Source of the DNA: an uncultured Winogradskyella sp.
GTDB lineage: Bacteria > Bacteroidota > Bacteroidia > Flavobacteriales > Flavobacteriaceae
Direction: 5' to 3'
Assembly (NCBI RefSeq): GCF_947496485.1
Contig: NZ_CANMCZ010000001.1
Coordinates: 615,596-679,595, forward strand
Length of the DNA: 64,000 bases
The notes under the pieces were generated by a model. It did no database searches and was not told the origin of the DNA. It was given only the letters and a program-made list of their open reading frames with translations. Shown in pieces: positions 1 through 64,000 of this stretch (positions are counted from its first letter, which is position 1; each line of letters opens with the position of its first letter). Position numbers and translations under genes: made by a program.

Positions 1-103
1 AATAATGGTTTTTAACGATTACCATTCCTTTGCCTAATTGAGGATATGGCACATCCTGAATTATCATATCGCCAGATCCTAGCTTTTGTGTAAGTTGTTG
101 CAT
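1..103 (-). CDS. Bi-domain oxidoreductase / zinc-binding dehydrogenase-like protein, N-terminal fragment
   Basis: Only the first 34 codons lie in the window; the reading frame is open to the left edge. The visible N-terminus (beginning MQQLTQKLGSGDM and containing IIQDVPYPQLGKGMVIVKNH) resembles the start of the two-domain proteins in which a zinc-dependent alcohol-dehydrogenase-like half is joined to a Gfo/Idh/MocA half; these are common in surface polysaccharide loci. The start codon shares one base with the stop codon of the upstream glycosyltransferase (TAATG), so the two are probably translationally coupled. The family assignment rests on few residues; membership of the same operon is much more certain. 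Confidence 0.55.
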   Translation of the reverse strand, partial: MQQLTQKLGSGDMIIQDVPYPQLGKGMVIVKNHY

Positions 104-1269
104 TATGCTATAATATCTTTAATTTTTTTATGTAAAATATTTCTTGAAAAATTATCTCTTATTAACACTACTTCATTCTTTTTTGATTGAATTTCCTTTG
201 TGTTTAAACTTTGCAAAAGTACATCCAAATCTTCTGAATTAAAATTACATTGCCAACCAATATTATTTTCTACTACAAAATTAGAGCTATCATTATCTCC
301 TAACACAATAATAGGTAACATTGCAGCCATATAATCAAATATTTTATTTGGTAAAGATGATGTAATCATTGGTAAAATTCCAATGTCTTTATCTTCCAAA
401 TGTTCAACCATTGCATTTCTCTCAATTTTACCTAAAATCTCGATATTTTGAATATTATGAGTATTTATATAATTAATAACTTCCTTGTATCGTTCACCTG
501 TTCCATCCTCTCCAAGAATTGTTAAATGCAGTTTGTCATTCTTCCTAAGAACTTTTAGTATTGGCATAATATCTATCTGGTGTTGCAATTGTGCAACGCA
601 TACCAATTTTAAAATAGCACTTTCGTGATGCTCTTTTGATTTAACATCGATCCATCTTTCGTTCTCCCATCCAAGTGGCACAAGACTAGAAGGAGTATTT
701 TTCGCATATCTTCTTAGCCATAATTTGAATGAAGGAGCTACGTGCAATGATCCTGAATAATATTTTAAAGATGGCTTTAAATAGATATTACAATAAATTT
801 CGAAAATCTTTTTCTTTCTTTTATTTTCAATATCTAAAGCATCTGGCCATATATCTTGAATATCTAAATAAATTTTTACACCTCTTATTCGTTTCAGCAT
901 AGCCATAAAAAAAATAAGTTCTACTGGTCGAGATGGTAACAGTATTCTATCTTGCTTCGAAACTTTAAAAAGTAAAATGAAGAATAACCGTAAAGAAAAT
1001 AAAAAATTAGATATCACACGTCTTGGTGAAACATTAGAGTAATAACCTAATACACCTAATACGTTTAAGTCGTACCCTAAATTGAAAGTTGCTGCTTTAA
1101 TTTCCTGCTTTGAAAAAAAACGTTTTTCAGCATGATAAAAATTTGAAGTGTAGTAAGTTATTTCTTCTCCTTGTTCAATAAAAAATTGTGCCATATTAGG
1201 AAATCTATTACCACGTTTTGTGAGAATAGATTCTGTTGGACCTATTAAATAAAGTTTATCTTTTTTCAA
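103..1269 (-). CDS. Glycosyltransferase family 4 (WbuB-like)
   Basis: A 388-residue GT-B glycosyltransferase that probably adds a sugar from a nucleotide donor to a lipid-linked repeat unit at the cytoplasmic face of the membrane. The N-terminal half contains IYLDIQDIWPDAL (about residues 133-145), matching the D-x-W-P region of WbuB-type GT4 enzymes. The C-terminal half has a Rossmann core with LTILGEDGTGERY, and SLPNKIFDYMAAMLPIIV stands where the donor-binding E-x7-E region normally lies, with only part of that motif recognisable. It overlaps the preceding glycosyltransferase by 14 nt and shares one base with the following oxidoreductase start, so it is inside a tightly packed operon. The sugar and linkage cannot be read from the sequence. 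Confidence 0.85.
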   Translation of the reverse strand: MKKDKLYLIGPTESILTKRGNRFPNMAQFFIEQGEEITYYTSNFYHAEKRFFSKQEIKAATFNLGYDLNVLGVLGYYSNVSPRRVISNFLFSLRLFFILLFKVSKQDRILLPSRPVELIFFMAMLKRIRGVKIYLDIQDIWPDALDIENKRKKKIFEIYCNIYLKPSLKYYSGSLHVAPSFKLWLRRYAKNTPSSLVPLGWENERWIDVKSKEHHESAILKLVCVAQLQHQIDIMPILKVLRKNDKLHLTILGEDGTGERYKEVINYINTHNIQNIEILGKIERNAMVEHLEDKDIGILPMITSSLPNKIFDYMAAMLPIIVLGDNDSSNFVVENNIGWQCNFNSEDLDVLLQSLNTKEIQSKKNEVVLIRDNFSRNILHKKIKDIIA

Positions 1270-2389
1270 TTAAAGAGATGTATTTAGATTCAAATAGTTT
1301 TGTTATTTGATGAATATCAAATGTATTAGAATATAGTTCAGCATTTTTAATTTTATTTTTATTAAAATTCTCATTGTTTGCACAATATTGTAGTGCTTTT
1401 AATAAATCATTCGAATCCTTAACATTTACAAATAATCCATTTTCTTTTGGAACAATTAAATCTGAAAGCGCTCCGACTCTTGTTGTAATACAAAATAAAC
1501 CTGAGGCTAAGGCTTCAAGTAAGCTATTCGGACAACCTTCAGTATAAGAAGGTAATACATAAACATCATTATTCGCATATAATTGATATTTGTTGCTTCC
1601 TGTAACTCTTCCTAAAAAGGATACTTTATCCATCGGGACATTACTTCGTTGTAGTTTTTCTATTAATGTGTTTGTATAACCTGTTTTATTTTCGTGACCA
1701 ACAATTGTAAAATTATAACTATCTAGTTGATTGTCTTGATGAAGCAAAATAATAGCATTTATTAATTCTTCAATGCCTTTTAAATCTTGAATCCTTCCTA
1801 GAAACAAGACCCTTACATTTTTTAAATTTGAAGAAGTTTTAGGTTCAACTATTTCAGTTTTATCAATGGCAGTTGTTGTTACTAAAATATCGGTTGTGTG
1901 TTTAGGTTTAAGTTGTTGTAAATTATTTCTAAAAGAGGAAGCTAAAACAACCTGGCGGGTATTTTTTTGAAACACAAAATTGAAGAGTTTTCTTAGAACA
2001 TTACTTTCTACTAACTTATTGAAAGTAGGTAGTTTCCAACCTCTATAGAAAACTACTACTTTTTTGCCTAAAAGTTTTGCTATTACAACCAACAGTCCAT
2101 CTCTTATTAAAGGTACTGGAATAAGCGAAGGGCTTACTTGCACAATCTTTATTTTGCGATCAAAAATCAATTTAAAAACATAAATAAAAACATCAAATAA
2201 ATAGTAAAACGGATATAATAATCGTTTAAGTACAGGGTAATAAAACAAATAGGCTCTAGAGCCTATTGATCCATGTTTTAGCAGCATAACATCCGATTCA
2301 AAATGCTTAAAAAATAAATTATAATAATTAACTACACCACCTTCGTGATTAAGTGGGTTGGTTAATATAAGTACTTTGTTTAAGGGCAT
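1256..2389 (-). CDS. Glycosyltransferase family 4
   Basis: A 377-residue retaining GT-B glycosyltransferase. It shows the GT4 hallmarks: an N-terminal NPLNHEGGVV glycine-rich loop, VLFLGRIQDLKGI at about residues 194-206, and the donor-binding E-x7-E motif EGCPNSLLE with E284 and E292. The hydrophobic stretch near residues 58-78 may make it membrane-associated. It lies downstream of the polymerase gene and overlaps it by 41 nt if the annotated ATG is used; both frames look coding up to their ends. Its role is extension of the island's repeat unit; donor and acceptor are unknown. Confidence 0.9.
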   Translation of the reverse strand: MPLNKVLILTNPLNHEGGVVNYYNLFFKHFESDVMLLKHGSIGSRAYLFYYPVLKRLLYPFYYLFDVFIYVFKLIFDRKIKIVQVSPSLIPVPLIRDGLLVVIAKLLGKKVVVFYRGWKLPTFNKLVESNVLRKLFNFVFQKNTRQVVLASSFRNNLQQLKPKHTTDILVTTTAIDKTEIVEPKTSSNLKNVRVLFLGRIQDLKGIEELINAIILLHQDNQLDSYNFTIVGHENKTGYTNTLIEKLQRSNVPMDKVSFLGRVTGSNKYQLYANNDVYVLPSYTEGCPNSLLEALASGLFCITTRVGALSDLIVPKENGLFVNVKDSNDLLKALQYCANNENFNKNKIKNAELYSNTFDIHQITKLFESKYISLIEKR

Positions 2390-3554
2390 CTCTTCTTAAT
2401 TGTAAATATGGCAATAATGCAAAGAAATAAATTGCATCAGTTGTTCTAAACATACCTGAATAAAAGTTAACTAAAACTAGTATAGCGAATAAGGACAAAA
2501 TAATAGCGGAATTCTTCTTATCATATTTTCTATATGAAAAATAGAATTTTATGACTTTGATATATAAGATTAATATTAAAATTATTCCCAAGATTCCATG
2601 ATTATATAGAAATCCAAATATATCACTATGTGCATGGGTTCTGCGTCCTACGTTTCGGTGTGAATCCTCTTGATTTCCAAATCCAAAAAAATGATTATCT
2701 GAATTATACCAAGATTCATATAATCTTGTGTACATACCTACACGCCCGGATCCAGCTTTTTCATTATCCGGATCAAATTGCTCTTCACTAAATCGATCTT
2801 CTATCGTGTCTTTTTGGCTTTCAAAAACATATAAGCCAGTAAATCCTAAAGTTAAAAAAATTAAGATTCCTGTAGTTAATTTTTTGAAGCTAAAATCATT
2901 CTTTAGATTCCCTAGATAATACACAAAATTACCTAAAGCAAAAGCAATCATCGCTCCTCTTTTAAGTGTAATAAGTATGGCTAAGGCTGAAATTGCAACG
3001 AAAAATTTATTTTTACTATAGCCTTCCGTACTCAACAAAATTAAAGGATACATAAATAAAACTAAATAGGATGCAACATTATAATCCGTTTTTATATAAC
3101 CTGATATATAAAACATAATTGTAAACACAAAAGCAACAACTACTACTTTCTTTACAACTTCAATAAAATCGGAAAGTGTAAAAACATTCTTAAATCCATA
3201 AACAAATAAAACATTGATACCTAAAATCCAAAATAGCATTTTAGAATAAATCCAAAACCCTTCGAAAAAATCTCTATCCGTAAACAAGTATAAAAATAAA
3301 ACTATCCCAAAAACTAAAAAGTATCTGAAAAACTTGAATTTTTTTATAATATTATAGTGTAAAACATTCTCCTTAACTATTAGAACTAACATTACTAATC
3401 TTAGTGCCCTCGAAATATTTAAGACTATGGCACTATCAAGTAGTTCTGAACTTAAATCAGTGACAAGCAATAAAGGAAAACCCCATTTAATAAGAAATAT
3501 TAATAGCTTCAATTGGCAAGCGTTTTTATCATTTCTAAAACTCTTAAGTTGCAT
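2349..3554 (-). CDS. O-antigen polymerase/ligase-like membrane protein (Wzy candidate)
   Basis: A roughly 400-residue polytopic membrane protein with about ten hydrophobic segments and one long soluble loop (about residues 250-310) containing GSGRVGMY and RRTHAHSDIFGFLYNHGILG. The arginine/histidine-containing periplasmic loop followed by two more membrane helices is the arrangement of Wzy polymerases and WaaL ligases. It probably joins lipid-linked repeat units in the periplasm after flipping. The ATG start overlaps the upstream ATP-grasp gene by 46 nt. A TTG at 3512 would give the common 4-nt overlap (TTGA) and a protein starting just before the first membrane helix, so the true start is uncertain. 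Wzy versus ligase cannot be decided here. Confidence 0.8.
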   Translation of the reverse strand: MQLKSFRNDKNACQLKLLIFLIKWGFPLLLVTDLSSELLDSAIVLNISRALRLVMLVLIVKENVLHYNIIKKFKFFRYFLVFGIVLFLYLFTDRDFFEGFWIYSKMLFWILGINVLFVYGFKNVFTLSDFIEVVKKVVVVAFVFTIMFYISGYIKTDYNVASYLVLFMYPLILLSTEGYSKNKFFVAISALAILITLKRGAMIAFALGNFVYYLGNLKNDFSFKKLTTGILIFLTLGFTGLYVFESQKDTIEDRFSEEQFDPDNEKAGSGRVGMYTRLYESWYNSDNHFFGFGNQEDSHRNVGRRTHAHSDIFGFLYNHGILGIILILILYIKVIKFYFSYRKYDKKNSAIILSLFAILVLVNFYSGMFRTTDAIYFFALLPYLQLRRDALKQSTYINQPT

Positions 3555-4597
3555 AAGTTATTCCTACAAAACTCACCTTTTTCAAAATCCCAAGTTTTAG
3601 TTATTTCGTTATATCTCAATCGCCCAGATTCACCATCGATTTGTAATAACTCTCTATCATCTTTCTGTCCGAAATAAGGTTGAATTTCATTTATAAGATA
3701 TTCACCTTCTTGAGTTACAAAAATATCTACATCTACATATTTAAAATCGTAAGTATCTGTAACATGCCTCGTCATATCTAAGCAGGTCTCTGGTGGCATA
3801 CCATAACCAAAATTTTGTGAGCCACTATGAAATTCGCCATTTTTTATTTTTTCGAAACCAAAGTAATAATCTCCAATTCTTATGATACGCCATTCTTTTA
3901 CATTGTTCAAATAATCTTGAAGAATTACGGAACCATGCTCTTTATCTAACTTATGTTTCCGATAGCTTCTAATACCAGAATTAAAGGCTTTTTTAGCGAC
4001 ACTTTTTAACTGTGACGGGGAATTTAAGATTTTAACTCCAGACGCACCAGAACCACTACTAGCTTTATACACTATTGGATAAGAACACTTTGAAGCGAAT
4101 TCTGTTAGTTCTTTGATATCATAAAAAATATATGAATTAGGATGCGGAAGTTCATTAACCTTTAACCAATCTAAAGTTCTCAACTTACTTTCCCAAATCC
4201 ATAATTCGTCATAATTTGGATAAATGGGAACATTAAAATTATCCTTTAATAACTTTAATCGGTTATCAAACATATCTTTCCAAGGTGTATATTGGACGGA
4301 TGGTCTTGCAATTAAAAAATCAATTGGTTTAGATTTTAATTGATTAAACCAATCTTTGGAAAAGAAATCAATAACGGTATAAGAAATTTTTAATTCATTA
4401 CAAGCCTTAATATAGTTACTATGTAAATACCACTTTTCTTTTAAAATCCCAACTGTATATTTAGATTCTACAAATGCTTTTTGTTCTTGTTTTGTTATCT
4501 CAAGGACAGACTCTATAGCCTTTTTACCTCTATAATTAAACACGTTAAAATGATAGTAAATAAATTTCTTGAGTCCCAAAATGAATTTGTCTTTCAT
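3509..4597 (-). CDS. ATP-grasp domain protein, polysaccharide island
   Basis: A 362-residue protein with an ATP-grasp fold in its C-terminal two thirds. The nucleotide-binding region shows YPIVYKASSGSGASGVKIL (about residues 173-190, K178 followed by a glycine/serine-rich loop), and the metal-binding end shows EYLINEIQPYFG. ATP-grasp enzymes activate a carboxylate as an acyl phosphate and couple it to an amine or thiol. In this setting the substrate could be a uronic or lactyl carboxylate of the polymer, or an amino acid attached to it; that is inference. The gene begins 1 nt after the CapA-like gene and is part of the same operon. It differs clearly from the second ATP-grasp protein upstream and is not a duplicate of it. 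Confidence 0.8.
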   Translation of the reverse strand: MKDKFILGLKKFIYYHFNVFNYRGKKAIESVLEITKQEQKAFVESKYTVGILKEKWYLHSNYIKACNELKISYTVIDFFSKDWFNQLKSKPIDFLIARPSVQYTPWKDMFDNRLKLLKDNFNVPIYPNYDELWIWESKLRTLDWLKVNELPHPNSYIFYDIKELTEFASKCSYPIVYKASSGSGASGVKILNSPSQLKSVAKKAFNSGIRSYRKHKLDKEHGSVILQDYLNNVKEWRIIRIGDYYFGFEKIKNGEFHSGSQNFGYGMPPETCLDMTRHVTDTYDFKYVDVDIFVTQEGEYLINEIQPYFGQKDDRELLQIDGESGRLRYNEITKTWDFEKGEFCRNNLCNLRVLEMIKTLAN

Positions 4598-4598
4598 A

Positions 4599-5738
4599 CT
4601 ATTTATTTTTTAAAATAGTTTCAACAATTTCGCGATGGGTCTCACACGTCACTATATTTTTAAGCACTAATTTCCTATCATTTTTATATATGGATTTCAA
4701 CCAAGAACTTTTCTCGTTCAACTTACGCATTAGACGTCCATTTCCATTTAGAATACTAAAATAAGTGTTCTCTAAGGACTTTGATAATTTAATCCATTCT
4801 TCTTGAATATATCTAGGGTTTTTAATCATCTTTTGAGATTCCTTGTTGATGTAATCTAAAAACGGCTGAGACTCCTCTTTACTCATTTTTCTTATTCCAA
4901 TTTCATCCTTATAAAAACTTTTATGGATGTAAGGAATAAATTTAAAGGCAGTAGAATTATCATCATGTAAAAGAACTTCGATTAAAAAACCTTTATATAG
5001 CCAGTCCTTTTTTAAAGGGTAGGGATCGAATACAAAATTTCCTTGTCCGTAAAAGATACTTCCATTATTATATTTTTCGTAAACACCCGCTGAATGAGAG
5101 TGTTGACAAACCACCATATTGACGCCTTGATCTATATAAAAACGACATAATTTTTGTTGCTTTGGTGAAGGTAAATGATAATTCTCTTTACCTCCATGAT
5201 AAAGTAAAATTATAAAATCATTGGTTTCTTTAAGTGTTTTTATTTTGGTCACAAAATCTATTACATCAACTGGATTTGCACCTGACTTACCGTGTTCGGC
5301 TATTGAAAACTCATGCTCAGTGTAACTTAAAATTGATATTCGTTTACCTTTAATTGTAGTGGAAAAGGGCTCTGAAGCAGCCTCTAAAGATTCACCTGCA
5401 CCAGAATAGCTGAATTCCAAGCTTTTTAGTGCTTCTAAAGTGTTTTTTAATCCTTTTTGACCATGATCTAAAATATGGTTATTTGCTAAATTTAAAAATG
5501 AAATTCCACTTCGTTTAATCGCATTTAACATTTTAGGAGAATTTCCAAATACGGCTCCACTTTTTTTAATAGGAGTCGATTCAGAAATTAAAGGTGTTTC
5601 TAGATTTGCAATAGCTAAATCTGCAGCTTTAATTTCTGGTAACATATCATCAAATAAGAGTGACGCATCTCCTTCTAAAAAAGCATTTTCGTCTCTTTTA
5701 GTTGCACAAATATCTCCTCCAATTATGATTTTAACCAT
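4599..5738 (-). CDS. CapA-like metallophosphatase family protein
   Basis: A 379-residue protein of the CapA / PgsA_AB family (calcineurin-like metallophosphatase fold), known from poly-gamma-glutamate and capsule synthesis. Visible metal-site residues are D9 in GGDICA, N45 and E47 in NLETP, N87-H88 in ANNHILDHG, H181 in YHGG, and H213/H215 in QHSHSAG. I see no signal peptide or membrane anchor, unlike Bacillus PgsA, so this copy looks cytoplasmic. It overlaps the asparagine-synthase gene by 8 nt and precedes an ATP-grasp gene by 1 nt. That placement supports work on an amide- or peptide-type decoration rather than on a backbone of polyglutamate, because no PgsB/C homologues are present. Confidence 0.85.
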   Translation of the reverse strand: MVKIIIGGDICATKRDENAFLEGDASLLFDDMLPEIKAADLAIANLETPLISESTPIKKSGAVFGNSPKMLNAIKRSGISFLNLANNHILDHGQKGLKNTLEALKSLEFSYSGAGESLEAASEPFSTTIKGKRISILSYTEHEFSIAEHGKSGANPVDVIDFVTKIKTLKETNDFIILLYHGGKENYHLPSPKQQKLCRFYIDQGVNMVVCQHSHSAGVYEKYNNGSIFYGQGNFVFDPYPLKKDWLYKGFLIEVLLHDDNSTAFKFIPYIHKSFYKDEIGIRKMSKEESQPFLDYINKESQKMIKNPRYIQEEWIKLSKSLENTYFSILNGNGRLMRKLNEKSSWLKSIYKNDRKLVLKNIVTCETHREIVETILKNK

Positions 5739-7653
5739 TATACGTACCGTCTACAAATGTTTGTACCCAAGTTTCAAAAGCAAAAAACATCCATAAATTT
5801 TTTATATCACTTTTAGAAAAACCGTTATTCTTTTTATTCCAGATTTTAGAGACTTCATCATAATTGAAAATACCCCTACTTTTTAATCCTGGCAATAATT
5901 GATCTTCAATGAGTTCATGCATTCCTGTTTTCAAAAATAAGTCTTTAACAGGCAATGGAAATCCACTCTTCTTTCTGTAAACAAAATCTTTGCTAAATCG
6001 TTTTACAGCAAGCTCTTTTAATATGTATTTCGTGTAATTATTAGACTTATTAATATGCCTTAAATCATTACAATTTTTGACTAATAATTCACTAGGCAAA
6101 GTCATTACTAATTCTACCATGTTTTTATCTAAAAACGGGACTCTATTTTCTACAGAATGAGCCATGGTCATTTTATCTTGCCGGTTTAATAAATCGACCA
6201 TATAGGTCTTTAAATCGTAAACAGATGCTCTTTTAATTAAATCGCCTTCGTTTGGAAATAGCTCTTTTCTTTGTGCCAAAACACTTTCAAGCGTATTATT
6301 TAAACTAAACTTACTAAAGTCTTTTATACTCATAGCAGAACTACTCATAATAAAAAAATCTTCTGGAGTTTGTTCTAGGTTGTATTTGCCTTGGATTTTA
6401 GTACCAATAATAGGGACTTTAGCATAGCCCTTGAGATTCATATTAAATCTACAAGACAAGTCGTGATATCTTGAATACCCTCCAAATAATTCATCTGCGC
6501 CTTCACCACTCAATAGAACGGTTACGTTTTCTTTAGCGCGTTCTGCCAGACGTTTAATTCCTAAAGTATTAGGAATACTTATAGGTTGGTCTAAATGCCA
6601 AGTTGCTTTAAAAAAGTTTTCATAAGCATATTGATTTGAATATTGATATCTGTGAGAATCTGAGTTGGTATGATTAGTAACATAGTTTATAAACTCTTCT
6701 TCTGAATATTTTTCGTCCGAAAAGACAATGGAAAACGTATCCATATTGGCATTAAAAAATTCGCGAGCATAAGTGGTTACTATAGAAGAATCAATGCCTC
6801 CAGATAATTGACAGCCTACTAGCACATCACTCATTAGCTGAGATTTAATGCTGTCTTTAAAGGTGGCATCGAGTAACTCAATAGCATCTTTTTCATTGAT
6901 ATTTTTATCCTGACCCAGTTTATAAGACCAGTATTCTTTAACTTCAATATGGTCTTTGGAAATTTCATAATAGTGACCTGGTGGCACTTGTTTTACATCT
7001 TTATAAAGCGTTCTATCATGTGCACAATATCGAAATAGCAGATATTCATCAATATGATCGGTATTAAGTTCTGCTTTAAATTCTGGATGTTTTGTAAACG
7101 ATTTTATTTCTGAAGAAAACATCAACACACTTGGAGTATTATAAATATACATCGGTTTAATACCTAGCTGATCTCTAACAATAAAACTTTTTCGTAGTTT
7201 TAAATCTACAATAATAAAAGCAAACATGCCGTTGAGAAGCTCTAAGGTTTTCTTTATCCCGTATTCAATATAAAGGTAAAGGATGACTTCAGAATCTGTT
7301 CTACTTTGAATAGGATGCCCTTTGTTTATTAATTCATCTCTAAAAGACAATGCATTATAAGTTTCTCCATTATAAGCTAAAATATAATTTCCACAAGCTG
7401 ATAGCATTGGTTGGTGTCCTCTTTTAGATAGGTCTAAAATAGATAATCTATTAAAACCAATTCCGGCATGAAGGTGACTAAACTCAGTTGTTTCATTATC
7501 TATAACATTAACTTTAGGGTCTTTGAACAACGAAAAACCAACCATCCCTTGGTCATCAGGTCCTCTATGTACCTGAATATCCGTCATCTGTTTTAAAACA
7601 TGACTTTTAAGCGGTTGTTGATTTAAATTAATAAAGCCTGTAAAGCCACACAT
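5731..7653 (-). CDS. asnB: Asparagine synthase (glutamine-hydrolysing) family amidotransferase
   Basis: A 640-residue two-domain enzyme. The N-terminal glutaminase begins MCGFTGF with the catalytic Cys2 and contains the glutamine-pocket sequences NGETYN and RTDSEVILYLY. The C-terminal synthetase has the ATP pyrophosphatase loop SGGIDSS at residues 284-290. The family transfers glutamine nitrogen to a carboxylate activated as an acyl-adenylate. Inside surface polysaccharide loci such enzymes commonly amidate uronic acids or other sugar carboxylates, which is the more likely role here than general asparagine supply. It lies 3 nt after a sugar-transfer ATP-grasp gene and overlaps the CapA-like gene. 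The symbol denotes the family, not a proven asparagine product. Confidence 0.9.
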   Translation of the reverse strand: MCGFTGFINLNQQPLKSHVLKQMTDIQVHRGPDDQGMVGFSLFKDPKVNVIDNETTEFSHLHAGIGFNRLSILDLSKRGHQPMLSACGNYILAYNGETYNALSFRDELINKGHPIQSRTDSEVILYLYIEYGIKKTLELLNGMFAFIIVDLKLRKSFIVRDQLGIKPMYIYNTPSVLMFSSEIKSFTKHPEFKAELNTDHIDEYLLFRYCAHDRTLYKDVKQVPPGHYYEISKDHIEVKEYWSYKLGQDKNINEKDAIELLDATFKDSIKSQLMSDVLVGCQLSGGIDSSIVTTYAREFFNANMDTFSIVFSDEKYSEEEFINYVTNHTNSDSHRYQYSNQYAYENFFKATWHLDQPISIPNTLGIKRLAERAKENVTVLLSGEGADELFGGYSRYHDLSCRFNMNLKGYAKVPIIGTKIQGKYNLEQTPEDFFIMSSSAMSIKDFSKFSLNNTLESVLAQRKELFPNEGDLIKRASVYDLKTYMVDLLNRQDKMTMAHSVENRVPFLDKNMVELVMTLPSELLVKNCNDLRHINKSNNYTKYILKELAVKRFSKDFVYRKKSGFPLPVKDLFLKTGMHELIEDQLLPGLKSRGIFNYDEVSKIWNKKNNGFSKSDIKNLWMFFAFETWVQTFVDGTYNG

Positions 7654-7656
7654 AAA

Positions 7657-8682
7657 TTATATGATTTTATGAAATTTGTAAAACGCTTTTATACGCTCGT
7701 CTGTCAATAAAGGCTCATGGCCTTGCAATACATCTGGATCTGGATGATGATTACCTTCAATAGCTACCAATCCTTTATTACTTAAAACAAAATCCCAGCC
7801 AACACATTTTAACATAGGCAGTCTATTGGCAGTTTGAATGATTTCTTCCTTTATAGATTGCCAATTTGGAATCGCTACTCCTTCAATTTTGATATTAGTA
7901 TCTGGATGATGTGTATAGCGATTGTGTTCTTTTGTTTTAGGATGTCTTGTACAATCACTTAATATCCCAGTTTCTATATTAATTGCTGCACTTAAGCCAC
8001 CTTTAGTAAAATTATCTTGTGGTGCTGATGCAGCTACTCCAATTCGCTGTACTGCTCTAGCTATAAATGCTCTATTTGTTATAGGATCTATTAATGTAAT
8101 GATGCGCATGGTATTTACAGAAGCGGCATTTAAGGATTTAGAAAAATCACTTGGTTCAATAAATTCAGTAAAAATATAGTTGTTTAATGATGTAAAAAAC
8201 TCTAACAGTTCCTTAGAATTATAGGATTTTGTATTATTTAAAAGAAATTCGTCATTGTTCTTATTTTCAATAATATGTACTCCTTTTCCACCTCCTCCTG
8301 ATACTGTTTTGACTACAAAAATGTCAAATTGTATTATGAGCTCGTTTAGCGTTCTATTATCATTTGAGAAAAACTCACCACTTACAAAAATACCAAAGGT
8401 TTTTGGCACCTTAATATGTTTACCAACGCACTCTGAAAAGATTAATTTATTGGTTAACAATTCGTTAAAAGGTTCATTTATCCACCTCGCCATTGCTGCA
8501 TGGTAATCACTTAAATAGTCCTTATAGTTATTCTTATCTAATTGATATAATGTGTATTTTTCAGCCAAAAATCCTTTTCTCCATAGGTCTATTTTCTTAG
8601 AAATTCCTAAAGGGAATTTATCCTTTAGGTCTTTCTTTACAATATTAATTTTGGTTCTATATTTATAGTAAGTAAACTTCAT
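7657..8682 (-). CDS. Sugar-transfer-associated ATP-grasp protein (PF14397-like)
   Basis: A 341-residue protein resembling the ATP-grasp family found with sugar-transfer genes. K125 and the loop SGGGGKG (128-134) form the phosphate-binding segment. RIITLIDP and AVQRIG follow, and the C-terminal metal-binding segment has GWDFVLSNKGLVAIEGNHH with a characteristic E-x-N-H-H. No transmembrane helix is apparent. Reactions of this subfamily are poorly known; carboxylate-amine ligation on a glycan intermediate is the family-based guess. It sits between a glycosyltransferase and asnB with gaps of 10 and 3 nt, consistent with one transcript. Confidence 0.8.
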   Translation of the reverse strand: MKFTYYKYRTKINIVKKDLKDKFPLGISKKIDLWRKGFLAEKYTLYQLDKNNYKDYLSDYHAAMARWINEPFNELLTNKLIFSECVGKHIKVPKTFGIFVSGEFFSNDNRTLNELIIQFDIFVVKTVSGGGGKGVHIIENKNNDEFLLNNTKSYNSKELLEFFTSLNNYIFTEFIEPSDFSKSLNAASVNTMRIITLIDPITNRAFIARAVQRIGVAASAPQDNFTKGGLSAAINIETGILSDCTRHPKTKEHNRYTHHPDTNIKIEGVAIPNWQSIKEEIIQTANRLPMLKCVGWDFVLSNKGLVAIEGNHHPDPDVLQGHEPLLTDERIKAFYKFHKII

Positions 8683-8692
8683 TCTACTGCTA

Positions 8693-9844
8693 CTATTTTA
8701 AAACAAATGTTTTAATCGCATATAATATATTTGCGAAAATATCTATAAGATTTGAATTTCTAGGCACGTCTTCATTCAAATATAGATTTTTATACCTATC
8801 AACTCCATTTTCTACATTAAAATGAGTGTCAAACCAAGGTTTCGATGGAATTCTATTCTTATCTTTTATATGTCTATATATAAGCTCTAAATTAATGTTC
8901 TCGTTAAAATCTTTAACCTGTGTTCTTGGAGAAAAATTAGTCGCAAAAATAGTTTCAAAATTAGTGTTTGTAACCAATAATGGATAATCTGAATCTTTAT
9001 AAGGTACCAAAAGCATTTTATTTAGGCTCGATGCCTCCATAAAATTGCGACCAGTTCCAATTATACAATCACCCACAGCTAACAGTTCACTAGCATTATG
9101 TGTAAACAGGTCTGATGGCTCTAATATGACGTCATTTTCTAAATCTTTAGACTTTATATCTTCTAAAATAGCATTGTATATATCTTTACTCTGAATGGTT
9201 CCAATAATAACAAGTCTTACATTTAGTTCTTTAGACTTTAGCCATTTTACTAAATTTATAGCTTGATTAATGGACTTGTGATAGTGTTTACCTATTCTAG
9301 CAATTCTTAACAATGAATATTCTGCTTTTCCGTAGGTTCTATAGAACAATTCAACACGAGAATCATCTATTTGAACAGGTTTTACCCGATTAGGAATTAC
9401 TGCTAAATTAGTATTTGCATAACGCTTATTGTTTAGAAAATAGGCTTCATTTTCCTTACTAAATAAAATTAAATTATTCGAAATTGGGAAATATTTTTTC
9501 GGGTTTGGTCCTCCACATTTATTTAAATATGATGCTTGATTTTTTCCTTTTGAAAACAACCTGCTAAATGCAAATGACTCAACATCAAAAGCATGTATAG
9601 CATCAGGATTTAGTTGCTTTAGTAGTTTTTTAATTTTAATGTAAGTCGACAAAAAATTAAAACCATTAAAACCAATATACTTGAATTCATAGTTGGTTTT
9701 ATTTAAAACTGTTGAGGGTTTAAATCCAATATTTACAACAAATACATTTTCTGTCTTACCAATCTCATTAGCTATTGTATTTAAACTATGAAAATGCCCT
9801 CCCTTTCCGTGACCAACTGTAGTAATTAAATAAACAATGTTCAT
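8693..9844 (-). CDS. GT4-type glycosyltransferase, divergent
   Basis: A 383-residue GT-B-like protein. The N-terminus (MNIVYLITTVGHGKGGHFHSL) has the glycine-rich acceptor loop of GT4 enzymes, HAFDVESFAF occupies the usual middle of the first domain, and the second domain starts around RIARIGKHYHKSINQAI. The donor-site motif is weak: GTGRNFMEASSLNKML keeps one glutamate of E-x7-E. The start ATG overlaps the MurB-like stop by 4 nt, so translation is probably coupled. Assignment as a glycosyltransferase is good; its donor cannot be predicted. Confidence 0.8.
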   Translation of the reverse strand: MNIVYLITTVGHGKGGHFHSLNTIANEIGKTENVFVVNIGFKPSTVLNKTNYEFKYIGFNGFNFLSTYIKIKKLLKQLNPDAIHAFDVESFAFSRLFSKGKNQASYLNKCGGPNPKKYFPISNNLILFSKENEAYFLNNKRYANTNLAVIPNRVKPVQIDDSRVELFYRTYGKAEYSLLRIARIGKHYHKSINQAINLVKWLKSKELNVRLVIIGTIQSKDIYNAILEDIKSKDLENDVILEPSDLFTHNASELLAVGDCIIGTGRNFMEASSLNKMLLVPYKDSDYPLLVTNTNFETIFATNFSPRTQVKDFNENINLELIYRHIKDKNRIPSKPWFDTHFNVENGVDRYKNLYLNEDVPRNSNLIDIFANILYAIKTFVLK

Positions 9845-10698
9845 ATAATACGTTGTTCTACTTCTAGATTAATATTAAAATTTTCATTTACTTTATTTTG
9901 AACATGCTTTATGACATTTAAAATGTCTTCTCCAGTGGCATTATTTACATTTACAATGAATCCGCTATGCTTTTTTGATACTTGAGCACCACCAACGGTA
10001 AATCCTTTTAATCCTAATTCATCTAACATTGGACCTACAAATTTACCAGGAGGTCTCTTAAAAACACTACCACTATTTGGATATTCTCTTGGTTGTTTGG
10101 ACCATCGTCTATCTTTAGATTCATTCATTATTTTTCTAATTTTCAATGAATCGCCAGATGTTAACTGAAACCAAGCCTTTAAAATAATTTTGTCTTTTTG
10201 TTTTTGAAACATACTATTGCGATATTCTAAATCTAGTTCCTCATTTACTTTCTCTTTCACTGACATATCCGTAAGGTCTAGATAACGAACCTTTTTTAGA
10301 ATATTTTTCGTTTCTCCTTCTTTTGTTCCAGCATTCATTACTACTGCTCCACCAACAGAACTTGGAATATCATAATAAAACTCTACACCTGTTAAGGCAT
10401 TTTGTTCTGCAATTTCACTAACTTTTAGAATTGTTGCACCAGCTTCTGCAATTATAACATTTGCTTCTTTATTTACTTTAACCGAGTTGAAGTTGCCATT
10501 AAAAATTAAAAAATTACAATCATAATAATTTTTTGAAAGTATAACATTATGACCACTACCTAGAAGTATGAAGTTTTTTTTTGAGCTAAAAAGATCTATA
10601 ACATCATCTTCATTTTCAGGAAAATAAGCTGTTTTGCATTTAGATTTTAATCTATATGAATTATAATTTGTCAAGTCAAAATCGTTATAAATTTGCAT
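9841..10698 (-). CDS. murB: MurB-like UDP-N-acetylenolpyruvoylglucosamine reductase
   Basis: A 285-residue FAD-dependent reductase. Visible motifs are the FAD-binding loop LLGSGHNVIL (45-54), GVEFYYDIPSSVGGAVVMNAG (104-124), the tyrosine-arginine pair YR in LEYRNS (159-160), the proton-donor serine in NSGSVFKRP (S211) and the terminal glutamate of LEVEQRII (E281). It is short, as in the type II enzymes that lack the extra loop of E. coli MurB. The normal reaction is NADPH reduction of UDP-GlcNAc-enolpyruvate to UDP-MurNAc. Its position, 2 nt from a flippase and overlapping a glycosyltransferase, and the MurA-like gene two genes upstream, suggest a role in making the surface polymer. Whether it is the cell's only MurB cannot be seen here. 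Confidence 0.88.
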   Translation of the reverse strand: MQIYNDFDLTNYNSYRLKSKCKTAYFPENEDDVIDLFSSKKNFILLGSGHNVILSKNYYDCNFLIFNGNFNSVKVNKEANVIIAEAGATILKVSEIAEQNALTGVEFYYDIPSSVGGAVVMNAGTKEGETKNILKKVRYLDLTDMSVKEKVNEELDLEYRNSMFQKQKDKIILKAWFQLTSGDSLKIRKIMNESKDRRWSKQPREYPNSGSVFKRPPGKFVGPMLDELGLKGFTVGGAQVSKKHSGFIVNVNNATGEDILNVIKHVQNKVNENFNINLEVEQRII

Positions 10699-10700
10699 TA

Positions 10701-11993
10701 TTATTGTTTTAACTTTCGCAATAATTGGACAATAGGTTGAAAATCTGATGCTTTATATTTCACCATAACTGAAATAGGAATCTTTGTTTCTTTGCTGTAA
10801 AAAAATATAAACAGTATGGCTGCCAGACTATAACTAATGGTTGACGCCAGGGCAGCTCCCACAGCACCAAATTTTGGTATAAAAACAACATTTAATATAA
10901 TATTAATAATAAGTGCAGGAATCATAGCTTTTAAGGATACCCATGGTTTTCCTTTTCCTGATAAATCCATATTAATAACTTTAAATATAGTTAATAATAG
11001 CACTCCTGGCAATAATGTGTTTAGTACCATAACGCTCCCAATAAAAGCCTTTCCATACATTAAAACAATAATAAATTCAGACAATAAAATTAAAACTAAT
11101 GCAACCAACCCAATGGCTAAGAATGATAATCTTAGTAACTGGGCTACTTTTAATGAAAATGCGCTATCGTCTTTAGACACCGCACTTCTTGCAAACACAA
11201 CAGTACTTAATAACATAGGTATTTGCCATAGATATTCAGTAATACTAACTCCTTTTGAATAAATACCAGTTTCAAATTCAGTACTCAGATTATCTAATAG
11301 AATAACATCAATTCTATAATTTAGGTTTATTACCAATAAAGCAATTGCGTAAACTACACCTAGTGATAGCATTCTTTTTATTATGCCCCAATCACAATTG
11401 AAACTAAAAGCATTAATAAACTTGTTTTTAAATAGTAGAATCAAACTAATGAATATAGGACCTGCGGCAAGTGCTACGAGGTAACCAGAAATTCCATAGG
11501 ATAACCATAGAACCAAAATTGCAGTAATCACAAAGACAATTATAGTTGGTATCCAATTAATTTTATTGAATGTCCCTATTTGATTTTTTCCTAAAAAAAT
11601 ACCAGAGTTGTATGTATTAAATAGAGCAAAAGGTATTGGTGATAAAGCTAGAATAACCAACCATATGTTTTCTCCAGATTTACTCAAATAACGCATAAGA
11701 AAAAAACATACTGCTATACTAAACACTGTAGTAAATAACCATATCTGCGTTATCGCTGTTTTTATTTGGTCTTCAGTAAAAATTTCTTTTCCCAAAAAAT
11801 AAGTTGTCGATTGTCTAATACCTAAAGAACCTATCGACATAAAAAGTGAAGGATAAACTAACAAAGCGGCAATGACACCATTCTTCTCGGGTCCCAAAAC
11901 TCTTGCTATTATAATAGATGTTGTCAATCCAAATACAATTATGAGTATTTTGGAAACCCCAACACTAAGAACGTCTTTTATAAAAGTATTCAA
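10701..11993 (-). CDS. Polysaccharide flippase, Wzx/PST type (copy A)
   Basis: A 430-residue protein with about 12-14 hydrophobic helices and the N-terminal pattern FIKDVLSVGVSKILIIVFG, followed by ARVLGPEKNGVIA, typical of the polysaccharide transport branch of the MOP superfamily. It would flip undecaprenyl-linked repeat units across the inner membrane. By eye it is about two thirds identical and nearly gap-free with the flippase encoded at 13429-14733, and similarity is also visible at DNA level. A MurA-like gene separates the two copies. It starts 14 nt downstream of that gene and ends 2 nt before the MurB-like gene. Confidence 0.9.
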   Translation of the reverse strand: MNTFIKDVLSVGVSKILIIVFGLTTSIIIARVLGPEKNGVIAALLVYPSLFMSIGSLGIRQSTTYFLGKEIFTEDQIKTAITQIWLFTTVFSIAVCFFLMRYLSKSGENIWLVILALSPIPFALFNTYNSGIFLGKNQIGTFNKINWIPTIIVFVITAILVLWLSYGISGYLVALAAGPIFISLILLFKNKFINAFSFNCDWGIIKRMLSLGVVYAIALLVINLNYRIDVILLDNLSTEFETGIYSKGVSITEYLWQIPMLLSTVVFARSAVSKDDSAFSLKVAQLLRLSFLAIGLVALVLILLSEFIIVLMYGKAFIGSVMVLNTLLPGVLLLTIFKVINMDLSGKGKPWVSLKAMIPALIINIILNVVFIPKFGAVGAALASTISYSLAAILFIFFYSKETKIPISVMVKYKASDFQPIVQLLRKLKQ

Positions 11994-12007
11994 AATACTA
12001 TTTCGTA

Positions 12008-13240
12008 TTATATGGTAACTCCTAAGTCTTTCAATTTACCTTCTAGGTTTTCGTAACCCCTACCTATTTGCCAAGAGTCTTCTATTTCAGTTACTCCGTC
12101 AGCGGTCATTCCTGCCAATAATAATGCAATTCCTGCTCTTAAATCTAAAGCTTTAACCTTTGCTCCTTGCAATTTATTACCACCATGAATTTTTAATAGT
12201 CCTCCATCTATTTCATAATCCATTCCCATTTTTGACAATTCTTCTGCATAGCCGTAACGTCCAGGAAATCTTAAATCTATAATACGAGATTCCCCATTGG
12301 ATGTTGCGCCAAAAACAGCAAATAAAGGCTGCATATCTGAGTTGATACCTGGATAAGGACCTGTGCTAATATCTATAGGAAAAGCTTCACCACCTCTAAC
12401 AATAAGCGAATTCTCTCCTCTATAAAATTTCATTCCACTTTCTCTTAAGTGCACCAAGGGCACTTCTAAATGTTGAAAAGGAAAATCTAATATCTCTACA
12501 TCTCCTTTGGTGACGACAGCACCAATTGCCCAAGTCAAGGCTTCCATATTATCTGAAATGACTTGATGTTTAACACCACGCAATGAATCAACACCTTCTA
12601 TTACAATACACTTTTGACCATATACTTTAATCTGAGCTCCCATTTTATTGAGCATTGAGATTAAGTCTATAATTTCTGGTCTTATATGTGGATTCCATAT
12701 AGTTGATATTCCGTTTGCCAATGTGGCACATAAAATCGCATTTTCGGTTGCTCCGGTAGAACGAATCGGTAAATGGATTTCACAACCTGTTAATCTACCT
12801 TCACTTTGGGTACATAGATAACCATCTTCCTCCCATAGTTTTGCCCCAAATTTCTCTAATAGCATTATATGAAGATCATACTTCCTGTCACCAAGTGGAC
12901 ATCCACCTGGGAGTGGTACTTTTCCATTTCCAAATCTCGTTGTTAATGCACCTAAAATTAAGAGAGAATTTCTAATTGAACGTTCATCCCAAAGTAATTC
13001 TGTATTTAATGTATTCTCAGTAATTTTCAGATATCTATCTCCCTCAATACAAGTTTTACCCATCTGGTTTAGCATTTTAATATGCACTTGCATATCTAAA
13101 AGTCCATTTGGAGAATTAAAAATTTCAACAGCTTCATCAGTAAGTACTGAAGCAGTTAAAAGTTTAAGCGCGCTATTCTTTGCACCACTTAATCTTACTT
13201 GCCCATTTAGTTGAGATTTTTGTATTTTAATATTCTTCAT
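12008..13240 (-). CDS. murA: MurA-like UDP-GlcNAc 1-carboxyvinyltransferase
   Basis: A 410-residue EPSP-synthase-fold enzyme that transfers the enolpyruvyl group of PEP to the 3-OH of UDP-GlcNAc. Residues matching the known E. coli active site are present: K21-N22 in SGAKNSA, R90, the PEP-reactive C114 in PGGCPLGDR, R119, D302 in YPGINSDMQ, R368 in DLRAG and R394 in IGRGYE. All catalytic positions I can check are intact, so it should be active and fosfomycin-sensitive by the cysteine criterion. It lies between two sister flippases and two genes before murB, not in the dcw cluster. A good Bacteroidetes promoter precedes it. It could be the housekeeping MurA or a paralogue dedicated to the polymer. 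Confidence 0.9.
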   Translation of the reverse strand: MKNIKIQKSQLNGQVRLSGAKNSALKLLTASVLTDEAVEIFNSPNGLLDMQVHIKMLNQMGKTCIEGDRYLKITENTLNTELLWDERSIRNSLLILGALTTRFGNGKVPLPGGCPLGDRKYDLHIMLLEKFGAKLWEEDGYLCTQSEGRLTGCEIHLPIRSTGATENAILCATLANGISTIWNPHIRPEIIDLISMLNKMGAQIKVYGQKCIVIEGVDSLRGVKHQVISDNMEALTWAIGAVVTKGDVEILDFPFQHLEVPLVHLRESGMKFYRGENSLIVRGGEAFPIDISTGPYPGINSDMQPLFAVFGATSNGESRIIDLRFPGRYGYAEELSKMGMDYEIDGGLLKIHGGNKLQGAKVKALDLRAGIALLLAGMTADGVTEIEDSWQIGRGYENLEGKLKDLGVTI

Positions 13241-13262
13241 TTCCTTTATTAAGATTCGGCTG

Positions 13263-13293
13263 CAAATCTAAACACAATCTCGCTCTAGCACAA
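13263..13293 (-). promoter_or_regulatory. Bacteroidetes-type promoter for the murA-like gene
   Basis: On the minus strand the sequence reads TTG (13293-13291), a 20-nt spacer, then TAGATTTG (13270-13263). This matches the TTTG/TTG - about 19 nt - TAnnTTTG pattern of the Bacteroidetes primary sigma factor. The start codon lies 22 nt downstream, so the leader would be short. The promoter splits the island into at least two transcripts, with murA-like, flippase A, murB-like and all genes downstream in one of them. Confidence 0.6.
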
Positions 13294-13428
13294 TTATTTC
13301 AGTAAAAACTTATTTAGACTTCCACAATTACTCTAAAATTATAATTAATAATTTTTTAATTATATGAGTCATTATAAGTGTATAATTAGAATTTGAATTC
13401 TAATTTAACTTCGATTTTAATATTGTTA

Positions 13429-14733
13429 TTATTCTTTGCTATAAAATTTGATTTTTTTTAACATGCTAATTATTGGGTCAAAATCAGATTTCTTATAACT
13501 AAACATTTCTTTCAAACTAATTTTTGAAGACAAACTATAAAAATGAAAAAAGAGAACGATTGCTAAGCAGTAACTTAGTGAAGATGCAAAAGCAGCACCT
13601 ATAGCACCATATTTTGGAATCAATACTATATTTAGAATAACATTTACTATTAATCCTGGAATCATTGCTTTCATAGATACCCAAGGCTTCCCTTTGCCTG
13701 CTAAATCTTGATTTAAAATTTTAAAAAGTGTAAGAAAAAGAACACCAAATAATAAATAATTGAGGACCATAGCACTTTCTTTAAATTCTTCTCCAAACAT
13801 AAAAACAATAATAAAGTCTGAAAGTAAAAATAGAACTATAGCTAAAAATAAAATCACTAATGAAGTAATTCTTAAAAGTTGACATACTCTTTTTGAAAAC
13901 TCGATACCGTCTTTAGAAATTGCGCTTCTTGTAAAAACAATTGTATTTAACATCCATGGGATCTGTAATAAATAATTCCCTACAGAATACCCTTTAGAAT
14001 ATATACCTGTTTCATAATCCGTACTAACCCAATCTAAGATAATTATATCTAATTTTGCGTTTAAGCCTATAAACAAAAGTGCTATGGCATAAACACTTCC
14101 TAATTTTATCATAGGCAATATGACTCGCCAATCGAATTTAAGATTAAAAGAGCGAATAAATTTATTCTTAAATAGTAATAAAATAGATATGAACATTGAC
14201 CCGCCAATTATTGCGATGAAATAGCCCTTAATACCCAATGCACATATAATTACAAGTACCAAGGTTAAAACCAAAGTAATAAGTGGAGGAATCCAATTCA
14301 CTTTATTAAATTCCTTTATTTGATTTTTTCCTAAAAAAATTCCTGAATTATAAGTGTTAAATAACGCAAATGGAATTGGTATTAAAGCTAATAGAACTAA
14401 TATTTTATGGTCACCTGATTTACTTAATTGAGTCATCAAAAAATAACAAACAAAAACGCTAATTATTGAAGTAAGGAACCAAATTTGAGTAATAGCTTTT
14501 TTTATCTGGTTTTCAGCAAAAATTCTTTTTCCTAAAAAATAAGTAGTAGATTGTCTTACACCTAATGAACCAATTGACATAAACAAAGAAGGGTAAACCA
14601 TTAATGCAGCAATTATACCATTTTTTTCAGGTCCTAAAACCCTAGCCAATACAATAGAAGTTGTCAGCCCAAAAATTATTATAGCAAATTTTGAAACAAC
14701 AACACTTAATACATCTTTAATAAAGCTTATCAT
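13429..14733 (-). CDS. Polysaccharide flippase, Wzx/PST type (copy B)
   Basis: A 434-residue MOP-superfamily flippase with 12-14 predicted membrane helices. The N-terminus FIKDVLSVVVSKFAIIIFG and the segment GPEKNGIIAALMVYPSLFM are nearly the same as in copy A, as are FNTYNSGIFLGKNQI and GKGKPWVSMKAMIPG. The two proteins align over their whole length almost without gaps. The start codon overlaps the sulfotransferase stop by 1 nt. A 188-nt gap with the murA promoter follows it. Divergence is spread along the protein, so the duplication is not very recent, and both frames are intact. Confidence 0.9.
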   Translation of the reverse strand: MISFIKDVLSVVVSKFAIIIFGLTTSIVLARVLGPEKNGIIAALMVYPSLFMSIGSLGVRQSTTYFLGKRIFAENQIKKAITQIWFLTSIISVFVCYFLMTQLSKSGDHKILVLLALIPIPFALFNTYNSGIFLGKNQIKEFNKVNWIPPLITLVLTLVLVIICALGIKGYFIAIIGGSMFISILLLFKNKFIRSFNLKFDWRVILPMIKLGSVYAIALLFIGLNAKLDIIILDWVSTDYETGIYSKGYSVGNYLLQIPWMLNTIVFTRSAISKDGIEFSKRVCQLLRITSLVILFLAIVLFLLSDFIIVFMFGEEFKESAMVLNYLLFGVLFLTLFKILNQDLAGKGKPWVSMKAMIPGLIVNVILNIVLIPKYGAIGAAFASSLSYCLAIVLFFHFYSLSSKISLKEMFSYKKSDFDPIISMLKKIKFYSKE

Positions 14734-15653
14734 TATCTTTTCTGAAATTTCTGAATTAGATAATTATTTTCTCTAAACTTAAGCGTACTAAATTGCTTCA
14801 TTAAATTATGATTAGATACTTTAATTTCATCTATGCTTTGTTCATTAGTTATAAAGAAGCTTCTTTTTTTAAAAAACTCAAATTTAGATTTTAAGAGAAA
14901 TTGTCTTAATATTTTATGAAAAATGATACCTAAAAACAGAAAAGGTTCTTTTGGACTTTTAGTAAACTTATTAAAAAACCTCATGATCGGAACATTTCCG
15001 CCTTTAAGCGATGGATTAACTATTTTGCAATTTATTGGAGAAAAATCAAATTTCGTTACACTTTCATTTACGAAAGAATCCAATTCTTGCAATGTGCTTT
15101 GCATATCATTTACAAATTCTTCAAACAATAATATTTTCAACTTGCGTTGTCCAATTTTCAGTCTAACATAATTAAGATATTTATCATATTTTAAATGATC
15201 GATATTAAATATTAATGGGTATCCATTAGAACTGATGAAATTCTTAAAACTTGCAGTTCCTCCTGTCTTAATATATTGCTTGTACAAGCTATCTATTAAG
15301 GGTTGTTGATTTCTAATAAAAATAATAACATGTAATGCATCTCCAAAAACTTCAACCAACCTGTCTATATTTCGTTTCCTATCTAAAACACCCATAAATG
15401 GATTACCATAAAATTCTTCATCAGATAACACAACACGGTCACACACCTTGTGCTTTTCCACTATAGAATTAAAAATTTCACGAGCCTTTGTTGCTTGAAA
15501 AGCGAAATCATCAGTCCGAAGAATATAAGTTTTAAATTCGGCCAAACTGGATCGATTTATATATACCGTTTTATCTTTATATAATGAAAAAAACTCTTTT
15601 TGTAAAAAGGTGGAACCTGTTTTTTGTATTCCTAAGTGTATGTAAATTTTCAT
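14733..15653 (-). CDS. Sulfotransferase family protein
   Basis: A 306-residue protein with the PAPS-dependent sulfotransferase signature. The 5'-phosphosulfate loop is IHLGIQKTGSTFLQ (5-18, K11 and the GST turn) and the 3'-phosphate site is VIIFIRNQQPLIDSLYKQYI with R114 and S122. No signal peptide is present, so it acts in the cytoplasm, where PAPS is made. The genes directly upstream make PAPS and recycle PAP, which strongly supports sulfation of the island's repeat unit. The acceptor sugar and position are unknown. Confidence 0.85.
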   Translation of the reverse strand: MKIYIHLGIQKTGSTFLQKEFFSLYKDKTVYINRSSLAEFKTYILRTDDFAFQATKAREIFNSIVEKHKVCDRVVLSDEEFYGNPFMGVLDRKRNIDRLVEVFGDALHVIIFIRNQQPLIDSLYKQYIKTGGTASFKNFISSNGYPLIFNIDHLKYDKYLNYVRLKIGQRKLKILLFEEFVNDMQSTLQELDSFVNESVTKFDFSPINCKIVNPSLKGGNVPIMRFFNKFTKSPKEPFLFLGIIFHKILRQFLLKSKFEFFKKRSFFITNEQSIDEIKVSNHNLMKQFSTLKFRENNYLIQKFQKR

Positions 15654-15700
15654 TTATACTTTTTTCGGCTTTTGGCTTTAAATTTACCTTTAAGGCTATA

Positions 15701-15708
15701 CAAATCTA
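15701..15708 (-). promoter_or_regulatory. Candidate -7 element upstream of the sulfotransferase gene
   Basis: The minus strand reads TAGATTTG, a match to TAnnTTTG, 48 nt upstream of the sulfotransferase start in the 226-nt gap after cysQ. I find no convincing TTG/TTTG at the expected distance, so this is a partial promoter only. The rest of the gap shows no hairpin or small gene. Confidence 0.3.
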
Positions 15709-15879
15709 GTCCAATTTATTCTTAATTTGAATTTTAGCAAATCCATTTTACTAATATAGATGTCTATAAAATTGATTAACAAATTTTCTATTTAATCTTT
15801 TAACTTAAGTAACAGCTTTATAGAACAATTTTAAAAAACAAGAATCCCCTTCTATCAAATATCAAGAAATAGGTGTTAA

Positions 15880-16668
15880 TTATTTAACTAAAAACCAAGA
15901 ATTCAACAATTCTTCACGATTATAAAGCATCGATTCTTTAGTACACCAATCAATCACCTTAAAACCGGCATGTTCACAAATTGCCTGACCAGCTGCAGTA
16001 TCCCATTCCATAGTTGGTGCAAACCTTGGGTAACAATCAGCTTGACCTTCCGCAACTAAACATAATTTTAATGAACTGCCTTTGGATACTAAAGTAACTT
16101 CCCCATGCTTTTGACGCATTTCATTTATATAAGTCACAGTTTCTGGTGACATATGAGAACGGCTAGCTACTATAGTAAATGTCTTGTTATCTTGATTTAA
16201 AGGCAATTTCCCAGCATGTATTAATAAAGAGTCTACATCATAATCCTTAAGATTTACCAAAACTTTATACGATCCTTTTTCTCTTAAAGAAAAATAAAGT
16301 TCACCAGAAACGGGCACAAAAATAACCCCAAGTATGGGTTTCTGATTTTCAATCAAAGCAATATTAACTGTAAATTCACCATTGCGCTTTATAAATTCCT
16401 TTGTACCATCGATTGGATCTACAATCCATAATAGATTCCATTTTTTTCGTTGAATGTATGGAATAGATTTACCTTCTTCAGAGAGTACTGGAATGTTCGT
16501 GGAACTTAAGTGTGATAATATTTTGTTATGTGAGGCTAAATCTGCCTTGGTTAATGGCGAATTATCAGTCTTTAGTTTAACTTCAAAATCATCAGAATGA
16601 TAAATTTCTAAGATAATTTTTCCAGCTTCTAAGGCAGCTTTAATTGCAGTTTTTAAATTTTTATTCAT
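15880..16668 (-). CDS. cysQ: 3'(2'),5'-bisphosphate nucleotidase CysQ
   Basis: A 262-residue member of the inositol monophosphatase superfamily. The metal-binding motifs are visible: the EEG of LSEEGKS, DPIDGTKEF (the DPIDGT motif) and MEWDTAAGQAI. CysQ hydrolyses PAP, the by-product of PAPS-dependent sulfotransfer, to AMP, which relieves product inhibition. It follows cysN by 8 nt. Its presence beside a sulfotransferase completes a PAPS production and recycling set. Confidence 0.93.
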   Translation of the reverse strand: MNKNLKTAIKAALEAGKIILEIYHSDDFEVKLKTDNSPLTKADLASHNKILSHLSSTNIPVLSEEGKSIPYIQRKKWNLLWIVDPIDGTKEFIKRNGEFTVNIALIENQKPILGVIFVPVSGELYFSLREKGSYKVLVNLKDYDVDSLLIHAGKLPLNQDNKTFTIVASRSHMSPETVTYINEMRQKHGEVTLVSKGSSLKLCLVAEGQADCYPRFAPTMEWDTAAGQAICEHAGFKVIDWCTKESMLYNREELLNSWFLVK

Positions 16669-16676
16669 TAGAAGAA

Positions 16677-17933
16677 TTAAATTATCATACCTGCACCAAT
16701 GGTTTCATTCGTTTGTTCGTCGATAATAATAATACTACCTGTTTGTCGATTCTTTTTATAGGAATCGTAAAATATTGGTTTTGCAGTTCTTATAGACATA
16801 CGTGCAATATCATTCATTTCTATACGATCAATATTTTCAATACGATGCAGTGTATTGATGTCTATTTTATACTTAATTTCTTTAATCATTCCAACACTTT
16901 CATTAGTTGTATGTCTAATAATAACTTTAGTTCTGGATCCAATTGGTTTTGTGCTCATCCAAGTGACTAACACTTCTAAATCTTGACTAATTACTGGCAC
17001 ATTATTTTCGCGAACTATCATATCACCACGGCTGTTATCTATCTCATCTTCTAAAGTCATGGTTACCGACATTGGTGCAAATGCTTCTTGAATTTGTTCA
17101 CCATTAAGTTCTATTGTTTTTATGGTAGAAATAAAACCCGAAGGTAAAGATTTTACTTTATCACCTGGTTTAAAAACACCGCCATCAATTCTACCTGCAA
17201 ATCCTCTATAGTCTTGGTTGTCTAATGTATGTGGTCTAATTACAGATTGAATAGGAAAACGACAATCAATAAGATTATGGTCGCTAGAAATGTGCACCGT
17301 TTCTAAATGATACATTAGAGTACTTCCATGATACCAATCCATATTATCAGATCGGTTTACAACATTATCACCATTTAAGGCGGAAATAGGAATAAACTGA
17401 ATATCATTAATACCTAACTTAGAAGAAAACGCATTAAAATCTGAAACAATCGTATCATAAACTTCCTCACTATAATCGACTAAGTCCATTTTGTTTACAC
17501 AAACTATAGCATGAGGAATGCGCAATAATGAAGCAATAAAGGCATGACGATGTGTTTGTTCTAACATTCCTTTACGTGCGTCGATAAGTATAATGGCCAA
17601 GTTAGCTGTAGAAGCTCCCGTTACCATGTTGCGCGTATATTGAATATGACCTGGTGTATCTGCAATGATAAATTTTCTCTTCGGTGTGGCAAAATAACGA
17701 TAAGCTACGTCTATAGTAATCCCTTGTTCACGCTCTGATTTTAATCCATCTGTAAGTAATGATAAATCCACATAGTCGAATCCTTTGGTTTTACTCGATT
17801 TTTCCACAGCATCTAATTGATCTTGAAATATGGATTTACTGTCATATAATAAGCGTCCGATTAATGTGCTCTTTCCATCATCTACACTGCCAGCTGTTGT
17901 AAATCTTAATAATTCTATATCTTGATATTTCAT
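16677..17933 (-). CDS. cysN: Sulfate adenylyltransferase subunit 1 (GTPase) CysN
   Basis: A 418-residue EF-Tu-like GTPase. The G1 loop is GSVDDGKSTL, G3 is ADTPGHIQYTRNM and G4 is VNKMDLVDY. With CysD it forms the ATP sulfurylase that makes APS from sulfate and ATP, driven by GTP hydrolysis. There is no APS kinase domain fused at its C-terminus; the kinase is separate (cysC). The gene is 14 nt downstream of cysD. Confidence 0.96.
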   Translation of the reverse strand: MKYQDIELLRFTTAGSVDDGKSTLIGRLLYDSKSIFQDQLDAVEKSSKTKGFDYVDLSLLTDGLKSEREQGITIDVAYRYFATPKRKFIIADTPGHIQYTRNMVTGASTANLAIILIDARKGMLEQTHRHAFIASLLRIPHAIVCVNKMDLVDYSEEVYDTIVSDFNAFSSKLGINDIQFIPISALNGDNVVNRSDNMDWYHGSTLMYHLETVHISSDHNLIDCRFPIQSVIRPHTLDNQDYRGFAGRIDGGVFKPGDKVKSLPSGFISTIKTIELNGEQIQEAFAPMSVTMTLEDEIDNSRGDMIVRENNVPVISQDLEVLVTWMSTKPIGSRTKVIIRHTTNESVGMIKEIKYKIDINTLHRIENIDRIEMNDIARMSIRTAKPIFYDSYKKNRQTGSIIIIDEQTNETIGAGMII

Positions 17934-17947
17934 TTTATCGAATAATT

Positions 17948-18853
17948 TTAAAAATAACCTTGTTTTTTGCGATCTTCCATCGCTGTCTCAGCACGTTTGT
18001 CATCTGCTCTTCCACCACGTTCTGTGGTTCTGGTGGTTGCAATTTCTTCAATGATTTTTTCTAAGGTATCTGCCTCAGATTCTACAGCTCCTGTAATTGG
18101 CATATCACCACATGTACGATAGCGAATTGTCATGTTGGTTACTGTTTCGTTTTCTTTTAATTTAATGAATTCAGAATTTGCCAATATCACTCCATCTCTT
18201 ACAACACATTCACGCTGGTGAGTAAAATAAAGTGATGGTAGTTCTATATCTTCGGACTTAATGTATTCCCAAACATCCATTTCTGTCCAATTAGAAATAG
18301 GAAATACTCTAAAATGCTCACCATAGTTCTTACGACCGTTGAATAAATTCCAAAGTTCAGGTCTTTGATTTTTTGGATCCCATTGCCCAAATTCATCTCT
18401 ATGAGAAAAGAACCGTTCTTTTGCACGTGCTTTTTCCTCATCTCGTCTAGCTCCACCCATCGCTGCATCTACTTTATGCGCTTCGAGTGTATCTAATAAT
18501 GAGACAATCTGTAAAGAATTACGAGAAGCATCTGCACCAGTTTCTTCTTTAACACGACCTTCATCAATAGCTTCTTGTACTGAGCCGACAATGAGTTTAA
18601 CACCTAATTTTTCCACCAATTCATCCCTAAAAGCGATAGTCTCTGGAAAATTATGACCAGTATCTATATGTATTAATGGAAAAGGGATTTTAGCCGGAAA
18701 GAATGCTTTTTTAGCCAAATGGGTAAGTAATATCGAATCCTTACCACCAGAAAATAATAATGCTGGATTTTCAAATTGTGCAGCAATCTCCCGAATGACA
18801 AATATAGCTTCTGATTCTAATTCTTTTAAGTGATTAATTACATAATTACTCAT
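17948..18853 (-). CDS. cysD: Sulfate adenylyltransferase subunit 2 CysD
   Basis: A 301-residue PP-loop enzyme with the SGGKDS motif in LLFSGGKDSILLTHLA (about residues 33-48), HIDTGHNFPETI, and the conserved C-terminal basic segment RGGRADDKRAETAMEDRKKQGYF region. It is the catalytic subunit of ATP sulfurylase. It lies 2 nt after cysC and 14 nt before cysN. A 74-codon open frame inside it in another frame is a shadow. Confidence 0.96.
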   Translation of the reverse strand: MSNYVINHLKELESEAIFVIREIAAQFENPALLFSGGKDSILLTHLAKKAFFPAKIPFPLIHIDTGHNFPETIAFRDELVEKLGVKLIVGSVQEAIDEGRVKEETGADASRNSLQIVSLLDTLEAHKVDAAMGGARRDEEKARAKERFFSHRDEFGQWDPKNQRPELWNLFNGRKNYGEHFRVFPISNWTEMDVWEYIKSEDIELPSLYFTHQRECVVRDGVILANSEFIKLKENETVTNMTIRYRTCGDMPITGAVESEADTLEKIIEEIATTRTTERGGRADDKRAETAMEDRKKQGYF

Positions 18854-18855
18854 AT

Positions 18856-19449
18856 TTAAATATTTAATTTTTTAATAATAAAGTCTAAAATGGTTTGAAC
18901 AGAATTTTCTATTGATTGATTATCGGTTATAATTTCCAAATCTGCATTGACTGGAGCTTCATAAGGTGATGAAATGCCTGTCATATTACTAATCTCACCA
19001 GATCTTGCCTTTTTATATAACCCTTTTACATCTCTACGTTCACATTCTTCTAAAGATGTATTAACATAGATTTCGATAAAATTTTCCTCACCAACAATTT
19101 TTTTTACGTTCTCTCTGTCCTTAATATATGGAGAAACAAAAGCAGCTAAAGTTACTACACCTGAATCAACCAATAAATTTGCTATTTCGGCAATTCGTCT
19201 AATATTCTCAGTACGATCTTCAGGAGCAAAACTAAGATCTTTGTTAATACCTTGTCTAATATTATCTCCATCTAAACAATATGTTAAAATTCCCTTTTTA
19301 TAAAGCTCAACCTCAACCAAATTAGCTAGCGTAGACTTTCCTGAACCAGATAGGCCAGTAAACCAGAGTAAAAAAGAGCGATGTTCATTTAGCTCCTCGC
19401 GGTTAAGTTTTGTGATTTTAAAATTATGTTTAATTGTATTTAAACTCAT
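18856..19449 (-). CDS. cysC: Adenylylsulfate kinase CysC
   Basis: A 197-residue APS kinase with the P-loop GLSGSGKST (32-40), the DGDNIRQGINKDL substrate segment and SPYIKDRENVKK. It phosphorylates APS to PAPS, the sulfuryl donor. Standing first among cysC-cysD-cysN-cysQ and without any reductase genes (cysH, cysI/J) in the cluster, it points to sulfation rather than sulfur assimilation as the purpose. Confidence 0.95.
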   Translation of the reverse strand: MSLNTIKHNFKITKLNREELNEHRSFLLWFTGLSGSGKSTLANLVEVELYKKGILTYCLDGDNIRQGINKDLSFAPEDRTENIRRIAEIANLLVDSGVVTLAAFVSPYIKDRENVKKIVGEENFIEIYVNTSLEECERRDVKGLYKKARSGEISNMTGISSPYEAPVNADLEIITDNQSIENSVQTILDFIIKKLNI

Positions 19450-19480
19450 TCTTCCCTTTTTTTAAATAATTATTAAAGCG

Positions 19481-19888
19481 TTACTTCTTACTGCGTTGTT
19501 CTAAACCATAGTTAACTTGATACCATAACTTTTCATGTCCAAAATATAAAAGCATTTTGGTAATTACCTCAGCAACTCCTATTTTAAGACCTATTACAGG
19601 ATTTCCTGTAATTACCCATCCTAAAACAATAGTATCTAAGGTGCCCACTCCACGCCAAGAGAAAGTTTTAAAAATATGGCGTTTGTTCGAATCTTTTATG
19701 GTTGATTTAAACCAAACTCTTTCATGTATATAATATAAAATCATTTTTGTAATCAACTCAAAAACTCCTATTTGGATTCCAATATTAAAATCATTAGATA
19801 TAAACCATGATAACAGTATTGTGTCCAAAGTACCAATAATACGCCATGTAATAGTTTTGGCTAGATGTCGTTTACTAAATTTCACCAT
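19481..19888 (-). CDS. Double DUF2061 membrane protein
   Basis: A 135-residue protein made of two copies of the DUF2061 unit. The first repeat has ITWRIIGTLDTILLSWFIS (about residues 13-31) and the second has FSWRGVGTLDTIVLGWVIT (about 73-91). Each is followed by a second helix with GVFELITKMILYYIHERVW or GVAEVITKMLLYFGHEKLW. That gives about four membrane helices in two related hairpins. DUF2061 genes are often found beside sulfate-activation genes; a role in sulfate or APS handling at the membrane is inference only. It lies 31 nt upstream of cysC and is probably the first gene of the transcript. Confidence 0.8.
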   Translation of the reverse strand: MVKFSKRHLAKTITWRIIGTLDTILLSWFISNDFNIGIQIGVFELITKMILYYIHERVWFKSTIKDSNKRHIFKTFSWRGVGTLDTIVLGWVITGNPVIGLKIGVAEVITKMLLYFGHEKLWYQVNYGLEQRSKK

Positions 19889-19955
19889 TAAATAATTCTA
19901 AACGCACAATGGCTGATGTCAATATCAAAAATGTTCTAGTTTCGATTTAATTTCG

Positions 19956-19963
19956 CAAATCTA
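19956..19963 (-). promoter_or_regulatory. Candidate -7 promoter element for the sulfate-activation operon
   Basis: The minus strand reads TAGATTTG, matching TAnnTTTG, 67 nt upstream of the DUF2061 start. A TTTG further upstream is too close to be the -33 box, so only half of the promoter is supported. Confidence 0.35.
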
Positions 19964-19991
19964 AAACAAATACGAATAATTAAGTCTATTT

Positions 19992-20014
19992 TAGTCTATT
20001 AAATTAGTAGACTA
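19992..20014. repeat. Inverted repeat TAGTCTA-N9-TAGACTA in the divergent intergenic region
   Basis: Perfect 7-bp arms (19992-19998 and 20008-20014) separated by 9 nt; a further TAGACTA occurs at 20109-20115. The site lies in the 468-bp gap between the leftward DUF2061/cys operon and the rightward T9SS gene. The form suits a dimeric regulator but no regulator gene is nearby. The rest of this gap is AT-rich, with no small gene seen. Confidence 0.4.
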
Positions 20015-20250
20015 TTGGTTTTAAAATGAATACTAGATTATTTTGCAGTTAAATTCTCAATTATTGTTGTCAATGTAATATTACTATAATATCATTAACT
20101 TTATTTAATAGACTAAAAAAATGGAATTATAAAATTGTGATTAAAATAGTTTAAGAAATTGAAAATCAGTGAAAGAGTACTTTTAATGATTTTTCGTAAG
20201 AAAAATGCTTCATAAAAATTCCGTTTGTCTAGGATATTTCGGTAAAAAAG

Positions 20251-20280
20251 TTTGTTTATTCGTAAATTTTACTACCTTTG
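20251..20280 (+). promoter_or_regulatory. Bacteroidetes-type promoter of the 1183-residue T9SS protein
   Basis: TTTG (20251-20254), 18 nt, then TACCTTTG (20273-20280) is a full match to the TTTG-N19-TAnnTTTG pattern within one base of spacing. Transcription would start near 20287, giving a leader of about 70 nt before the ATG at 20357. Confidence 0.65.
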
Positions 20281-20356
20281 AACACCCTCTAATCACTAGA
20301 CACTCATATAAAATAAATTTGTGCAAGACGTGTTTGGATAATAAAAAAATGGAATT

Positions 20357-23300
20357 ATGAAAAAAACTTACTTTTTTTACTTGTTGGTAGCCCTTTTCTC
20401 ATTTGGGTTTAGTCAATCGACTATTGTTACTATCGATCGTGCAAATATCATCGGTCCCACAACTACTGGTCATGATCCTTCAATATCAGCGATAGGTCTT
20501 ACTAGGGGCGTTGGTGTTGTGCGTCACACAGGTAGTTCCAACTTTTCCACTAGAAACTGGGATGCAACAAGTCAAGCTAGTGCTGTTGCCAACAATGAGT
20601 ATTTACAGTGGTCTGTTTCTGCTAGTGCATCCAATAGTATTGAAATTACCGAATTTGATATTAGAACTAGAACAGGTACAAGTACAGATGGCCCAACAAA
20701 TTGGCAAGTTTTTTACAGTACAGATGATTTTGCAACAGCTGGAATACCAGCAACGTCAGTCCAAACAGCATCTAATATCACTACTGATTTCAATTTTAAT
20801 GGTTTAAGTATTTTGTCTGGTATAGGTGGTAAAATTACCTTTAGACTTTATGCATGGAATTCTACTACAACTAGTGGATGGTTTAGAATTATAAAAAATC
20901 CTGGATGGTCTGCATATGGTATTTCTGATCCAGGCCTAAGATTAATAGGCACAATAACTAGCTCTACTGCTAATAATACTGAATCTAACATTGTTGCAAC
21001 TAGTTTCGATCCTTCCGATAATATTAACTATTCATTGTACAGTGAAACTTCTGGTTTAACAATATCTAATTCAATTAAAGTAGGTGAATTTTCGATTCAA
21101 GATGGTGGAGATGATTTAACCGATGCAGATGCTGTGGCCACCATTTTAACAGATTTAGAATTTGGTGTAACCAATAGTGATTTTATTGCTCGTTTAGCCA
21201 TTTTTGATGGTATCACAAATATTTCGGAGACATCAATAGTTTCTGAAACAGCTACATTCTCTGGTATTAGTGGTATTAGCGCTTTAGACAATAGCACTAA
21301 AACTTTTGATGTTTATGCAACCTTTAACGCCTCAGTTATTGACAATGAGCAATTTCAATTGACTGTCAACTCTGCGTCAGCAGATGTTACTGGGTCATCA
21401 TTCAATGCTTTTAATGCTGGCGGAGCTCAAACACCAATTACTGGTGATGATAATAGAATTGAAGTAATTGCAACTAAACTAATATACGACCAACAACCTA
21501 CAGATACTTTTCAGTTTGAGATTATGACCCCTTTCCCTACTGTATTAGCAGTTGACAATAATAATAATCGCGATTTAGATTTTAATACAACCATTTCTGT
21601 TTTAGCTGCTGGTGGTTCATTAGAGCCGTCACTTATAAACTATACTTTGACAGATGGTTCTGCAATTCTTAATACTCTTATATTCACTGAGAGCGATATT
21701 GTTGAAACACTTGTAACATTTGGAGGTGGACTACCCGCAGCTATAAGTAATTCATTTAATGTCTTAGGTCCTTTGATTACTATTGCCTTACAAGATTTTG
21801 ATTCCGGTTCACCTGATTGGACGTACTCTAGTGACGTAGCAACCTTTGATAATGGTTGGGGGATAGACGGATATTATGGAGTAATTGACATCTCAAATGC
21901 TGGACCTTTAGACTACCCTTCATTTTCAAATAATATTTTTGGTGAAAATGATTTAAATGACGAAGGCGAAAATGGCTCATCTGGCTTTGCAACTTTAACA
22001 TTTGATACCATAGACATTAGTACTTATAATGACGTTGCACTAACATTTGATTGGGATGTTCATGGTTATGTAAGTGCTGCAAATTGTGATGCTGAATATA
22101 GGTTAATATACGATGGAATTCCTCAGCCTGTAGTTTTTCTTTTAAATGGAAATGGAGAAATCGACACCGATGAAGGTACTGTCTCTGTGAACATTCCTAA
22201 CTCAGTAAATGCAGTTAGTTTAATAGTTAGAGTACGAAATGATGGCGAGACTGGTTACTCAGGTTTTGACAACTTTAAATTGACTAGTGTATTTGATGGT
22301 TTGCTTTACACCAATAATGGCTGGACACCGAATGCGCCTTCTACCTCTACTGGAAGTGAAGATGCATATGTTCTTGATGGAACTTATAATGTCGGAACCG
22401 ACATAGTGCTCAATAGATTATTCATCAACAATGGTGCTACAACAACTGTTTCAGCAGGACAATCTATTACTTCAAATTCAGGTGTAATAAATAATGGGGT
22501 ATTAGAATTAAATTCTGTTTCTACATCTTATTCTAGTTTAATTTCTGATAATGTAAATGGTGAAGTTGTTTATAACCGACACGTAAACCAATTTGCTTCT
22601 TCAGGTTCTTCAACAGGAAATAACGATTTAATTTCAGCACCTGTAACGAATGCAGACCAAACATTCTTAGTCCTAAGGACAGCGAATCCAGATATGCCAT
22701 CTGGTACTATTGGAGGAGTGCCCTCTTTCTTATTCGGACCATTTGATAATAATGCAAATACATATATCAACTATACAGCAGCAGATGACAATTCTGTTAT
22801 CACTTCTGGTATTGGATATAGAACGGCATCTACCGAACCCACTGGTTCTACATTTGAATTTGTTGGTAATGCCGAAACAGGAGCTATATCAACTCCGATC
22901 TCAGTTGGAACTGGAAGTGAATTTAACCTAGTCGGTAATCCCTATCCTTCATATATAAGCCTTTCTAGCTTCTTAGCCAGTAATAGCAGTGAATTTAGTC
23001 CGTCAACCTCTGGTGTATACGGTTATGATGGTGATGCAACCGATGGTTTTACAATTTGGAACCAAGCATACTCCGATGCCAATCCTACTGCAAAAATTAC
23101 ACCAGGTCAAGGATTTCTTGTAGCTTCTAAAGCTGGAGGAGGTACCATTGCTTTCACACCTGATATGCGTACAAAAGGTACAACGGACGATTTTATTGCC
23201 GGAAGATTTGCTAATTTAAACTTAGCGCATATGAAGCTTCAATTGTCTAAAGGAAATTCTTTATATAATACAGATCTATATTTTAATGATAATGCATCAT

Positions 23301-23908
23301 TAGGTATGGATCCTGGTTATGATTCGGCAATGTTCGATGAAACTACACCAGCTTTTGCAATGTATTCCCATTTAGTTGAAAACAATTTTGGCAAAGACAT
23401 GGCTGTACAATCTGTTAGTTATTCAGACATAGATAATGTTACTATTCCATTAGGAATTAATATAGCACAAGGAGAACAAGCTACTGTAAGTATATTTGAA
23501 AACAATATACCAGAAGGTATAACTGTAATTCTAGAGGACAACGTTACGAATACGTTTACTAATTTATTAGAAGGTGACTATATATTTACACCTACAACAA
23601 CTCTAAGTGAGACAGGTCGTTTTTACATTCATTTCTCTAATACGACTCTGAATACTACAGAAAATATTTTAAATGGTTTAGAAATTTACACAAATGCTAA
23701 TCCTAAAGAAATTGTAGTAAAAGGTCAATTAGAAAGTAAAACGACATTACAACTGTACGATATACAAGGTCGATTAGTTAACACACAATTATTAAATACT
23801 AAAGACACAAAACATACTGTTGATGTTTCTAATCTTTCTGCTGGCGTTTACGTAGTACAATTACTAAACAACTTTGGAAACAGAACTCAAAAAGTAATTT
23901 TGAAATAA
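20357..23908 (+). CDS. Large secreted/surface protein with type IX sorting domain
   Basis: A 1183-residue exported protein. A signal peptide covers residues 1 to about 19 (ending FGFSQS). An N-terminal beta-rich domain (about 25-200) is shared with the protein at 24802. A central section of about 430 residues (about 205-640) is absent from that paralogue and includes repeated beta-sandwich-like segments. The shared C-terminal part starts near LLYTNNGWTPNAPS and contains GNPYPSYI and GYDGDATDGFTIWNQAYSD. The last 75 residues form a T9SS type A sorting domain with LQLYDIQGRLV and DVSNLSAGVYVVQL. The sorting domain is normally removed on export and the protein attached to the cell surface or released. 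No catalytic motif is visible; an adhesin or matrix role is inference. Confidence 0.9.
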   Translation: MKKTYFFYLLVALFSFGFSQSTIVTIDRANIIGPTTTGHDPSISAIGLTRGVGVVRHTGSSNFSTRNWDATSQASAVANNEYLQWSVSASASNSIEITEFDIRTRTGTSTDGPTNWQVFYSTDDFATAGIPATSVQTASNITTDFNFNGLSILSGIGGKITFRLYAWNSTTTSGWFRIIKNPGWSAYGISDPGLRLIGTITSSTANNTESNIVATSFDPSDNINYSLYSETSGLTISNSIKVGEFSIQDGGDDLTDADAVATILTDLEFGVTNSDFIARLAIFDGITNISETSIVSETATFSGISGISALDNSTKTFDVYATFNASVIDNEQFQLTVNSASADVTGSSFNAFNAGGAQTPITGDDNRIEVIATKLIYDQQPTDTFQFEIMTPFPTVLAVDNNNNRDLDFNTTISVLAAGGSLEPSLINYTLTDGSAILNTLIFTESDIVETLVTFGGGLPAAISNSFNVLGPLITIALQDFDSGSPDWTYSSDVATFDNGWGIDGYYGVIDISNAGPLDYPSFSNNIFGENDLNDEGENGSSGFATLTFDTIDISTYNDVALTFDWDVHGYVSAANCDAEYRLIYDGIPQPVVFLLNGNGEIDTDEGTVSVNIPNSVNAVSLIVRVRNDGETGYSGFDNFKLTSVFDGLLYTNNGWTPNAPSTSTGSEDAYVLDGTYNVGTDIVLNRLFINNGATTTVSAGQSITSNSGVINNGVLELNSVSTSYSSLISDNVNGEVVYNRHVNQFASSGSSTGNNDLISAPVTNADQTFLVLRTANPDMPSGTIGGVPSFLFGPFDNNANTYINYTAADDNSVITSGIGYRTASTEPTGSTFEFVGNAETGAISTPISVGTGSEFNLVGNPYPSYISLSSFLASNSSEFSPSTSGVYGYDGDATDGFTIWNQAYSDANPTAKITPGQGFLVASKAGGGTIAFTPDMRTKGTTDDFIAGRFANLNLAHMKLQLSKGNSLYNTDLYFNDNASLGMDPGYDSAMFDETTPAFAMYSHLVENNFGKDMAVQSVSYSDIDNVTIPLGINIAQGEQATVSIFENNIPEGITVILEDNVTNTFTNLLEGDYIFTPTTTLSETGRFYIHFSNTTLNTTENILNGLEIYTNANPKEIVVKGQLESKTTLQLYDIQGRLVNTQLLNTKDTKHTVDVSNLSAGVYVVQLLNNFGNRTQKVILK

Positions 23909-23939
23909 CACTTTTAAAATTTACACTTATTAAACTCAA

Positions 23940-23968
23940 GCGCATCTTTACAAGATGCGCTTTTTTTT
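23940..23968 (+). terminator. Rho-independent terminator after the 1183-residue T9SS gene
   Basis: A perfect 9-bp stem GCGCATCTT / AAGATGCGC (23940-23948 and 23952-23960) with a TAC loop is followed by eight T residues. It ends the transcript 32 nt after the stop codon. Confidence 0.92.
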
Positions 23969-24084
23969 ATGGCTTTTTACAATCGCCAAACCCATTTTCT
24001 TTGGTTAGCAGAATAGTATTGTATACTACTATGATATAGAATGAGAATAAAATACTGCGTCTTAAATCATAACTAAATGTTCAT

Positions 24085-24402
24085 TAATTTATACTTATCA
24101 TTTAAAAATGGTGCTTTTATCTAAACCTAAGAACAATTTAGATAATTTAAGTATTTACAGTAGTCAAAGTGATAAAACTGTTGTTATTTCAGATCAGTAA
24201 TTTGAGCTTACAACAGTAAAAATTTATGACTTACAAGGTAAAGTTATTAATACTTCATTATTACAAATTTCTGATAGATTTCAAACTATAGATATAAGTA
24301 ATATGAGTACCTATGAGTACCGAAGATTATGCAGTTCAATTAACTAATAAGACTCAAAACAAATCCCGAAAAGTGATATTAAGAGAATCAGCTTATATTT
24401 AA
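24085..24402 (+). pseudogene. Decayed T9SS sorting-domain fragment of a third paralogue
   Basis: This stretch aligns at DNA level with the 3' end of the gene at 24802-26964 (about 26680-26964). The parent's DNA for LDNLSIYSNQNNKTVV is recognisable as LDNLSIYSSQSDKTVV in the fragment. Two lesions are visible: TTA of the parent is TAA here (24198-24200), and a 10-bp tandem duplication (GAGTACCTAT followed by GAGTACC, about 24305-24322) shifts the frame. The 5' part of the gene is gone. The fragment keeps a terminator of its own just downstream. It is a relic of a former tandem array of sorting-domain proteins. Confidence 0.85.
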
Positions 24403-24414
24403 TACTAGCAAAAC

Positions 24415-24448
24415 AAAAGAGCACTTGCAAAGTTTAATGCTCTTTTTT
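24415..24448 (+). terminator. Terminator downstream of the sorting-domain relic
   Basis: AAAAGAGCA (24415-24423) pairs with TGCTCTTTT (24438-24446), followed by more T residues. It presumably belonged to the now broken gene. Confidence 0.7.
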
Positions 24449-24801
24449 GTAAACACTTTTTTTATGTAAAAATATTAGTTGCTCAGAAACGATTTATCCA
24501 GATATAATTACTTTTCTTTATTATTGATGAATCGATTATATATAACTACAAAAATATAAGGCATAAAAAAAGAACTATAAAAACTTATCTCTTAAGTGCT
24601 CTAAGTAGAACTTAAAAGGAGTTGTTAAATAACAATTGTTAATATCTAAATGTATTAAAGCAATTTAAAAAGTACATTATTTTTAGATTTGCATGGGATT
24701 AATTTAATTTTTTGTGACAAATGATAAGAATTAGGTCTTACAAATAAGACCTGTATTATTATTCGATTACCAACTAGTAATCGTGCCTAATTTGTTATAC
24801 T
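24449..24801. other. AT-rich intergenic stretch before the second T9SS gene
   Basis: No coding frame of note is visible. The only structured element is the perfect palindrome at 24733-24752, listed separately. I do not find a convincing TTTG...TAnnTTTG pair for the downstream gene. Confidence 0.6.
24733..24752. repeat. Perfect 8-bp inverted repeat upstream of the second T9SS gene
   Basis: AGGTCTTA (24733-24740), loop CAAA, TAAGACCT (24745-24752). No T-run follows, so it is not a standard terminator. It lies 50 nt upstream of the start codon and could be an operator or an mRNA leader hairpin. Confidence 0.45.
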
Positions 24802-26964
24802 ATGAAATTTTTAATACCCCTTTTCCTACTACTTAATTTTCAATTTACGAATGGGCAAGTTATTGCTGCATTTTCAGGCACAGCAACTCCAACTGTAGCC
24901 ACAGTAAATGACATTAATGCGAGTGCTTTAACGCCAGGTTCAGGCGTAGAAATTCAGACGTCAGCAATATTTGAATGTAAACGTTGGACAAATTCTTCAG
25001 TTATTGATTTTACCGATTATATTGAATGGAGTGTTATAGCAAACTCTGATTTTTCGATAAATATAACAACCGTAAATGTATCTTATAATGCAGGTAATAA
25101 AGCGCCGCAAACTATAGAATTGAGAACAAGTTTAGATAATTATACAACCATATTGTTTTCAACATCTATTAACGCAAACTCTACTGGAGTCCTAAATATC
25201 CCAACCTCTCTTACTTCCCTAATTGGCGGAACAATTACATTTAGACTATTTGGCTATAATTCAGGCAATCCAAATGCCGCAAGTCGCTTTGGCATTAATG
25301 GAGGGTTAAACACTCAAATTGGATTAACAAACACTGGAATAACTTTAGAAGGTTCAGTAACTTACAATGGATTATACTATGATGGAACTTCTTGGACACC
25401 ATTTGCGCCTAGTAGCACAACTGGTAGTAGTAATGCAATAGTAGCAGACGGAAGTTATACAATAAACTCAGATGTAAACCTTAATAACCTAGAAATCAGA
25501 TCGCCGAGCACCTTAATTGTAGATAAAGGAGACTCTATAAATATATTTGGAAATTTAACAGTTGATGGTATTTTAGAACTATGTTCTGACTCTAATGAGT
25601 ACTCAAGTCTTATTGTAGATGGAATAACATCAGGTGATGTTTCATACAAAAGACATGTTAACAATACAGCCGCAGTTGGAGAGGAAGACTCTAATGATTT
25701 AATTGCACCGCCTGTATCAGGTGAAGCTTTTAATAGTTTTTTGACTAATAACTCAAACATTGTAAGTAATAGTAGTAATACCTTATACCTATTTGGTCCT
25801 TTTGATAAGACAATTGGAAGTTATGTAACCTATTCTAATACAGAAACTGCAACATTAGACGCTGGAACTGGTTATAGGGCTGCATCTACGGATACTGGTA
25901 CATTTACATTCACTGGTATAGTGAATACTGGTACAATCACAAAATCAATCAGTAATTCTGGCCCTGCATTTGAAGAATGGAATTTGATTGGCAACCCATA
26001 TCCCAGTTATATAAAACTAGCTGACTTTCTGAGTAGTAATATTGCTCAACTAGACCCGTTTAGTGCGGGAATTTATGGTTATGATGGTGATGCAAGCGAT
26101 GGCTGGACAATCTGGAATCAAGCTTATTCGGATGATAATCCTGGTACTGTAATTACTCCAGGTCAAGGCTTTTTGGTGGCTTCAAAAACAGGAGGTGGAA
26201 ATATAACTTATAACGCTGATATGCGTTCGACCGGGAATTCTGATGATTTCATTCTAGGTCGTTCAAATAACATAAATTCATCTCACTTTAAACTTTTAAT
26301 CTCGAATGATTCTAAATCTTATTCTACTGACTTTTATTTTAATCCTAATGCAAGTAGAGGTTTAGATATTGGATATGATGCAAGCCTTTTTGGCAATATA
26401 ATACCTGCTTTCTCAGTATATTCTCAATTAATTGAAAACAACGAAGGAAGAGCTATGGCTATTCAAGCTTTTGGAGAAGATGACCTTTCAGATGCCACTA
26501 TTCCTTTAGGAGTTAATGCAAATCAGGCAGAAGCTATTACGTTTAGTATTAATGTATCTACTTTACCAAGTACTGTTGATGTGTATTTAGAAGATAATGT
26601 TAATAATACATTCACATTATTAACAGCTAGTGATTATACACTAACGCCAAACACAAATTTGAATGGTACTGGTCGTTTCTACTTACATGTTACAAACGGT
26701 GCATTATCTACACCTGAAAATACTTTAGATAATTTGAGTATTTATAGTAATCAAAATAATAAAACTGTTGTTATTACTGGTCAGTTATTTCAGCCTACAA
26801 CAGTAAAAATTTATGATTTACAAGGTAGAGTTGTGAATACTTCATTATTACAAATTTCTCACAGATCTCAATCTATAGATGTGAGCAATTTGAGTACGGG
26901 AGTTTATGTAGTTCAATTGGTTAATGAAACTCAAAACAAATATCAAAAAGTAATTATTCATTAA
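24802..26964 (+). CDS. Secreted/surface protein with type IX sorting domain (shorter paralogue)
   Basis: A 720-residue exported protein. The signal peptide is MKFLIPLFLLLNFQFTNGQ. The N-terminal domain (about 20-195) and C-terminal part (from LYYDGTSWTPFAPS, about 198 onward) match the corresponding parts of the protein at 20357, including GNPYPSYI, GYDGDASDGWTIWNQAYSD and GQGFLVASK. It lacks the central section of about 430 residues. The C-terminus is a T9SS type A sorting domain (VKIYDLQGRVV, DVSNLSTGVYVVQL). Its 3' end is the closest relative of the decayed fragment just upstream. No enzymatic motif is seen. It probably decorates the surface or biofilm matrix. Confidence 0.9.
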   Translation: MKFLIPLFLLLNFQFTNGQVIAAFSGTATPTVATVNDINASALTPGSGVEIQTSAIFECKRWTNSSVIDFTDYIEWSVIANSDFSINITTVNVSYNAGNKAPQTIELRTSLDNYTTILFSTSINANSTGVLNIPTSLTSLIGGTITFRLFGYNSGNPNAASRFGINGGLNTQIGLTNTGITLEGSVTYNGLYYDGTSWTPFAPSSTTGSSNAIVADGSYTINSDVNLNNLEIRSPSTLIVDKGDSINIFGNLTVDGILELCSDSNEYSSLIVDGITSGDVSYKRHVNNTAAVGEEDSNDLIAPPVSGEAFNSFLTNNSNIVSNSSNTLYLFGPFDKTIGSYVTYSNTETATLDAGTGYRAASTDTGTFTFTGIVNTGTITKSISNSGPAFEEWNLIGNPYPSYIKLADFLSSNIAQLDPFSAGIYGYDGDASDGWTIWNQAYSDDNPGTVITPGQGFLVASKTGGGNITYNADMRSTGNSDDFILGRSNNINSSHFKLLISNDSKSYSTDFYFNPNASRGLDIGYDASLFGNIIPAFSVYSQLIENNEGRAMAIQAFGEDDLSDATIPLGVNANQAEAITFSINVSTLPSTVDVYLEDNVNNTFTLLTASDYTLTPNTNLNGTGRFYLHVTNGALSTPENTLDNLSIYSNQNNKTVVITGQLFQPTTVKIYDLQGRVVNTSLLQISHRSQSIDVSNLSTGVYVVQLVNETQNKYQKVIIH

Positions 26965-27356
26965 TCATTTCTAAATAGTGACAAATCCAAAATAATCGTG
27001 TCCTACTTTTACGATACAGTATTTTTAATTAAAAATATCTATCTTAGTTATTAGGAATTAATTATTAAATGCTTAAAATAATATCTTAATTGTATGTTTT
27101 TTGAAGTTATTATTACTTGAGCTAATGAGTAATAATTAAAAAGCTATTTTAAAATAGAACTATTTATAGATAAAATACGTATATTGATAAGAAACCTTAC
27201 TAATTAAAAGATGTAATCTCTTAATTATGATGTGATTTATAATAAAATACAATTCTTTAGAACCAATAAAAATTGATTTTATTGTAAACCTTTTCGTATT
27301 TTACTTTAATAAATAAATTATTTTACTATTTTTGAACCAAATTTAGGGCAAAAGCC
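26965..27356. other. Intergenic region before the small peptide gene
   Basis: This stretch of 392 bp is very AT-rich. No terminator follows the T9SS gene. TATTTTTG at 27327-27334 fits the -7 pattern TAnnTTTG and lies 23 nt before the peptide start codon, but the expected -33 TTTG is not seen. No further coding frame is supported. Confidence 0.4.
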
Positions 27357-27518
27357 ATGAAGAAAGATAATAATACAGATAAAATCACCCGTAAAGAAGC
27401 CATTAATAAAATGGGTAAATATGCTGCATTAACTGCAGTAGGTACATTCGTGATTTTAAATCCGCTCAAAGCACAGTCGTCGTCACCACCAGACCCAGGA
27501 GGGAATCCTTTCGATTAA
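27357..27518 (+). CDS. 53-residue signal-bearing small peptide, candidate modified-peptide precursor
   Basis: A short gene whose ATG lies 23 nt after a good -7 promoter match. The product has a polar basic start (TDKITRKEAINKMGK), a hydrophobic stretch (YAALTAVGTFVILNPL) and then KAQ followed by the tail SSSPPDPGGNPFD and a stop. The form is that of a secreted peptide: a leader of about 39-40 residues with a Tat-like single RK, cleavage near LKAQ, and a mature tail of 13-14 residues rich in Ser, Pro, Gly and Asp, with no cysteine. The kinase-like gene starts 15 nt after its stop codon. I know no characterised homologue. A phosphorylated or otherwise modified RiPP-like product is inference from context. 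Confidence 0.7.
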   Translation: MKKDNNTDKITRKEAINKMGKYAALTAVGTFVILNPLKAQSSSPPDPGGNPFD

Positions 27519-27533
27519 TTTTTAGTTACAATT

Positions 27534-28667
27534 TTGAACAAAAGACTAGCACCAACTTATGAAAAGTTTTTTGGTGACTATTGGGTATTATGGTACTCCA
27601 AATCTAATAGTTATAGTATTGTTGAGCCTATATTTAAAAAGCTATTAGATTATTATCTTATATCTGATACTCTAGAAACTTTTAAAGCCAAATTGGCTAG
27701 TCATAAAAGTGTTCTAAATGCCGAAGTAATTGCAGAAACATTTCATAATTATCTTAATGATTCTAATAGATTAAAAGAATCTTCTAATCATAAACATATT
27801 ACCTTTGATTCTTCTAATCGTAATATTTCGAAAAAATACGCTATTAAAAATATAACTATTCAGATTTATTATGATTCTGACTTAGTATTAAAAACAATAC
27901 ATCCTGCCTTAGCATATCTTTCAATCGAAAATAGTAATAACATTAAAACTACTTTCGATATTTATCTTCAAAATGAATTCTTATGTTTATTTAAAGATGA
28001 ACAGTTAATTACTTGTGTTCACAAAAGAGACTACCACCTTATGCAAGGTAAATTTATAATGCATCTGCTTTGTACTATTCATGATATAGAGGAAGAAGAT
28101 TGGATAGGAACTTTTCATGGTTCAACGATTATAGATGGAAACTCATCTATTCTATTTATCGGAAAATCTGGAAAAGGAAAAAGTACATTATGTACTTTAT
28201 TAGCCTCCAATGATTTTGGCTTACTTTCAGATGACGTGTCTCCAATGCTTTCAGAAAACAAAAGCATATACTATAACCCTCTAGCAGTATCCATAAAGGA
28301 AGGTGCTTTTAAGGTTCTTAAACCAATCGTAGGTGATTTTGATGCTTTACCCACTATCAAATTTAATAAAACGAAAGGGGCTTTAAAGTACATATCTTGC
28401 AATAGACCAAAAAAAGATTATTACCCTTGCAATGCAATTGTTTTAGTAAATTATGAAAATAATTCAAAAACCGTTTTAGAAAAAGCATCAATTAAAACAA
28501 TACTAGAAACAATAATTCCAGATTCTTGGTTGTCACCAAATCCTTTTCATGCAAAGCAGTTTTTAGATTGGTTGGAAGTAGTAAATATTTATAAACTAAC
28601 ATATAGCGATACTAAAAGTGTTACTGCAGAAGTTTCTAAATTATTTAAATACCTCAATAAAAACTAA
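27534..28667 (+). CDS. PqqD-like / HPr-kinase-like protein
   Basis: A 377-residue protein that starts at TTG; no ATG is available near the N-terminus. The first 80 residues (FFGDYWVLWYSKSN ... ETFHNYL) look like a small PqqD-type winged-helix domain, which in other systems binds leader peptides. From about residue 180 the fold is HPr-kinase-like: H195 in WIGTFHGS, the Walker A loop GKSGKGKST (210-218) and acidic pair D233-D234 in LLSDDVSP. HPr-kinase relatives phosphorylate serine on proteins and, in some lasso peptide clusters, on the peptide. Similar genes also accompany exopolysaccharide loci. It lies 15 nt after the peptide gene and 35 nt before the nucleotidyltransferase. Confidence 0.75.
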   Translation: MNKRLAPTYEKFFGDYWVLWYSKSNSYSIVEPIFKKLLDYYLISDTLETFKAKLASHKSVLNAEVIAETFHNYLNDSNRLKESSNHKHITFDSSNRNISKKYAIKNITIQIYYDSDLVLKTIHPALAYLSIENSNNIKTTFDIYLQNEFLCLFKDEQLITCVHKRDYHLMQGKFIMHLLCTIHDIEEEDWIGTFHGSTIIDGNSSILFIGKSGKGKSTLCTLLASNDFGLLSDDVSPMLSENKSIYYNPLAVSIKEGAFKVLKPIVGDFDALPTIKFNKTKGALKYISCNRPKKDYYPCNAIVLVNYENNSKTVLEKASIKTILETIIPDSWLSPNPFHAKQFLDWLEVVNIYKLTYSDTKSVTAEVSKLFKYLNKN

Positions 28668-28702
28668 TAATAATTCTATATTAGTAGCTTGTTAAATAAT
28701 CT

Positions 28703-29791
28703 ATGGGTAATCTTGCCATTACATATCAACACATTGCGGATATCCTAAGTTTTGAAACTTCAAATCATAAATTAGAGAAAACACTTAGTCATCCTTCATT
28801 CAATTGGGATCATATTGTTGTAGAAGGCAGTAAACACTTAGTTTTACCTGCTATTTATTGTAGGCTAAAAGCTAAAAAACTATTAGGCTTATTGCCAAAA
28901 GAACTTAATAGCTACCTAACAGAAATTACATCATTGAATAGAAATAGAAATGAAGCCATATTAAAGCAGGTTCATTCTATATCCCAACTCTTAAACCAAC
29001 ACCAAATAAATTACACTTTTTTAAAGGGTTCTGCACTCATAGTGCAAGACATCTTTGAAGATATTGCTGAACGCATGATAGGTGATATTGATATTTTAGT
29101 TGATATAGATCAACTAGACAATGCATACCATCTATTAATAACAAATGGTTATACTCCAATAGAACAAACTCTAGGTAATGACTTTTTTGAGCATAAGCAC
29201 CTCCCTAGATTAAAACCTAAGCATGAGATTTGTGCTGTAGAACTTCATCGAAAGTTATTTGTTTCGCACAGCAATACCGAACTAAAATCTAAAACTATAC
29301 TAAGTAAAAAAATAAATCGGTCTAGTGTATTTATACCATCTACCGAACACCTTTTAATGCATAACATTCTTAATTTTCAAATCAATGATAAAGGCACTCT
29401 TTACAATAGCATAAGTTTTCGTTCAGCTTACGATACTATAGTTTTACTACAAGAGTATAACCATAAAAAAGAATGGTATAACAAATGGTATAACAAATGG
29501 TATAACAATAAGATTTTTAAACGCTATTTTAATTACACTAGTCTTTTCTTTAATGAAATAAAAATAATAACTAATGCTAAATCGAATTTCTTTACATCCT
29601 TTTATCTGTTTAAGTTAAAGCATATTAAGTTCTATAAATTTTGGAATCGCTTGTTAAAATTAACAAATTTCATATCAGTAATGTTAAATCGCATGTCTAC
29701 TTTCTTGTTGAATAAATCCTACAGAAAAGCGATAATTAACGATAGAAAACGGATTTACATATATTTTAAGTCGATTTTCGATAATTTTTAG
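28703..29791 (+). CDS. Nucleotidyltransferase family protein (PF14907-like)
   Basis: A 362-residue protein with the nucleotidyltransferase pattern: FLKGSAL (KGS 108-110) and, after a short helix, RMIGDIDILVD with D128 and D130 as metal ligands, followed by a later acidic residue in CAVELHRKL. This is the arrangement of the NTP_transf_5 family, which often travels with PqqD/HPr-kinase-like genes. Substrate unknown. Near residues 257-268 it carries a WYNK-WYNK-WYNN tandem repeat encoded by three identical 12-bp units. The C-terminus after about residue 300 is basic and may associate with membranes. It is the third gene of the peptide group. Confidence 0.75.
   Translation: MGNLAITYQHIADILSFETSNHKLEKTLSHPSFNWDHIVVEGSKHLVLPAIYCRLKAKKLLGLLPKELNSYLTEITSLNRNRNEAILKQVHSISQLLNQHQINYTFLKGSALIVQDIFEDIAERMIGDIDILVDIDQLDNAYHLLITNGYTPIEQTLGNDFFEHKHLPRLKPKHEICAVELHRKLFVSHSNTELKSKTILSKKINRSSVFIPSTEHLLMHNILNFQINDKGTLYNSISFRSAYDTIVLLQEYNHKKEWYNKWYNKWYNNKIFKRYFNYTSLFFNEIKIITNAKSNFFTSFYLFKLKHIKFYKFWNRLLKLTNFISVMLNRMSTFLLNKSYRKAIINDRKRIYIYFKSIFDNF
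29473..29508 (+). repeat. Three tandem 12-bp units inside the nucleotidyltransferase gene
   Basis: ATGGTATAACAA occurs three times in a row with exact identity. It encodes WYNK repeats and keeps the frame. Exact identity suggests recent slippage expansion. Confidence 0.9.
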
Positions 29792-29876
29792 GTTTATTTT
29801 TGTAATTATTATAATAACTTTACATCAATATTTGTTTTATAATGCATAAAGTTTAACTTTGACCAAAATTCTGAGC

Positions 29877-30452
29877 ATGAAGAAATTAATTTTATTAACC
29901 ATATTAGTAGTATTTAGTTTATCATCTTTTGCCCAACGAAATAATAACGAGTGGTTTTTAAGCGTTGGTTTTAACTCTGTAAATAGTTTGGGGTCTCATT
30001 CACCTATATTTCATCCAGATGAATGGATTACACAGTTCCCAATTTCTGCAGCTGTAGAATTTAATTGGAGTGAAGACTTTGCTATCGAACAATCAATAAC
30101 CTTAAATGGTTTTACTGAAGAAGACGAAATTGACGGCGTCGATTTAAAAAAAGATTACAACTATTTATCTTTTGACACCCATATAAAATATTATTTTGGA
30201 AAGCACCTTTTTGGTCGTACGAGCAATATTGATTGGTTAGATCTTTATGTAAATGCTGGTCTTGGCTTCTTTAGCATAGATGAGACTAATATATCTGCTA
30301 ATTTAGGTGGTGGAGCTTTATTTTGGTTAAACCAAAATAGAAGTTTTGGTATTAGAGCTCAAGTTATTGGTAAGTTTGCATTTAATCATTCTGAGAGTGG
30401 ATTAGATAATAACCACTATCAATATCATTTACAAGCAGTATTTAAATTATAA
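29877..30452 (+). CDS. Outer-membrane beta-barrel protein
   Basis: I chose the ATG at 29877 over an upstream TTG at 29859 because it gives a clean signal peptide (MKKLILLTILVVFSLSSFAQ). The mature part of about 170 residues has alternating beta-strand character ending in an aromatic/hydrophobic strand (YQYHLQAVFKL), the pattern of small outer-membrane barrels of the OmpA/OprF-porin-like type. No OmpA peptidoglycan-binding domain is attached. It follows the nucleotidyltransferase by 85 nt and may be read from the same transcript or from a promoter in that gap. It shares the downstream terminator. Confidence 0.8.
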   Translation: MKKLILLTILVVFSLSSFAQRNNNEWFLSVGFNSVNSLGSHSPIFHPDEWITQFPISAAVEFNWSEDFAIEQSITLNGFTEEDEIDGVDLKKDYNYLSFDTHIKYYFGKHLFGRTSNIDWLDLYVNAGLGFFSIDETNISANLGGGALFWLNQNRSFGIRAQVIGKFAFNHSESGLDNNHYQYHLQAVFKL

Positions 30453-30473
30453 TAGGACCATAATAAAATAAAT

Positions 30474-30505
30474 AAAAAAGGCGCACTACTATAATGCGCC
30501 TTTTT
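30474..30505. terminator. Bidirectional terminator between convergent genes
   Basis: AAAAAAGGCGCA (30474-30485) and TGCGCCTTTTT (30495-30505) form a GC-rich stem flanked by an A-run and a T-run. It can stop transcription both from the beta-barrel gene (plus) and from UDP-glucuronate decarboxylase (minus). Confidence 0.92.
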
Positions 30506-30509
30506 ATTT

Positions 30510-31457
30510 TTATTGTTCTTCCCTCAAAAGCTTATCAAAATAATTTATTGTATGCTTTAACCCTTCTTTTAGGTGAACTTTAGGCTCCCAGCCTCCTAAC
30601 TCTTTTTTCGCTAAATTTATATCTGGTTGACGTTGTAAAGGGTCATCTTGTGGCAAAGGCATATATGTGATTTTTGATTTAGAATCTATTATATCAGTTA
30701 TTTCCTTTGCTAATTCTAACATTGTAAATTCTACAGGGTTACCTATGTTTACAGGACCTACAAAGCTATCTCTACTATTCATCATTCTATGAGTTCCTTC
30801 GATAAGATCATCTACGTATTGAAAACTTCTAGTTTGAGTTCCATCACCAAAGATAGTTATATCATCACCCTTTAAAGCCTGAACAATAAAATTTGATACT
30901 ACTCTTCCATCTTGAGGATGCATTCTAGGACCATACGTATTAAAAATGCGAATGATTTTAATCTTCACTTGGTTTTGGTTATGGTAATCCATAAATAAGG
31001 TTTCAGCGCAACGCTTACCTTCATCATAACAGGAACGTAGACCAATTGGATTAACGTTTCCCCAATAACTTTCTGGCTGAGGGTGTACTGTTGGGTCGCC
31101 GTAAACCTCACTAGTGGAAGCCTGTAATATTTTTGCTCCAACTCGTTTAGCCAAACCTAGCATATTTATAGCTCCCATAACCGAGGTTTTAACTGTTTTT
31201 ATAGGATTATATTGATAATGTACTGGTGAGGCAGGACAAGCCAAATTATATATTTCGTCAACTTCAATCATATATGGATTGGTAATATCATGTCGAACTA
31301 ACTCAAAATAGTGGTTATCCATTAGGTGCTCAATATTTCGTTTTGAGCCAGTAAAATAATTATCTAAACAAATAACTTCGTTGCCTTCTTTTAATAAACG
31401 ATCACATAAATGAGAGCCCACAAACCCAGCGCCTCCAGTTACCAATATTCTTTTCAT
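30510..31457 (-). CDS. uxs: UDP-glucuronate decarboxylase (UDP-xylose synthase)
   Basis: A 315-residue short-chain dehydrogenase/reductase. The NAD loop is GGAGFVGSH (8-16), ACPASP and [12 protein letters not shown] are typical of UXS, and the catalytic YxxxK appears as [19 protein letters not shown] and [13 protein letters not shown] complete the family pattern. It converts UDP-glucuronate to UDP-xylose in the cytoplasm. It is not in the large polysaccharide island but could supply it with xylose. It begins 51 nt after the M90 peptidase gene ends. Confidence 0.93.
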
Positions 31458-31508
31458 GTATTAATGATTTCTATTAATGTTTAAAAATAAGACTTTATTT
31501 ATTAGTTA

Positions 31509-32366
31509 CTAATAACCTGCAAAATTAAAATTAAGCATTGTTTTCACATAGTTATATAATTCAGGAAACTGTCCTCTAAATTCATTAGGTGTTTCTATAA
31601 AGGTTTCTATAATAACAGACAAAAATTCGTATTGGTTTGTATAGGCATAATCCCTAAAGTATTCTGATTCAATTAAGCGCTGCCTATAAGCTTTGTTACT
31701 TTCTAAAAAGTTAACAATATCAGTAAATCCATTTAAAAAAATAGCTGCTCTAAAACCTTTATTTTTAAGACAATCTAGATGCAAAGCATGCACAATCTCA
31801 TGTATTGCCAAATTAAAGTTATCGTTTTCAATTGAATATCCAAGTAATACATCCTCCCAGGAAAATACAATAGCCTTATAGGAAGGATTAAACTCTCCTT
31901 TGTGCAAATTTTGATTTGTATTAGAATAAAAAGCTTTGGGGTATAACAGTATTTTATTAACTAAATCTATGCGGTAATTTCTAAACCCAAAAGTTATCAT
32001 TACTAAAGTGCCAAGTATCAATATTTTCATATGGTCATCAATCTTCAATTGGTCTCTACCAACAAACTCTGTATTATCGAATAGTTTAGCCAGTCGGTGT
32101 TGAAAATAGATTCTTTCTTTATCAGATAGTTTATTATAAAAAAACAATTCATTCTTTAAAATTGTTTGCTGACTCTTAGTAAGTCGCTTCAACCCAAAAT
32201 AAACATGATTATAAAGAGGTTTCCTGAACCTTGAGGCATAGAAAAAGAGTATCGCCCTAAAGACTCTATACATTATAAATAGAGTTATTAAAACAACACC
32301 TATAGGTATAACATAATTAGACATTAGTTCTCGTTCAAAAATTTCTTGCTGGGTTTGTAATAACAT
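31509..32366 (-). CDS. M90 / MtfA-like zinc metallopeptidase with N-terminal membrane helix
   Basis: A 285-residue protein with one membrane helix (about 17-40) and a cytoplasmic or periplasmic domain carrying HEIVH (189-193) in NLAIHEIVHALHLD. The context KAIVFSWEDVLLGY and the later EFLSVIIETFIE resemble the MtfA/peptidase M90 family. In E. coli MtfA interacts with the Mlc repressor; that partner is not expected in this lineage. Start choice: the first ATG; a second at codon 15 just before the helix is also possible. Confidence 0.8.
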   Translation of the reverse strand: MLLQTQQEIFERELMSNYVIPIGVVLITLFIMYRVFRAILFFYASRFRKPLYNHVYFGLKRLTKSQQTILKNELFFYNKLSDKERIYFQHRLAKLFDNTEFVGRDQLKIDDHMKILILGTLVMITFGFRNYRIDLVNKILLYPKAFYSNTNQNLHKGEFNPSYKAIVFSWEDVLLGYSIENDNFNLAIHEIVHALHLDCLKNKGFRAAIFLNGFTDIVNFLESNKAYRQRLIESEYFRDYAYTNQYEFLSVIIETFIETPNEFRGQFPELYNYVKTMLNFNFAGY

Positions 32367-32465
32367 AAAAAAGTGATTGAAGGATTTAAAATTATATAAA
32401 TTTTACTCTATTTAATTCTAAAACGTTTTTTTCTTTTATGCATTTCATAAAATACTATGATTGTA

Positions 32466-32517
32466 AATAAAAAATGCTGAAGCGAGCATAATCATTTTTT
32501 GCTCTTCTTCAGCATTT
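32466..32517 (-). terminator. Terminator of the tRNA-Arg gene
   Basis: On the minus strand AAATGCTGAAG pairs with CTTCAGCATTT (arms 32507-32517 and 32472-32482), with an inner GAGCA/TGCTC stem. It is followed by a T-rich run. It begins 6 nt after the tRNA 3' end. Confidence 0.85.
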
Positions 32518-32522
32518 ATTTG

Positions 32523-32596
32523 TGACCTCGAGAGGATTCGAACCTCCAACCCTCAGAGCCGAAATCTGATATTCTATCCAGTTGAACTACGAGGCC
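32523..32596 (-). tRNA. tRNA-Arg (anticodon UCG)
   Basis: A 74-nt cloverleaf. The acceptor stem GGCCTCG pairs with CGAGGTC (one G-U), the anticodon stem is TCAGA/TCTGA with loop TTTCGGC, giving anticodon TCG, and the T arm is GGAGG-TTCGAAT-CCTCT. The CCA end is not encoded. It stands alone with its own terminator downstream. Confidence 0.95.
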
Positions 32597-32659
32597 ATTT
32601 CTACATACCTACATTATGATAAATCTAAAGGTGGTATTTATTAAGTAATCTGTTGATGT

Positions 32660-33109
32660 TTATGATAACTTAGCCTTAACTATAGTAGAAATAGTCTTTC
32701 CATCCGCTTGACCAGCTAATTCTTTAGAAACGATTCCCATGACTTTACCCATATCTTTCATACCTTCAGCACCAGTTTCTTCAATAGTCATAACAACAAC
32801 TTTTTCAATTTCTTCCTCACTAAGGGCCTCAGGTAAAAACTGACTAATAATTTCTGCTTGGTCAATCTCTGGCAATGCTAAATCTTTGCGGTCTTGTTCT
32901 AAAAATATGGCAGCACTATCTTTGCGCTGTTTTACCATTTTAGATAGTATTTTTATTTCTGTTTCTTCAGTCAACTCTTCTTTTGATCCAGAAGCCGTTT
33001 GCGCTAACAATATCTCAGACTTTACAGCTCTTAAAGCTGCTAAAGCTGTTTGGTCTTTTTCTTTCATTGCTGCCTTCATAGCAGTCATTATATCTTCTTG
33101 TAAGCTCAT
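32660..33109 (-). CDS. GatB/YqeY domain protein
   Basis: A 149-residue YqeY-family protein. It has the helical pattern with MKEKDQTALAALRAVKSEI, VKQRKDSAAIF and a C-terminal segment DMGKVMGIVSKELAGQADG. The family resembles the C-terminal domain of GatB and may bind tRNA; its precise role is unsettled. It lies downstream of ftsZ behind a hairpin, an arrangement seen in other Flavobacteria. Confidence 0.93.
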   Translation of the reverse strand: MSLQEDIMTAMKAAMKEKDQTALAALRAVKSEILLAQTASGSKEELTEETEIKILSKMVKQRKDSAAIFLEQDRKDLALPEIDQAEIISQFLPEALSEEEIEKVVVMTIEETGAEGMKDMGKVMGIVSKELAGQADGKTISTIVKAKLS

Positions 33110-33186
33110 AATTACCTTAATTTTAGTCTGTGGCTAAGATACTAAAAAGTTGTGGTGAACTCAGCACAAAAATACTCTATCAACAA

Positions 33187-33221
33187 AAAGCCCAAAAAGT
33201 TGGAGACACTTTTTGGGCTTT
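33187..33221 (-). terminator. Hairpin terminator after ftsZ
   Basis: A perfect 14-bp inverted repeat (33187-33200 and 33208-33221) with a 7-nt loop. On the minus strand the 3' arm ends GGGCTTTTTG, giving a short U-tract. It lies between ftsZ and the YqeY gene and probably ends most dcw transcripts. Confidence 0.85.
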
Positions 33222-33256
33222 GACAATTGGTGTTAGCACTTAACTTAAACTTGCTA

Positions 33257-35197
33257 TTAATCTACGTTATCGTGTAAAAACGAATTGTTACTTCTCAATT
33301 GAATATCATCGTTTTCATCTGTTCCGACAGACATTCTCGAAGTATTGGTTTCTGAAGAATGCTGAGCATCTTCTAAATTAACACCTTGTCTTTTGTAAGC
33401 AGGTTCTTTTTCGATTTCATCTATTTTTGCATTATTGAATTTATAGTTAAAATCTTTCATTTTTTTTCTGCGCTCATCTGCACGAGCTATAATTAATTCT
33501 GAAATTGGACTGTTCATAGGATCAATCTCATCCTTGACAATTTCTTCAGTTTCATCAACAGGTAATATTTTCTTTTCAAAAACTATTTCTTCTTTAACTT
33601 CTACCTGGTTAGTTTTTGTATTCATAGATGATTCAAAAGTTTCAAAATCATCTAAAGCATAACGCTTTTCCCCATCCTCATTTACTTCGGTTACCGAAAT
33701 AATTTCAACTGGTTCATTAACACTTATATCTTTTACATCTTCATCTAAACTGAAGAACATTTTTTCTTCATTAACATCTACTTCTTCAATTTGCTCTGAT
33801 TCTTTGTTAGATAGTGGTAAATCAAAAGTTAGCGTTATTTGTTCTTCTTCATTCTCTACTTCAATACTTTCAGCTTTATTTTCTATTGGAGTAATAATAA
33901 ATTCCTCCGGTTGAGCTTCAACTTGTGGTTGAGAATCCAAGACTTCATCATAAACTACATTCATATTTTTTAAGAAGTCTGTAGTTTCAATTAGGTCCAT
34001 TCCAGGTGCAACTTCTACTTTAGATTCAATTTTCACCTCCTCTTCATCAAGTAATGTATGGCGAACAATTGGAGTCTCGATTTCTCCTTCTAAAACAATA
34101 TCTGGAGTTATAATTGCTGGCTCCTTCTCTTGAGTGCTTATATCTGTTTCAATAGCTTCTTCTAATGCGTGAATGACTATTTTTGTTTCAGTATTAGAGA
34201 TTTCATTCTGTTGATCGATATCAAACCCTGTTGCAATAATGGTAACAGAAATTGACTCTTGTAAAGATTCATCTTCACCAACACCCATAATTATATTGGC
34301 ACCATGACCTGCTTCATTCTGAATATGATCATTGATTTCACCGATTTCGTCAATAGTAATCTCCTGAGAACCAGAAACAATAAGCAATAATACGTTTTTA
34401 GCACCTGTAATTTTATTGTCATTAAGTAATGGTGAATCTAAAGCCTTCATGATAGCTTCTTGTGCTCTGGTTTGCCCAGAAGCCTCAGCTGAACCCATAA
34501 TGGCTGTTCCACTGTTACTTAATACAGTTTTAGCATCACGTAAATCTATGTTTTGTGTATAATGATGTGTTATCACCTCCGCAATACCTCTAGATGCAGT
34601 AGACAAGACTTCATCTGCTTTTGAAAAACCTGCTTTAAAACCAAGGTTACCATAAACTTCACGAAGTTTATTATTATTTATCACAACCAGTGAATCTACA
34701 TGCGATCGTAGTTTTTCTATACCACGTTGAGCTTGCTCATTACGCATTTTACCCTCAAATTGAAAAGGCATAGTCACAATACCAACGGTAAGAATATCTA
34801 ATTCCTTAGCCATCTTTGCAATAATTGGAGCTGCACCAGTTCCTGTACCACCACCCATACCTGCAGTGATAAACACCATTTTTGTATTGGTATCTAACAT
34901 TCTACGAATGTCTTCTAAACTTTCTACAGCTGCCTCTTCACCAACATCTGGATTTGCTCCAGCACCTAAACCTTCGGTTAAGTTTACACCTAGTTGAATT
35001 TTGTTTGGAACACCACTATTTTGAAGCGCCTGTGCATCAGTATTACATATCACAAAATCAACACCTTTAATACCTTGCTGAAACATGTGATTTATAGCAT
35101 TGCTTCCACCTCCGCCAACACCAATGACCTTTATGACATTAGATTGGTGTTTTGGCAAATCAAATGATATGTTTCCAAATTCGTTGCTCTTACTCAT
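33257..35197 (-). CDS. ftsZ: Cell division protein FtsZ
   Basis: A 646-residue tubulin-like GTPase that forms the division ring. The GTPase core (about 15-320) shows GVGGGGSNAINHM, GGGTGTGAAPIIAKMAKE and NNNKLREVYGN. The remaining 325 residues are a highly acidic, low-complexity linker followed by a conserved-looking tail (RMSVGTDEND, NSFLHDNVD). FtsZ is usually 350-450 residues in other bacteria; long tails are known in Bacteroidetes. It is the last gene of the dcw cluster, separated from ftsA by 160 nt with a hairpin. Confidence 0.97.
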   Translation of the reverse strand: MSKSNEFGNISFDLPKHQSNVIKVIGVGGGGSNAINHMFQQGIKGVDFVICNTDAQALQNSGVPNKIQLGVNLTEGLGAGANPDVGEEAAVESLEDIRRMLDTNTKMVFITAGMGGGTGTGAAPIIAKMAKELDILTVGIVTMPFQFEGKMRNEQAQRGIEKLRSHVDSLVVINNNKLREVYGNLGFKAGFSKADEVLSTASRGIAEVITHHYTQNIDLRDAKTVLSNSGTAIMGSAEASGQTRAQEAIMKALDSPLLNDNKITGAKNVLLLIVSGSQEITIDEIGEINDHIQNEAGHGANIIMGVGEDESLQESISVTIIATGFDIDQQNEISNTETKIVIHALEEAIETDISTQEKEPAIITPDIVLEGEIETPIVRHTLLDEEEVKIESKVEVAPGMDLIETTDFLKNMNVVYDEVLDSQPQVEAQPEEFIITPIENKAESIEVENEEEQITLTFDLPLSNKESEQIEEVDVNEEKMFFSLDEDVKDISVNEPVEIISVTEVNEDGEKRYALDDFETFESSMNTKTNQVEVKEEIVFEKKILPVDETEEIVKDEIDPMNSPISELIIARADERRKKMKDFNYKFNNAKIDEIEKEPAYKRQGVNLEDAQHSSETNTSRMSVGTDENDDIQLRSNNSFLHDNVD

Positions 35198-35321
35198 ATT
35201 ATTATGATTATGGGATTTTATATTTTATACTTTACTTTATCTAATCTATAAAGATGATGACTATATAAACCATCATATTTTATTTTTCAATTGCTCCTCG
35301 CTTCAGCGCTGGCTCTTCATT

Positions 35322-35344
35322 AAAATTGTCCACAGGACAATTTT
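35322..35344 (-). repeat. Hairpin between ftsA and ftsZ
   Basis: A perfect 10-bp inverted repeat AAAATTGTCC / GGACAATTTT with a 3-nt loop, beginning 14 nt after the ftsA stop codon. The following bases do not make a strong T-run, so it may be an attenuator or an RNA processing or stability element that sets ftsZ levels apart from ftsA. Confidence 0.6.
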
Positions 35345-35357
35345 TAAACATTCAGCC

Positions 35358-36689
35358 CTATTCTGCGTTATCCAAAAACTCTTTAACACGCTCTGTGAGT
35401 TTGTCTAAAAATGAACGACGTTCTTTTATTGGCTCTTCTACAAAAACCTCCTGCTGCTGTACCTCCATTGATTGCTCTGCTTCATTTTCAATTATTAGTT
35501 CCTCAAGTTCTTCAGCTTTATTTCGTTCTTGACGCTTTAAACCATCCATAACTAAACCAACTGCTGTAGCAAATAATGGACTGGCAATATCATCATCACT
35601 ATCTCCAGCTATGTGTTCGTTTGGATAACCTATTCTGGTATCCATACCAGTAATATATTCTACCAATTGCTTTAAATGCTTTAATTGACTTCCACCACCA
35701 GTTAATACAATACCGGCAATGAGCTTTTTCTTTTGCTCTTCATGTCCGTAATTTTTTATTTCAACATAAACTTGCTCTATAATTTCAACCACTCGAGCGT
35801 GAATAATCTTGGATAAATTCTTTAACGTAATTTCTTTTGGTTCTCTTCCTCGTAATCCAGGTATTGAAACAATCTCATTGTCTTTATTTTCACCTGGCCA
35901 TGCAGAACCGAATTTCATTTTTAAAAGCTCTGCCTGCTTTTCTATAATTGAACACCCTTCTTTTATATCTTCTGTAATAACGTTCCCTCCAAATGGAATA
36001 ACTGCAGTATGACGAATGATTCCATCTTTAAAAACTGCTAAATCAGTTGTTCCACCTCCAATATCAATTAGAGCAACACCAGCTTCTTTTTCTTCTTGGC
36101 TTAAAACAGCATTTGCAGAAGCTAATGGTTCTAATGTTATACCTTCTAATTGTAATCCAGCACTTTTAATACATCTTCCAATATTTCTAATAGATGATAC
36201 TTGACCTACTACAACATGAAAATTGGCCTCGAGGCGCCCTCCATACATACCAATTGGTTCTTTAATTTCAGCCTGCCCATCAATTTTAAACTCTTGAGGT
36301 AAAACATGTATAATTTCTTCGCCAGGAAGCATTACCAATTTATGCACTTGGTTGATTAAACGATCAATATCTGCTTCATCAATGACCATGTCAGAATTAG
36401 CTCTTGTGATATAATCACTATGTTGTAAACTGCGAATATGCTGACCAGCAATACCAACAGTAACATCTTCAATTTTTTCTGATGCTGCGGCTTCAGCTTC
36501 TTGCACAGCTTGTTGAATGGATTGAATGGTCTGTGTAATATTATTTACCACGCCACGATGCACACCCATACTTTTGGATTTACCTACACCAAGAATTTCA
36601 ACTTTATCGTACTCGTTTCTGCGACCAATCATGGCCACAATTTTTGTGGTTCCTATATCTAAACCTACTGAAATGTTATGCTTGTCCAT
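35358..36689 (-). CDS. ftsA: Cell division protein FtsA
   Basis: A 443-residue actin-like ATPase that anchors FtsZ to the membrane. The phosphate-1 loop is VGLDIGTTKIVAMIG (8-22), the phosphate-2 loop is VALIDIGGGTTDLAVF, and VLTGGGSQLKHLKQL is the adenosine motif. The C-terminus ends in an amphipathic-looking helix (SFLDKLTERVKEFLDNAE) that fits the membrane-targeting sequence. It follows ftsQ by 3 nt. Confidence 0.96.
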   Translation of the reverse strand: MDKHNISVGLDIGTTKIVAMIGRRNEYDKVEILGVGKSKSMGVHRGVVNNITQTIQSIQQAVQEAEAAASEKIEDVTVGIAGQHIRSLQHSDYITRANSDMVIDEADIDRLINQVHKLVMLPGEEIIHVLPQEFKIDGQAEIKEPIGMYGGRLEANFHVVVGQVSSIRNIGRCIKSAGLQLEGITLEPLASANAVLSQEEKEAGVALIDIGGGTTDLAVFKDGIIRHTAVIPFGGNVITEDIKEGCSIIEKQAELLKMKFGSAWPGENKDNEIVSIPGLRGREPKEITLKNLSKIIHARVVEIIEQVYVEIKNYGHEEQKKKLIAGIVLTGGGSQLKHLKQLVEYITGMDTRIGYPNEHIAGDSDDDIASPLFATAVGLVMDGLKRQERNKAEELEELIIENEAEQSMEVQQQEVFVEEPIKERRSFLDKLTERVKEFLDNAE

Positions 36690-36692
36690 AGT

Positions 36693-37412
36693 TTACTTTT
36701 TGGTGCATATGACTTGTTTATCAAATTTTAGATTTACCTGTTTATAGTTATCTAAAATTTTATCTTTTAATCCTTTCTGATAAAAGGCTTTAAAATTGTT
36801 TATCTTCTTTTCGAGTTTATTTAAAGTTCCTAAATGAACCAAAAAATCACTCTTACGTATTTTAAAATCAATAGTTTTATCATTGTTCTGACGAATCTCA
36901 ATGACATGCTTTTTTAAAAATTCATCTTCATCAACTGCTTTTGCAAATTGAAAAACGGTTTCTAAATCATTTTTCTTGATATTACCTGTAACGAGCGGAA
37001 CTCTTGCTGCGTAATTAGATGACAAAGGCATAAACGAACCTTCATCATCTATGTAATATGATACATTTGCGTTGACTCTTGCAATAGGTCTTTTTTGTTC
37101 AATTTCTGCGGAAAGCTCACCGTTTACTGACATAAACACCTCAGCTTCCTTTATCATTGGATTAGACTTTAGGGCAATTTCTAATTCATTCAAATCTATA
37201 ATTTCTTTAGGCTGCTCCGTAACGGGTCTTTGATTTTGTATTAACAATTTACTAACAGTCGCCTCAGTAATAAATAATTTGTTTTCACCTAAGAATTTTA
37301 TGCTTGGTTCAGCTATTTTTCGAACGTCATTTCTATGGTTTGAAAACGCGAATAAACCTCCCACTATAAGTAGTAATAAAATGATTTTTATGTAGTTATA
37401 ATTAATTCGCAA
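36693..37412 (-). CDS. ftsQ: Cell division protein FtsQ/DivIB
   Basis: A 239-residue protein with a short cytoplasmic N-terminus, one membrane helix (about 8-24) and a periplasmic POTRA-like then beta domain (VSKLLIQN, NPMIKEAEVFMSVNGEL, PLVTGNIK). It is assigned mainly on position between murC and ftsA and on this architecture. It overlaps murC by 11 nt. Confidence 0.9.
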   Translation of the reverse strand: MRINYNYIKIILLLLIVGGLFAFSNHRNDVRKIAEPSIKFLGENKLFITEATVSKLLIQNQRPVTEQPKEIIDLNELEIALKSNPMIKEAEVFMSVNGELSAEIEQKRPIARVNANVSYYIDDEGSFMPLSSNYAARVPLVTGNIKKNDLETVFQFAKAVDEDEFLKKHVIEIRQNNDKTIDFKIRKSDFLVHLGTLNKLEKKINNFKAFYQKGLKDKILDNYKQVNLKFDKQVICTKK

Positions 37413-38754
37413 CGCTAAAGGTTTCTTTTATTTGTTTCACTTCTTCGCCTATATCGCCAGCACCTATAGTTAATACCACGTGAGCATCAGACTTTTTTAT
37501 TTCATTTATTAATTCTGATTTTTGAATTAATTTTTTGTTAGAGTTTTTAATTTTATTAAGCAACCATTCGGATGTAACTCCATGAATCGGAAATTCTCTT
37601 GCTGGATAAATATCTAATAGTAATATTTCATCAAATTTCGAAAGACTATCTGCAAAATCATCTATAAAATCTCTTGTTCTGCTATATAAATGTGGCTGAA
37701 ATATGGCTAAAACCTTTTTGTTAGGATACATTTCTGTAACTGCCTGATATACAGCTTTAATTTCTTCTGGATGATGTGCATAATCATCTATAAAAACAAA
37801 CTCATCCGTCTTAATGTGATAGGTGAATCTGCGTTTTACACCTTTATAGGATGCTAATCCCTTGGCGATTTGGTTGTTAGGACAACCGAATTCTACAGCC
37901 ATCGCCAAGGCTATTATTGCATTCGATAAATTATGTCTTCCAGGTAGGTTAAATTTGAAATCTTTAAATAATCCGATAGGTGTCTTTACATCGAACACAT
38001 AACTTCCATTTTCTATTTTTACATTTTTAGCACTATAAGCTGAATCATCTTCAATGCCATACGTAATACCCTCTAAAGGCAACCCATTTCTAACAAAAAG
38101 CTTTCCATTTGGTTTGATACACTCCGAAAAGTCTTTGAATGACTTAGTAAGCTCTGAAGCATCACCATAAATATCTAAATGATCTGCATCCATTGATGTA
38201 ATACAGGCTAAATCTGGTGACAAGGTTAAAAACGAGCGATCAAATTCATCTGCCTCAACAACAGTCACTTCAGTTCCGTTTATAATTAAATTAGAATTAT
38301 AATTTTCGCTAATTCCACCTAGAAATGCAGTAACAGGAACATCACATTCGTTTAGTAAATGTCCTAATATGCTAGTCGTTGTAGTTTTACCATGTGTACC
38401 AGCTACAGCAAGACAGGTTGTTTGTTTTGTAATCTCACCTAAAACAGTAGAGCGTTTTAAAACTTTAAAATTATGGGTCTTAAAGTAGCTTAATTCTGAA
38501 TGAGAGTTAGGAATTGCTGGTGTATAAACTATAAGTGTATTTTCAGTATTAAAAAAAGCACTATTAATATGTTCAATATCATCATCAAAATGAATTGAAA
38601 TTCCTAAATTTTGCAGTGACTTTGTTATTTCAGTAGGTGTTCTGTCATATCCAGCCACAACTTTTCCATTAGCTACGAAATAACGTGCTAGAGCACTCAT
38701 TCCGATGCCTCCGATGCCGATAAAATAAATATTATGTACTGAATCTAACTTCAT
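37402..38754 (-). CDS. murC: UDP-N-acetylmuramate-L-alanine ligase MurC
   Basis: A 450-residue Mur ligase. The N-terminal Rossmann loop is GIGGIGMSALARYF (13-26), the ATP P-loop is VAGTHGKTTTTSI, and DADHLDIYGD and FIDDYAHHPEEIKAV are diagnostic for MurC. It adds L-Ala to UDP-MurNAc in the cytoplasm. Its start codon overlaps the murG stop by one base. Confidence 0.97.
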   Translation of the reverse strand: MKLDSVHNIYFIGIGGIGMSALARYFVANGKVVAGYDRTPTEITKSLQNLGISIHFDDDIEHINSAFFNTENTLIVYTPAIPNSHSELSYFKTHNFKVLKRSTVLGEITKQTTCLAVAGTHGKTTTTSILGHLLNECDVPVTAFLGGISENYNSNLIINGTEVTVVEADEFDRSFLTLSPDLACITSMDADHLDIYGDASELTKSFKDFSECIKPNGKLFVRNGLPLEGITYGIEDDSAYSAKNVKIENGSYVFDVKTPIGLFKDFKFNLPGRHNLSNAIIALAMAVEFGCPNNQIAKGLASYKGVKRRFTYHIKTDEFVFIDDYAHHPEEIKAVYQAVTEMYPNKKVLAIFQPHLYSRTRDFIDDFADSLSKFDEILLLDIYPAREFPIHGVTSEWLLNKIKNSNKKLIQKSELINEIKKSDAHVVLTIGAGDIGEEVKQIKETFSVAN

Positions 38755-39848
38755 TAATTTTTTAAAAGCTTTTCTACTTCGTTTACTATGTCGTTTGTTG
38801 CATTTACCAAGGCTAGCTTATGTATATTTTGCCTTAATTCTTTTCGCCTCTCTTCATTTGAAATTAACTCTGAAAATTCTTTTTCAAAATTGACATCTAA
38901 ATCTTTTTCCTTAATCAAGATTGCAGCATTTTTATCCGCAACCGCTTTGGCATTCTTAGTTTGATGATCTTCCGCCACATTAGGTGATGGAATAAATATT
39001 ACCGGTTTGCCAACTATACATAATTCTGAAACTGAAATTGCACCAGCTCTAGAAATGATAACATCAGCTGCTGCATAAGCTAAATCCATGGTATTTAGAA
39101 AGGCATGAACCTGAACATTATCTAGTTCATTATATTGCCTATATTGATTGTAATAAAGCTTCCCACACTGCCAAATCACTTGAACATTTAGCGTTTTAAA
39201 CATTTCAATATTTGCTTCAATGAGTTGATTGATTCGTCTTGCTCCTAAACTTCCACCTAAAACCAATAGTGTATGCTTGCTATGAATTAATTTATAAGCA
39301 TCTTTACCTTCTATTTGTTTACTTTGAACTTCTAATAAGTCTTTACGAATTGGATTACCTGTTAACCTTATTTTGTCCTTGGGAAAGAATTTTTCTAAGC
39401 CTTCATAAGCTACACAAATAATATTTACTTTTTTCGCAAGTAACTTATTTGTAATTCCTGGATATGAATTTTGTTCTTGAATTAAACTCGGAATCTTTTT
39501 TGAGGTAGCCGCTTGCAATAATGGTCCACTAGCAAAACCTCCTGTACCAATTACGACATCTGGTTTGAAGGATTTTATAATTTTTCTTGAACGCAATAAA
39601 CTAGACATTAACTTAAATGGAAAAGTCATATTTTTTATAGTCAACTTTCTTTGAATACCAGAAATCCATAAGCCTTCTATTTTATAACCAGCTTGTGGTA
39701 CTTTATCCATTTCCATGCGGTCTGAAGCACCAACAAATAAAAATTCGGCATCAGGATACCGTGACTTTAATTCGTCCGCAATAGCAACGGCAGGATAAAT
39801 ATGTCCTCCTGTTCCACCACCTGATAATATGAATTTATAATTACTCAT
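38754..39848 (-). CDS. murG: MurG glycosyltransferase (lipid II synthesis)
   Basis: A 364-residue GT28 enzyme that adds GlcNAc to lipid I. The N-terminal loop is [16 protein letters not shown] (9-24), GTGGFASGP is the second G-loop, and [25 protein letters not shown] is the donor-binding part of the C-domain. It overlaps ftsW and murC by one base each. Confidence 0.97.
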
Positions 39849-41035
39849 TAAATTGTTTCGCTTAAAATGTCTAACGGATTTTCTTCTGATTCTTCTTGTC
39901 CTTTTAGTTCTTCACGCTTAGCACTTACACTTAGTATAATTCCTATCGCAAGACAAGTCATCCATATTGAAGTTCCACCACTACTTATTAATGGTAAGGT
40001 CTGACCAGTTACAGGGAATAATTCTACAGCAACTGCCATATTAATTAAAGCTTGAAATACAATAGGCAAACCAACTCCAAGTACTAATAATTTTCCGAAT
40101 ATAGTATCTGATTTTTGAGATACAATCACAATTCTAAACAACAACCATGAGTAAAGAATTAATAGAAATACGCCTCCTAACAAACCGTATTCTTCAATGA
40201 TAATTGCAAAAATAAAATCTGAAGACGATTGTGGTAAAAAGTTTTTTTGTCGGCTTTTACCAGGACCTACTCCTTTAATTCCACCAGAAGCAATTGCAAT
40301 CTTTGCCTTTTCAATTTGGTAATCTGCTTCAGTATCTTCGTTATTAGAATAATTTAAGATTCTATTTTCCCAAGTTGTTACTTTAACATTCAAAGGTCCT
40401 GTTGTCATTTTTGCAAACATTACGAAGAAAGCCAAAGCTATGATTCCAGAAACAATAATTAACCCCAAATATTTAACAGGGTAACCGCCTACAAAAGCTA
40501 ACATCATAATCATTGTAAAAACAATTGCAGTTGTAGAAAAATTTGCCGGTAGAATCAATATTAAAATAAGAAAAACAGGTGTCCAAAGTGGTAAAATTGT
40601 TTCTTTAAAAGAAATGGCTCTATCTTTTATTTTTGAGAGGTATCTAGCGACATATACCATTATTATAACAGCTGCAAATGTTGATGTCTGAAAAGAAACA
40701 CCCACAACAGGAATTTGTATCCAACGACTAGCGTTAGCACCTTCAATTGTTGTTCCCTGCAACATGGTAATTACTAAGAGGACCAAAACAACAGGAATCA
40801 ATATCATAGATAATCCTCTAAAGTATTTATAAGGCACTTTGTGTACACCAAACATAATAGCAAAACCTAGTGCCAAGTGCATAAAATGTTTTACGAAGAA
40901 AGAAAACGTATTACTTGAACTAACAGCTAAATTACTAGCTGCACTATATACAGGCAGAAAGGAAAATATAGCCAATAGTGTGGCTATAGCCCAAATGGCC
41001 CTATCTCCTTTTATTTGTGCGAATATATTTTGCAT
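39848..41035 (-). CDS. ftsW: Lipid II polymerase FtsW (SEDS family)
   Basis: A 395-residue polytopic protein with about ten helices. The SEDS signature is visible near the C-terminus ([15 protein letters not shown]), and the large periplasmic loop with [26 protein letters not shown] carries conserved residues of the family. It polymerises septal glycan together with the FtsI-type transpeptidase upstream. It lies 83 nt downstream of murD. Confidence 0.95.
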
Positions 41036-41118
41036 TACCTCTTTTGTAATTCTGTCTTACGATACAGAATCTATTTTATATTTAATGGATTTTGCATCAA
41101 TTGCAAAATGACAGTTCA

Positions 41119-42450
41119 TTATAAATTCCTAACAGCATTTTTAAATTGACGACCTCTATCTTCATAATTTTCGAATAAATCGAAACTAGCACAGGCTGGT
41201 GACAACAATACATTTTCTCCTGCATCTGCTACTTTGTATGCAATTTTCACAGCTTCACTCATATACTGTGTTTCAATAATAACATCTACCATATTTCCAA
41301 AAGCTTCAAACAGCTTTGCATTATCAACACCTAGACATATAATCGCTTTAACTTTTTCGTTTACAAACGGAAATAACTCTTTGTAATCATTTCCTTTGTC
41401 CACTCCTCCAACAATCCAAACAGTTGGCGCATCCATGCTTTCTAATGCAAAATAAGTGGCATTTACATTAGTTGCTTTAGAGTCGTTGATGTACTGTACT
41501 TTGTTGATTTTAAGCACATACTCTAAACGATGCTCAACACCTTGAAAATTTTCTAAACTTTCACGTATTGTTTGCTTTCTAATTTTAAGTAAATGCGCCA
41601 CAGTAGAGGCTGCCATTGCATTCTTAATGTTGTGTTTACCTTCTAATGCTAAGTTTTTTGTTGGCATAATTATTTGATTATTATCTATAGTTATTATTAT
41701 CTTATTATTTTCGTAATACGCACCTTGTTCAATAACCTTTTTTAATGAAAAGGGTAATTTTTTGGATTGAATTGAGTTAGTTTTTAGCCATTCTTCAATG
41801 ACTTCATCATCACTATCATAGATGAAATAATCCTCGTCTGTTTGATTTTCTACAATTCTAAATTTTGAAGCGATATAGTTTTCAAACTTATAATCGTAGC
41901 GATCTAAATGATCTGGAGTGATATTGGTTAAAATCGCAACCTTTGGTCTGAAATCTATAATATCATCTAACTGAAAACTGCTAATCTCTAATACGTAGTT
42001 TTCATAGTTTTTATCTAGAATTTGTTTAGCAAAGCTGTCTCCAATATTTCCCGCCAAACCAACATCCAAATCTTGTTTAAGTAGGTGATGTGTTAACGTT
42101 GCTGTTGTTGTTTTACCGTTGCTACCTGTAATTGCTACTAATGTTGCATCTGTAAATTTTGAAGCAAATTCAATTTCAGAAACCACTTTAATTCTAGCCT
42201 TACGGATTTGTTTTATCAAATCCACTTTATCAGGAATACCTGGACTTTTCATAACGATATCAGCATTCAGAATTTTTGATTCTGAATGTTGTCCATCTTC
42301 AAATTCAATCTCATTATTTAAAAGAACGTCTTTATACTTTTTTTTAATTTTTCCCTTATCGGAAACAAATATTTCAAATCCTTTTGCCTTTGCTAAAAGG
42401 GCAGTTCCCACTCCACTTTCTCCTCCTCCAAGAATTACTAACCGTTTCAT
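41119..42450 (-). CDS. murD: UDP-N-acetylmuramoylalanine-D-glutamate ligase MurD
   Basis: A 443-residue Mur ligase. I place the start at 42450, the ATG of [13 protein letters not shown], rather than an in-frame ATG 57 nt upstream: it overlaps the mraY stop as TAATG and starts directly at the Rossmann strand. The P-loop is ITGSNGKTTTATL, NITPDHLDRYDYKFENY is typical, and KATNVNATYFAL and LLSPACASFDLFENYEDRG are MurD-specific. It adds D-Glu. Confidence 0.96.
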   Translation of the reverse strand: MKRLVILGGGESGVGTALLAKAKGFEIFVSDKGKIKKKYKDVLLNNEIEFEDGQHSESKILNADIVMKSPGIPDKVDLIKQIRKARIKVVSEIEFASKFTDATLVAITGSNGKTTTATLTHHLLKQDLDVGLAGNIGDSFAKQILDKNYENYVLEISSFQLDDIIDFRPKVAILTNITPDHLDRYDYKFENYIASKFRIVENQTDEDYFIYDSDDEVIEEWLKTNSIQSKKLPFSLKKVIEQGAYYENNKIIITIDNNQIIMPTKNLALEGKHNIKNAMAASTVAHLLKIRKQTIRESLENFQGVEHRLEYVLKINKVQYINDSKATNVNATYFALESMDAPTVWIVGGVDKGNDYKELFPFVNEKVKAIICLGVDNAKLFEAFGNMVDVIIETQYMSEAVKIAYKVADAGENVLLSPACASFDLFENYEDRGRQFKNAVRNL

Positions 42451-43691
42451 TATCTTATCTTCAAAGTGACAATTGTTATTATTGCTAGTAGAATTCCAAC
42501 AATCCAAAAACGTGTTACAATTTTACTTTCGTGATATCCTGATTTTTGATAATGATGGTGTAAGGGAGACATCTTAAATATGCGTCTTCCTTCTCCATAT
42601 TTTTTTCTTGTGTATTTGAAATAACTTACCTGTAGCATTACCGATAAATTCTCTGCTAAGAAAATGCCGCAAAGAATTGGTATCAACCATTCTTTCCTCA
42701 CTGCAATAGCAATTACAGCGATAATTCCACCAATAGTGAGGCTTCCTGTATCTCCCATAAAAACTTGTGCTGGATATGCATTGTACCAAAGAAAACCAAC
42801 CAATGCACCTACAAATGCAGCAATATAAATTGTGATTTCTTCTACTTGAGGGATATACATAATATTCAGATATTGTGAGAATATGACATTACCCGAAACC
42901 CAAGCAAATATTCCTAAAGTCAATACGACAATAGCCGAAGTACCTGCTGCTAAACCGTCAATACCATCAGTTAGATTTGCACCATTAGAAACTGCAGTAA
43001 CAATAGTGATAGTGACTAAAATGAAAATGATCCAAGCGTACTTTTCTAAATCTGGACTAATCCAAGTAATTAAATCGGAATAATCAAACTCATTATTTTT
43101 CACAAAAGGAATCGTTGTTTTGGTAGATTTTTCTGCTACATCAAATAATTTAGCTGCAGGTAAATTTGGGTTTTCAGCTAATAATAATTGTTGCTCCTGA
43201 ATAGGCAGTTCTTCCTTAATCGTAACATCATCATGAAAATATAATGTCAATCCCACTATTAGTCCTAGACCAACCTGACCAAGTACTTTAAATTTTCCTT
43301 TTAACCCTTCTTTATCATTTTTAAATTTTTTGATGTAATCATCAATAAATCCAATGGTTCCCATCCAAAGTGTAGTTACAATTAGAAGAATGATGTAGAT
43401 ATTTTCGAGCTTAGAAAGTAGTAACACAGGAATAAGTGTTGCTAGAATTATGATGATTCCACCCATTGTTGGTGTTCCCGCCTTTTCAACTTGACCTTCT
43501 AGTCCCAAATCACGTATGGTTTCACCAACTTGTTGTTTTTGCAAAAACCTAATAATGCGTTTACCATAAATTGTAGAAATCAACAATGACAGAATTATTG
43601 CCATAGCAGCTCTAAAGGTTAAAAAACCAAAAAGTGAAGCTCCAGGTAATTGGAATTGTTGCTCTAAATATTCGAATAGGTAGTATAACAT
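42450..43691 (-). CDS. mraY: Phospho-N-acetylmuramoyl-pentapeptide transferase MraY
   Basis: A 413-residue polytopic enzyme making lipid I. Diagnostic motifs are the cytoplasmic aspartates in [11 protein letters not shown] and [12 protein letters not shown], followed by [12 protein letters not shown] and [13 protein letters not shown] loop of about 50 residues (about 160-205, [17 protein letters not shown]) is longer than in E. coli MraY and is a common Bacteroidetes insertion. Its stop overlaps the murD start. Confidence 0.96.
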
Positions 43692-43746
43692 GCTATTAGT
43701 TTTGTATGACTTCTCGGCAACACACGAAGCATTAGCCTTTTATTCT

Positions 43747-45210
43747 TTATTTCTGTAATTGTTTCAAAAATTCTTGTACTATTTTGTAATCGTCAAAATC
43801 AAAGCGTTCTCCTTTAATTTCTTGATAGGTTTCATGACCTTTTCCTGCTATTAGAATTATATCCTTTGCACCTGCCATTTGACAAGCTGTTTTTATAGCT
43901 TGTTTTCTATCTGTAATTGATAATGTTTTTTTATAATTCTGAGGTTCTACCCCCTTTTCCATATCGTCAATAATAGTTTCAGGAACCTCGCTTCTTGGAT
44001 TATCGCTTGTAAAAATTACTTTTGTGCTTAAAGCTGAAGCAATGTGCGCCATTTTTGGTCGCTTGGTTTTATCTCTATCACCACCACAACCAACGACGGT
44101 AATCAACTCTTCATTTTTAGTACGAATACTATTTATAGTTTCTAAAACATTCTTTAACGCATCTGGTGTATGTGCATAATCAACAATTGCAGTGATTTTA
44201 TCTTCTGATATGAAATATTGAAAACGCCCAGACACATTTTCGAGCTCGCTTATTAGTCTTAGAATTTCAACTTTATCTAAGCCTAATAATTCCGCCGTTC
44301 CGTAGATTGCCAGAATATTATACGCATTAAAACTTCCTATTAATCGTGTCCATAATTCACTTTCATTCAGTTTCAACAATAAACCACTAAGCTCATTTTC
44401 TAGAATCTGTGCTCTATAATCTGCATAGTTTTTTAAAGCGTATGTATATTTTTTGGCTTGTGTGTTTTGAAGCATTACCAAACCATTTTTATCGTCCATA
44501 TTAGACAATGCAAATGCCTCTTTTGGCAACTGATCGAAAAACTTTTTTTTCACGTCTCTGTATTCTGCAAAGGTTTTGTGATAATCTAAGTGATCGTGAG
44601 ATAAGTTTGTAAAAATCCCTCCTGCAAAATGTAATCCTTCAGTTCTACTCTGATGAATCCCATGAGAACTCACTTCCATAAAGCAGAATTCGACACCTTC
44701 ATCATTCATCATTTGCAAATACTTATTGATGACCAATGAATCTGGAGTGGTATGCGTTGCTTTATATGTGGTGTTATCTACCATTATTTTTACAGTGGAA
44801 AGCAAACCAACCTTGAAACCAGCCTTTTTAAAAAGTTGATATAATAAACTAGAAACTGTTGTCTTACCATTTGTACCTGTAACACCAACTAATTTCAAAT
44901 TCTCTGATGGATGCTCAAAAAAGTTTGCAGCCATATACGCCATTGCTTGGTTAGAATTTGCAACTTCTATATAAGTAACACCATCTTCAAGATTTTCTGG
45001 AAGTCTCTCGCAAATAATAGCAATCGCACCATCCATAGTAGCCTTTTCTATGTAGTTATGACCGTCAGTAACTGTTCCCGAAATAGCAACAAATACATCA
45101 TTAGTTTTTATTTGACGTGAATCGAATTCAATCTTATTGACAGTAATGCTTGTACTTCCAACTACAGCATTAATAGTAACCTTATACAATATGTCCTTTA
45201 GTATCATCAT
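43747..45210 (-). CDS. murE: UDP-MurNAc-L-Ala-D-Glu:meso-diaminopimelate ligase MurE
   Basis: A 487-residue Mur ligase. The P-loop is VTGTNGKTTVSSLL, FMEVSSHGIHQSRTEG is MurE-typical, and FTSDNPRSEVPE carries the DNPR motif that selects meso-diaminopimelate. The peptidoglycan is therefore of the DAP type. Two adjacent ATG codons open the gene; the second gives a cleaner start, and the first overlaps the ftsI stop by 4 nt. Confidence 0.96.
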   Translation of the reverse strand: MMILKDILYKVTINAVVGSTSITVNKIEFDSRQIKTNDVFVAISGTVTDGHNYIEKATMDGAIAIICERLPENLEDGVTYIEVANSNQAMAYMAANFFEHPSENLKLVGVTGTNGKTTVSSLLYQLFKKAGFKVGLLSTVKIMVDNTTYKATHTTPDSLVINKYLQMMNDEGVEFCFMEVSSHGIHQSRTEGLHFAGGIFTNLSHDHLDYHKTFAEYRDVKKKFFDQLPKEAFALSNMDDKNGLVMLQNTQAKKYTYALKNYADYRAQILENELSGLLLKLNESELWTRLIGSFNAYNILAIYGTAELLGLDKVEILRLISELENVSGRFQYFISEDKITAIVDYAHTPDALKNVLETINSIRTKNEELITVVGCGGDRDKTKRPKMAHIASALSTKVIFTSDNPRSEVPETIIDDMEKGVEPQNYKKTLSITDRKQAIKTACQMAGAKDIILIAGKGHETYQEIKGERFDFDDYKIVQEFLKQLQK

Positions 45211-47222
45211 GATGCGTCTAAAACAATAGTTTGGTTAGCTTGTAATTTTTGATGTTTATCTACAGATTGTTTTCTAATTATCCCACTGCCATTTAGTTTT
45301 ACCTTCACATTAACCTGAAGATTTTCTAATAGTGCAATAGCATCCATCGCGGGCATACCAACAACACTCGGCATTAATTCCTTATATTTTCTAGCATTTT
45401 CGAAATAATTTTCAAAATCCTTATTAACTAAACTATTGTTGAAGTTTAGTGTCTCAACTTCATCTATAATTGGTGTATCTGTATAAATTTTTTGAGCAAT
45501 TCTTTTAAACACAGGACCTGAAACATCGGCACCATAATAACCCACACTTTTATCTGGTTCGTGTATAACCACAATACAAGAATATTTAGGATTGTCTGCA
45601 GGAAAGAAACCAGCAAAAGATGATATGTAATTGAGCTTATCTTTATCTACATAGTCTTTTTGACAAGTCCCTGTTTTTCCTGCCATTGAAAAGTTTTCAG
45701 AATATAGCTTATGACCGGTTCCATGGCTTTTTTCAACAACATTCTTTAATAACTGCTGTACTTTTTTTACAGTTTCCCTAGAACAGATTTTTGGATTTAT
45801 AACTTCTTTTTCAAATGGAACTATAACCCTGTCATATTCTTTAACTTCTCTCAAAAATCGAGGTTTTACCATTTCCCCATCATTAGCAATAGCATTATAA
45901 AATGCTAAAGTCTGTAATGGTGTAAATGATACTCCATAACCATAAGCCATCCATTGCAATGCAATACCACTCCATCTACCATTTTTAATTCTTGGATCAG
46001 GAATTATTGGACTTGGCTCACCAATTATTGGCAAGTCTAGACTATCATTCAAATTCATAGCATACAGCCTGTCAATGAATTTACTAGGTTTATTTCTGTA
46101 GGCGTTATCAATAGCTTTTACCACACCTGTATTCGAGGATACCTCAAATGCTTCTGAAACAGATATTTTTCCATATCCACCAGTTTTTGAATCCTTAACT
46201 TTATTACCATAAAAAGTTAATATTCCTTTTTCTGTATCTACAACATCACTTGTATCAATAACTTTGTCTTCTAAAGCTGCAGTTAATGCCATTAATTTGA
46301 ATGTTGAACCTGGTTCATGGCTTTCACCCACAGCATAATTTAAGCGTTCATAATAATGACCATTCTTATTTCTTCCTAAGTTAGAAATTGCCCTAATTTC
46401 ACCTGTCTTTACTTCCATTACTACCACACAACCATGATCTGCTTTATATTTTTCTAATTGAGCAAGTAATGAGTGATGCGCTATGTCTTGAATGTTAACA
46501 TCTATTGTAGTGTAAATATCATACCCATCTTTTGGCTCTATTTGATCAAAATCTGCTATAGGCTTCCATTGTCCGTTTCCTATTCTTTGTTTTAATCGCT
46601 TTCCATTAACACCTTTTAAATATTTCTCACCAAATGCTCCATCAATTCCTACTCTTGTAGCATAGTTATTTTCATCTATACGCTCATAACCTATTGAACG
46701 TGCAGCAATTTCACCCATAGGATGCTCTCTTCTTGTGGTTTGCTCTACAATAAGCCCACCTTTAATTGCACCAAGATTCAGCAAAGGAAAATTGCGCATT
46801 CTTATGTAGTCTGAGTAACTGATATTTCGTGCTAAGAGGAAGTACCTGTTTTCATTTTCGCGAGCTTTACGAATTACATTTACATAATACGATTTTGGCT
46901 TTCCCTTATAAACATGAAGTGAATCCGCTAAAGCTCCAATATACTTTTCAAACACAGCGTCTTTCGCCTGAATAGCATCAATTCTAATATCATATTTAGG
47001 AATTGAAGTCGCTAACAAACTCCCATCAGCAGAATACACATTACCACGATTAGCAGGTATTGGGAAATCTTTTGTTGTATGTTTTTCAGCAAGAGCTCTA
47101 TACTGTTCTCCTTGAATAAACTGAATACTACACAATTTAAAAACTACAGCTAAGGCAAAGACAAACATACAGCCGGCGACAAAGTACAATCTGTTTAATA
47201 TGTTAGTTTCTGTTGTTGCCAA
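45207..47222 (-). CDS. ftsI: Septal transpeptidase FtsI (class B PBP with PASTA domain)
   Basis: A 671-residue penicillin-binding protein. It has one N-terminal membrane helix (about 12-32), a dimerisation/pedestal domain, and the transpeptidase with STFK (306-309), SSN (362-364) and KTG (516-518). A C-terminal PASTA domain (about 610-671, starting MPSVVGMPAMDAI) is present, unlike in E. coli FtsI but usual in Bacteroidetes. It works with FtsW at the septum. Confidence 0.95.
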   Translation of the reverse strand: MATTETNILNRLYFVAGCMFVFALAVVFKLCSIQFIQGEQYRALAEKHTTKDFPIPANRGNVYSADGSLLATSIPKYDIRIDAIQAKDAVFEKYIGALADSLHVYKGKPKSYYVNVIRKARENENRYFLLARNISYSDYIRMRNFPLLNLGAIKGGLIVEQTTRREHPMGEIAARSIGYERIDENNYATRVGIDGAFGEKYLKGVNGKRLKQRIGNGQWKPIADFDQIEPKDGYDIYTTIDVNIQDIAHHSLLAQLEKYKADHGCVVVMEVKTGEIRAISNLGRNKNGHYYERLNYAVGESHEPGSTFKLMALTAALEDKVIDTSDVVDTEKGILTFYGNKVKDSKTGGYGKISVSEAFEVSSNTGVVKAIDNAYRNKPSKFIDRLYAMNLNDSLDLPIIGEPSPIIPDPRIKNGRWSGIALQWMAYGYGVSFTPLQTLAFYNAIANDGEMVKPRFLREVKEYDRVIVPFEKEVINPKICSRETVKKVQQLLKNVVEKSHGTGHKLYSENFSMAGKTGTCQKDYVDKDKLNYISSFAGFFPADNPKYSCIVVIHEPDKSVGYYGADVSGPVFKRIAQKIYTDTPIIDEVETLNFNNSLVNKDFENYFENARKYKELMPSVVGMPAMDAIALLENLQVNVKVKLNGSGIIRKQSVDKHQKLQANQTIVLDAS

Positions 47223-47309
47223 AGCTTAATCTTATTGTTGTTTTACTCGATAAACGAGATTTAAATGTTATTACGGCCTTTAAAACCTTATCTTATTTTA
47301 TATTAATCC

Positions 47310-47627
47310 CTACTTTGAGGTTTTCACTATTATTTTCGTTGGTGGATTTAAAGAAATCTCAATGTCTTTTTTTTTCATTTCCGCCTCAACAAAAGATTCT
47401 TTTTTAAGTCGCATAAGCTTTCCTCTTTTATCTACGAATGCTGAGCGCAATTCTTTAACCTCATTGGTCAGCCTTGCTATTTCGTAAACTTTCTTATCAG
47501 CACTATGTGAGCTCGCAATCATTATGATCGCCAAGACTGAAATAAAAATGATGATGCGCCAATTTTTAAACGAATCATCACTGATTAGAAACTTCCCACG
47601 TAATATGCTGTAAATGTTTTTTTTCAT
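47310..47627 (-). CDS. ftsL: FtsL-like small division protein
   Basis: A 105-residue bitopic protein with a basic cytoplasmic part, one membrane helix (about 25-42, IIIFISVLAIIMIA) and a predicted coiled coil (IARLTNEVKELRSAFVDKR, leucine-zipper-like). Size, topology and position between rsmH and ftsI are those of FtsL. Sequence similarity in this family is always low, so the call rests on context. It overlaps rsmH by 4 nt. Confidence 0.85.
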   Translation of the reverse strand: MKKNIYSILRGKFLISDDSFKNWRIIIFISVLAIIMIASSHSADKKVYEIARLTNEVKELRSAFVDKRGKLMRLKKESFVEAEMKKKDIEISLNPPTKIIVKTSK

Positions 47628-48529
47628 GCTTTTTTAGCAATTCGAAGCTTCGCGCTTCTCGCTCTATTGTTCATTTTAATTTCTGAATGCGATGGGACTA
47701 TCAACCCACCAACTTTTTTTAATGGCACTTCAAAATTTCCAAATACATCGCGCTCTGGTTCTCCTTCAAATAACCCATTTCTTATAAAGCGCTTTACTAA
47801 TCTATCTTCCAATGAATGGTAGGATATAAAACTTAACCTGCCATCTTCTTTCAATATTTCTGGTGTTTGCAACAACAATTCCTTTAAAGCTTCAATTTCT
47901 TGATTTACCTCAATTCTAATCGCTTGATATATTTGAGCTAATACCTTATTCTCTTTCTTATGATTTAAAAACGGTCTTAACACAGTTTTTAACTGTTCAC
48001 TTGTTTTTATTTCACCTTTAACTCTTTCTGCTACAATGGTTCTTGCCATTGCTGGCGCCTGTCTCAGTTCACCATATTGAAAAAGCACAGCTCTTATTTG
48101 TTCTTCGGAATAATCATTTACGACCTCATAAGCAGATAACTTGCTATCTTGATTCATTCGCATATCTAAATCTGCTTCAAAACGTGTGGAAAAGCCTCTC
48201 TCTGCAACATCGAACTGATGAGACGACACACCAAAATCAGCTAAAATTCCATCTACTTTTTTAACTCCATAAAACCTTAAGAACCTTCTTATATACCTGA
48301 AATTCTCATTAATGAGAACAAACCGATCATCTTCAATTGTATTGGCTAATGCGTCTTTATCTTGATCGAAAGCATAAAGCTTTCCTTTAGAACCTAGTCT
48401 TGATAAAATTTCTCTACTATGACCACCTCCACCAAATGTGACATCAACATAAACACCATCTGGTTTTATATCTAAACCATCCACAGTTTCTTTCAGCAAT
48501 ACTGCATTATGATATTCCATTTGCATCAT
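47624..48529 (-). CDS. rsmH: 16S rRNA (cytosine-1402-N4) methyltransferase RsmH
   Basis: A 301-residue methyltransferase (formerly MraW). It has the SAM-binding GGGGHSREIL, YAFDQDKDALA and ILADFGVSSHQFD, followed by ERGFSTRFEADLDMRMNQ, all diagnostic. The terminal RARSAKLRIAKK is typical. It overlaps mraZ by 23 nt. Confidence 0.97.
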   Translation of the reverse strand: MMQMEYHNAVLLKETVDGLDIKPDGVYVDVTFGGGGHSREILSRLGSKGKLYAFDQDKDALANTIEDDRFVLINENFRYIRRFLRFYGVKKVDGILADFGVSSHQFDVAERGFSTRFEADLDMRMNQDSKLSAYEVVNDYSEEQIRAVLFQYGELRQAPAMARTIVAERVKGEIKTSEQLKTVLRPFLNHKKENKVLAQIYQAIRIEVNQEIEALKELLLQTPEILKEDGRLSFISYHSLEDRLVKRFIRNGLFEGEPERDVFGNFEVPLKKVGGLIVPSHSEIKMNNRARSAKLRIAKKA

Positions 48530-48977
48530 CCTCTTGTCCCATTACTTCTTCAGCCAAATCAGCGAAATCTAACGCAGCATCGTCAATAGCTTGTTCGTAT
48601 TTGTCTTTATCCCAAACTTCAATAATATTCACTGCAGAAGCCAGCACGACTTGCTTTGTAATACCCGAAAAACTTATAAGATCTTTTGGAATAAGCAAAC
48701 GACCAGCACTATCAACTTCAACTATTTTAACACCAGCAGTAAATCGTCTGATGAAATCGTTATTTTTTTTCTTAAAACGGTTGAGTTTATTCACTTTTTG
48801 CATCATTGTATTCCACTCTGACATAGGATACAACTCTAAACATGGTTGAAACACAGAACGCTTCAATACAAAACCATCTTGCAATGCAGCAGCCAACTGT
48901 TTTTTTAAAACAGCAGGAATCATAAGTCTTCCTTTGACATCAGCTTTACATTCGTATGTTCCTATAAATGAATTCAA
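48507..48977 (-). CDS. mraZ: Transcriptional regulator MraZ
   Basis: A 156-residue protein of two AbrB-like half-domains, each with the D-x-x-G-R signature: DVKGRLMIP (about 14-22) and DSAGRLLIP (about 90-98). MraZ binds direct repeats upstream of its own gene and represses the dcw operon. Matching repeats are present upstream here. Confidence 0.95.
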   Translation of the reverse strand: MNSFIGTYECKADVKGRLMIPAVLKKQLAAALQDGFVLKRSVFQPCLELYPMSEWNTMMQKVNKLNRFKKKNNDFIRRFTAGVKIVEVDSAGRLLIPKDLISFSGITKQVVLASAVNIIEVWDKDKYEQAIDDAALDFADLAEEVMGQEDDANGIS

Positions 48978-48990
48978 ACGATTCGGTTTC

Positions 48991-49054
48991 CCACTTTAAC
49001 GATTAAGATTCAAATATATTGAAAAAAACACCACATTTTACCACATTATCCCAC
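48991..49054 (-). promoter_or_regulatory. MraZ operator: phased GTGG direct repeats and dcw promoter
   Basis: On the minus strand, GTGG boxes lie at 49054-49051, 49044-49041 and 49034-49031, spaced exactly 10 bp. A fourth (GTGGGA context) lies at 48994-48991, 40 bp further, in the same phase. Three TGGG-type repeats with 5-nt gaps are the known MraZ operator form. A -7 match TATATTTG lies between the boxes (49018-49011), so bound MraZ would cover the promoter. Confidence 0.8.
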
Positions 49055-49238
49055 TTTTGTTAATAAGTTTTAATTCAACTTTTAATTTGAATGATTTTAA
49101 TACAGAGTAAACTCAACAATAATCATTGATAAAGTAGAAAACGTTAAAGTGGGAAGTTTTCTGAAGAATGTTTACAACCTTGATACTTGAAAAAAATTGA
49201 TATTTTCTGCATTATATTTATATTCTAAAGGATTTAGT

Positions 49239-49246
49239 TATATTTG
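49239..49246 (+). promoter_or_regulatory. -7 promoter element of the alpha/beta hydrolase gene
   Basis: TATATTTG matches TAnnTTTG and lies 28 nt before the start codon. No clear -33 TTTG at the expected distance. It diverges from the dcw promoter, with about 190 bp between the two starts. Confidence 0.4.
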
Positions 49247-49274
49247 TTTTTAACACTTAAGCACTAATGCATAC

Positions 49275-50039
49275 ATGGCACACCTTTTAAAAAAAGAAAA
49301 GGATTATAGATATATTGAAGTTGGAGAAGGCACACCAATTATTGTGTTACATGGATTAATGGGTGGACTCAGTAATTTCGATGCCGTTACAAATCACTTC
49401 GGCTCCAATGGCTATAAAGTAATCATACCTGAGCTGCCAATTTATACCATGTCTTTGCTTAAAACCAATGTAAAAAGCTTTGCAAATTATTTAAAAGACT
49501 TTATAGAATTTAAAGGTTTAGATAAGGTTATTTTATTAGGAAATTCTTTAGGTGGTCACATAGGGTTATACCACACAAAATTATACCCAGAAAAAGTTAA
49601 GGCACTTATAATCACAGGAAGTTCAGGACTCTACGAAAGTGCCATGGGAGGTGGCTACACTAAGCGAAGTGATTACGAAGTGATAAAGAAAAAAGCGCAA
49701 GACGTTTTTTACGATCCCGCTGTTGCTACCAAAGAAATTGTAGATGAAGTTTACGAAACTGTAAACGACAGAAATAAACTTGTGAAGACATTAGCTATTG
49801 CTAAAAGCGCCATTAGACATAATATGGCGAAGGATTTACCAAAAATGAAAACTCCAGTATGTATTATTTGGGGTAAAAATGATAATGTAACTCCTCCAGA
49901 AGTTGCAGAGGAATTTCATGATTTATTACCAGATTCTGAATTACATTGGATTGATAAATGCGGTCATGCTGCTATGATGGAACATCCTGAAGAGTTTAAT
50001 ACCATTTTGAATGGTTGGTTAGAAAAAAGAGAATTCTAA
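49275..50039 (+). CDS. Alpha/beta hydrolase
   Basis: A 254-residue serine hydrolase fold. The nucleophile elbow is GNSLGGH (S91), the acid is D203 in WGKNDNVTP and the base is H231 in CGHAAMMEHP; the oxyanion segment is LHGLMGG. No signal peptide. Substrate unknown; it is probably an esterase or a C-C hydrolase-like enzyme. It is followed at 72 nt by engB, an arrangement common in Flavobacteria. Confidence 0.9.
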   Translation: MAHLLKKEKDYRYIEVGEGTPIIVLHGLMGGLSNFDAVTNHFGSNGYKVIIPELPIYTMSLLKTNVKSFANYLKDFIEFKGLDKVILLGNSLGGHIGLYHTKLYPEKVKALIITGSSGLYESAMGGGYTKRSDYEVIKKKAQDVFYDPAVATKEIVDEVYETVNDRNKLVKTLAIAKSAIRHNMAKDLPKMKTPVCIIWGKNDNVTPPEVAEEFHDLLPDSELHWIDKCGHAAMMEHPEEFNTILNGWLEKREF

Positions 50040-50111
50040 AGGTTGACATCCAAAAACCATTTTATCTTATCGTTGAATTAAAATAGGTTCTCGCTTTTGT
50101 GGGAAATGAAT

Positions 50112-50726
50112 ATGAAAATAAAATCAGCTGAATTTGTAATAAGCAACTCTGAAGTAGCAAAATGTCCTGAGAACGACTTGCCCGAATATGCCTTTATTGG
50201 AAGAAGTAATGTTGGCAAATCGTCTTTGATAAACATGCTTACAGACAGAAAAAGTCTAGCTAAGACTTCTGGAAGACCTGGTAAGACACAACTAATTAAT
50301 CACTTCATAATTAATGATAGTTGGTATTTAGTGGATTTACCTGGTTATGGGTATGCTCGTGTTTCAAAAACATCAAAAAAGAAATTTCAGAAGTTCATTA
50401 CTAATTATTTTGAAAAACGTCAACAATTGGTTAGTGCTTTTGTTTTAGTAGATATTAGGCACAAACCTCAACTAATCGATTTAGAATTTATGCAATATCT
50501 AGGGGAAAGCGGAATCCCATTTGGTATTGTATTTACTAAAGCCGATAAATTAAAACCATTAGTTATTGAGCGTAATGTCAATGATTATTGTGAAGAGTTA
50601 TTAAAAACTTGGGAAGAAGTTCCACAATATTTCGTAACCTCATCTTCTAAACACATTGGTAAAGAAGAGCTACTAGAGTTTATTGCAAATACCAATGAAG
50701 AAATTGAGCAACTCAGAGCTGAATAA
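50112..50726 (+). CDS. engB: Ribosome biogenesis GTP-binding protein EngB (YihA/YsxC)
   Basis: A 204-residue GTPase. I start it at the ATG of MKIKSAEFVISN; an upstream TTG (50097) and an ATG (50106) are in frame but unlikely. Motifs: G1 GRSNVGKSS (30-38), G3 LVDLPGYGYA, G4 FTKADK and G5 TSSSK. It helps late 50S assembly. It ends 5 nt from the convergent permease gene. Confidence 0.95.
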   Translation: MKIKSAEFVISNSEVAKCPENDLPEYAFIGRSNVGKSSLINMLTDRKSLAKTSGRPGKTQLINHFIINDSWYLVDLPGYGYARVSKTSKKKFQKFITNYFEKRQQLVSAFVLVDIRHKPQLIDLEFMQYLGESGIPFGIVFTKADKLKPLVIERNVNDYCEELLKTWEEVPQYFVTSSSKHIGKEELLEFIANTNEEIEQLRAE

Positions 50727-50731
50727 ACCTA

Positions 50732-51826
50732 TTAAGTTTTAACATCTAAAGCATCCCTTAACGCATTCCCTACTAACATAAATGCCATTACTAAAAGCAT
50801 AATACAAATTCCAGGAATCAATGCTAAATAAGGTTTTCCTAAAATAATATAATTATAATGGTCTTTTATCATTGCTCCCCAACTTGCCATTGGTGGTTGA
50901 GCACCAATACCTAAAAAGCTAAGCCCACTTTCAATTAAAATTGCCGCTGCAAAATTAGCAGCTGAAATTACAATTAATGGTCCGAATATATTAGGCAAAA
51001 TATGTTTGGTAATAATTCTATAATCATTGTAACCCAATGCTTTTGCAGCGGTTACATACTGCATTTCTTTGGCACTAATAATTTGCCCTCTAACAACTCT
51101 AGCAACTTCTACCCACATCGTTAATCCCACAGCAATAAAGACTTGCCAAAAACCTTTACCTAAAGCTAAAGTAATGGCAATTACCAACAATAATGTCGGG
51201 ATTGACCATGTAATATTAATAATCCACATAATAAAAGCATCAACTTTACCACTATAATAACCAGCTATGCTTCCCATTAATAGACCAATAACTAAAGAAA
51301 TAAAAACAGCAACGAAACCAATAAAAAAAGAGATACGAGAACCAATCAAAATTCGGCTTAAATAATCTCTTCCGTATTTATCTGTACCAAAAATGAAGCT
51401 TCTATTCTCAATATAACTTCTATAATCATTATCAGGAAATCTAGTGAGGTCAATTTGCTTTTCTATGCCTTGTAAACCATCTGAAGCATATTCTGTATAA
51501 GTAAGCACATTTCCGTTTACAGAGTAAGATTGAATAGGAATTTCGGTGTCAGTATTATTTTTTCCAAAGAATAACTTAGAAAGGAAATTTTGGTCAGATT
51601 CGATTCCGGAAGGAATGGTAAGCATTTGTGCTTCAAAACCTGGTGACTTAGAATGAATAGAAAGATGCATCTGATTGGCATTCTTTGAAGCATCCGGCGC
51701 AAATAGATATGCGAAGGTTGAAATCAAACCAATACAAAGAATAACCCCCAAACTAAAAACGCCCCAAAAGTTTTTTTTAAACTTTTGAAGCGCTAATCTT
51801 GAAAGTGAATTATTTTGGTTTCCCAT
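50732..51826 (-). CDS. ABC transporter permease, OppC/DppC type
   Basis: A 364-residue inner-membrane permease. The first helix (about 20-42) is followed by a periplasmic part and then five helices. The EAA loop, which contacts the ATPase, is visible as AKALGYNDYRIITKHILPN, and the segment FGTDKYGRDYLSRILIGSR is typical of OppC-type permeases. No OppB, solute-binding protein or ATPase lies next to it. It starts 8 nt downstream of prc and may be co-transcribed with it. Confidence 0.9.
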   Translation of the reverse strand: MGNQNNSLSRLALQKFKKNFWGVFSLGVILCIGLISTFAYLFAPDASKNANQMHLSIHSKSPGFEAQMLTIPSGIESDQNFLSKLFFGKNNTDTEIPIQSYSVNGNVLTYTEYASDGLQGIEKQIDLTRFPDNDYRSYIENRSFIFGTDKYGRDYLSRILIGSRISFFIGFVAVFISLVIGLLMGSIAGYYSGKVDAFIMWIINITWSIPTLLLVIAITLALGKGFWQVFIAVGLTMWVEVARVVRGQIISAKEMQYVTAAKALGYNDYRIITKHILPNIFGPLIVISAANFAAAILIESGLSFLGIGAQPPMASWGAMIKDHYNYIILGKPYLALIPGICIMLLVMAFMLVGNALRDALDVKT

Positions 51827-51834
51827 TTATAATT

Positions 51835-54012
51835 TTAATTCTTCACTGAATTTGCCACTTTGTTTTTTATAGCATAGGTCATCTTTAAATCATTAAGTAC
51901 GTTTAAAGCCTCTTCAATATATACGTCTTTTGCTAAAGCTAAATGCCAACGTCTTCGTTTTTCTTGCAAGACTGAATCTTCTTCCATTAATTTTATCTCA
52001 TATGGTAGAGAATTAAAAGTCAGGTTCGTCTTGTATTCAGAAAGCTTTTCAAAACGTTTTGCTTCTTCTTCATTTAACTCCATTTCTTTCTTATAATCAC
52101 TGTAGTTTAACGAATAAACCTCTCTGTCTCTTATTTTCTTAACCCACTTTGCATTGGCATCAATAAGCTTTAATTGTTCATTAGCTGCCATTCTTTCTTT
52201 ACTCTTACTTATTGTAGTATCGTAATCGAAATAGTTTTCCCATACGCTATAATCTGCCGCATCAATTTTATCCCAAGGCAATGGGTTTTCCTGATCTTTT
52301 TCACCAATATTTATATAGCTATAGCGATCTGGAACAATAACATCGCTCTTAACACCTTCTAACTGAGTAGAACCGCCATTAATTCTGTAAAACTTCTGAG
52401 TAGTAAACTTCAATGCTCCCATATCTCCGTTGGTGTTATTCCTTACCATACGATTTAAGTCGAATACAGTTTGAACTGTACCTTTACCATAAGTTTGCTT
52501 ACTTCCTATAACAATTCCTCTTTTATAATCTTGCATCGCTGCAGCTAAAATTTCTGACGCTGAAGCAGATAATTCGTTTACTAAAATTACTAATGGACCA
52601 TCCCATACAATTGACTTATCTTTATCTCTAAGCACTTCTTTTGCTTCTCCAGTAGTTTTAACTTGGACAATAGGTCCTTCTTCAATGAATAGACCAGCAA
52701 TATCTACAACGGTTTGTAAAGACCCACCTCCGTTGTTTCTTAGATCTAGTACAAGTCCTTCAACACCTTGTTCTTTAAGACGTATTATTTCTTGCTTAAT
52801 ATCGGATGCCGCATTTCGCTTATTGTAATCCTCAAAATTAATGTAGAATTTCGGCAGGTTAATCAATCCATAAGTTTTTCCGTCTTTTTCTACAGTAGAT
52901 GATTTTGCGTAAGTCTCTTCCAACTCTACAATATCTCTAGTAATAGATATATCCTGAACAGTGCCATCAACTTTCTTAAGTGTTAATGTAACTACTGTGC
53001 CTTTTGGTCCTTTAATAAATTTAATAGCATCGTCTAGACGCATTCCAACTACGTTTAAAGCTTCTTTTTCATCCTCTTGTCTCACTTTTAGTATTTGGTC
53101 ACCAACTTCTAATTCATTGGCTCTCCATGCTGGGCCACCACTAATTATTTCATTAACCATGATACCATCCATCTTCTTTTGTAAACGCGCGCCAATCCCT
53201 TCAAAATTTCCAGACATGTCTCTATCAAAACGCTCTTTATCTTCTGGTGCAAAATAAAACGTATGAGGGTCAAATTCTTCGACTATCGCATTTACATATA
53301 CCGAAAACCAATCAGTACGACGCCTATCATCAATATAATCATAAAGCTCATCAAGTGATTTTTTTGTCGCTTCTCTAGCTTCTGCTTCAATGTTTTTTAA
53401 AGATTTTTTAACCTTAGATTTTGGTTTCTCGTTTTCATTAGAAAAAACGCTTTCTGGGAGATTGTTCGATTCTAAATTTAAATCGCGTTGGGCAATTGCA
53501 TCATCATAATTGGCAATGGTAGAAAACTTGAGTTGTTGTCTCCAACGCTCTTTCATTTCTCGTTTATCATTGACAAATTCTAAATTTTCATAGTCTGCTG
53601 AATATTCTTCATTCTTAGAGAAATCAAATGGTTTTTCTAAAATATTAGTATAAATCTTCTTTGACTCGGCTATACGTTGCAATAAACGATCGTGCGTCAG
53701 ATTGAAGAAAGACACATCGTAACCTTTAATTTGGTCATCTAATTTGGTTTTATAAACTTCAAATTCTTTGATATCCGAAGCATAAAAATAACGCTTAAAA
53801 GGGTCTAAATTATTTAAGTACTCTTCAAAAACATTGGCTGAAAAATCATCATTTATTTCTTGTGGGTCAAAATGTCCCTGATCTAAAAGATAGGTAATCA
53901 ACTGAATTAACAACTTATCTTTATCTGGATTATCGAACTTTTTGCTCGTAAAACTGCAAGAGGCAAATGCTATTAACAATGCAAGTAGTAAAAACTTATA
54001 ATTCCCTTTCAT
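51835..54012 (-). CDS. prc: Carboxy-terminal processing protease Prc (Tsp), lipoprotein
   Basis: A 725-residue S41 protease. The N-terminus is a lipoprotein signal with C19 in AFASCS. An N-terminal helical region is followed by a PDZ domain (about 270-350, containing GIGARLQKK) and the catalytic core with S486 in SASASEIL and K510 in TYGKGT, the Ser-Lys dyad. A DUF3340-like C-terminal domain ends it. It degrades misfolded or tagged envelope proteins and may process peptidoglycan hydrolases. Confidence 0.95.
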   Translation of the reverse strand: MKGNYKFLLLALLIAFASCSFTSKKFDNPDKDKLLIQLITYLLDQGHFDPQEINDDFSANVFEEYLNNLDPFKRYFYASDIKEFEVYKTKLDDQIKGYDVSFFNLTHDRLLQRIAESKKIYTNILEKPFDFSKNEEYSADYENLEFVNDKREMKERWRQQLKFSTIANYDDAIAQRDLNLESNNLPESVFSNENEKPKSKVKKSLKNIEAEAREATKKSLDELYDYIDDRRRTDWFSVYVNAIVEEFDPHTFYFAPEDKERFDRDMSGNFEGIGARLQKKMDGIMVNEIISGGPAWRANELEVGDQILKVRQEDEKEALNVVGMRLDDAIKFIKGPKGTVVTLTLKKVDGTVQDISITRDIVELEETYAKSSTVEKDGKTYGLINLPKFYINFEDYNKRNAASDIKQEIIRLKEQGVEGLVLDLRNNGGGSLQTVVDIAGLFIEEGPIVQVKTTGEAKEVLRDKDKSIVWDGPLVILVNELSASASEILAAAMQDYKRGIVIGSKQTYGKGTVQTVFDLNRMVRNNTNGDMGALKFTTQKFYRINGGSTQLEGVKSDVIVPDRYSYINIGEKDQENPLPWDKIDAADYSVWENYFDYDTTISKSKERMAANEQLKLIDANAKWVKKIRDREVYSLNYSDYKKEMELNEEEAKRFEKLSEYKTNLTFNSLPYEIKLMEEDSVLQEKRRRWHLALAKDVYIEEALNVLNDLKMTYAIKNKVANSVKN

Positions 54013-54269
54013 TTTTCTTTTGTTTTATTGATTTGTTCGGTAAAAATGTGTTGCCATAAATTACATTCTATACTTTCAGAAGTAAGATTTGGCGTTATTC
54101 ATTTCTATTAATTTAATTCGTATTAAGTAGGCTTTTCAATTTTTCACTAAAATAGCAGAAAAAACCGTGCCATAAAAAATCGAGGCACTAATTTTTTGTT
54201 AAAGGTCATATAATCGATGAAACGCACGCTTTTTTAGTATTTTTACCTCATAAATTCAATTTTTATTAG

Positions 54270-55052
54270 ATGTCTAAACGTCCATTAATTTTAGTTACCA
54301 ATGATGATGGTATCACCGCTCCAGGAATTAGAACCTTAATTTCGGTCATGAATACTATTGGAGATGTTGTCGTTGTTGCGCCAGACAGTCCACAAAGTGG
54401 TATGGGACATGCCATAACAGTAAATTCTACTCTTTATATCGAAAAAGTTGATATTGACGGTAAACAACCTGAATATAGTTGCTCAGGCACACCTGCTGAC
54501 TGTGTAAAATTGGCCGTGAGAGAAATATTAGATAGACGACCAGACATCTGTGTCTCTGGAATAAATCATGGATCAAATTCCTCAATAAATGTTATTTACT
54601 CTGGTACTATGAGTGCTGCATTAGAAGCTGGAATAGAAGGAATTCCTGCCATTGGGTTTTCATTACTAGATTATAATTGGAATGCCAATTTTGAGCATTG
54701 CAAACCCTTTATTGAAACCATTACCAGAAATGCTATTGAAAATGGCATGCCAGAAGGTGTTGTACTTAATGTTAATCTACCTAAACTCGAAAAACATGCT
54801 ATAAAAGGCATAAAAATATGCAGACAAGCTCGTGCAAATTGGGAAGAAAAATTCGATAAACGTACCAACCCAATGGGGCGCGATTACTATTGGTTAGCAG
54901 GAAAATTCGTGAATCTTGATAATGGTGAAGATACTGACGAATGGGCTTTAGAACATGGTTATGTATCCGTTGTTCCTGTTCAATTTGATATGACGGCTCA
55001 TCATGCTATACAAAGCTTGAATACTTGGAATTTAAAAAAGACTCTGAAATAA
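54270..55052 (+). CDS. surE: 5'-nucleotidase SurE
   Basis: A 260-residue metal-dependent nucleotidase. LVTNDDGITAPGI has the catalytic aspartates D12 and D13, and PQSGMGHAIT, CSGTPADCVKLA and SGINHGSN are diagnostic. It abuts lpxB directly (0 nt), so the two are co-translated. It hydrolyses nucleoside monophosphates and possibly short polyphosphate. Confidence 0.96.
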   Translation: MSKRPLILVTNDDGITAPGIRTLISVMNTIGDVVVVAPDSPQSGMGHAITVNSTLYIEKVDIDGKQPEYSCSGTPADCVKLAVREILDRRPDICVSGINHGSNSSINVIYSGTMSAALEAGIEGIPAIGFSLLDYNWNANFEHCKPFIETITRNAIENGMPEGVVLNVNLPKLEKHAIKGIKICRQARANWEEKFDKRTNPMGRDYYWLAGKFVNLDNGEDTDEWALEHGYVSVVPVQFDMTAHHAIQSLNTWNLKKTLK

Positions 55053-56162
55053 ATGAAGTATTACATCATTGCTGGCGAAGCTTCGGGTGATTTGCATGGT
55101 TCTAACCTAATGAAAGCCTTGTTAAAACAAGACGAACAAGCCGATATTAGATTTTGGGGTGGAGATCTTATGCAAGCTGTTGGTGGTGAGTTAGTAATGC
55201 ATTATAAAGAACGTCAATTTATGGGTTTTGCTGAAGTTATTTTTAACCTCAGAAAAATTACCAAACACATAAAGTTTTGTAAAACTGATATTGAGAGTTT
55301 TCAACCTGATGTTATTATTTTTATTGATAATTCAGGATTTAATCTTCGCATCGCAAAATGGGCGAAAGCAAAAGATTTTGAGACGCATTATTATATTTCC
55401 CCACAAGTTTGGGCATCTAGAGCAGGAAGAGTAGAGAAAATAAAACGCGATATTGATGCGATGTATGTCATTCTTCCCTTTGAAAAGGAGTTCTACAAGA
55501 CATATAATTATGATGTTCATTTTGTTGGTCATCCACTAATTGATGCCATTGCCAACAGGCCACAAATAGAAGTGGAAATGTTTAGAAAAGAACATAATCT
55601 TAGCAACAAACCTATAATCGCATTATTACCAGGTAGTAGAAAACAAGAAATCACAAAAATGCTCGGAGTAATGTTGAGTCTAGTTAATGATTTTAAAGAT
55701 TATCAATTTGTTATTGCAGGAGCTCCGAGTCAGGATTTCAGTTTTTACCAGAGTTTCATAAAGCAAGATAATGTCAATTTTATCTCTAATAAAACGTATG
55801 ATTTGTTGAGTATATCAACTGCTGCTTTAGTGACTTCTGGCACCGCAACTTTAGAGACTGCTTTGTTTAAAGTACCACAAGTCGTCTGCTATAAAGCTAA
55901 TGCTATTTCTTACCAAATCGCAAAACGTATTATTACTTTGAAATATATTTCGTTAGTGAATTTAATAATGGATCGCGAAGTGGTTACCGAATTGATTCAA
56001 GGAGATTTAAACAAAAAACGTTTAAAGAAAGAATTAGCTGCTATTTTAAAGTCTGATAAGCGCGAGCAATTATTTTTAGATTATTACGAATTGGAAAAGA
56101 AACTTGGTGGCAGAGGTGCTAGTGATAAAGCGGCAGAATTGATTTACAACGCTCTTAATTAA
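55053..56162 (+). CDS. lpxB: Lipid-A-disaccharide synthase LpxB
   Basis: A 369-residue GT19 enzyme. The N-terminus is IIAGEASGDLHGSNLMKAL, the middle has IDNSGFNLRIAKWAK and YYISPQVWASRAGRV, and the C-domain has LPGSRKQEI and ALVTSGTATLETALFKVPQVVCY. It condenses UDP-2,3-diacylglucosamine with lipid X, so the cell makes lipid A. Confidence 0.97.
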   Translation: MKYYIIAGEASGDLHGSNLMKALLKQDEQADIRFWGGDLMQAVGGELVMHYKERQFMGFAEVIFNLRKITKHIKFCKTDIESFQPDVIIFIDNSGFNLRIAKWAKAKDFETHYYISPQVWASRAGRVEKIKRDIDAMYVILPFEKEFYKTYNYDVHFVGHPLIDAIANRPQIEVEMFRKEHNLSNKPIIALLPGSRKQEITKMLGVMLSLVNDFKDYQFVIAGAPSQDFSFYQSFIKQDNVNFISNKTYDLLSISTAALVTSGTATLETALFKVPQVVCYKANAISYQIAKRIITLKYISLVNLIMDREVVTELIQGDLNKKRLKKELAAILKSDKREQLFLDYYELEKKLGGRGASDKAAELIYNALN

Positions 56163-56497
56163 TAAGGCAAACATGTCCATCCTAAAAATAACTCTTTAGG
56201 TCTTAATATTTCAATAAATTCATGTAGAGGTATAACTACAATTATTAAAGAAATTAAGAGAGAAGTGATTTTTGCTTTAGCTCCAAATGGCTTAACAGCG
56301 AATTCATGACTTTCAAAATTTAAAGTATAGTTATCTAACCTTTGTTTGAAATTATCATCCTGAATTGAATCAGTTGAAGACGTTCTTGATTTCAAGTTAT
56401 CCTTAAACCAATTTAAAAGAAACATCAATGCTGTTGTTCCCGCTATACAAATAACTATAAAATTATCTAAGTCCGAATAAAGTAAAACTATGTTCAT
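56159..56497 (-). CDS. Hypothetical small membrane protein
   Basis: A 112-residue open frame with two hydrophobic segments (about 12-30, IVICIAGTTALMFLLNWF; and about 82-98, SLLISLIIVVIPLHEFI) and a polar middle. It overlaps the lpxB end by 4 nt in convergent orientation and sits in the gap before the NlpC gene. I do not recognise it. The frame fills the gap and the topology is plausible, but no homology supports it. Confidence 0.45.
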   Translation of the reverse strand: MNIVLLYSDLDNFIVICIAGTTALMFLLNWFKDNLKSRTSSTDSIQDDNFKQRLDNYTLNFESHEFAVKPFGAKAKITSLLISLIIVVIPLHEFIEILRPKELFLGWTCLPY

Positions 56498-56580
56498 AAG
56501 TGTATAAATTTATAAAAAAAGTCCTCATCTTTTTTATTATTTTCGACATTGTAAGAAATTCTATCTATCAAAATACCTCA

Positions 56581-57090
56581 ATGAAGCGATTACTCCCTTT
56601 TATATTATTAGTTTTCTTAGTGTTTAGTTGCAAATCAAAAAAAAACTATACCAACAAGAAAAAACAAAGTCATACTGTAAAAGTTAACACAACTGCAAAA
56701 CCTACTGAGGAAGCAGAAACCATTGTAAAGTTTGCTAAAAAATTTGAAGGCACACGTTATAAGTATGGTGGCACCACAAAACGTGGTATGGACTGCTCTG
56801 GTTTAATCTACACAAGTTTTAAGGAACATGATATCAGCTTACCAAGAACAACTTCTGGACTTAAAAGTACAGGAGATTGGATAGACGTTAAAGAAGTTAA
56901 TGTTGGTGATTTACTGTTTTTTGCTACTAAAAAGAACAACCGAAACGTTAACCATGTTGGCATTGTAACCAATGTAAGAACCGGAAATGTAGAATTTATC
57001 CATGCATCTTCAAGCAAAGGAGTTACGATATCCTCTTTAGCAGAAAAATATTGGTATTTTGCTTTTGTACAGGCACGGCGTGTATTGTAA
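56581..57090 (+). CDS. NlpC/P60 family lipoprotein (peptidoglycan endopeptidase)
   Basis: I start at ATG 56581 (MKRLLPFILLVFLVFSCKS), which gives a lipoprotein signal with C17; an upstream in-frame ATG adds 27 poorly coding residues. The NlpC/P60 domain has the catalytic C72 in GMDCSGLIYTSF, H125 in NHVGIV and a third polar residue H141 in EFIHASS. It would cleave peptidoglycan stem peptides in the periplasm. The protein has 169 residues, a single minimal catalytic domain. Confidence 0.92.
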   Translation: MKRLLPFILLVFLVFSCKSKKNYTNKKKQSHTVKVNTTAKPTEEAETIVKFAKKFEGTRYKYGGTTKRGMDCSGLIYTSFKEHDISLPRTTSGLKSTGDWIDVKEVNVGDLLFFATKKNNRNVNHVGIVTNVRTGNVEFIHASSSKGVTISSLAEKYWYFAFVQARRVL

Positions 57091-57142
57091 TTCTTACTAT
57101 ATTAGCTTTTTATATACTTGAATATAAGTAGTTTAAAATAAG

Positions 57143-58900
57143 ATGAAATTGTATTGGAACAAAAACACTATCAATTATAAAAAACAATCTAAAAAAGCAG
57201 AAATTGATATAAAGAATCTTGAAGAAAAGAATAAAACACTTGAATCAAATCTTGCAAAGATTATTAAGGACAATGAAGTGCGCCAGACTGACATAAACAG
57301 TCTCAAAGCAGAAATAAAGGATTTAAACCAAAACTTAAATAGACCTAAAAAAAAGAATTGGTTTTCTAATAAAAATCTTAGTCTACTAGTATCAATATTC
57401 GTATTAATCGCCATGTGTTATCAAGCATATTTAGTGACGAAGCAATCAGACATTTTTATAGAACAAACAAGAATTTTTGATAATCAAACTGATATCATCA
57501 AGCATCAGGATAGTTTATTTGGAATCCAAATAGGGAAATCACAAGAACAAAATGATTTAATTAAAAATCAGAATAAGCTTTTTGGAAAACAAAATGAAAT
57601 AACAAGTTTACAGAAGGATGCAAGCATAGAACAAAATAGTTTGATTAAAAATCAAAATGCATTAGTTGAAGTACAGAATCAAAAAATTGACTTACAGTCA
57701 AACCTTCTAGAAGCAGATAGAAGAAGCAGTCTAGTTTTATTATTTAATAGCTTGATTGAAAAAATAGACCAAGAATTGTCGCTTCAAATTGGTAAAGAAA
57801 ATAAAACACTGCAAAAGTTTACTATTGATAGAGTAATTTCTCTATCTATATCTTTAAAACCATACTATTACTTATCTAATGGAGCTAATATTCAAAATTA
57901 TCTAAGTCCTGAGAGAGGGCAACTTTTACTTTTTTTACTTAGCGCAAATCTGGATAGACAGACATATGATACAATATTTGAGAAAGGTAATTTTCAGTAT
58001 TCAGATATGGAAAATACGTTTTTGCAAGATTTTGAATTGCACGAAATTAATTTAGAACATTCAAGTTTTGCAGGAGCAACATTAGATAATATCAAGTTTA
58101 TTAAGTGTAACTTATCAAATACCATATTTAAAAAAGTAAACAGTGACAACTGTATTTATATTGGTTCAACAATAATAAATTCAAATTTCTCAGAATCCGA
58201 GCAAGTAAGATCTAAATTTTTTTCTTGTAAATTATACAATATAGATTTCTCTCATAGTTCTATGGTGAATAGTTATTTTAAAACAGAATATTATAATGTA
58301 AACCAACAACTAACTTTAGAACAGTTTTTTAAACATCAATTGATATTACTAGCCTCTAATAAAACTTGGAAAGACCCAATGTTTACTGGAACCAATGACT
58401 GTTTTCTAACAGATAAAAACAAAAATAATCATATGTCCTTTGATGAAATAGGTGATGATGACAATGAGTACTACAAAATATATAAAAAATTAGACTTTTC
58501 ACATACCGATTTGAGTGAAACAGAATTTAATGATATTCTTTTCGAAAACTCAGATTTTAGAAATAGTTCTATGTTTTTAATTAGTTGTTTTAAAGTTGCT
58601 TTCTATAAGTGCAAAATGAGTGAAATAAAAACCAATTTATTTACACTACAATACATATTTAATAAAGAAGAACTTTATCCTGCTGATAATAAAGAATTTA
58701 CAGTAATTGATTACGTTGATGGCTCACCTTTTAATTTAAATTTACAATATCAAAAAAGTGCCTTTAAAACGATAATGGAAAATATCCAAATTAGTTCTTA
58801 TACTAGGGTGCCCACAGTTCTTGATTTTGAATCTTATACGTATTCTAATGACCTTAAACAATATTATGAAACGGTAATAGTTGATTTTAACTGGTTATAG
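57143..58900 (+). CDS. Membrane-anchored pentapeptide-repeat protein with coiled coil
   Basis: A 585-residue protein I cannot assign to a known system. It has an N-terminal coiled coil (about 15-68), one membrane helix (about 80-98), and then a region (about 100-185) of irregular repeats of the type EQNDLIKNQNKLFGKQNEI rich in Gln and Asn. From about 275 on there are pentapeptide-type repeats (A/N-L/F-x-x-x; e.g. FQYSDMENTFLQD, LEHSSFAGATLDNIKF, CNLSNTIFKK, FSHTDLSETEFND), which would form a right-handed quadrilateral beta-helix. No catalytic motif is evident. It stands alone between the NlpC lipoprotein and comEC. Confidence 0.75.
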   Translation: MKLYWNKNTINYKKQSKKAEIDIKNLEEKNKTLESNLAKIIKDNEVRQTDINSLKAEIKDLNQNLNRPKKKNWFSNKNLSLLVSIFVLIAMCYQAYLVTKQSDIFIEQTRIFDNQTDIIKHQDSLFGIQIGKSQEQNDLIKNQNKLFGKQNEITSLQKDASIEQNSLIKNQNALVEVQNQKIDLQSNLLEADRRSSLVLLFNSLIEKIDQELSLQIGKENKTLQKFTIDRVISLSISLKPYYYLSNGANIQNYLSPERGQLLLFLLSANLDRQTYDTIFEKGNFQYSDMENTFLQDFELHEINLEHSSFAGATLDNIKFIKCNLSNTIFKKVNSDNCIYIGSTIINSNFSESEQVRSKFFSCKLYNIDFSHSSMVNSYFKTEYYNVNQQLTLEQFFKHQLILLASNKTWKDPMFTGTNDCFLTDKNKNNHMSFDEIGDDDNEYYKIYKKLDFSHTDLSETEFNDILFENSDFRNSSMFLISCFKVAFYKCKMSEIKTNLFTLQYIFNKEELYPADNKEFTVIDYVDGSPFNLNLQYQKSAFKTIMENIQISSYTRVPTVLDFESYTYSNDLKQYYETVIVDFNWL

Positions 58901-58935
58901 TCTTAATCATTTTCTTATATTAGTATCTCATACTC

Positions 58936-60966
58936 ATGAAGTTACTGAATTTCACCATCATAAAATTGACCATTTGTTTGGTTATTGGAATTGTTTTAGC
59001 ACATTATGTTAATATTAGTTTCGACATCATTTTATATTCAACAATTGTTTTAGTTATAGTTCTCGGTCTTTACTGGCTTCTTTTAAAAACCAAAATTGAT
59101 AGACTTCCATTTTTTGGATTATTAGCTTGTCTCTGTATGATTGGTGTTGGAATGTCTTCATATGGTATTCAGAATGAAAAATTACAATCGTACCATTATA
59201 CCAATCTTAATCCATCTGAAAATTACAATTCAATTAGCTTCAAAATAAGAGAGCGTCTTAAACCAGATGCTTACAACGATAAATATATAGTTTCGGTAAA
59301 CTCATTTAATAATAAAAGTGCTTCTGGTAAATTATTAATAAACATCCGCAAAGACAGTTTAAACCAATCGTTAGCTGTTGATGATTATTTATTCACTTCG
59401 ACACAATTACAGGCTATACAAAAACCTTTAAACCCACATCAATTTGACTACAGCAAATATTTAGAATTGAAACAAGTTTACCACCAGATATACTTAAAAC
59501 AAGATGATTTGTTACTGCTTAGAAACTCAAAATCTACTATTTATGGTTATGCTGACCAATTGAGAACAAAAATTAATGCTAAACTTATAAAAGCAGAATT
59601 TAAAGATGAAGCACTTAGTATTATGAATGCTTTACTACTTGGTCAACGCCAAACCATAGATAAAACTATTTACAATAATTATGTAAATTCGGGAACTATT
59701 CACATTTTAGCAGTTTCGGGATTGCATGTTGGGATACTCTTGCTGATTCTTAACTTTCTATTTAGTCCACTACTCTATTTAAAATATGGTAATGTTTTAA
59801 GAGGCATAATCATCTTTGTTATACTATGGTCTTTTGCCATAGTTGCAGGTTTATCTCCTTCTGTAACCAGAGCTGTTACTATGTTTAGTATTATCAGTAT
59901 TGCAATGCATTTAAAGCGACCAACTAATATTTATAACACTTTAGTGATTTCAGCATTTGTAATACTACTATTTAAGCCTACTTTTTTGTTTGAAGTTGGC
60001 TTTCAAATGAGTTATTTGGCTGTTTTAGGGATAGTAAGTGTTCAACCCATTTTATATAAGCTTTGGAAACCAAAATATTGGATTTCTGATAAACTTTGGC
60101 AGATTTTCACTGTAACACTAGCTGCTCAAGCTGGAGTTGTTCCAATTAGTCTGTTTTATTTCCATCAGTTTCCTGGCTTATTCTTTATTTCTAATATTGT
60201 TGTAATTCCATTCTTAGGTTTAATTCTTGGTTTTGGGCTGCTTGTTATAGCTCTAGCTCTAATGAATTTGCTAAATAACTCTATCGTATCCGCTTATAGT
60301 TTTATTATTGATAGTCTAAATAGCTTTATTGCTTGGGTTGCTCAGTTTGAAGATTTTCTATTTAGAGATATTCCGTTCACGATACTTCAAGTGATTTGTT
60401 CTTATTTTATAATTATGGCTTTAGTTCAAGTTTATAAGCACAAGAATTTTAAATGGCTTGTTATAAGCTTAGTTGGAGTGCTTTGTTTTCAAAGTATCTC
60501 TTTTTACAACTCGCATAAAACTCAAGGTGATTCTTTTATTGTTTTTAATAAAAGTCGTTTTTCTATGATTGGTCAAAAACATAACAATAAATTATTAATT
60601 CATCACAATCTAGATTCCGTAAAGCAAAAGACTGACAACATTGTAAAGAATTTTGTCGTTGGAGAAGCCATCGATTCCATTTCAACAAATACTCTAAAAT
60701 CAGTTTATCAATTCAAAAATAAAACCCTTTTAGTAATAGATAGTCTGGGAGTTTATAAGGGTATTTCGTTCAAACCAAACTACGTGATACTGAGAAATTC
60801 CCCGAAGCTTAATCTCAATCGTGTCATTGACAGCTTAAAGCCTGATTTAATTATAGCAGATGCTAGTAACTACAAGTCTTATGCAAAACGCTGGAAAGCT
60901 ACTTGTAAACATAAAAAAATCCCTTTCCATTACACAAATGAAAAGGGAGCTTTTATTATAGATTAA
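58936..60966 (+). CDS. comEC: ComEC/Rec2 family DNA-uptake channel protein
   Basis: A 676-residue polytopic protein. After two to three N-terminal helices comes a soluble OB-like part, and then the Competence domain with NSGTIHILAVSGLHVGILLLI and AGLSPSVTRAVTMF. The last 150 residues do not show the HxHxDH motif of the metallo-beta-lactamase-like nuclease domain, as is common in Bacteroidetes. It would carry single-stranded DNA across the inner membrane. Confidence 0.92.
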   Translation: MKLLNFTIIKLTICLVIGIVLAHYVNISFDIILYSTIVLVIVLGLYWLLLKTKIDRLPFFGLLACLCMIGVGMSSYGIQNEKLQSYHYTNLNPSENYNSISFKIRERLKPDAYNDKYIVSVNSFNNKSASGKLLINIRKDSLNQSLAVDDYLFTSTQLQAIQKPLNPHQFDYSKYLELKQVYHQIYLKQDDLLLLRNSKSTIYGYADQLRTKINAKLIKAEFKDEALSIMNALLLGQRQTIDKTIYNNYVNSGTIHILAVSGLHVGILLLILNFLFSPLLYLKYGNVLRGIIIFVILWSFAIVAGLSPSVTRAVTMFSIISIAMHLKRPTNIYNTLVISAFVILLFKPTFLFEVGFQMSYLAVLGIVSVQPILYKLWKPKYWISDKLWQIFTVTLAAQAGVVPISLFYFHQFPGLFFISNIVVIPFLGLILGFGLLVIALALMNLLNNSIVSAYSFIIDSLNSFIAWVAQFEDFLFRDIPFTILQVICSYFIIMALVQVYKHKNFKWLVISLVGVLCFQSISFYNSHKTQGDSFIVFNKSRFSMIGQKHNNKLLIHHNLDSVKQKTDNIVKNFVVGEAIDSISTNTLKSVYQFKNKTLLVIDSLGVYKGISFKPNYVILRNSPKLNLNRVIDSLKPDLIIADASNYKSYAKRWKATCKHKKIPFHYTNEKGAFIID

Positions 60967-60970
60967 ACTC

Positions 60971-61531
60971 TTACTCTTTAAACGTTGGCTTAAATGATTT
61001 ATAATACTCATTAAACTGCTCTTGCGTGGTCATTTCCTTATGCTTATCACTTTCAAACAGTTTTAAATACAGCTCTAATTGTTGCGGTTTTAAGTAACCT
61101 GTAACAGGGGTGATGTAATTTGCATCTTCATCAAAAAATACCATGGTAGGATATGCTCTTACTTTAAGAAATCTCGTAAACTCATGAGAGCTGTTTCTTC
61201 TATTTGCTTTTGTAGCATCATAATTTGGATTTCCAAACGTCTTATCCTTATAAGTTACACTATCATTACCTTCGGCATTAAACTTTACAGCATAAAAATG
61301 ATTATTGATGTAATTGGCGACGTCTTCATTCTGAAATGTATTTTTATCTAACATCTTACATGGTCCACACCAATTGGTATATACATCCATGATTATCTTC
61401 TTTGGTGCAGTTTTCTGAAGCTCAATGGCTTCTTCAATAGTCACCCAATTTATTTTCCCTTCAACTTCTTTTTCTGCAGGCTTAAAAGCAGTAAGTCCAA
61501 CCAAAACAAGTACAAATAATATTCTTTTCAT
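60971..61531 (-). CDS. Secreted thioredoxin-fold protein
   Basis: I start at ATG 61531 (MKRILFVLVLVGLTAFKPAE), which gives a signal peptide; a longer frame adds 20 residues without one. The 186-residue protein has the active site NWCGPCKML (C55, C58) and the cis-proline segment RAYPTMVFFDED. It is a DsbD-gamma/thioredoxin_7-like periplasmic disulfide reductant or oxidant. It is convergent with comEC at a distance of 4 nt. Confidence 0.9.
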   Translation of the reverse strand: MKRILFVLVLVGLTAFKPAEKEVEGKINWVTIEEAIELQKTAPKKIIMDVYTNWCGPCKMLDKNTFQNEDVANYINNHFYAVKFNAEGNDSVTYKDKTFGNPNYDATKANRRNSSHEFTRFLKVRAYPTMVFFDEDANYITPVTGYLKPQQLELYLKLFESDKHKEMTTQEQFNEYYKSFKPTFKE

Positions 61532-61614
61532 AATTAGATTTGTTGCAAAATTCGCACCCAACTTACAAAAAATGTTGCTTTTCAGGAGCATTTAAGGATA
61601 TTTTAACGGTTTTG

Positions 61615-63396
61615 TTAGCGTACACCGTGCATGAGTTTTTTCAGTAATGAATTTAAAACCATAGAGATAAAACCTATAGCAACCGATACTAATGTAAATA
61701 TTAAAAAGAATGTACTTAACGAATACTGTTCTGTAATTTTATCTATCATTCCACCCATTGTTCCAGCAGCTTTTTGACCAATAGCAATTGCTAAATACCA
61801 TATTCCAAACATAAAGCCAATCATACGACCTGGAACTAGTTTACTTAGATAGGATAAACCAACTGGAGATATACATAATTCTCCCATAGTATGCAATAAA
61901 TATGCTAAAATTAAAAATATCATACTCACAGATGCTGTTTTTGCGCCTTGTGGAATGCCCATTGTACCAAATACTAAAATACCGAAACCAAGACCAAGTA
62001 ACACCATTCCAATACCATATTTCATAGCTGCACTGGGATTATACTTACTTTCCCACCATTTTGAAAAGAATGGTGCTAACGTAATAATAAAGAATGAGTT
62101 TAAAATACCAAACCAAGAAGCAGGAACCTCTGTAGCCTCTTTACTAAATTCACGATTTAGTTTATAGTAAACTATGTACCACAAAAAGATAAAGGATATT
62201 GCAAGAATAATATTAGAATACGGAATTTTTGAGTATGTTTTTTTAAATAATAGATAGAGCACCCAAGTTATTATAGCTAATGGACCAACTGTTAAAATTA
62301 AATCGATAATTTTAAAAACCATTGCTGAATTTCCAGTTAGTGCTCTTTCTGTATAATCTCTAGCAAACAGCGTCATAGAACCTAAAGATTGTTCAAAAGC
62401 GGCAAAAAAGAATACTGTAAAAATTCCAAATACTGATACCGCAATAATTTTATCTCTAACAACTTTAGTATATCTAGATATTCTAGTAATAATTAAGAAT
62501 AAAAACATTGCTAAACTTACTAAAATTGTAAAATTAGCGCCAACAACATCTCCTACTTTAAAATTTAAAAGATTTATACCTCCAATAGCAGATAATGGTC
62601 CATTAAATAAATATAATAAACCACCTGCTGAAGATAATACAATCAGTAACTTATCTAAGCTTGTAAACGGGTTTAATTTTCCTTCATTAGCTTTAGAGTT
62701 TTCAGAAGGAGCCTCTTCATTAATATTTTGTGGTAACTCAACTTCGTGAACTTTAGAAGGTCGTTCACCTATTTGTCCAAAAAAATCTTTAGCCAACCAA
62801 AACTGAATTAAACCTAATAACATAAAAATTCCTGCTAGACCAAAACCATAGCTCCAACCAATATTTTCTGCCAAATAACCGCAAAGCATCATTCCAAAGA
62901 AAGCGCCTGCATTAACTCCCATATAATAAATCGTATAGGCACCATCTTTTTTAGATTCCTTTCCTTTGTACATTTCAGAAATCATGGAGGTCATATTGGG
63001 CTTAAAAAAACCTGTTCCGATAATTAATAAAGCTAATCCTAAATAAAGTGACCAAGGTGTTTCAATAACCATTGCTGCATGACCAAGCATCATGATGAAA
63101 CAACCAATAATAACTGCCCATTTATAACCAGTATATTTATCAGCTAGCCATCCACCCAAAATTGGAGTTAAATACAGTAAAGCACCATAAGTACCAATTA
63201 ATTCAAGTGCATGTTGGCGAGGCCATTCCCAACCAGGATTATCACTGATAATAGGTGCTGTTAAGAATAAGATAAGAAGTATTCGCATTCCGTAGAACGA
63301 GAAACGTTCCCACATTTCAGTGAAAAAAATCACAAATAATCCAGCTGGATGTCCTATAACTTTGTCTTTAAATAGATTTTCGATATCAGTATTCAT
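61615..63396 (-). CDS. POT/PTR family di- and tripeptide transporter
   Basis: A 593-residue proton-coupled oligopeptide transporter of the major facilitator fold. The POT motif ExxERFxxYG is EMWERFSFYG (27-36); TGFFKPNMTSMISEMY and YMGVNAGAFFG are further signatures, and GELCISPVGLSYLSKL is the C-terminal one. It has about 14 helices and a soluble loop near residues 205-245. A related gene follows upstream (63470 on). Confidence 0.93.
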   Translation of the reverse strand: MNTDIENLFKDKVIGHPAGLFVIFFTEMWERFSFYGMRILLILFLTAPIISDNPGWEWPRQHALELIGTYGALLYLTPILGGWLADKYTGYKWAVIIGCFIMMLGHAAMVIETPWSLYLGLALLIIGTGFFKPNMTSMISEMYKGKESKKDGAYTIYYMGVNAGAFFGMMLCGYLAENIGWSYGFGLAGIFMLLGLIQFWLAKDFFGQIGERPSKVHEVELPQNINEEAPSENSKANEGKLNPFTSLDKLLIVLSSAGGLLYLFNGPLSAIGGINLLNFKVGDVVGANFTILVSLAMFLFLIITRISRYTKVVRDKIIAVSVFGIFTVFFFAAFEQSLGSMTLFARDYTERALTGNSAMVFKIIDLILTVGPLAIITWVLYLLFKKTYSKIPYSNIILAISFIFLWYIVYYKLNREFSKEATEVPASWFGILNSFFIITLAPFFSKWWESKYNPSAAMKYGIGMVLLGLGFGILVFGTMGIPQGAKTASVSMIFLILAYLLHTMGELCISPVGLSYLSKLVPGRMIGFMFGIWYLAIAIGQKAAGTMGGMIDKITEQYSLSTFFLIFTLVSVAIGFISMVLNSLLKKLMHGVR

Positions 63397-63424
63397 AAAA
63401 AGAGTATTTAATTAGGAAAAAAAG

Positions 63425-63455
63425 AAACCCTTGCTATATTAATTTACAAGGGTTT
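63425..63455 (-). terminator. Terminator between the two POT transporters
   Basis: On the minus strand AAACCCTTG pairs with CAAGGGTTT (arms 63447-63455 and 63425-63433) and is followed by CTTTTTTT. It ends the transcript of the right-hand transporter gene, so the two POT genes are transcribed separately. Confidence 0.8.
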
Positions 63456-63469
63456 TATATATGATTATT

Positions 63470-64000
63470 TTAGTTGTCCGCTAGTTCGAAACCTTCTGCT
63501 TCTTCATGCTTCAAGTCTCTTTCTTGGTCTTCAACACCATGAGTAAGGCGTTTTAGTGGCTTTAATATCATTATAAATAAAGCTCCTATTATTACAGTAA
63601 ATATTACAATTCCCGAAAATATGGTAAGCTCACCATAATCACTTGCCGATTCTCCAACAATACCCGCTACTTTATTGCCTAATCCTGTTGCCGCAAAATA
63701 AACACCCATCATTAATGACGCATATTTTACTGGTGCGAGTTTTGTAATAAACGACAGTGCCACTGGAGATATACATAATTCACCAATAGTGTGGAATAAA
63801 TAAGCTAAGACTAACCATATCATACTAGACGTTCCAGATTTTTCAAATTCCATAGCTGCAAATACCATAAACAAGAACCCAAAGCCCATTATAATAATAC
63901 CTAAAGCCATTTTAAACAATGAAGAGGCTTCCTTTCCTTTTAATTTGCGTTTAGCCCAGTAGCCTGCTACTGCTGTTGCAAAAAGTATAATAAATCCAGC
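63470..64000 (-). CDS. POT/PTR family peptide transporter, C-terminal part
   Basis: The frame is open to the right window edge; only the last 176 codons are visible, so the apparent short frame starting at 63919 is not a separate gene. GELCISPVALSFITKLAPVKYASLMMGVYFAATG matches the C-terminal half of the neighbouring POT transporter, although the tail after RLTHGV is longer (about 25 acidic residues). The pair is a tandem of paralogues. Confidence 0.88.
   Translation of the reverse strand, partial: AGFIILFATAVAGYWAKRKLKGKEASSLFKMALGIIIMGFGFLFMVFAAMEFEKSGTSSMIWLVLAYLFHTIGELCISPVALSFITKLAPVKYASLMMGVYFAATGLGNKVAGIVGESASDYGELTIFSGIVIFTVIIGALFIMILKPLKRLTHGVEDQERDLKHEEAEGFELADN

Follow-up and report, generated by a model that had tools for sequence, protein, structure and literature searches.

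A short peptide gene linked to an HprK-type kinase, a PF14907 nucleotidyltransferase and a subfamily of T9SS cargo in Flavobacteriaceae

Genes and features of the locus

The window analysed here is a stretch of 64,000 nucleotides from an uncultured Winogradskyella sp. (NZ_CANMCZ010000001.1, positions 615,596 to 679,595), and all coordinates below are positions within it. The initial annotation had described an ATG-initiated gene for a 53-residue peptide, followed at spacings of 15 nt and 35 nt by a kinase-like protein and a nucleotidyltransferase, and these coordinates proved exact. It had also placed a single terminator behind the group, in agreement with a hairpin and T-run that we recognize by eye. 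At its 5' side the unit extends beyond position 27357, to a gene for a T9SS cargo protein at 24802-26964. This cargo, with its RemA/RemZ-type domain ahead of the CTD, had been overlooked and is the main partner of the peptide. The features are as follows.

20357-23908, + strand: T9SS type A cargo no. 1, 1183 aa, carrying both a domain X and a sorting domain (TIGR04183 39.1 bits, cut-off 23; domain X 1e-75); no peptide gene directly after it
24802-26964, + strand: partner T9SS type A cargo, 720 aa (TIGR04183 40.5 bits, cut-off 23), 392 nt upstream of the peptide gene
26104-26694, + strand: domain X of the partner, pre-CTD, RemA/RemZ homologue (alignment A4; PDB 8gl6, 8gl8, E 4.8e-21)
26740-26958, + strand: T9SS type A sorting domain (CTD; TIGR04183), residues 647-719 of the partner cargo
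27327-27334, + strand: TATTTTTG, possible promoter element, shared by 8 of the 9 upstream regions aligned from close relatives
27357-27518, + strand: peptide precursor, 53 aa, ATG start
27483-27485, + strand: codon of the invariant Ser43, proposed modification site
27534-28667, + strand: HprK/PEPCK-fold kinase, 377 aa, TTG start, 15 nt after the peptide gene
28703-29791, + strand: PF14907 nucleotidyltransferase, 362 aa, 35 nt after the kinase gene
29859-30452, + strand: small outer-membrane barrel, accessory at most, 67 nt after the PF14907 gene
about 30475-30510, + strand: hairpin and T-run, likely terminator (by eye)

The element TATTTTTG sits inside a stretch of about 60 nt that is conserved upstream of the peptide gene, and it may match a promoter motif of the TAnnTTTG kind.

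The kinase, the nucleotidyltransferase and the barrel

The second gene had initially been read as a PqqD-like domain joined to an HPr-kinase-like domain, and the latter half of this assignment stands: the matches listed by Foldseek for the AlphaFold model (pLDDT 92.9; best 50) include PEPCK and HPr kinase, and the catalytic set H195, K216, D233 and D234 is invariant in 33 kinases. The window kinase shares fold and catalytic residues with HPr kinase/phosphorylase (TIGR00679) and HprK-related kinase A (TIGR04352, HprK_rel_A) but, unlike their members, scores far below the curated cut-offs, with 14.1 bits against 240 and 44.6 bits against 200, respectively, and for this reason lies, as judged by these profiles, outside both families. 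TIGR04352 matches 33 of 33 members of the kinase family at E<=10, the best at 1.4e-23. Among the papers listed in a search of open PMC literature, none contains the phrase 'HPr-rel-A system' or 'HprK-related kinase'. Distant HprK-like matches outside the family (42-57 bits) occur in 7 of 395 genomes; these seven belong to other families, and none contains a peptide match.

The PqqD half found no support, nor did the leader binding that had been associated with it. A Pfam search at E<=1 gives the window kinase no match to PqqD; the domain is absent among the families listed for the 33 kinases (best 25 of 66), among the NCBIfam families listed (best 25 of 107), among the 24 families listed as matching 19 N-terminal kinase pieces and, by name, among 21 PDB matches of such pieces, and PF05402 (PqqD) has no match anywhere in the window's own genome. 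The Foldseek matches, being the best 50, are uninformative on the N-terminal domain. Residues 9-77 of the model form three strands and three helices in an order merely compatible with PqqD. With neither profiles nor PDB names in its favour, we rejected a PqqD domain in this protein.

The nucleotidyltransferase, initially called PF14907-like, matches this family with 117.6 bits (gathering cut-off 31.2). Its model (pLDDT 91.1) retrieves nucleotidyltransferase folds, and the catalytic residues are intact: K108, G109, R124, D128 and D130 (KG, R and DxD) are invariant in 30 nucleotidyltransferases. The enzyme was found for 27 of the 29 kinase genomes in a sample of 299 genomes of the family, its presence being searched for in 10 genomes, otherwise taken from adjacency to the kinase, and scored in kinase genomes only. 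As to the barrel, it is present as annotated, scoring just under the PF13505 cut-off (26.4 versus 28.7 bits), but a central place in the group could not be upheld: its cluster occurs in only 21 of 37 loci (the window, 8 named contigs and 28 genome regions), so the barrel is only loosely attached and we rejected it as a core part. The neighbour families recurring in these loci are T9SS cargo, nucleotidyltransferase, barrel and housekeeping genes only; among these recurring clusters there is no cyclase, peptidase, ABC exporter or lasso-type gene.

The peptide and its distribution

The peptide is made up of a charged leader, a hydrophobic stretch, the segment LNPLKAQ and the tail SSSPPDPGGNPFD (alignment A1, n = 27). 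Compared with five relatives of equal length, it shows 3-13 nonsynonymous and 16-24 synonymous differences (dN 0.025-0.116, dS 0.68-1.77). Because dN is well below dS and the reading frame reappears beside the kinase across many genera, a chance ORF is ruled out by dN/dS together with the alignment of 27 relatives; on this codon-level evidence, the peptide is a gene under purifying selection. We found 55 peptide matches and retained 53 peptides, excluding a weak match (L134) and the second half of a frame-broken gene (L032). In the genome sample, the peptide is present in 24 of 236 genera.

The initial annotation had called for a survey of flavobacterial genomes, and this survey bore out the expected co-occurrence: among 299 Flavobacteriaceae genomes, 29 contain the kinase, 32 the peptide and 28 both (Fisher p 6e-34, kinship ignored). 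It had also held that a frame unconserved beside the kinases, or enzymes found only in exopolysaccharide contexts lacking the peptide, would speak against a peptide system; neither pattern emerged. The kinase lies directly downstream in 31 of 53 cases. In G123, G055, G149, G004, G067, G383 and G597 it has no adjoining peptide, and a peptide is encoded elsewhere in the genome, in G004 before the nucleotidyltransferase. Genomes with six peptides and a single distant kinase had escaped the earlier reading.

The same survey addressed the conservation of the tail, where the SSS motif had been proposed as the target. Its third Ser, residue 43, is the sole invariant residue of the tail and is present in all 52 tails that come from kinase genomes, whereas SSS as a whole is not conserved. 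For this count, one peptide cut by a stop (L067) was excluded and the tail of the frame-broken gene entered once. The start of the tail is conserved as well, while its length from the invariant Ser to the C-terminus ranges from 7 to about 50 residues in the tails listed. In G283, where no kinase was detected, a Tyr occupies the Ser position.

These distributions bear on the possibility that kinase and nucleotidyltransferase serve the synthesis of a cell-surface glycan, with the peptide as a bystander. In G149 and G055 the nucleotidyltransferase and the kinase are separated, the former being surrounded by genes that by eye resemble polysaccharide synthesis and export, and several loci lie near dehydratase/epimerase-type genes. 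A bystander, however, would not be expected in 28 of 29 kinase genomes, nor immediately 5' of the kinase so often, nor to exchange its Ser for Tyr where no kinase is found, and we consider this explanation highly improbable.

A second alternative starts from the finding that the leader and hydrophobic part are better conserved than the end of the tail (A1). The peptide could be an inner-membrane adaptor that brings kinase and nucleotidyltransferase to the T9SS, in which case the enzymes would act on cargo or glycan and Ser43 would be a contact or structural residue. Its location beside cargo genes would suit such a role, as would the uncertainty of the signal peptidase site. In Bacteroidetes, signal peptidase I substrates follow a Q-rule (PMC5837995): behind the hydrophobic stretch, position -1 is occupied by a small residue and position +1 by Gln. 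A small residue is present at P+3 in 52 of 52 peptides and Gln at P+4 in 46 of 52, with a small or aliphatic residue at -3 in only 15 of 52; a cut two residues further on fits the -3/-1 pattern in 47 of 52 tails. The Ala-Gln cut is atypical in having Lys at -3. Against the adaptor, a single invariant Ser amid variable positions looks like a modification site, its replacement by Tyr in the genome without a detected kinase points the same way, and a transmembrane helix would call for a longer hydrophobic stretch. On balance we regard an adaptor as rather unlikely. Export by the Tat route was rejected, since none of the 27 peptides matched Tat signal families (NCBIfam and Pfam, E<=5).

T9SS cargo partners and a proposed role

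Of the 55 peptides for which upstream sequence is available, 50 have a same-strand T9SS cargo gene as nearest upstream gene, defined as the nearest ORF of at least 100 aa. In the main set, from which L131, L132 and L133 were left out as lying at a contig edge, the count is 48 of 50, two of the 48 being second copies of a tandem; four genomes without a detected kinase add 5 peptides or relics, 2 of them with a T9SS gene upstream. The peptides lacking such a gene are L054, L128, L150, L151 and L154. Gaps between peptide and cargo reach 782 nt, and 1687 nt for one tandem copy. In G383 and G597 all 12 peptides follow T9SS cargo despite the distant kinase, with only about 80 sorting domains (79-84) per genome.

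All 45 partners tested, those of at least 400 aa, share a domain X of about 193 residues that precedes the sorting domain, and the partners of L152 and L153 carry it too. The domain is homologous to the pre-CTD region of the Flavobacterium johnsoniae T9SS type A cargo proteins RemA and RemZ; unlike these, the partners form a tighter subfamily (at least 115 bits) that occurs almost only together with the peptide. With this strong X defined by profile A4, which was seeded from partner genomes and whose threshold was set after the gap was seen, 29 of the 299 genomes have both strong X and peptide, 3 the peptide only, 4 strong X only and 263 neither, so that 29 of 33 strong-X genomes contain the peptide; in held-out groups, X scores were still 141-252 bits. 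Because 172 of the 299 genomes encode weaker relatives, we rejected domain X as exclusive to the peptide system. A strict one-to-one pairing was likewise discarded, as strong X outnumbers the peptide 7 to 1 in the window's own genome, where five strong X genes outside the window have no adjoining peptide, and 9 to 1 in G157. The peptide, kinase, PF14907 and pre-CTD X families are linked, often side by side. In keeping with this linkage, the genera g29 and g39 each include one species with peptide, kinase and strong X and another that lacks all three.

The link to cargo also weighs on a third alternative, a secreted RiPP-type natural product or signal for which the T9SS cargo neighbours would be incidental or receptors. 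Leader, short tail and tailoring enzymes resembling those of lasso clusters are compatible with such a product. We nevertheless think it improbable: the start of the tail is conserved rather than diversified, the genes for cyclization, proteolysis and ABC export do not recur in the 37 loci, and the association with cargo holds far from the kinase.

From the observed linkage we infer a chemistry, an export route and a function for the peptide. In our preferred reading, to which we assign a probability of roughly one half, the locus encodes a module for a modified envelope peptide that acts with one T9SS cargo subfamily. The cytoplasmic HprK-type kinase would phosphorylate the invariant Ser of the precursor, and Ser43 is, on its conservation, the probable kinase site. 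The PF14907 enzyme would add a nucleotidyl, phosphosugar or sugar moiety to the Ser phosphate; that it acts on this phosphate is plausible, at slightly less than even odds. The leader would carry the peptide across the inner membrane, where signal peptidase I may cut near Ala-Gln to leave a short, Pro/Gly-rich tagged peptide. This peptide might then aid secretion, capping or anchoring of domain-X T9SS proteins, and we hold a role for X-domain cargo to be an evenly balanced proposition.

The closest precedent comes from lasso peptides. In the pseudomycoidin cluster (PMC9266682), a Ser is tailored by a pair of enzymes: the kinase PsmK phosphorylates it, and the nucleotidyltransferase PsmN decorates the phosphate with hexoses. 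The initial annotation, too, had pointed to HPr-kinase homologues that phosphorylate peptide serines in some lasso clusters. Lasso-peptide Ser kinases are reported in PMC9266682 with a His, Lys, Asp, Asp motif, and like PsmK and the paeninodin-type PadeK and ThcoK, the present kinase has an invariant His-Lys-Asp-Asp set, whose match to that motif is our tentative assignment. Both systems also include a nucleotidyltransferase and a short precursor in which a Ser is conserved, PsmK and PsmN being compared here by their published description. Lasso kinases modify the C-terminal Ser of the precursor, whereas Ser43 lies inside the chain. Other differences are the hydrophobic leader of the precursor, T9SS cargo genes as partners, and lasso-type genes that do not recur in the loci.

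T9SS cargo of Bacteroidota includes adhesins, gliding proteins and exoenzymes, and how its subfamilies are sorted, finished and retained at the surface is the question that this module touches. In Porphyromonas gingivalis, finishing of the cargo involves a sortase and a glycolipid. The module proposed here would similarly provide a dedicated envelope partner for cargo, yet one that is a genome-encoded peptide instead of a glycolipid. A more specific and quite speculative version, which we rate as a long shot, would make the peptide a phospho-tagged element that accepts or tethers T9SS surface proteins: via a phosphodiester, kinase and nucleotidyltransferase would place an anchor or recognition group on the Ser, and a finishing step outside the outer membrane would join or dock X-domain cargo to the peptide, either in place of a glycolipid or in addition to one. 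In some marine flavobacteria, kinase and nucleotidyltransferase probably tag the invariant Ser of a peptide, which could be a new step in the finishing of flavobacterial surface proteins. If so, the T9SS pathway would gain a new layer, a dedicated peptide that has a kinase and a nucleotidyltransferase to itself and is linked to a single Rem-type cargo subfamily. The enzyme pair, familiar from lasso peptides, would then act on a further type of substrate as well. The components are small and are present in flavobacteria that can be cultured.

A few genomes depart from the general pattern. G121 (99% complete) has a 148-bit X, with neither peptide nor kinase found; in G040 the kinase gene is interrupted by a stop, and in G151 the kinase is present and the peptide is stopped before the tail. 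Among the four genomes with a peptide and no detected kinase, G136 and G275 (84% and 82% complete) have retained the tail Ser.

Gene order and the peptide gene

We find that the peptide, the kinase, the nucleotidyltransferase (NTase) and a subfamily of T9SS cargo sharing one domain (domain X) are linked across genomes. The gene order proposed in the initial annotation is exact: the peptide is followed after 15 nt by the kinase-like gene, after 35 nt by the PF14907 gene and after 67 nt by a small barrel.

27357-27518 (+), precursor peptide of 53 residues
27534-28667 (+), HprK/PEPCK-fold protein, here called kinase
28703-29791 (+), PF14907 protein, here called NTase
29859-30452 (+), small barrel

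A hairpin, spotted by eye, lies 3' of the barrel, and 5' of the segment first annotated are two cargo genes of T9SS type A whose sorting domains score above the cut-off. Between these two, window 24108-24200 holds a short piece similar to the end of a T9SS sorting region, as if left over from a tandem duplication. Among the named relatives retrieved, flavobacterium ALC-1 and several Winogradskyella are the nearest.

Judged by its sequence, the 53-residue peptide is a real gene. It differs from five relatives of equal length by 3-13 nonsynonymous and 16-24 synonymous changes, and R12, A15, G20, A24, T26, A27, L34, P36 and S43 are, the start aside, invariant in 27 aligned peptides. It is preceded by a conserved block, roughly 60 nt long, containing TATTTTTG in eight of nine aligned close relatives.

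Co-occurrence of the peptide and the two enzymes

Among 299 Flavobacteriaceae genomes, 29 have the kinase, 32 the peptide and 28 both. The sole genome with kinase but without peptide, G048, is 82% complete and has its kinase at a contig edge; in the peptide-only genomes G136, G275, G283 and G295 (82-92% complete) neither kinase nor NTase was found. In a phylum sample of 395 genomes, peptide and strong kinase occur in the same five, and seven weak kinase matches in other families came without a peptide match. Of the 29 kinase genomes, 27 also have the NTase, as do the two extra ones; it was not found in G067 (87% complete) and G151 (82% complete). In loci L148 and L149 (G149, G055), the PF14907 gene lies apart from the kinase on the opposite strand, with neighbours that by eye resemble polysaccharide synthesis and export genes.

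In G123, G055, G149 and G067, kinase and peptide are encoded at separate places, and in G004 the peptide lies 5' of the NTase within the same cluster; G383 and G597, from one genus, each encode six peptides and a single kinase-NTase pair apart from all six. Since peptides can thus lie apart from the pair, the genomic layout indicates that kinase and NTase can act in trans.

In kinase genomes, the seventh residue after the proline of the LNP-type motif is Ser in 52 of 52 tails (Ser43 here), while the preceding residue takes eight different forms. Kinase-less G136 and G275 retain this Ser; in G283 (89% complete; neither kinase nor NTase found) the frame is open and Tyr replaces it (L153:8611-8742). 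The peptide is a relic with stops in G295 (L154:2592-2666), has a stop ahead of its tail in G151, which retains the kinase (L067:2418-2489), and is broken in frame in ALC-1 (L032:5825-5985); the kinase of G040 (L017, L053) has an internal stop. These interrupted copies may reflect sequencing error or real decay.

A T9SS cargo subfamily next to the peptide

The initial annotation named no T9SS cargo partner, yet the nearest upstream gene, on the same strand, carries a T9SS sorting domain for 50 of 55 peptides: 48 of 50 in the first set, and two of five in kinase-less genomes. Three genomes contain 83, 84 and 79 sorting domains, or roughly 2 per 100 genes if about 3,700 genes per genome, an estimate, are assumed. 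In G383 and G597, where the kinase is distant, the cargo-peptide pairing still holds in 12 of 12 cases. One peptide copy in each of L150, L151 (G136, G275) and L132 (G055), all small genomes, has no adjoining T9SS gene and is flanked by FolD-like and glyoxalase-like genes or adjoins a glyoxalase-like gene at a contig edge (names by eye). In G123, five near-identical 119-residue ORFs stand in tandem at 391-nt spacing (L128:3080-5003), with a sixth 7 kb further on (12123-12482).

Domain X, about 193 residues directly before the sorting domain (CTD), is common to all 45 partners that are 400 residues or longer (actual lengths 504 to 2537). Pfam and NCBIfam gave no above-cut-off match to it in the window's proteins, and at E<=0.1 each family matches at most two of 32 aligned X domains. 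In F. johnsoniae RemA and RemZ, the region ahead of the CTD is a homologue of X (E 4.8e-21); in the translocon structures (PMC10994853), RemZ is well resolved at the CTD only, inside the SprA pore with PorV.

A weak form of X is widespread (172 of 299 genomes), and scores are two-peaked: 33 genomes reach at least 115 bits, a threshold for strong X chosen once the gap had been seen, the next hit scores 101 and the remaining hits below 95. With a member's own group left out of the profile, aligned members still score 141-252 bits; the split is therefore not only due to seeding. Strong X and peptide occur together in 29 of the 299 genomes and are both absent from 263; three have the peptide only (G067, with a piece at a contig edge, G136 and G295) and four strong X only (G048, G066, G121 and G161). 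G121, 99% complete, has X at 148 bits and neither peptide nor kinase. Within genera g29 and g39, one genome has peptide, kinase and strong X (G255; G261) and another lacks all three (G028; G038).

A strict pairing of strong X with the peptide was rejected, there being seven strong-X proteins in the Winogradskyella genome itself (G000) and nine in G157, with one peptide each. Five of the seven are T9SS cargo genes outside the window, two of them in tandem, with no adjoining peptide; the genome's one peptide may serve them as clients.

G000:C2:187000-195000, 388000-396000 and 500000-512000, and G000:C7:79000-87000, the five further strong-X cargo genes

Proposed modification and export

The predicted kinase model (pLDDT 92.9) matches PEP carboxykinases and HPr kinases, and 33 kinases share H195, K216, D233 and D234 without exception. 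We read these as the His-Lys-Asp-Asp motif of lasso-peptide kinases, whose importance mutation has shown according to a review (PMC9266682). Structural matches of the NTase model (pLDDT 91.1) are MenT1 and nucleotidyltransferases acting on lincosamides and aminoglycosides, with a weak match to FKRP in a structure entry containing CDP-ribitol; across 30 NTases, the KG, R and DxD residues do not vary. For pseudomycoidin, the same review has Ser phosphorylated by the kinase and credits hexose addition to the phosphate to a nucleotidyltransferase-like protein, leaving as an alternative nucleotidylation followed by a host glycosyltransferase (PMC9266682).

The observations are best accounted for by a modified, exported peptide working with one T9SS cargo subfamily: Ser43 would be phosphorylated, the NTase would act in a further step, and the peptide, once exported, would serve this cargo. 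The boldest version, in which T9SS cargo would have a tagged acceptor encoded by the genome itself, strikes us as improbable. Neither the enzyme pair nor this class of cargo is new; the peptide family and its combination with them were not met in the open PMC literature searched.

Regarding export, the third residue after the motif proline is small in 52 of 52 tails and the next is Gln in 46, a pattern resembling the Bacteroidetes Q-rule (PMC5837995). A cut before Gln would put mostly Lys at -3; an alternative cut two residues further on fits 47 of 52.
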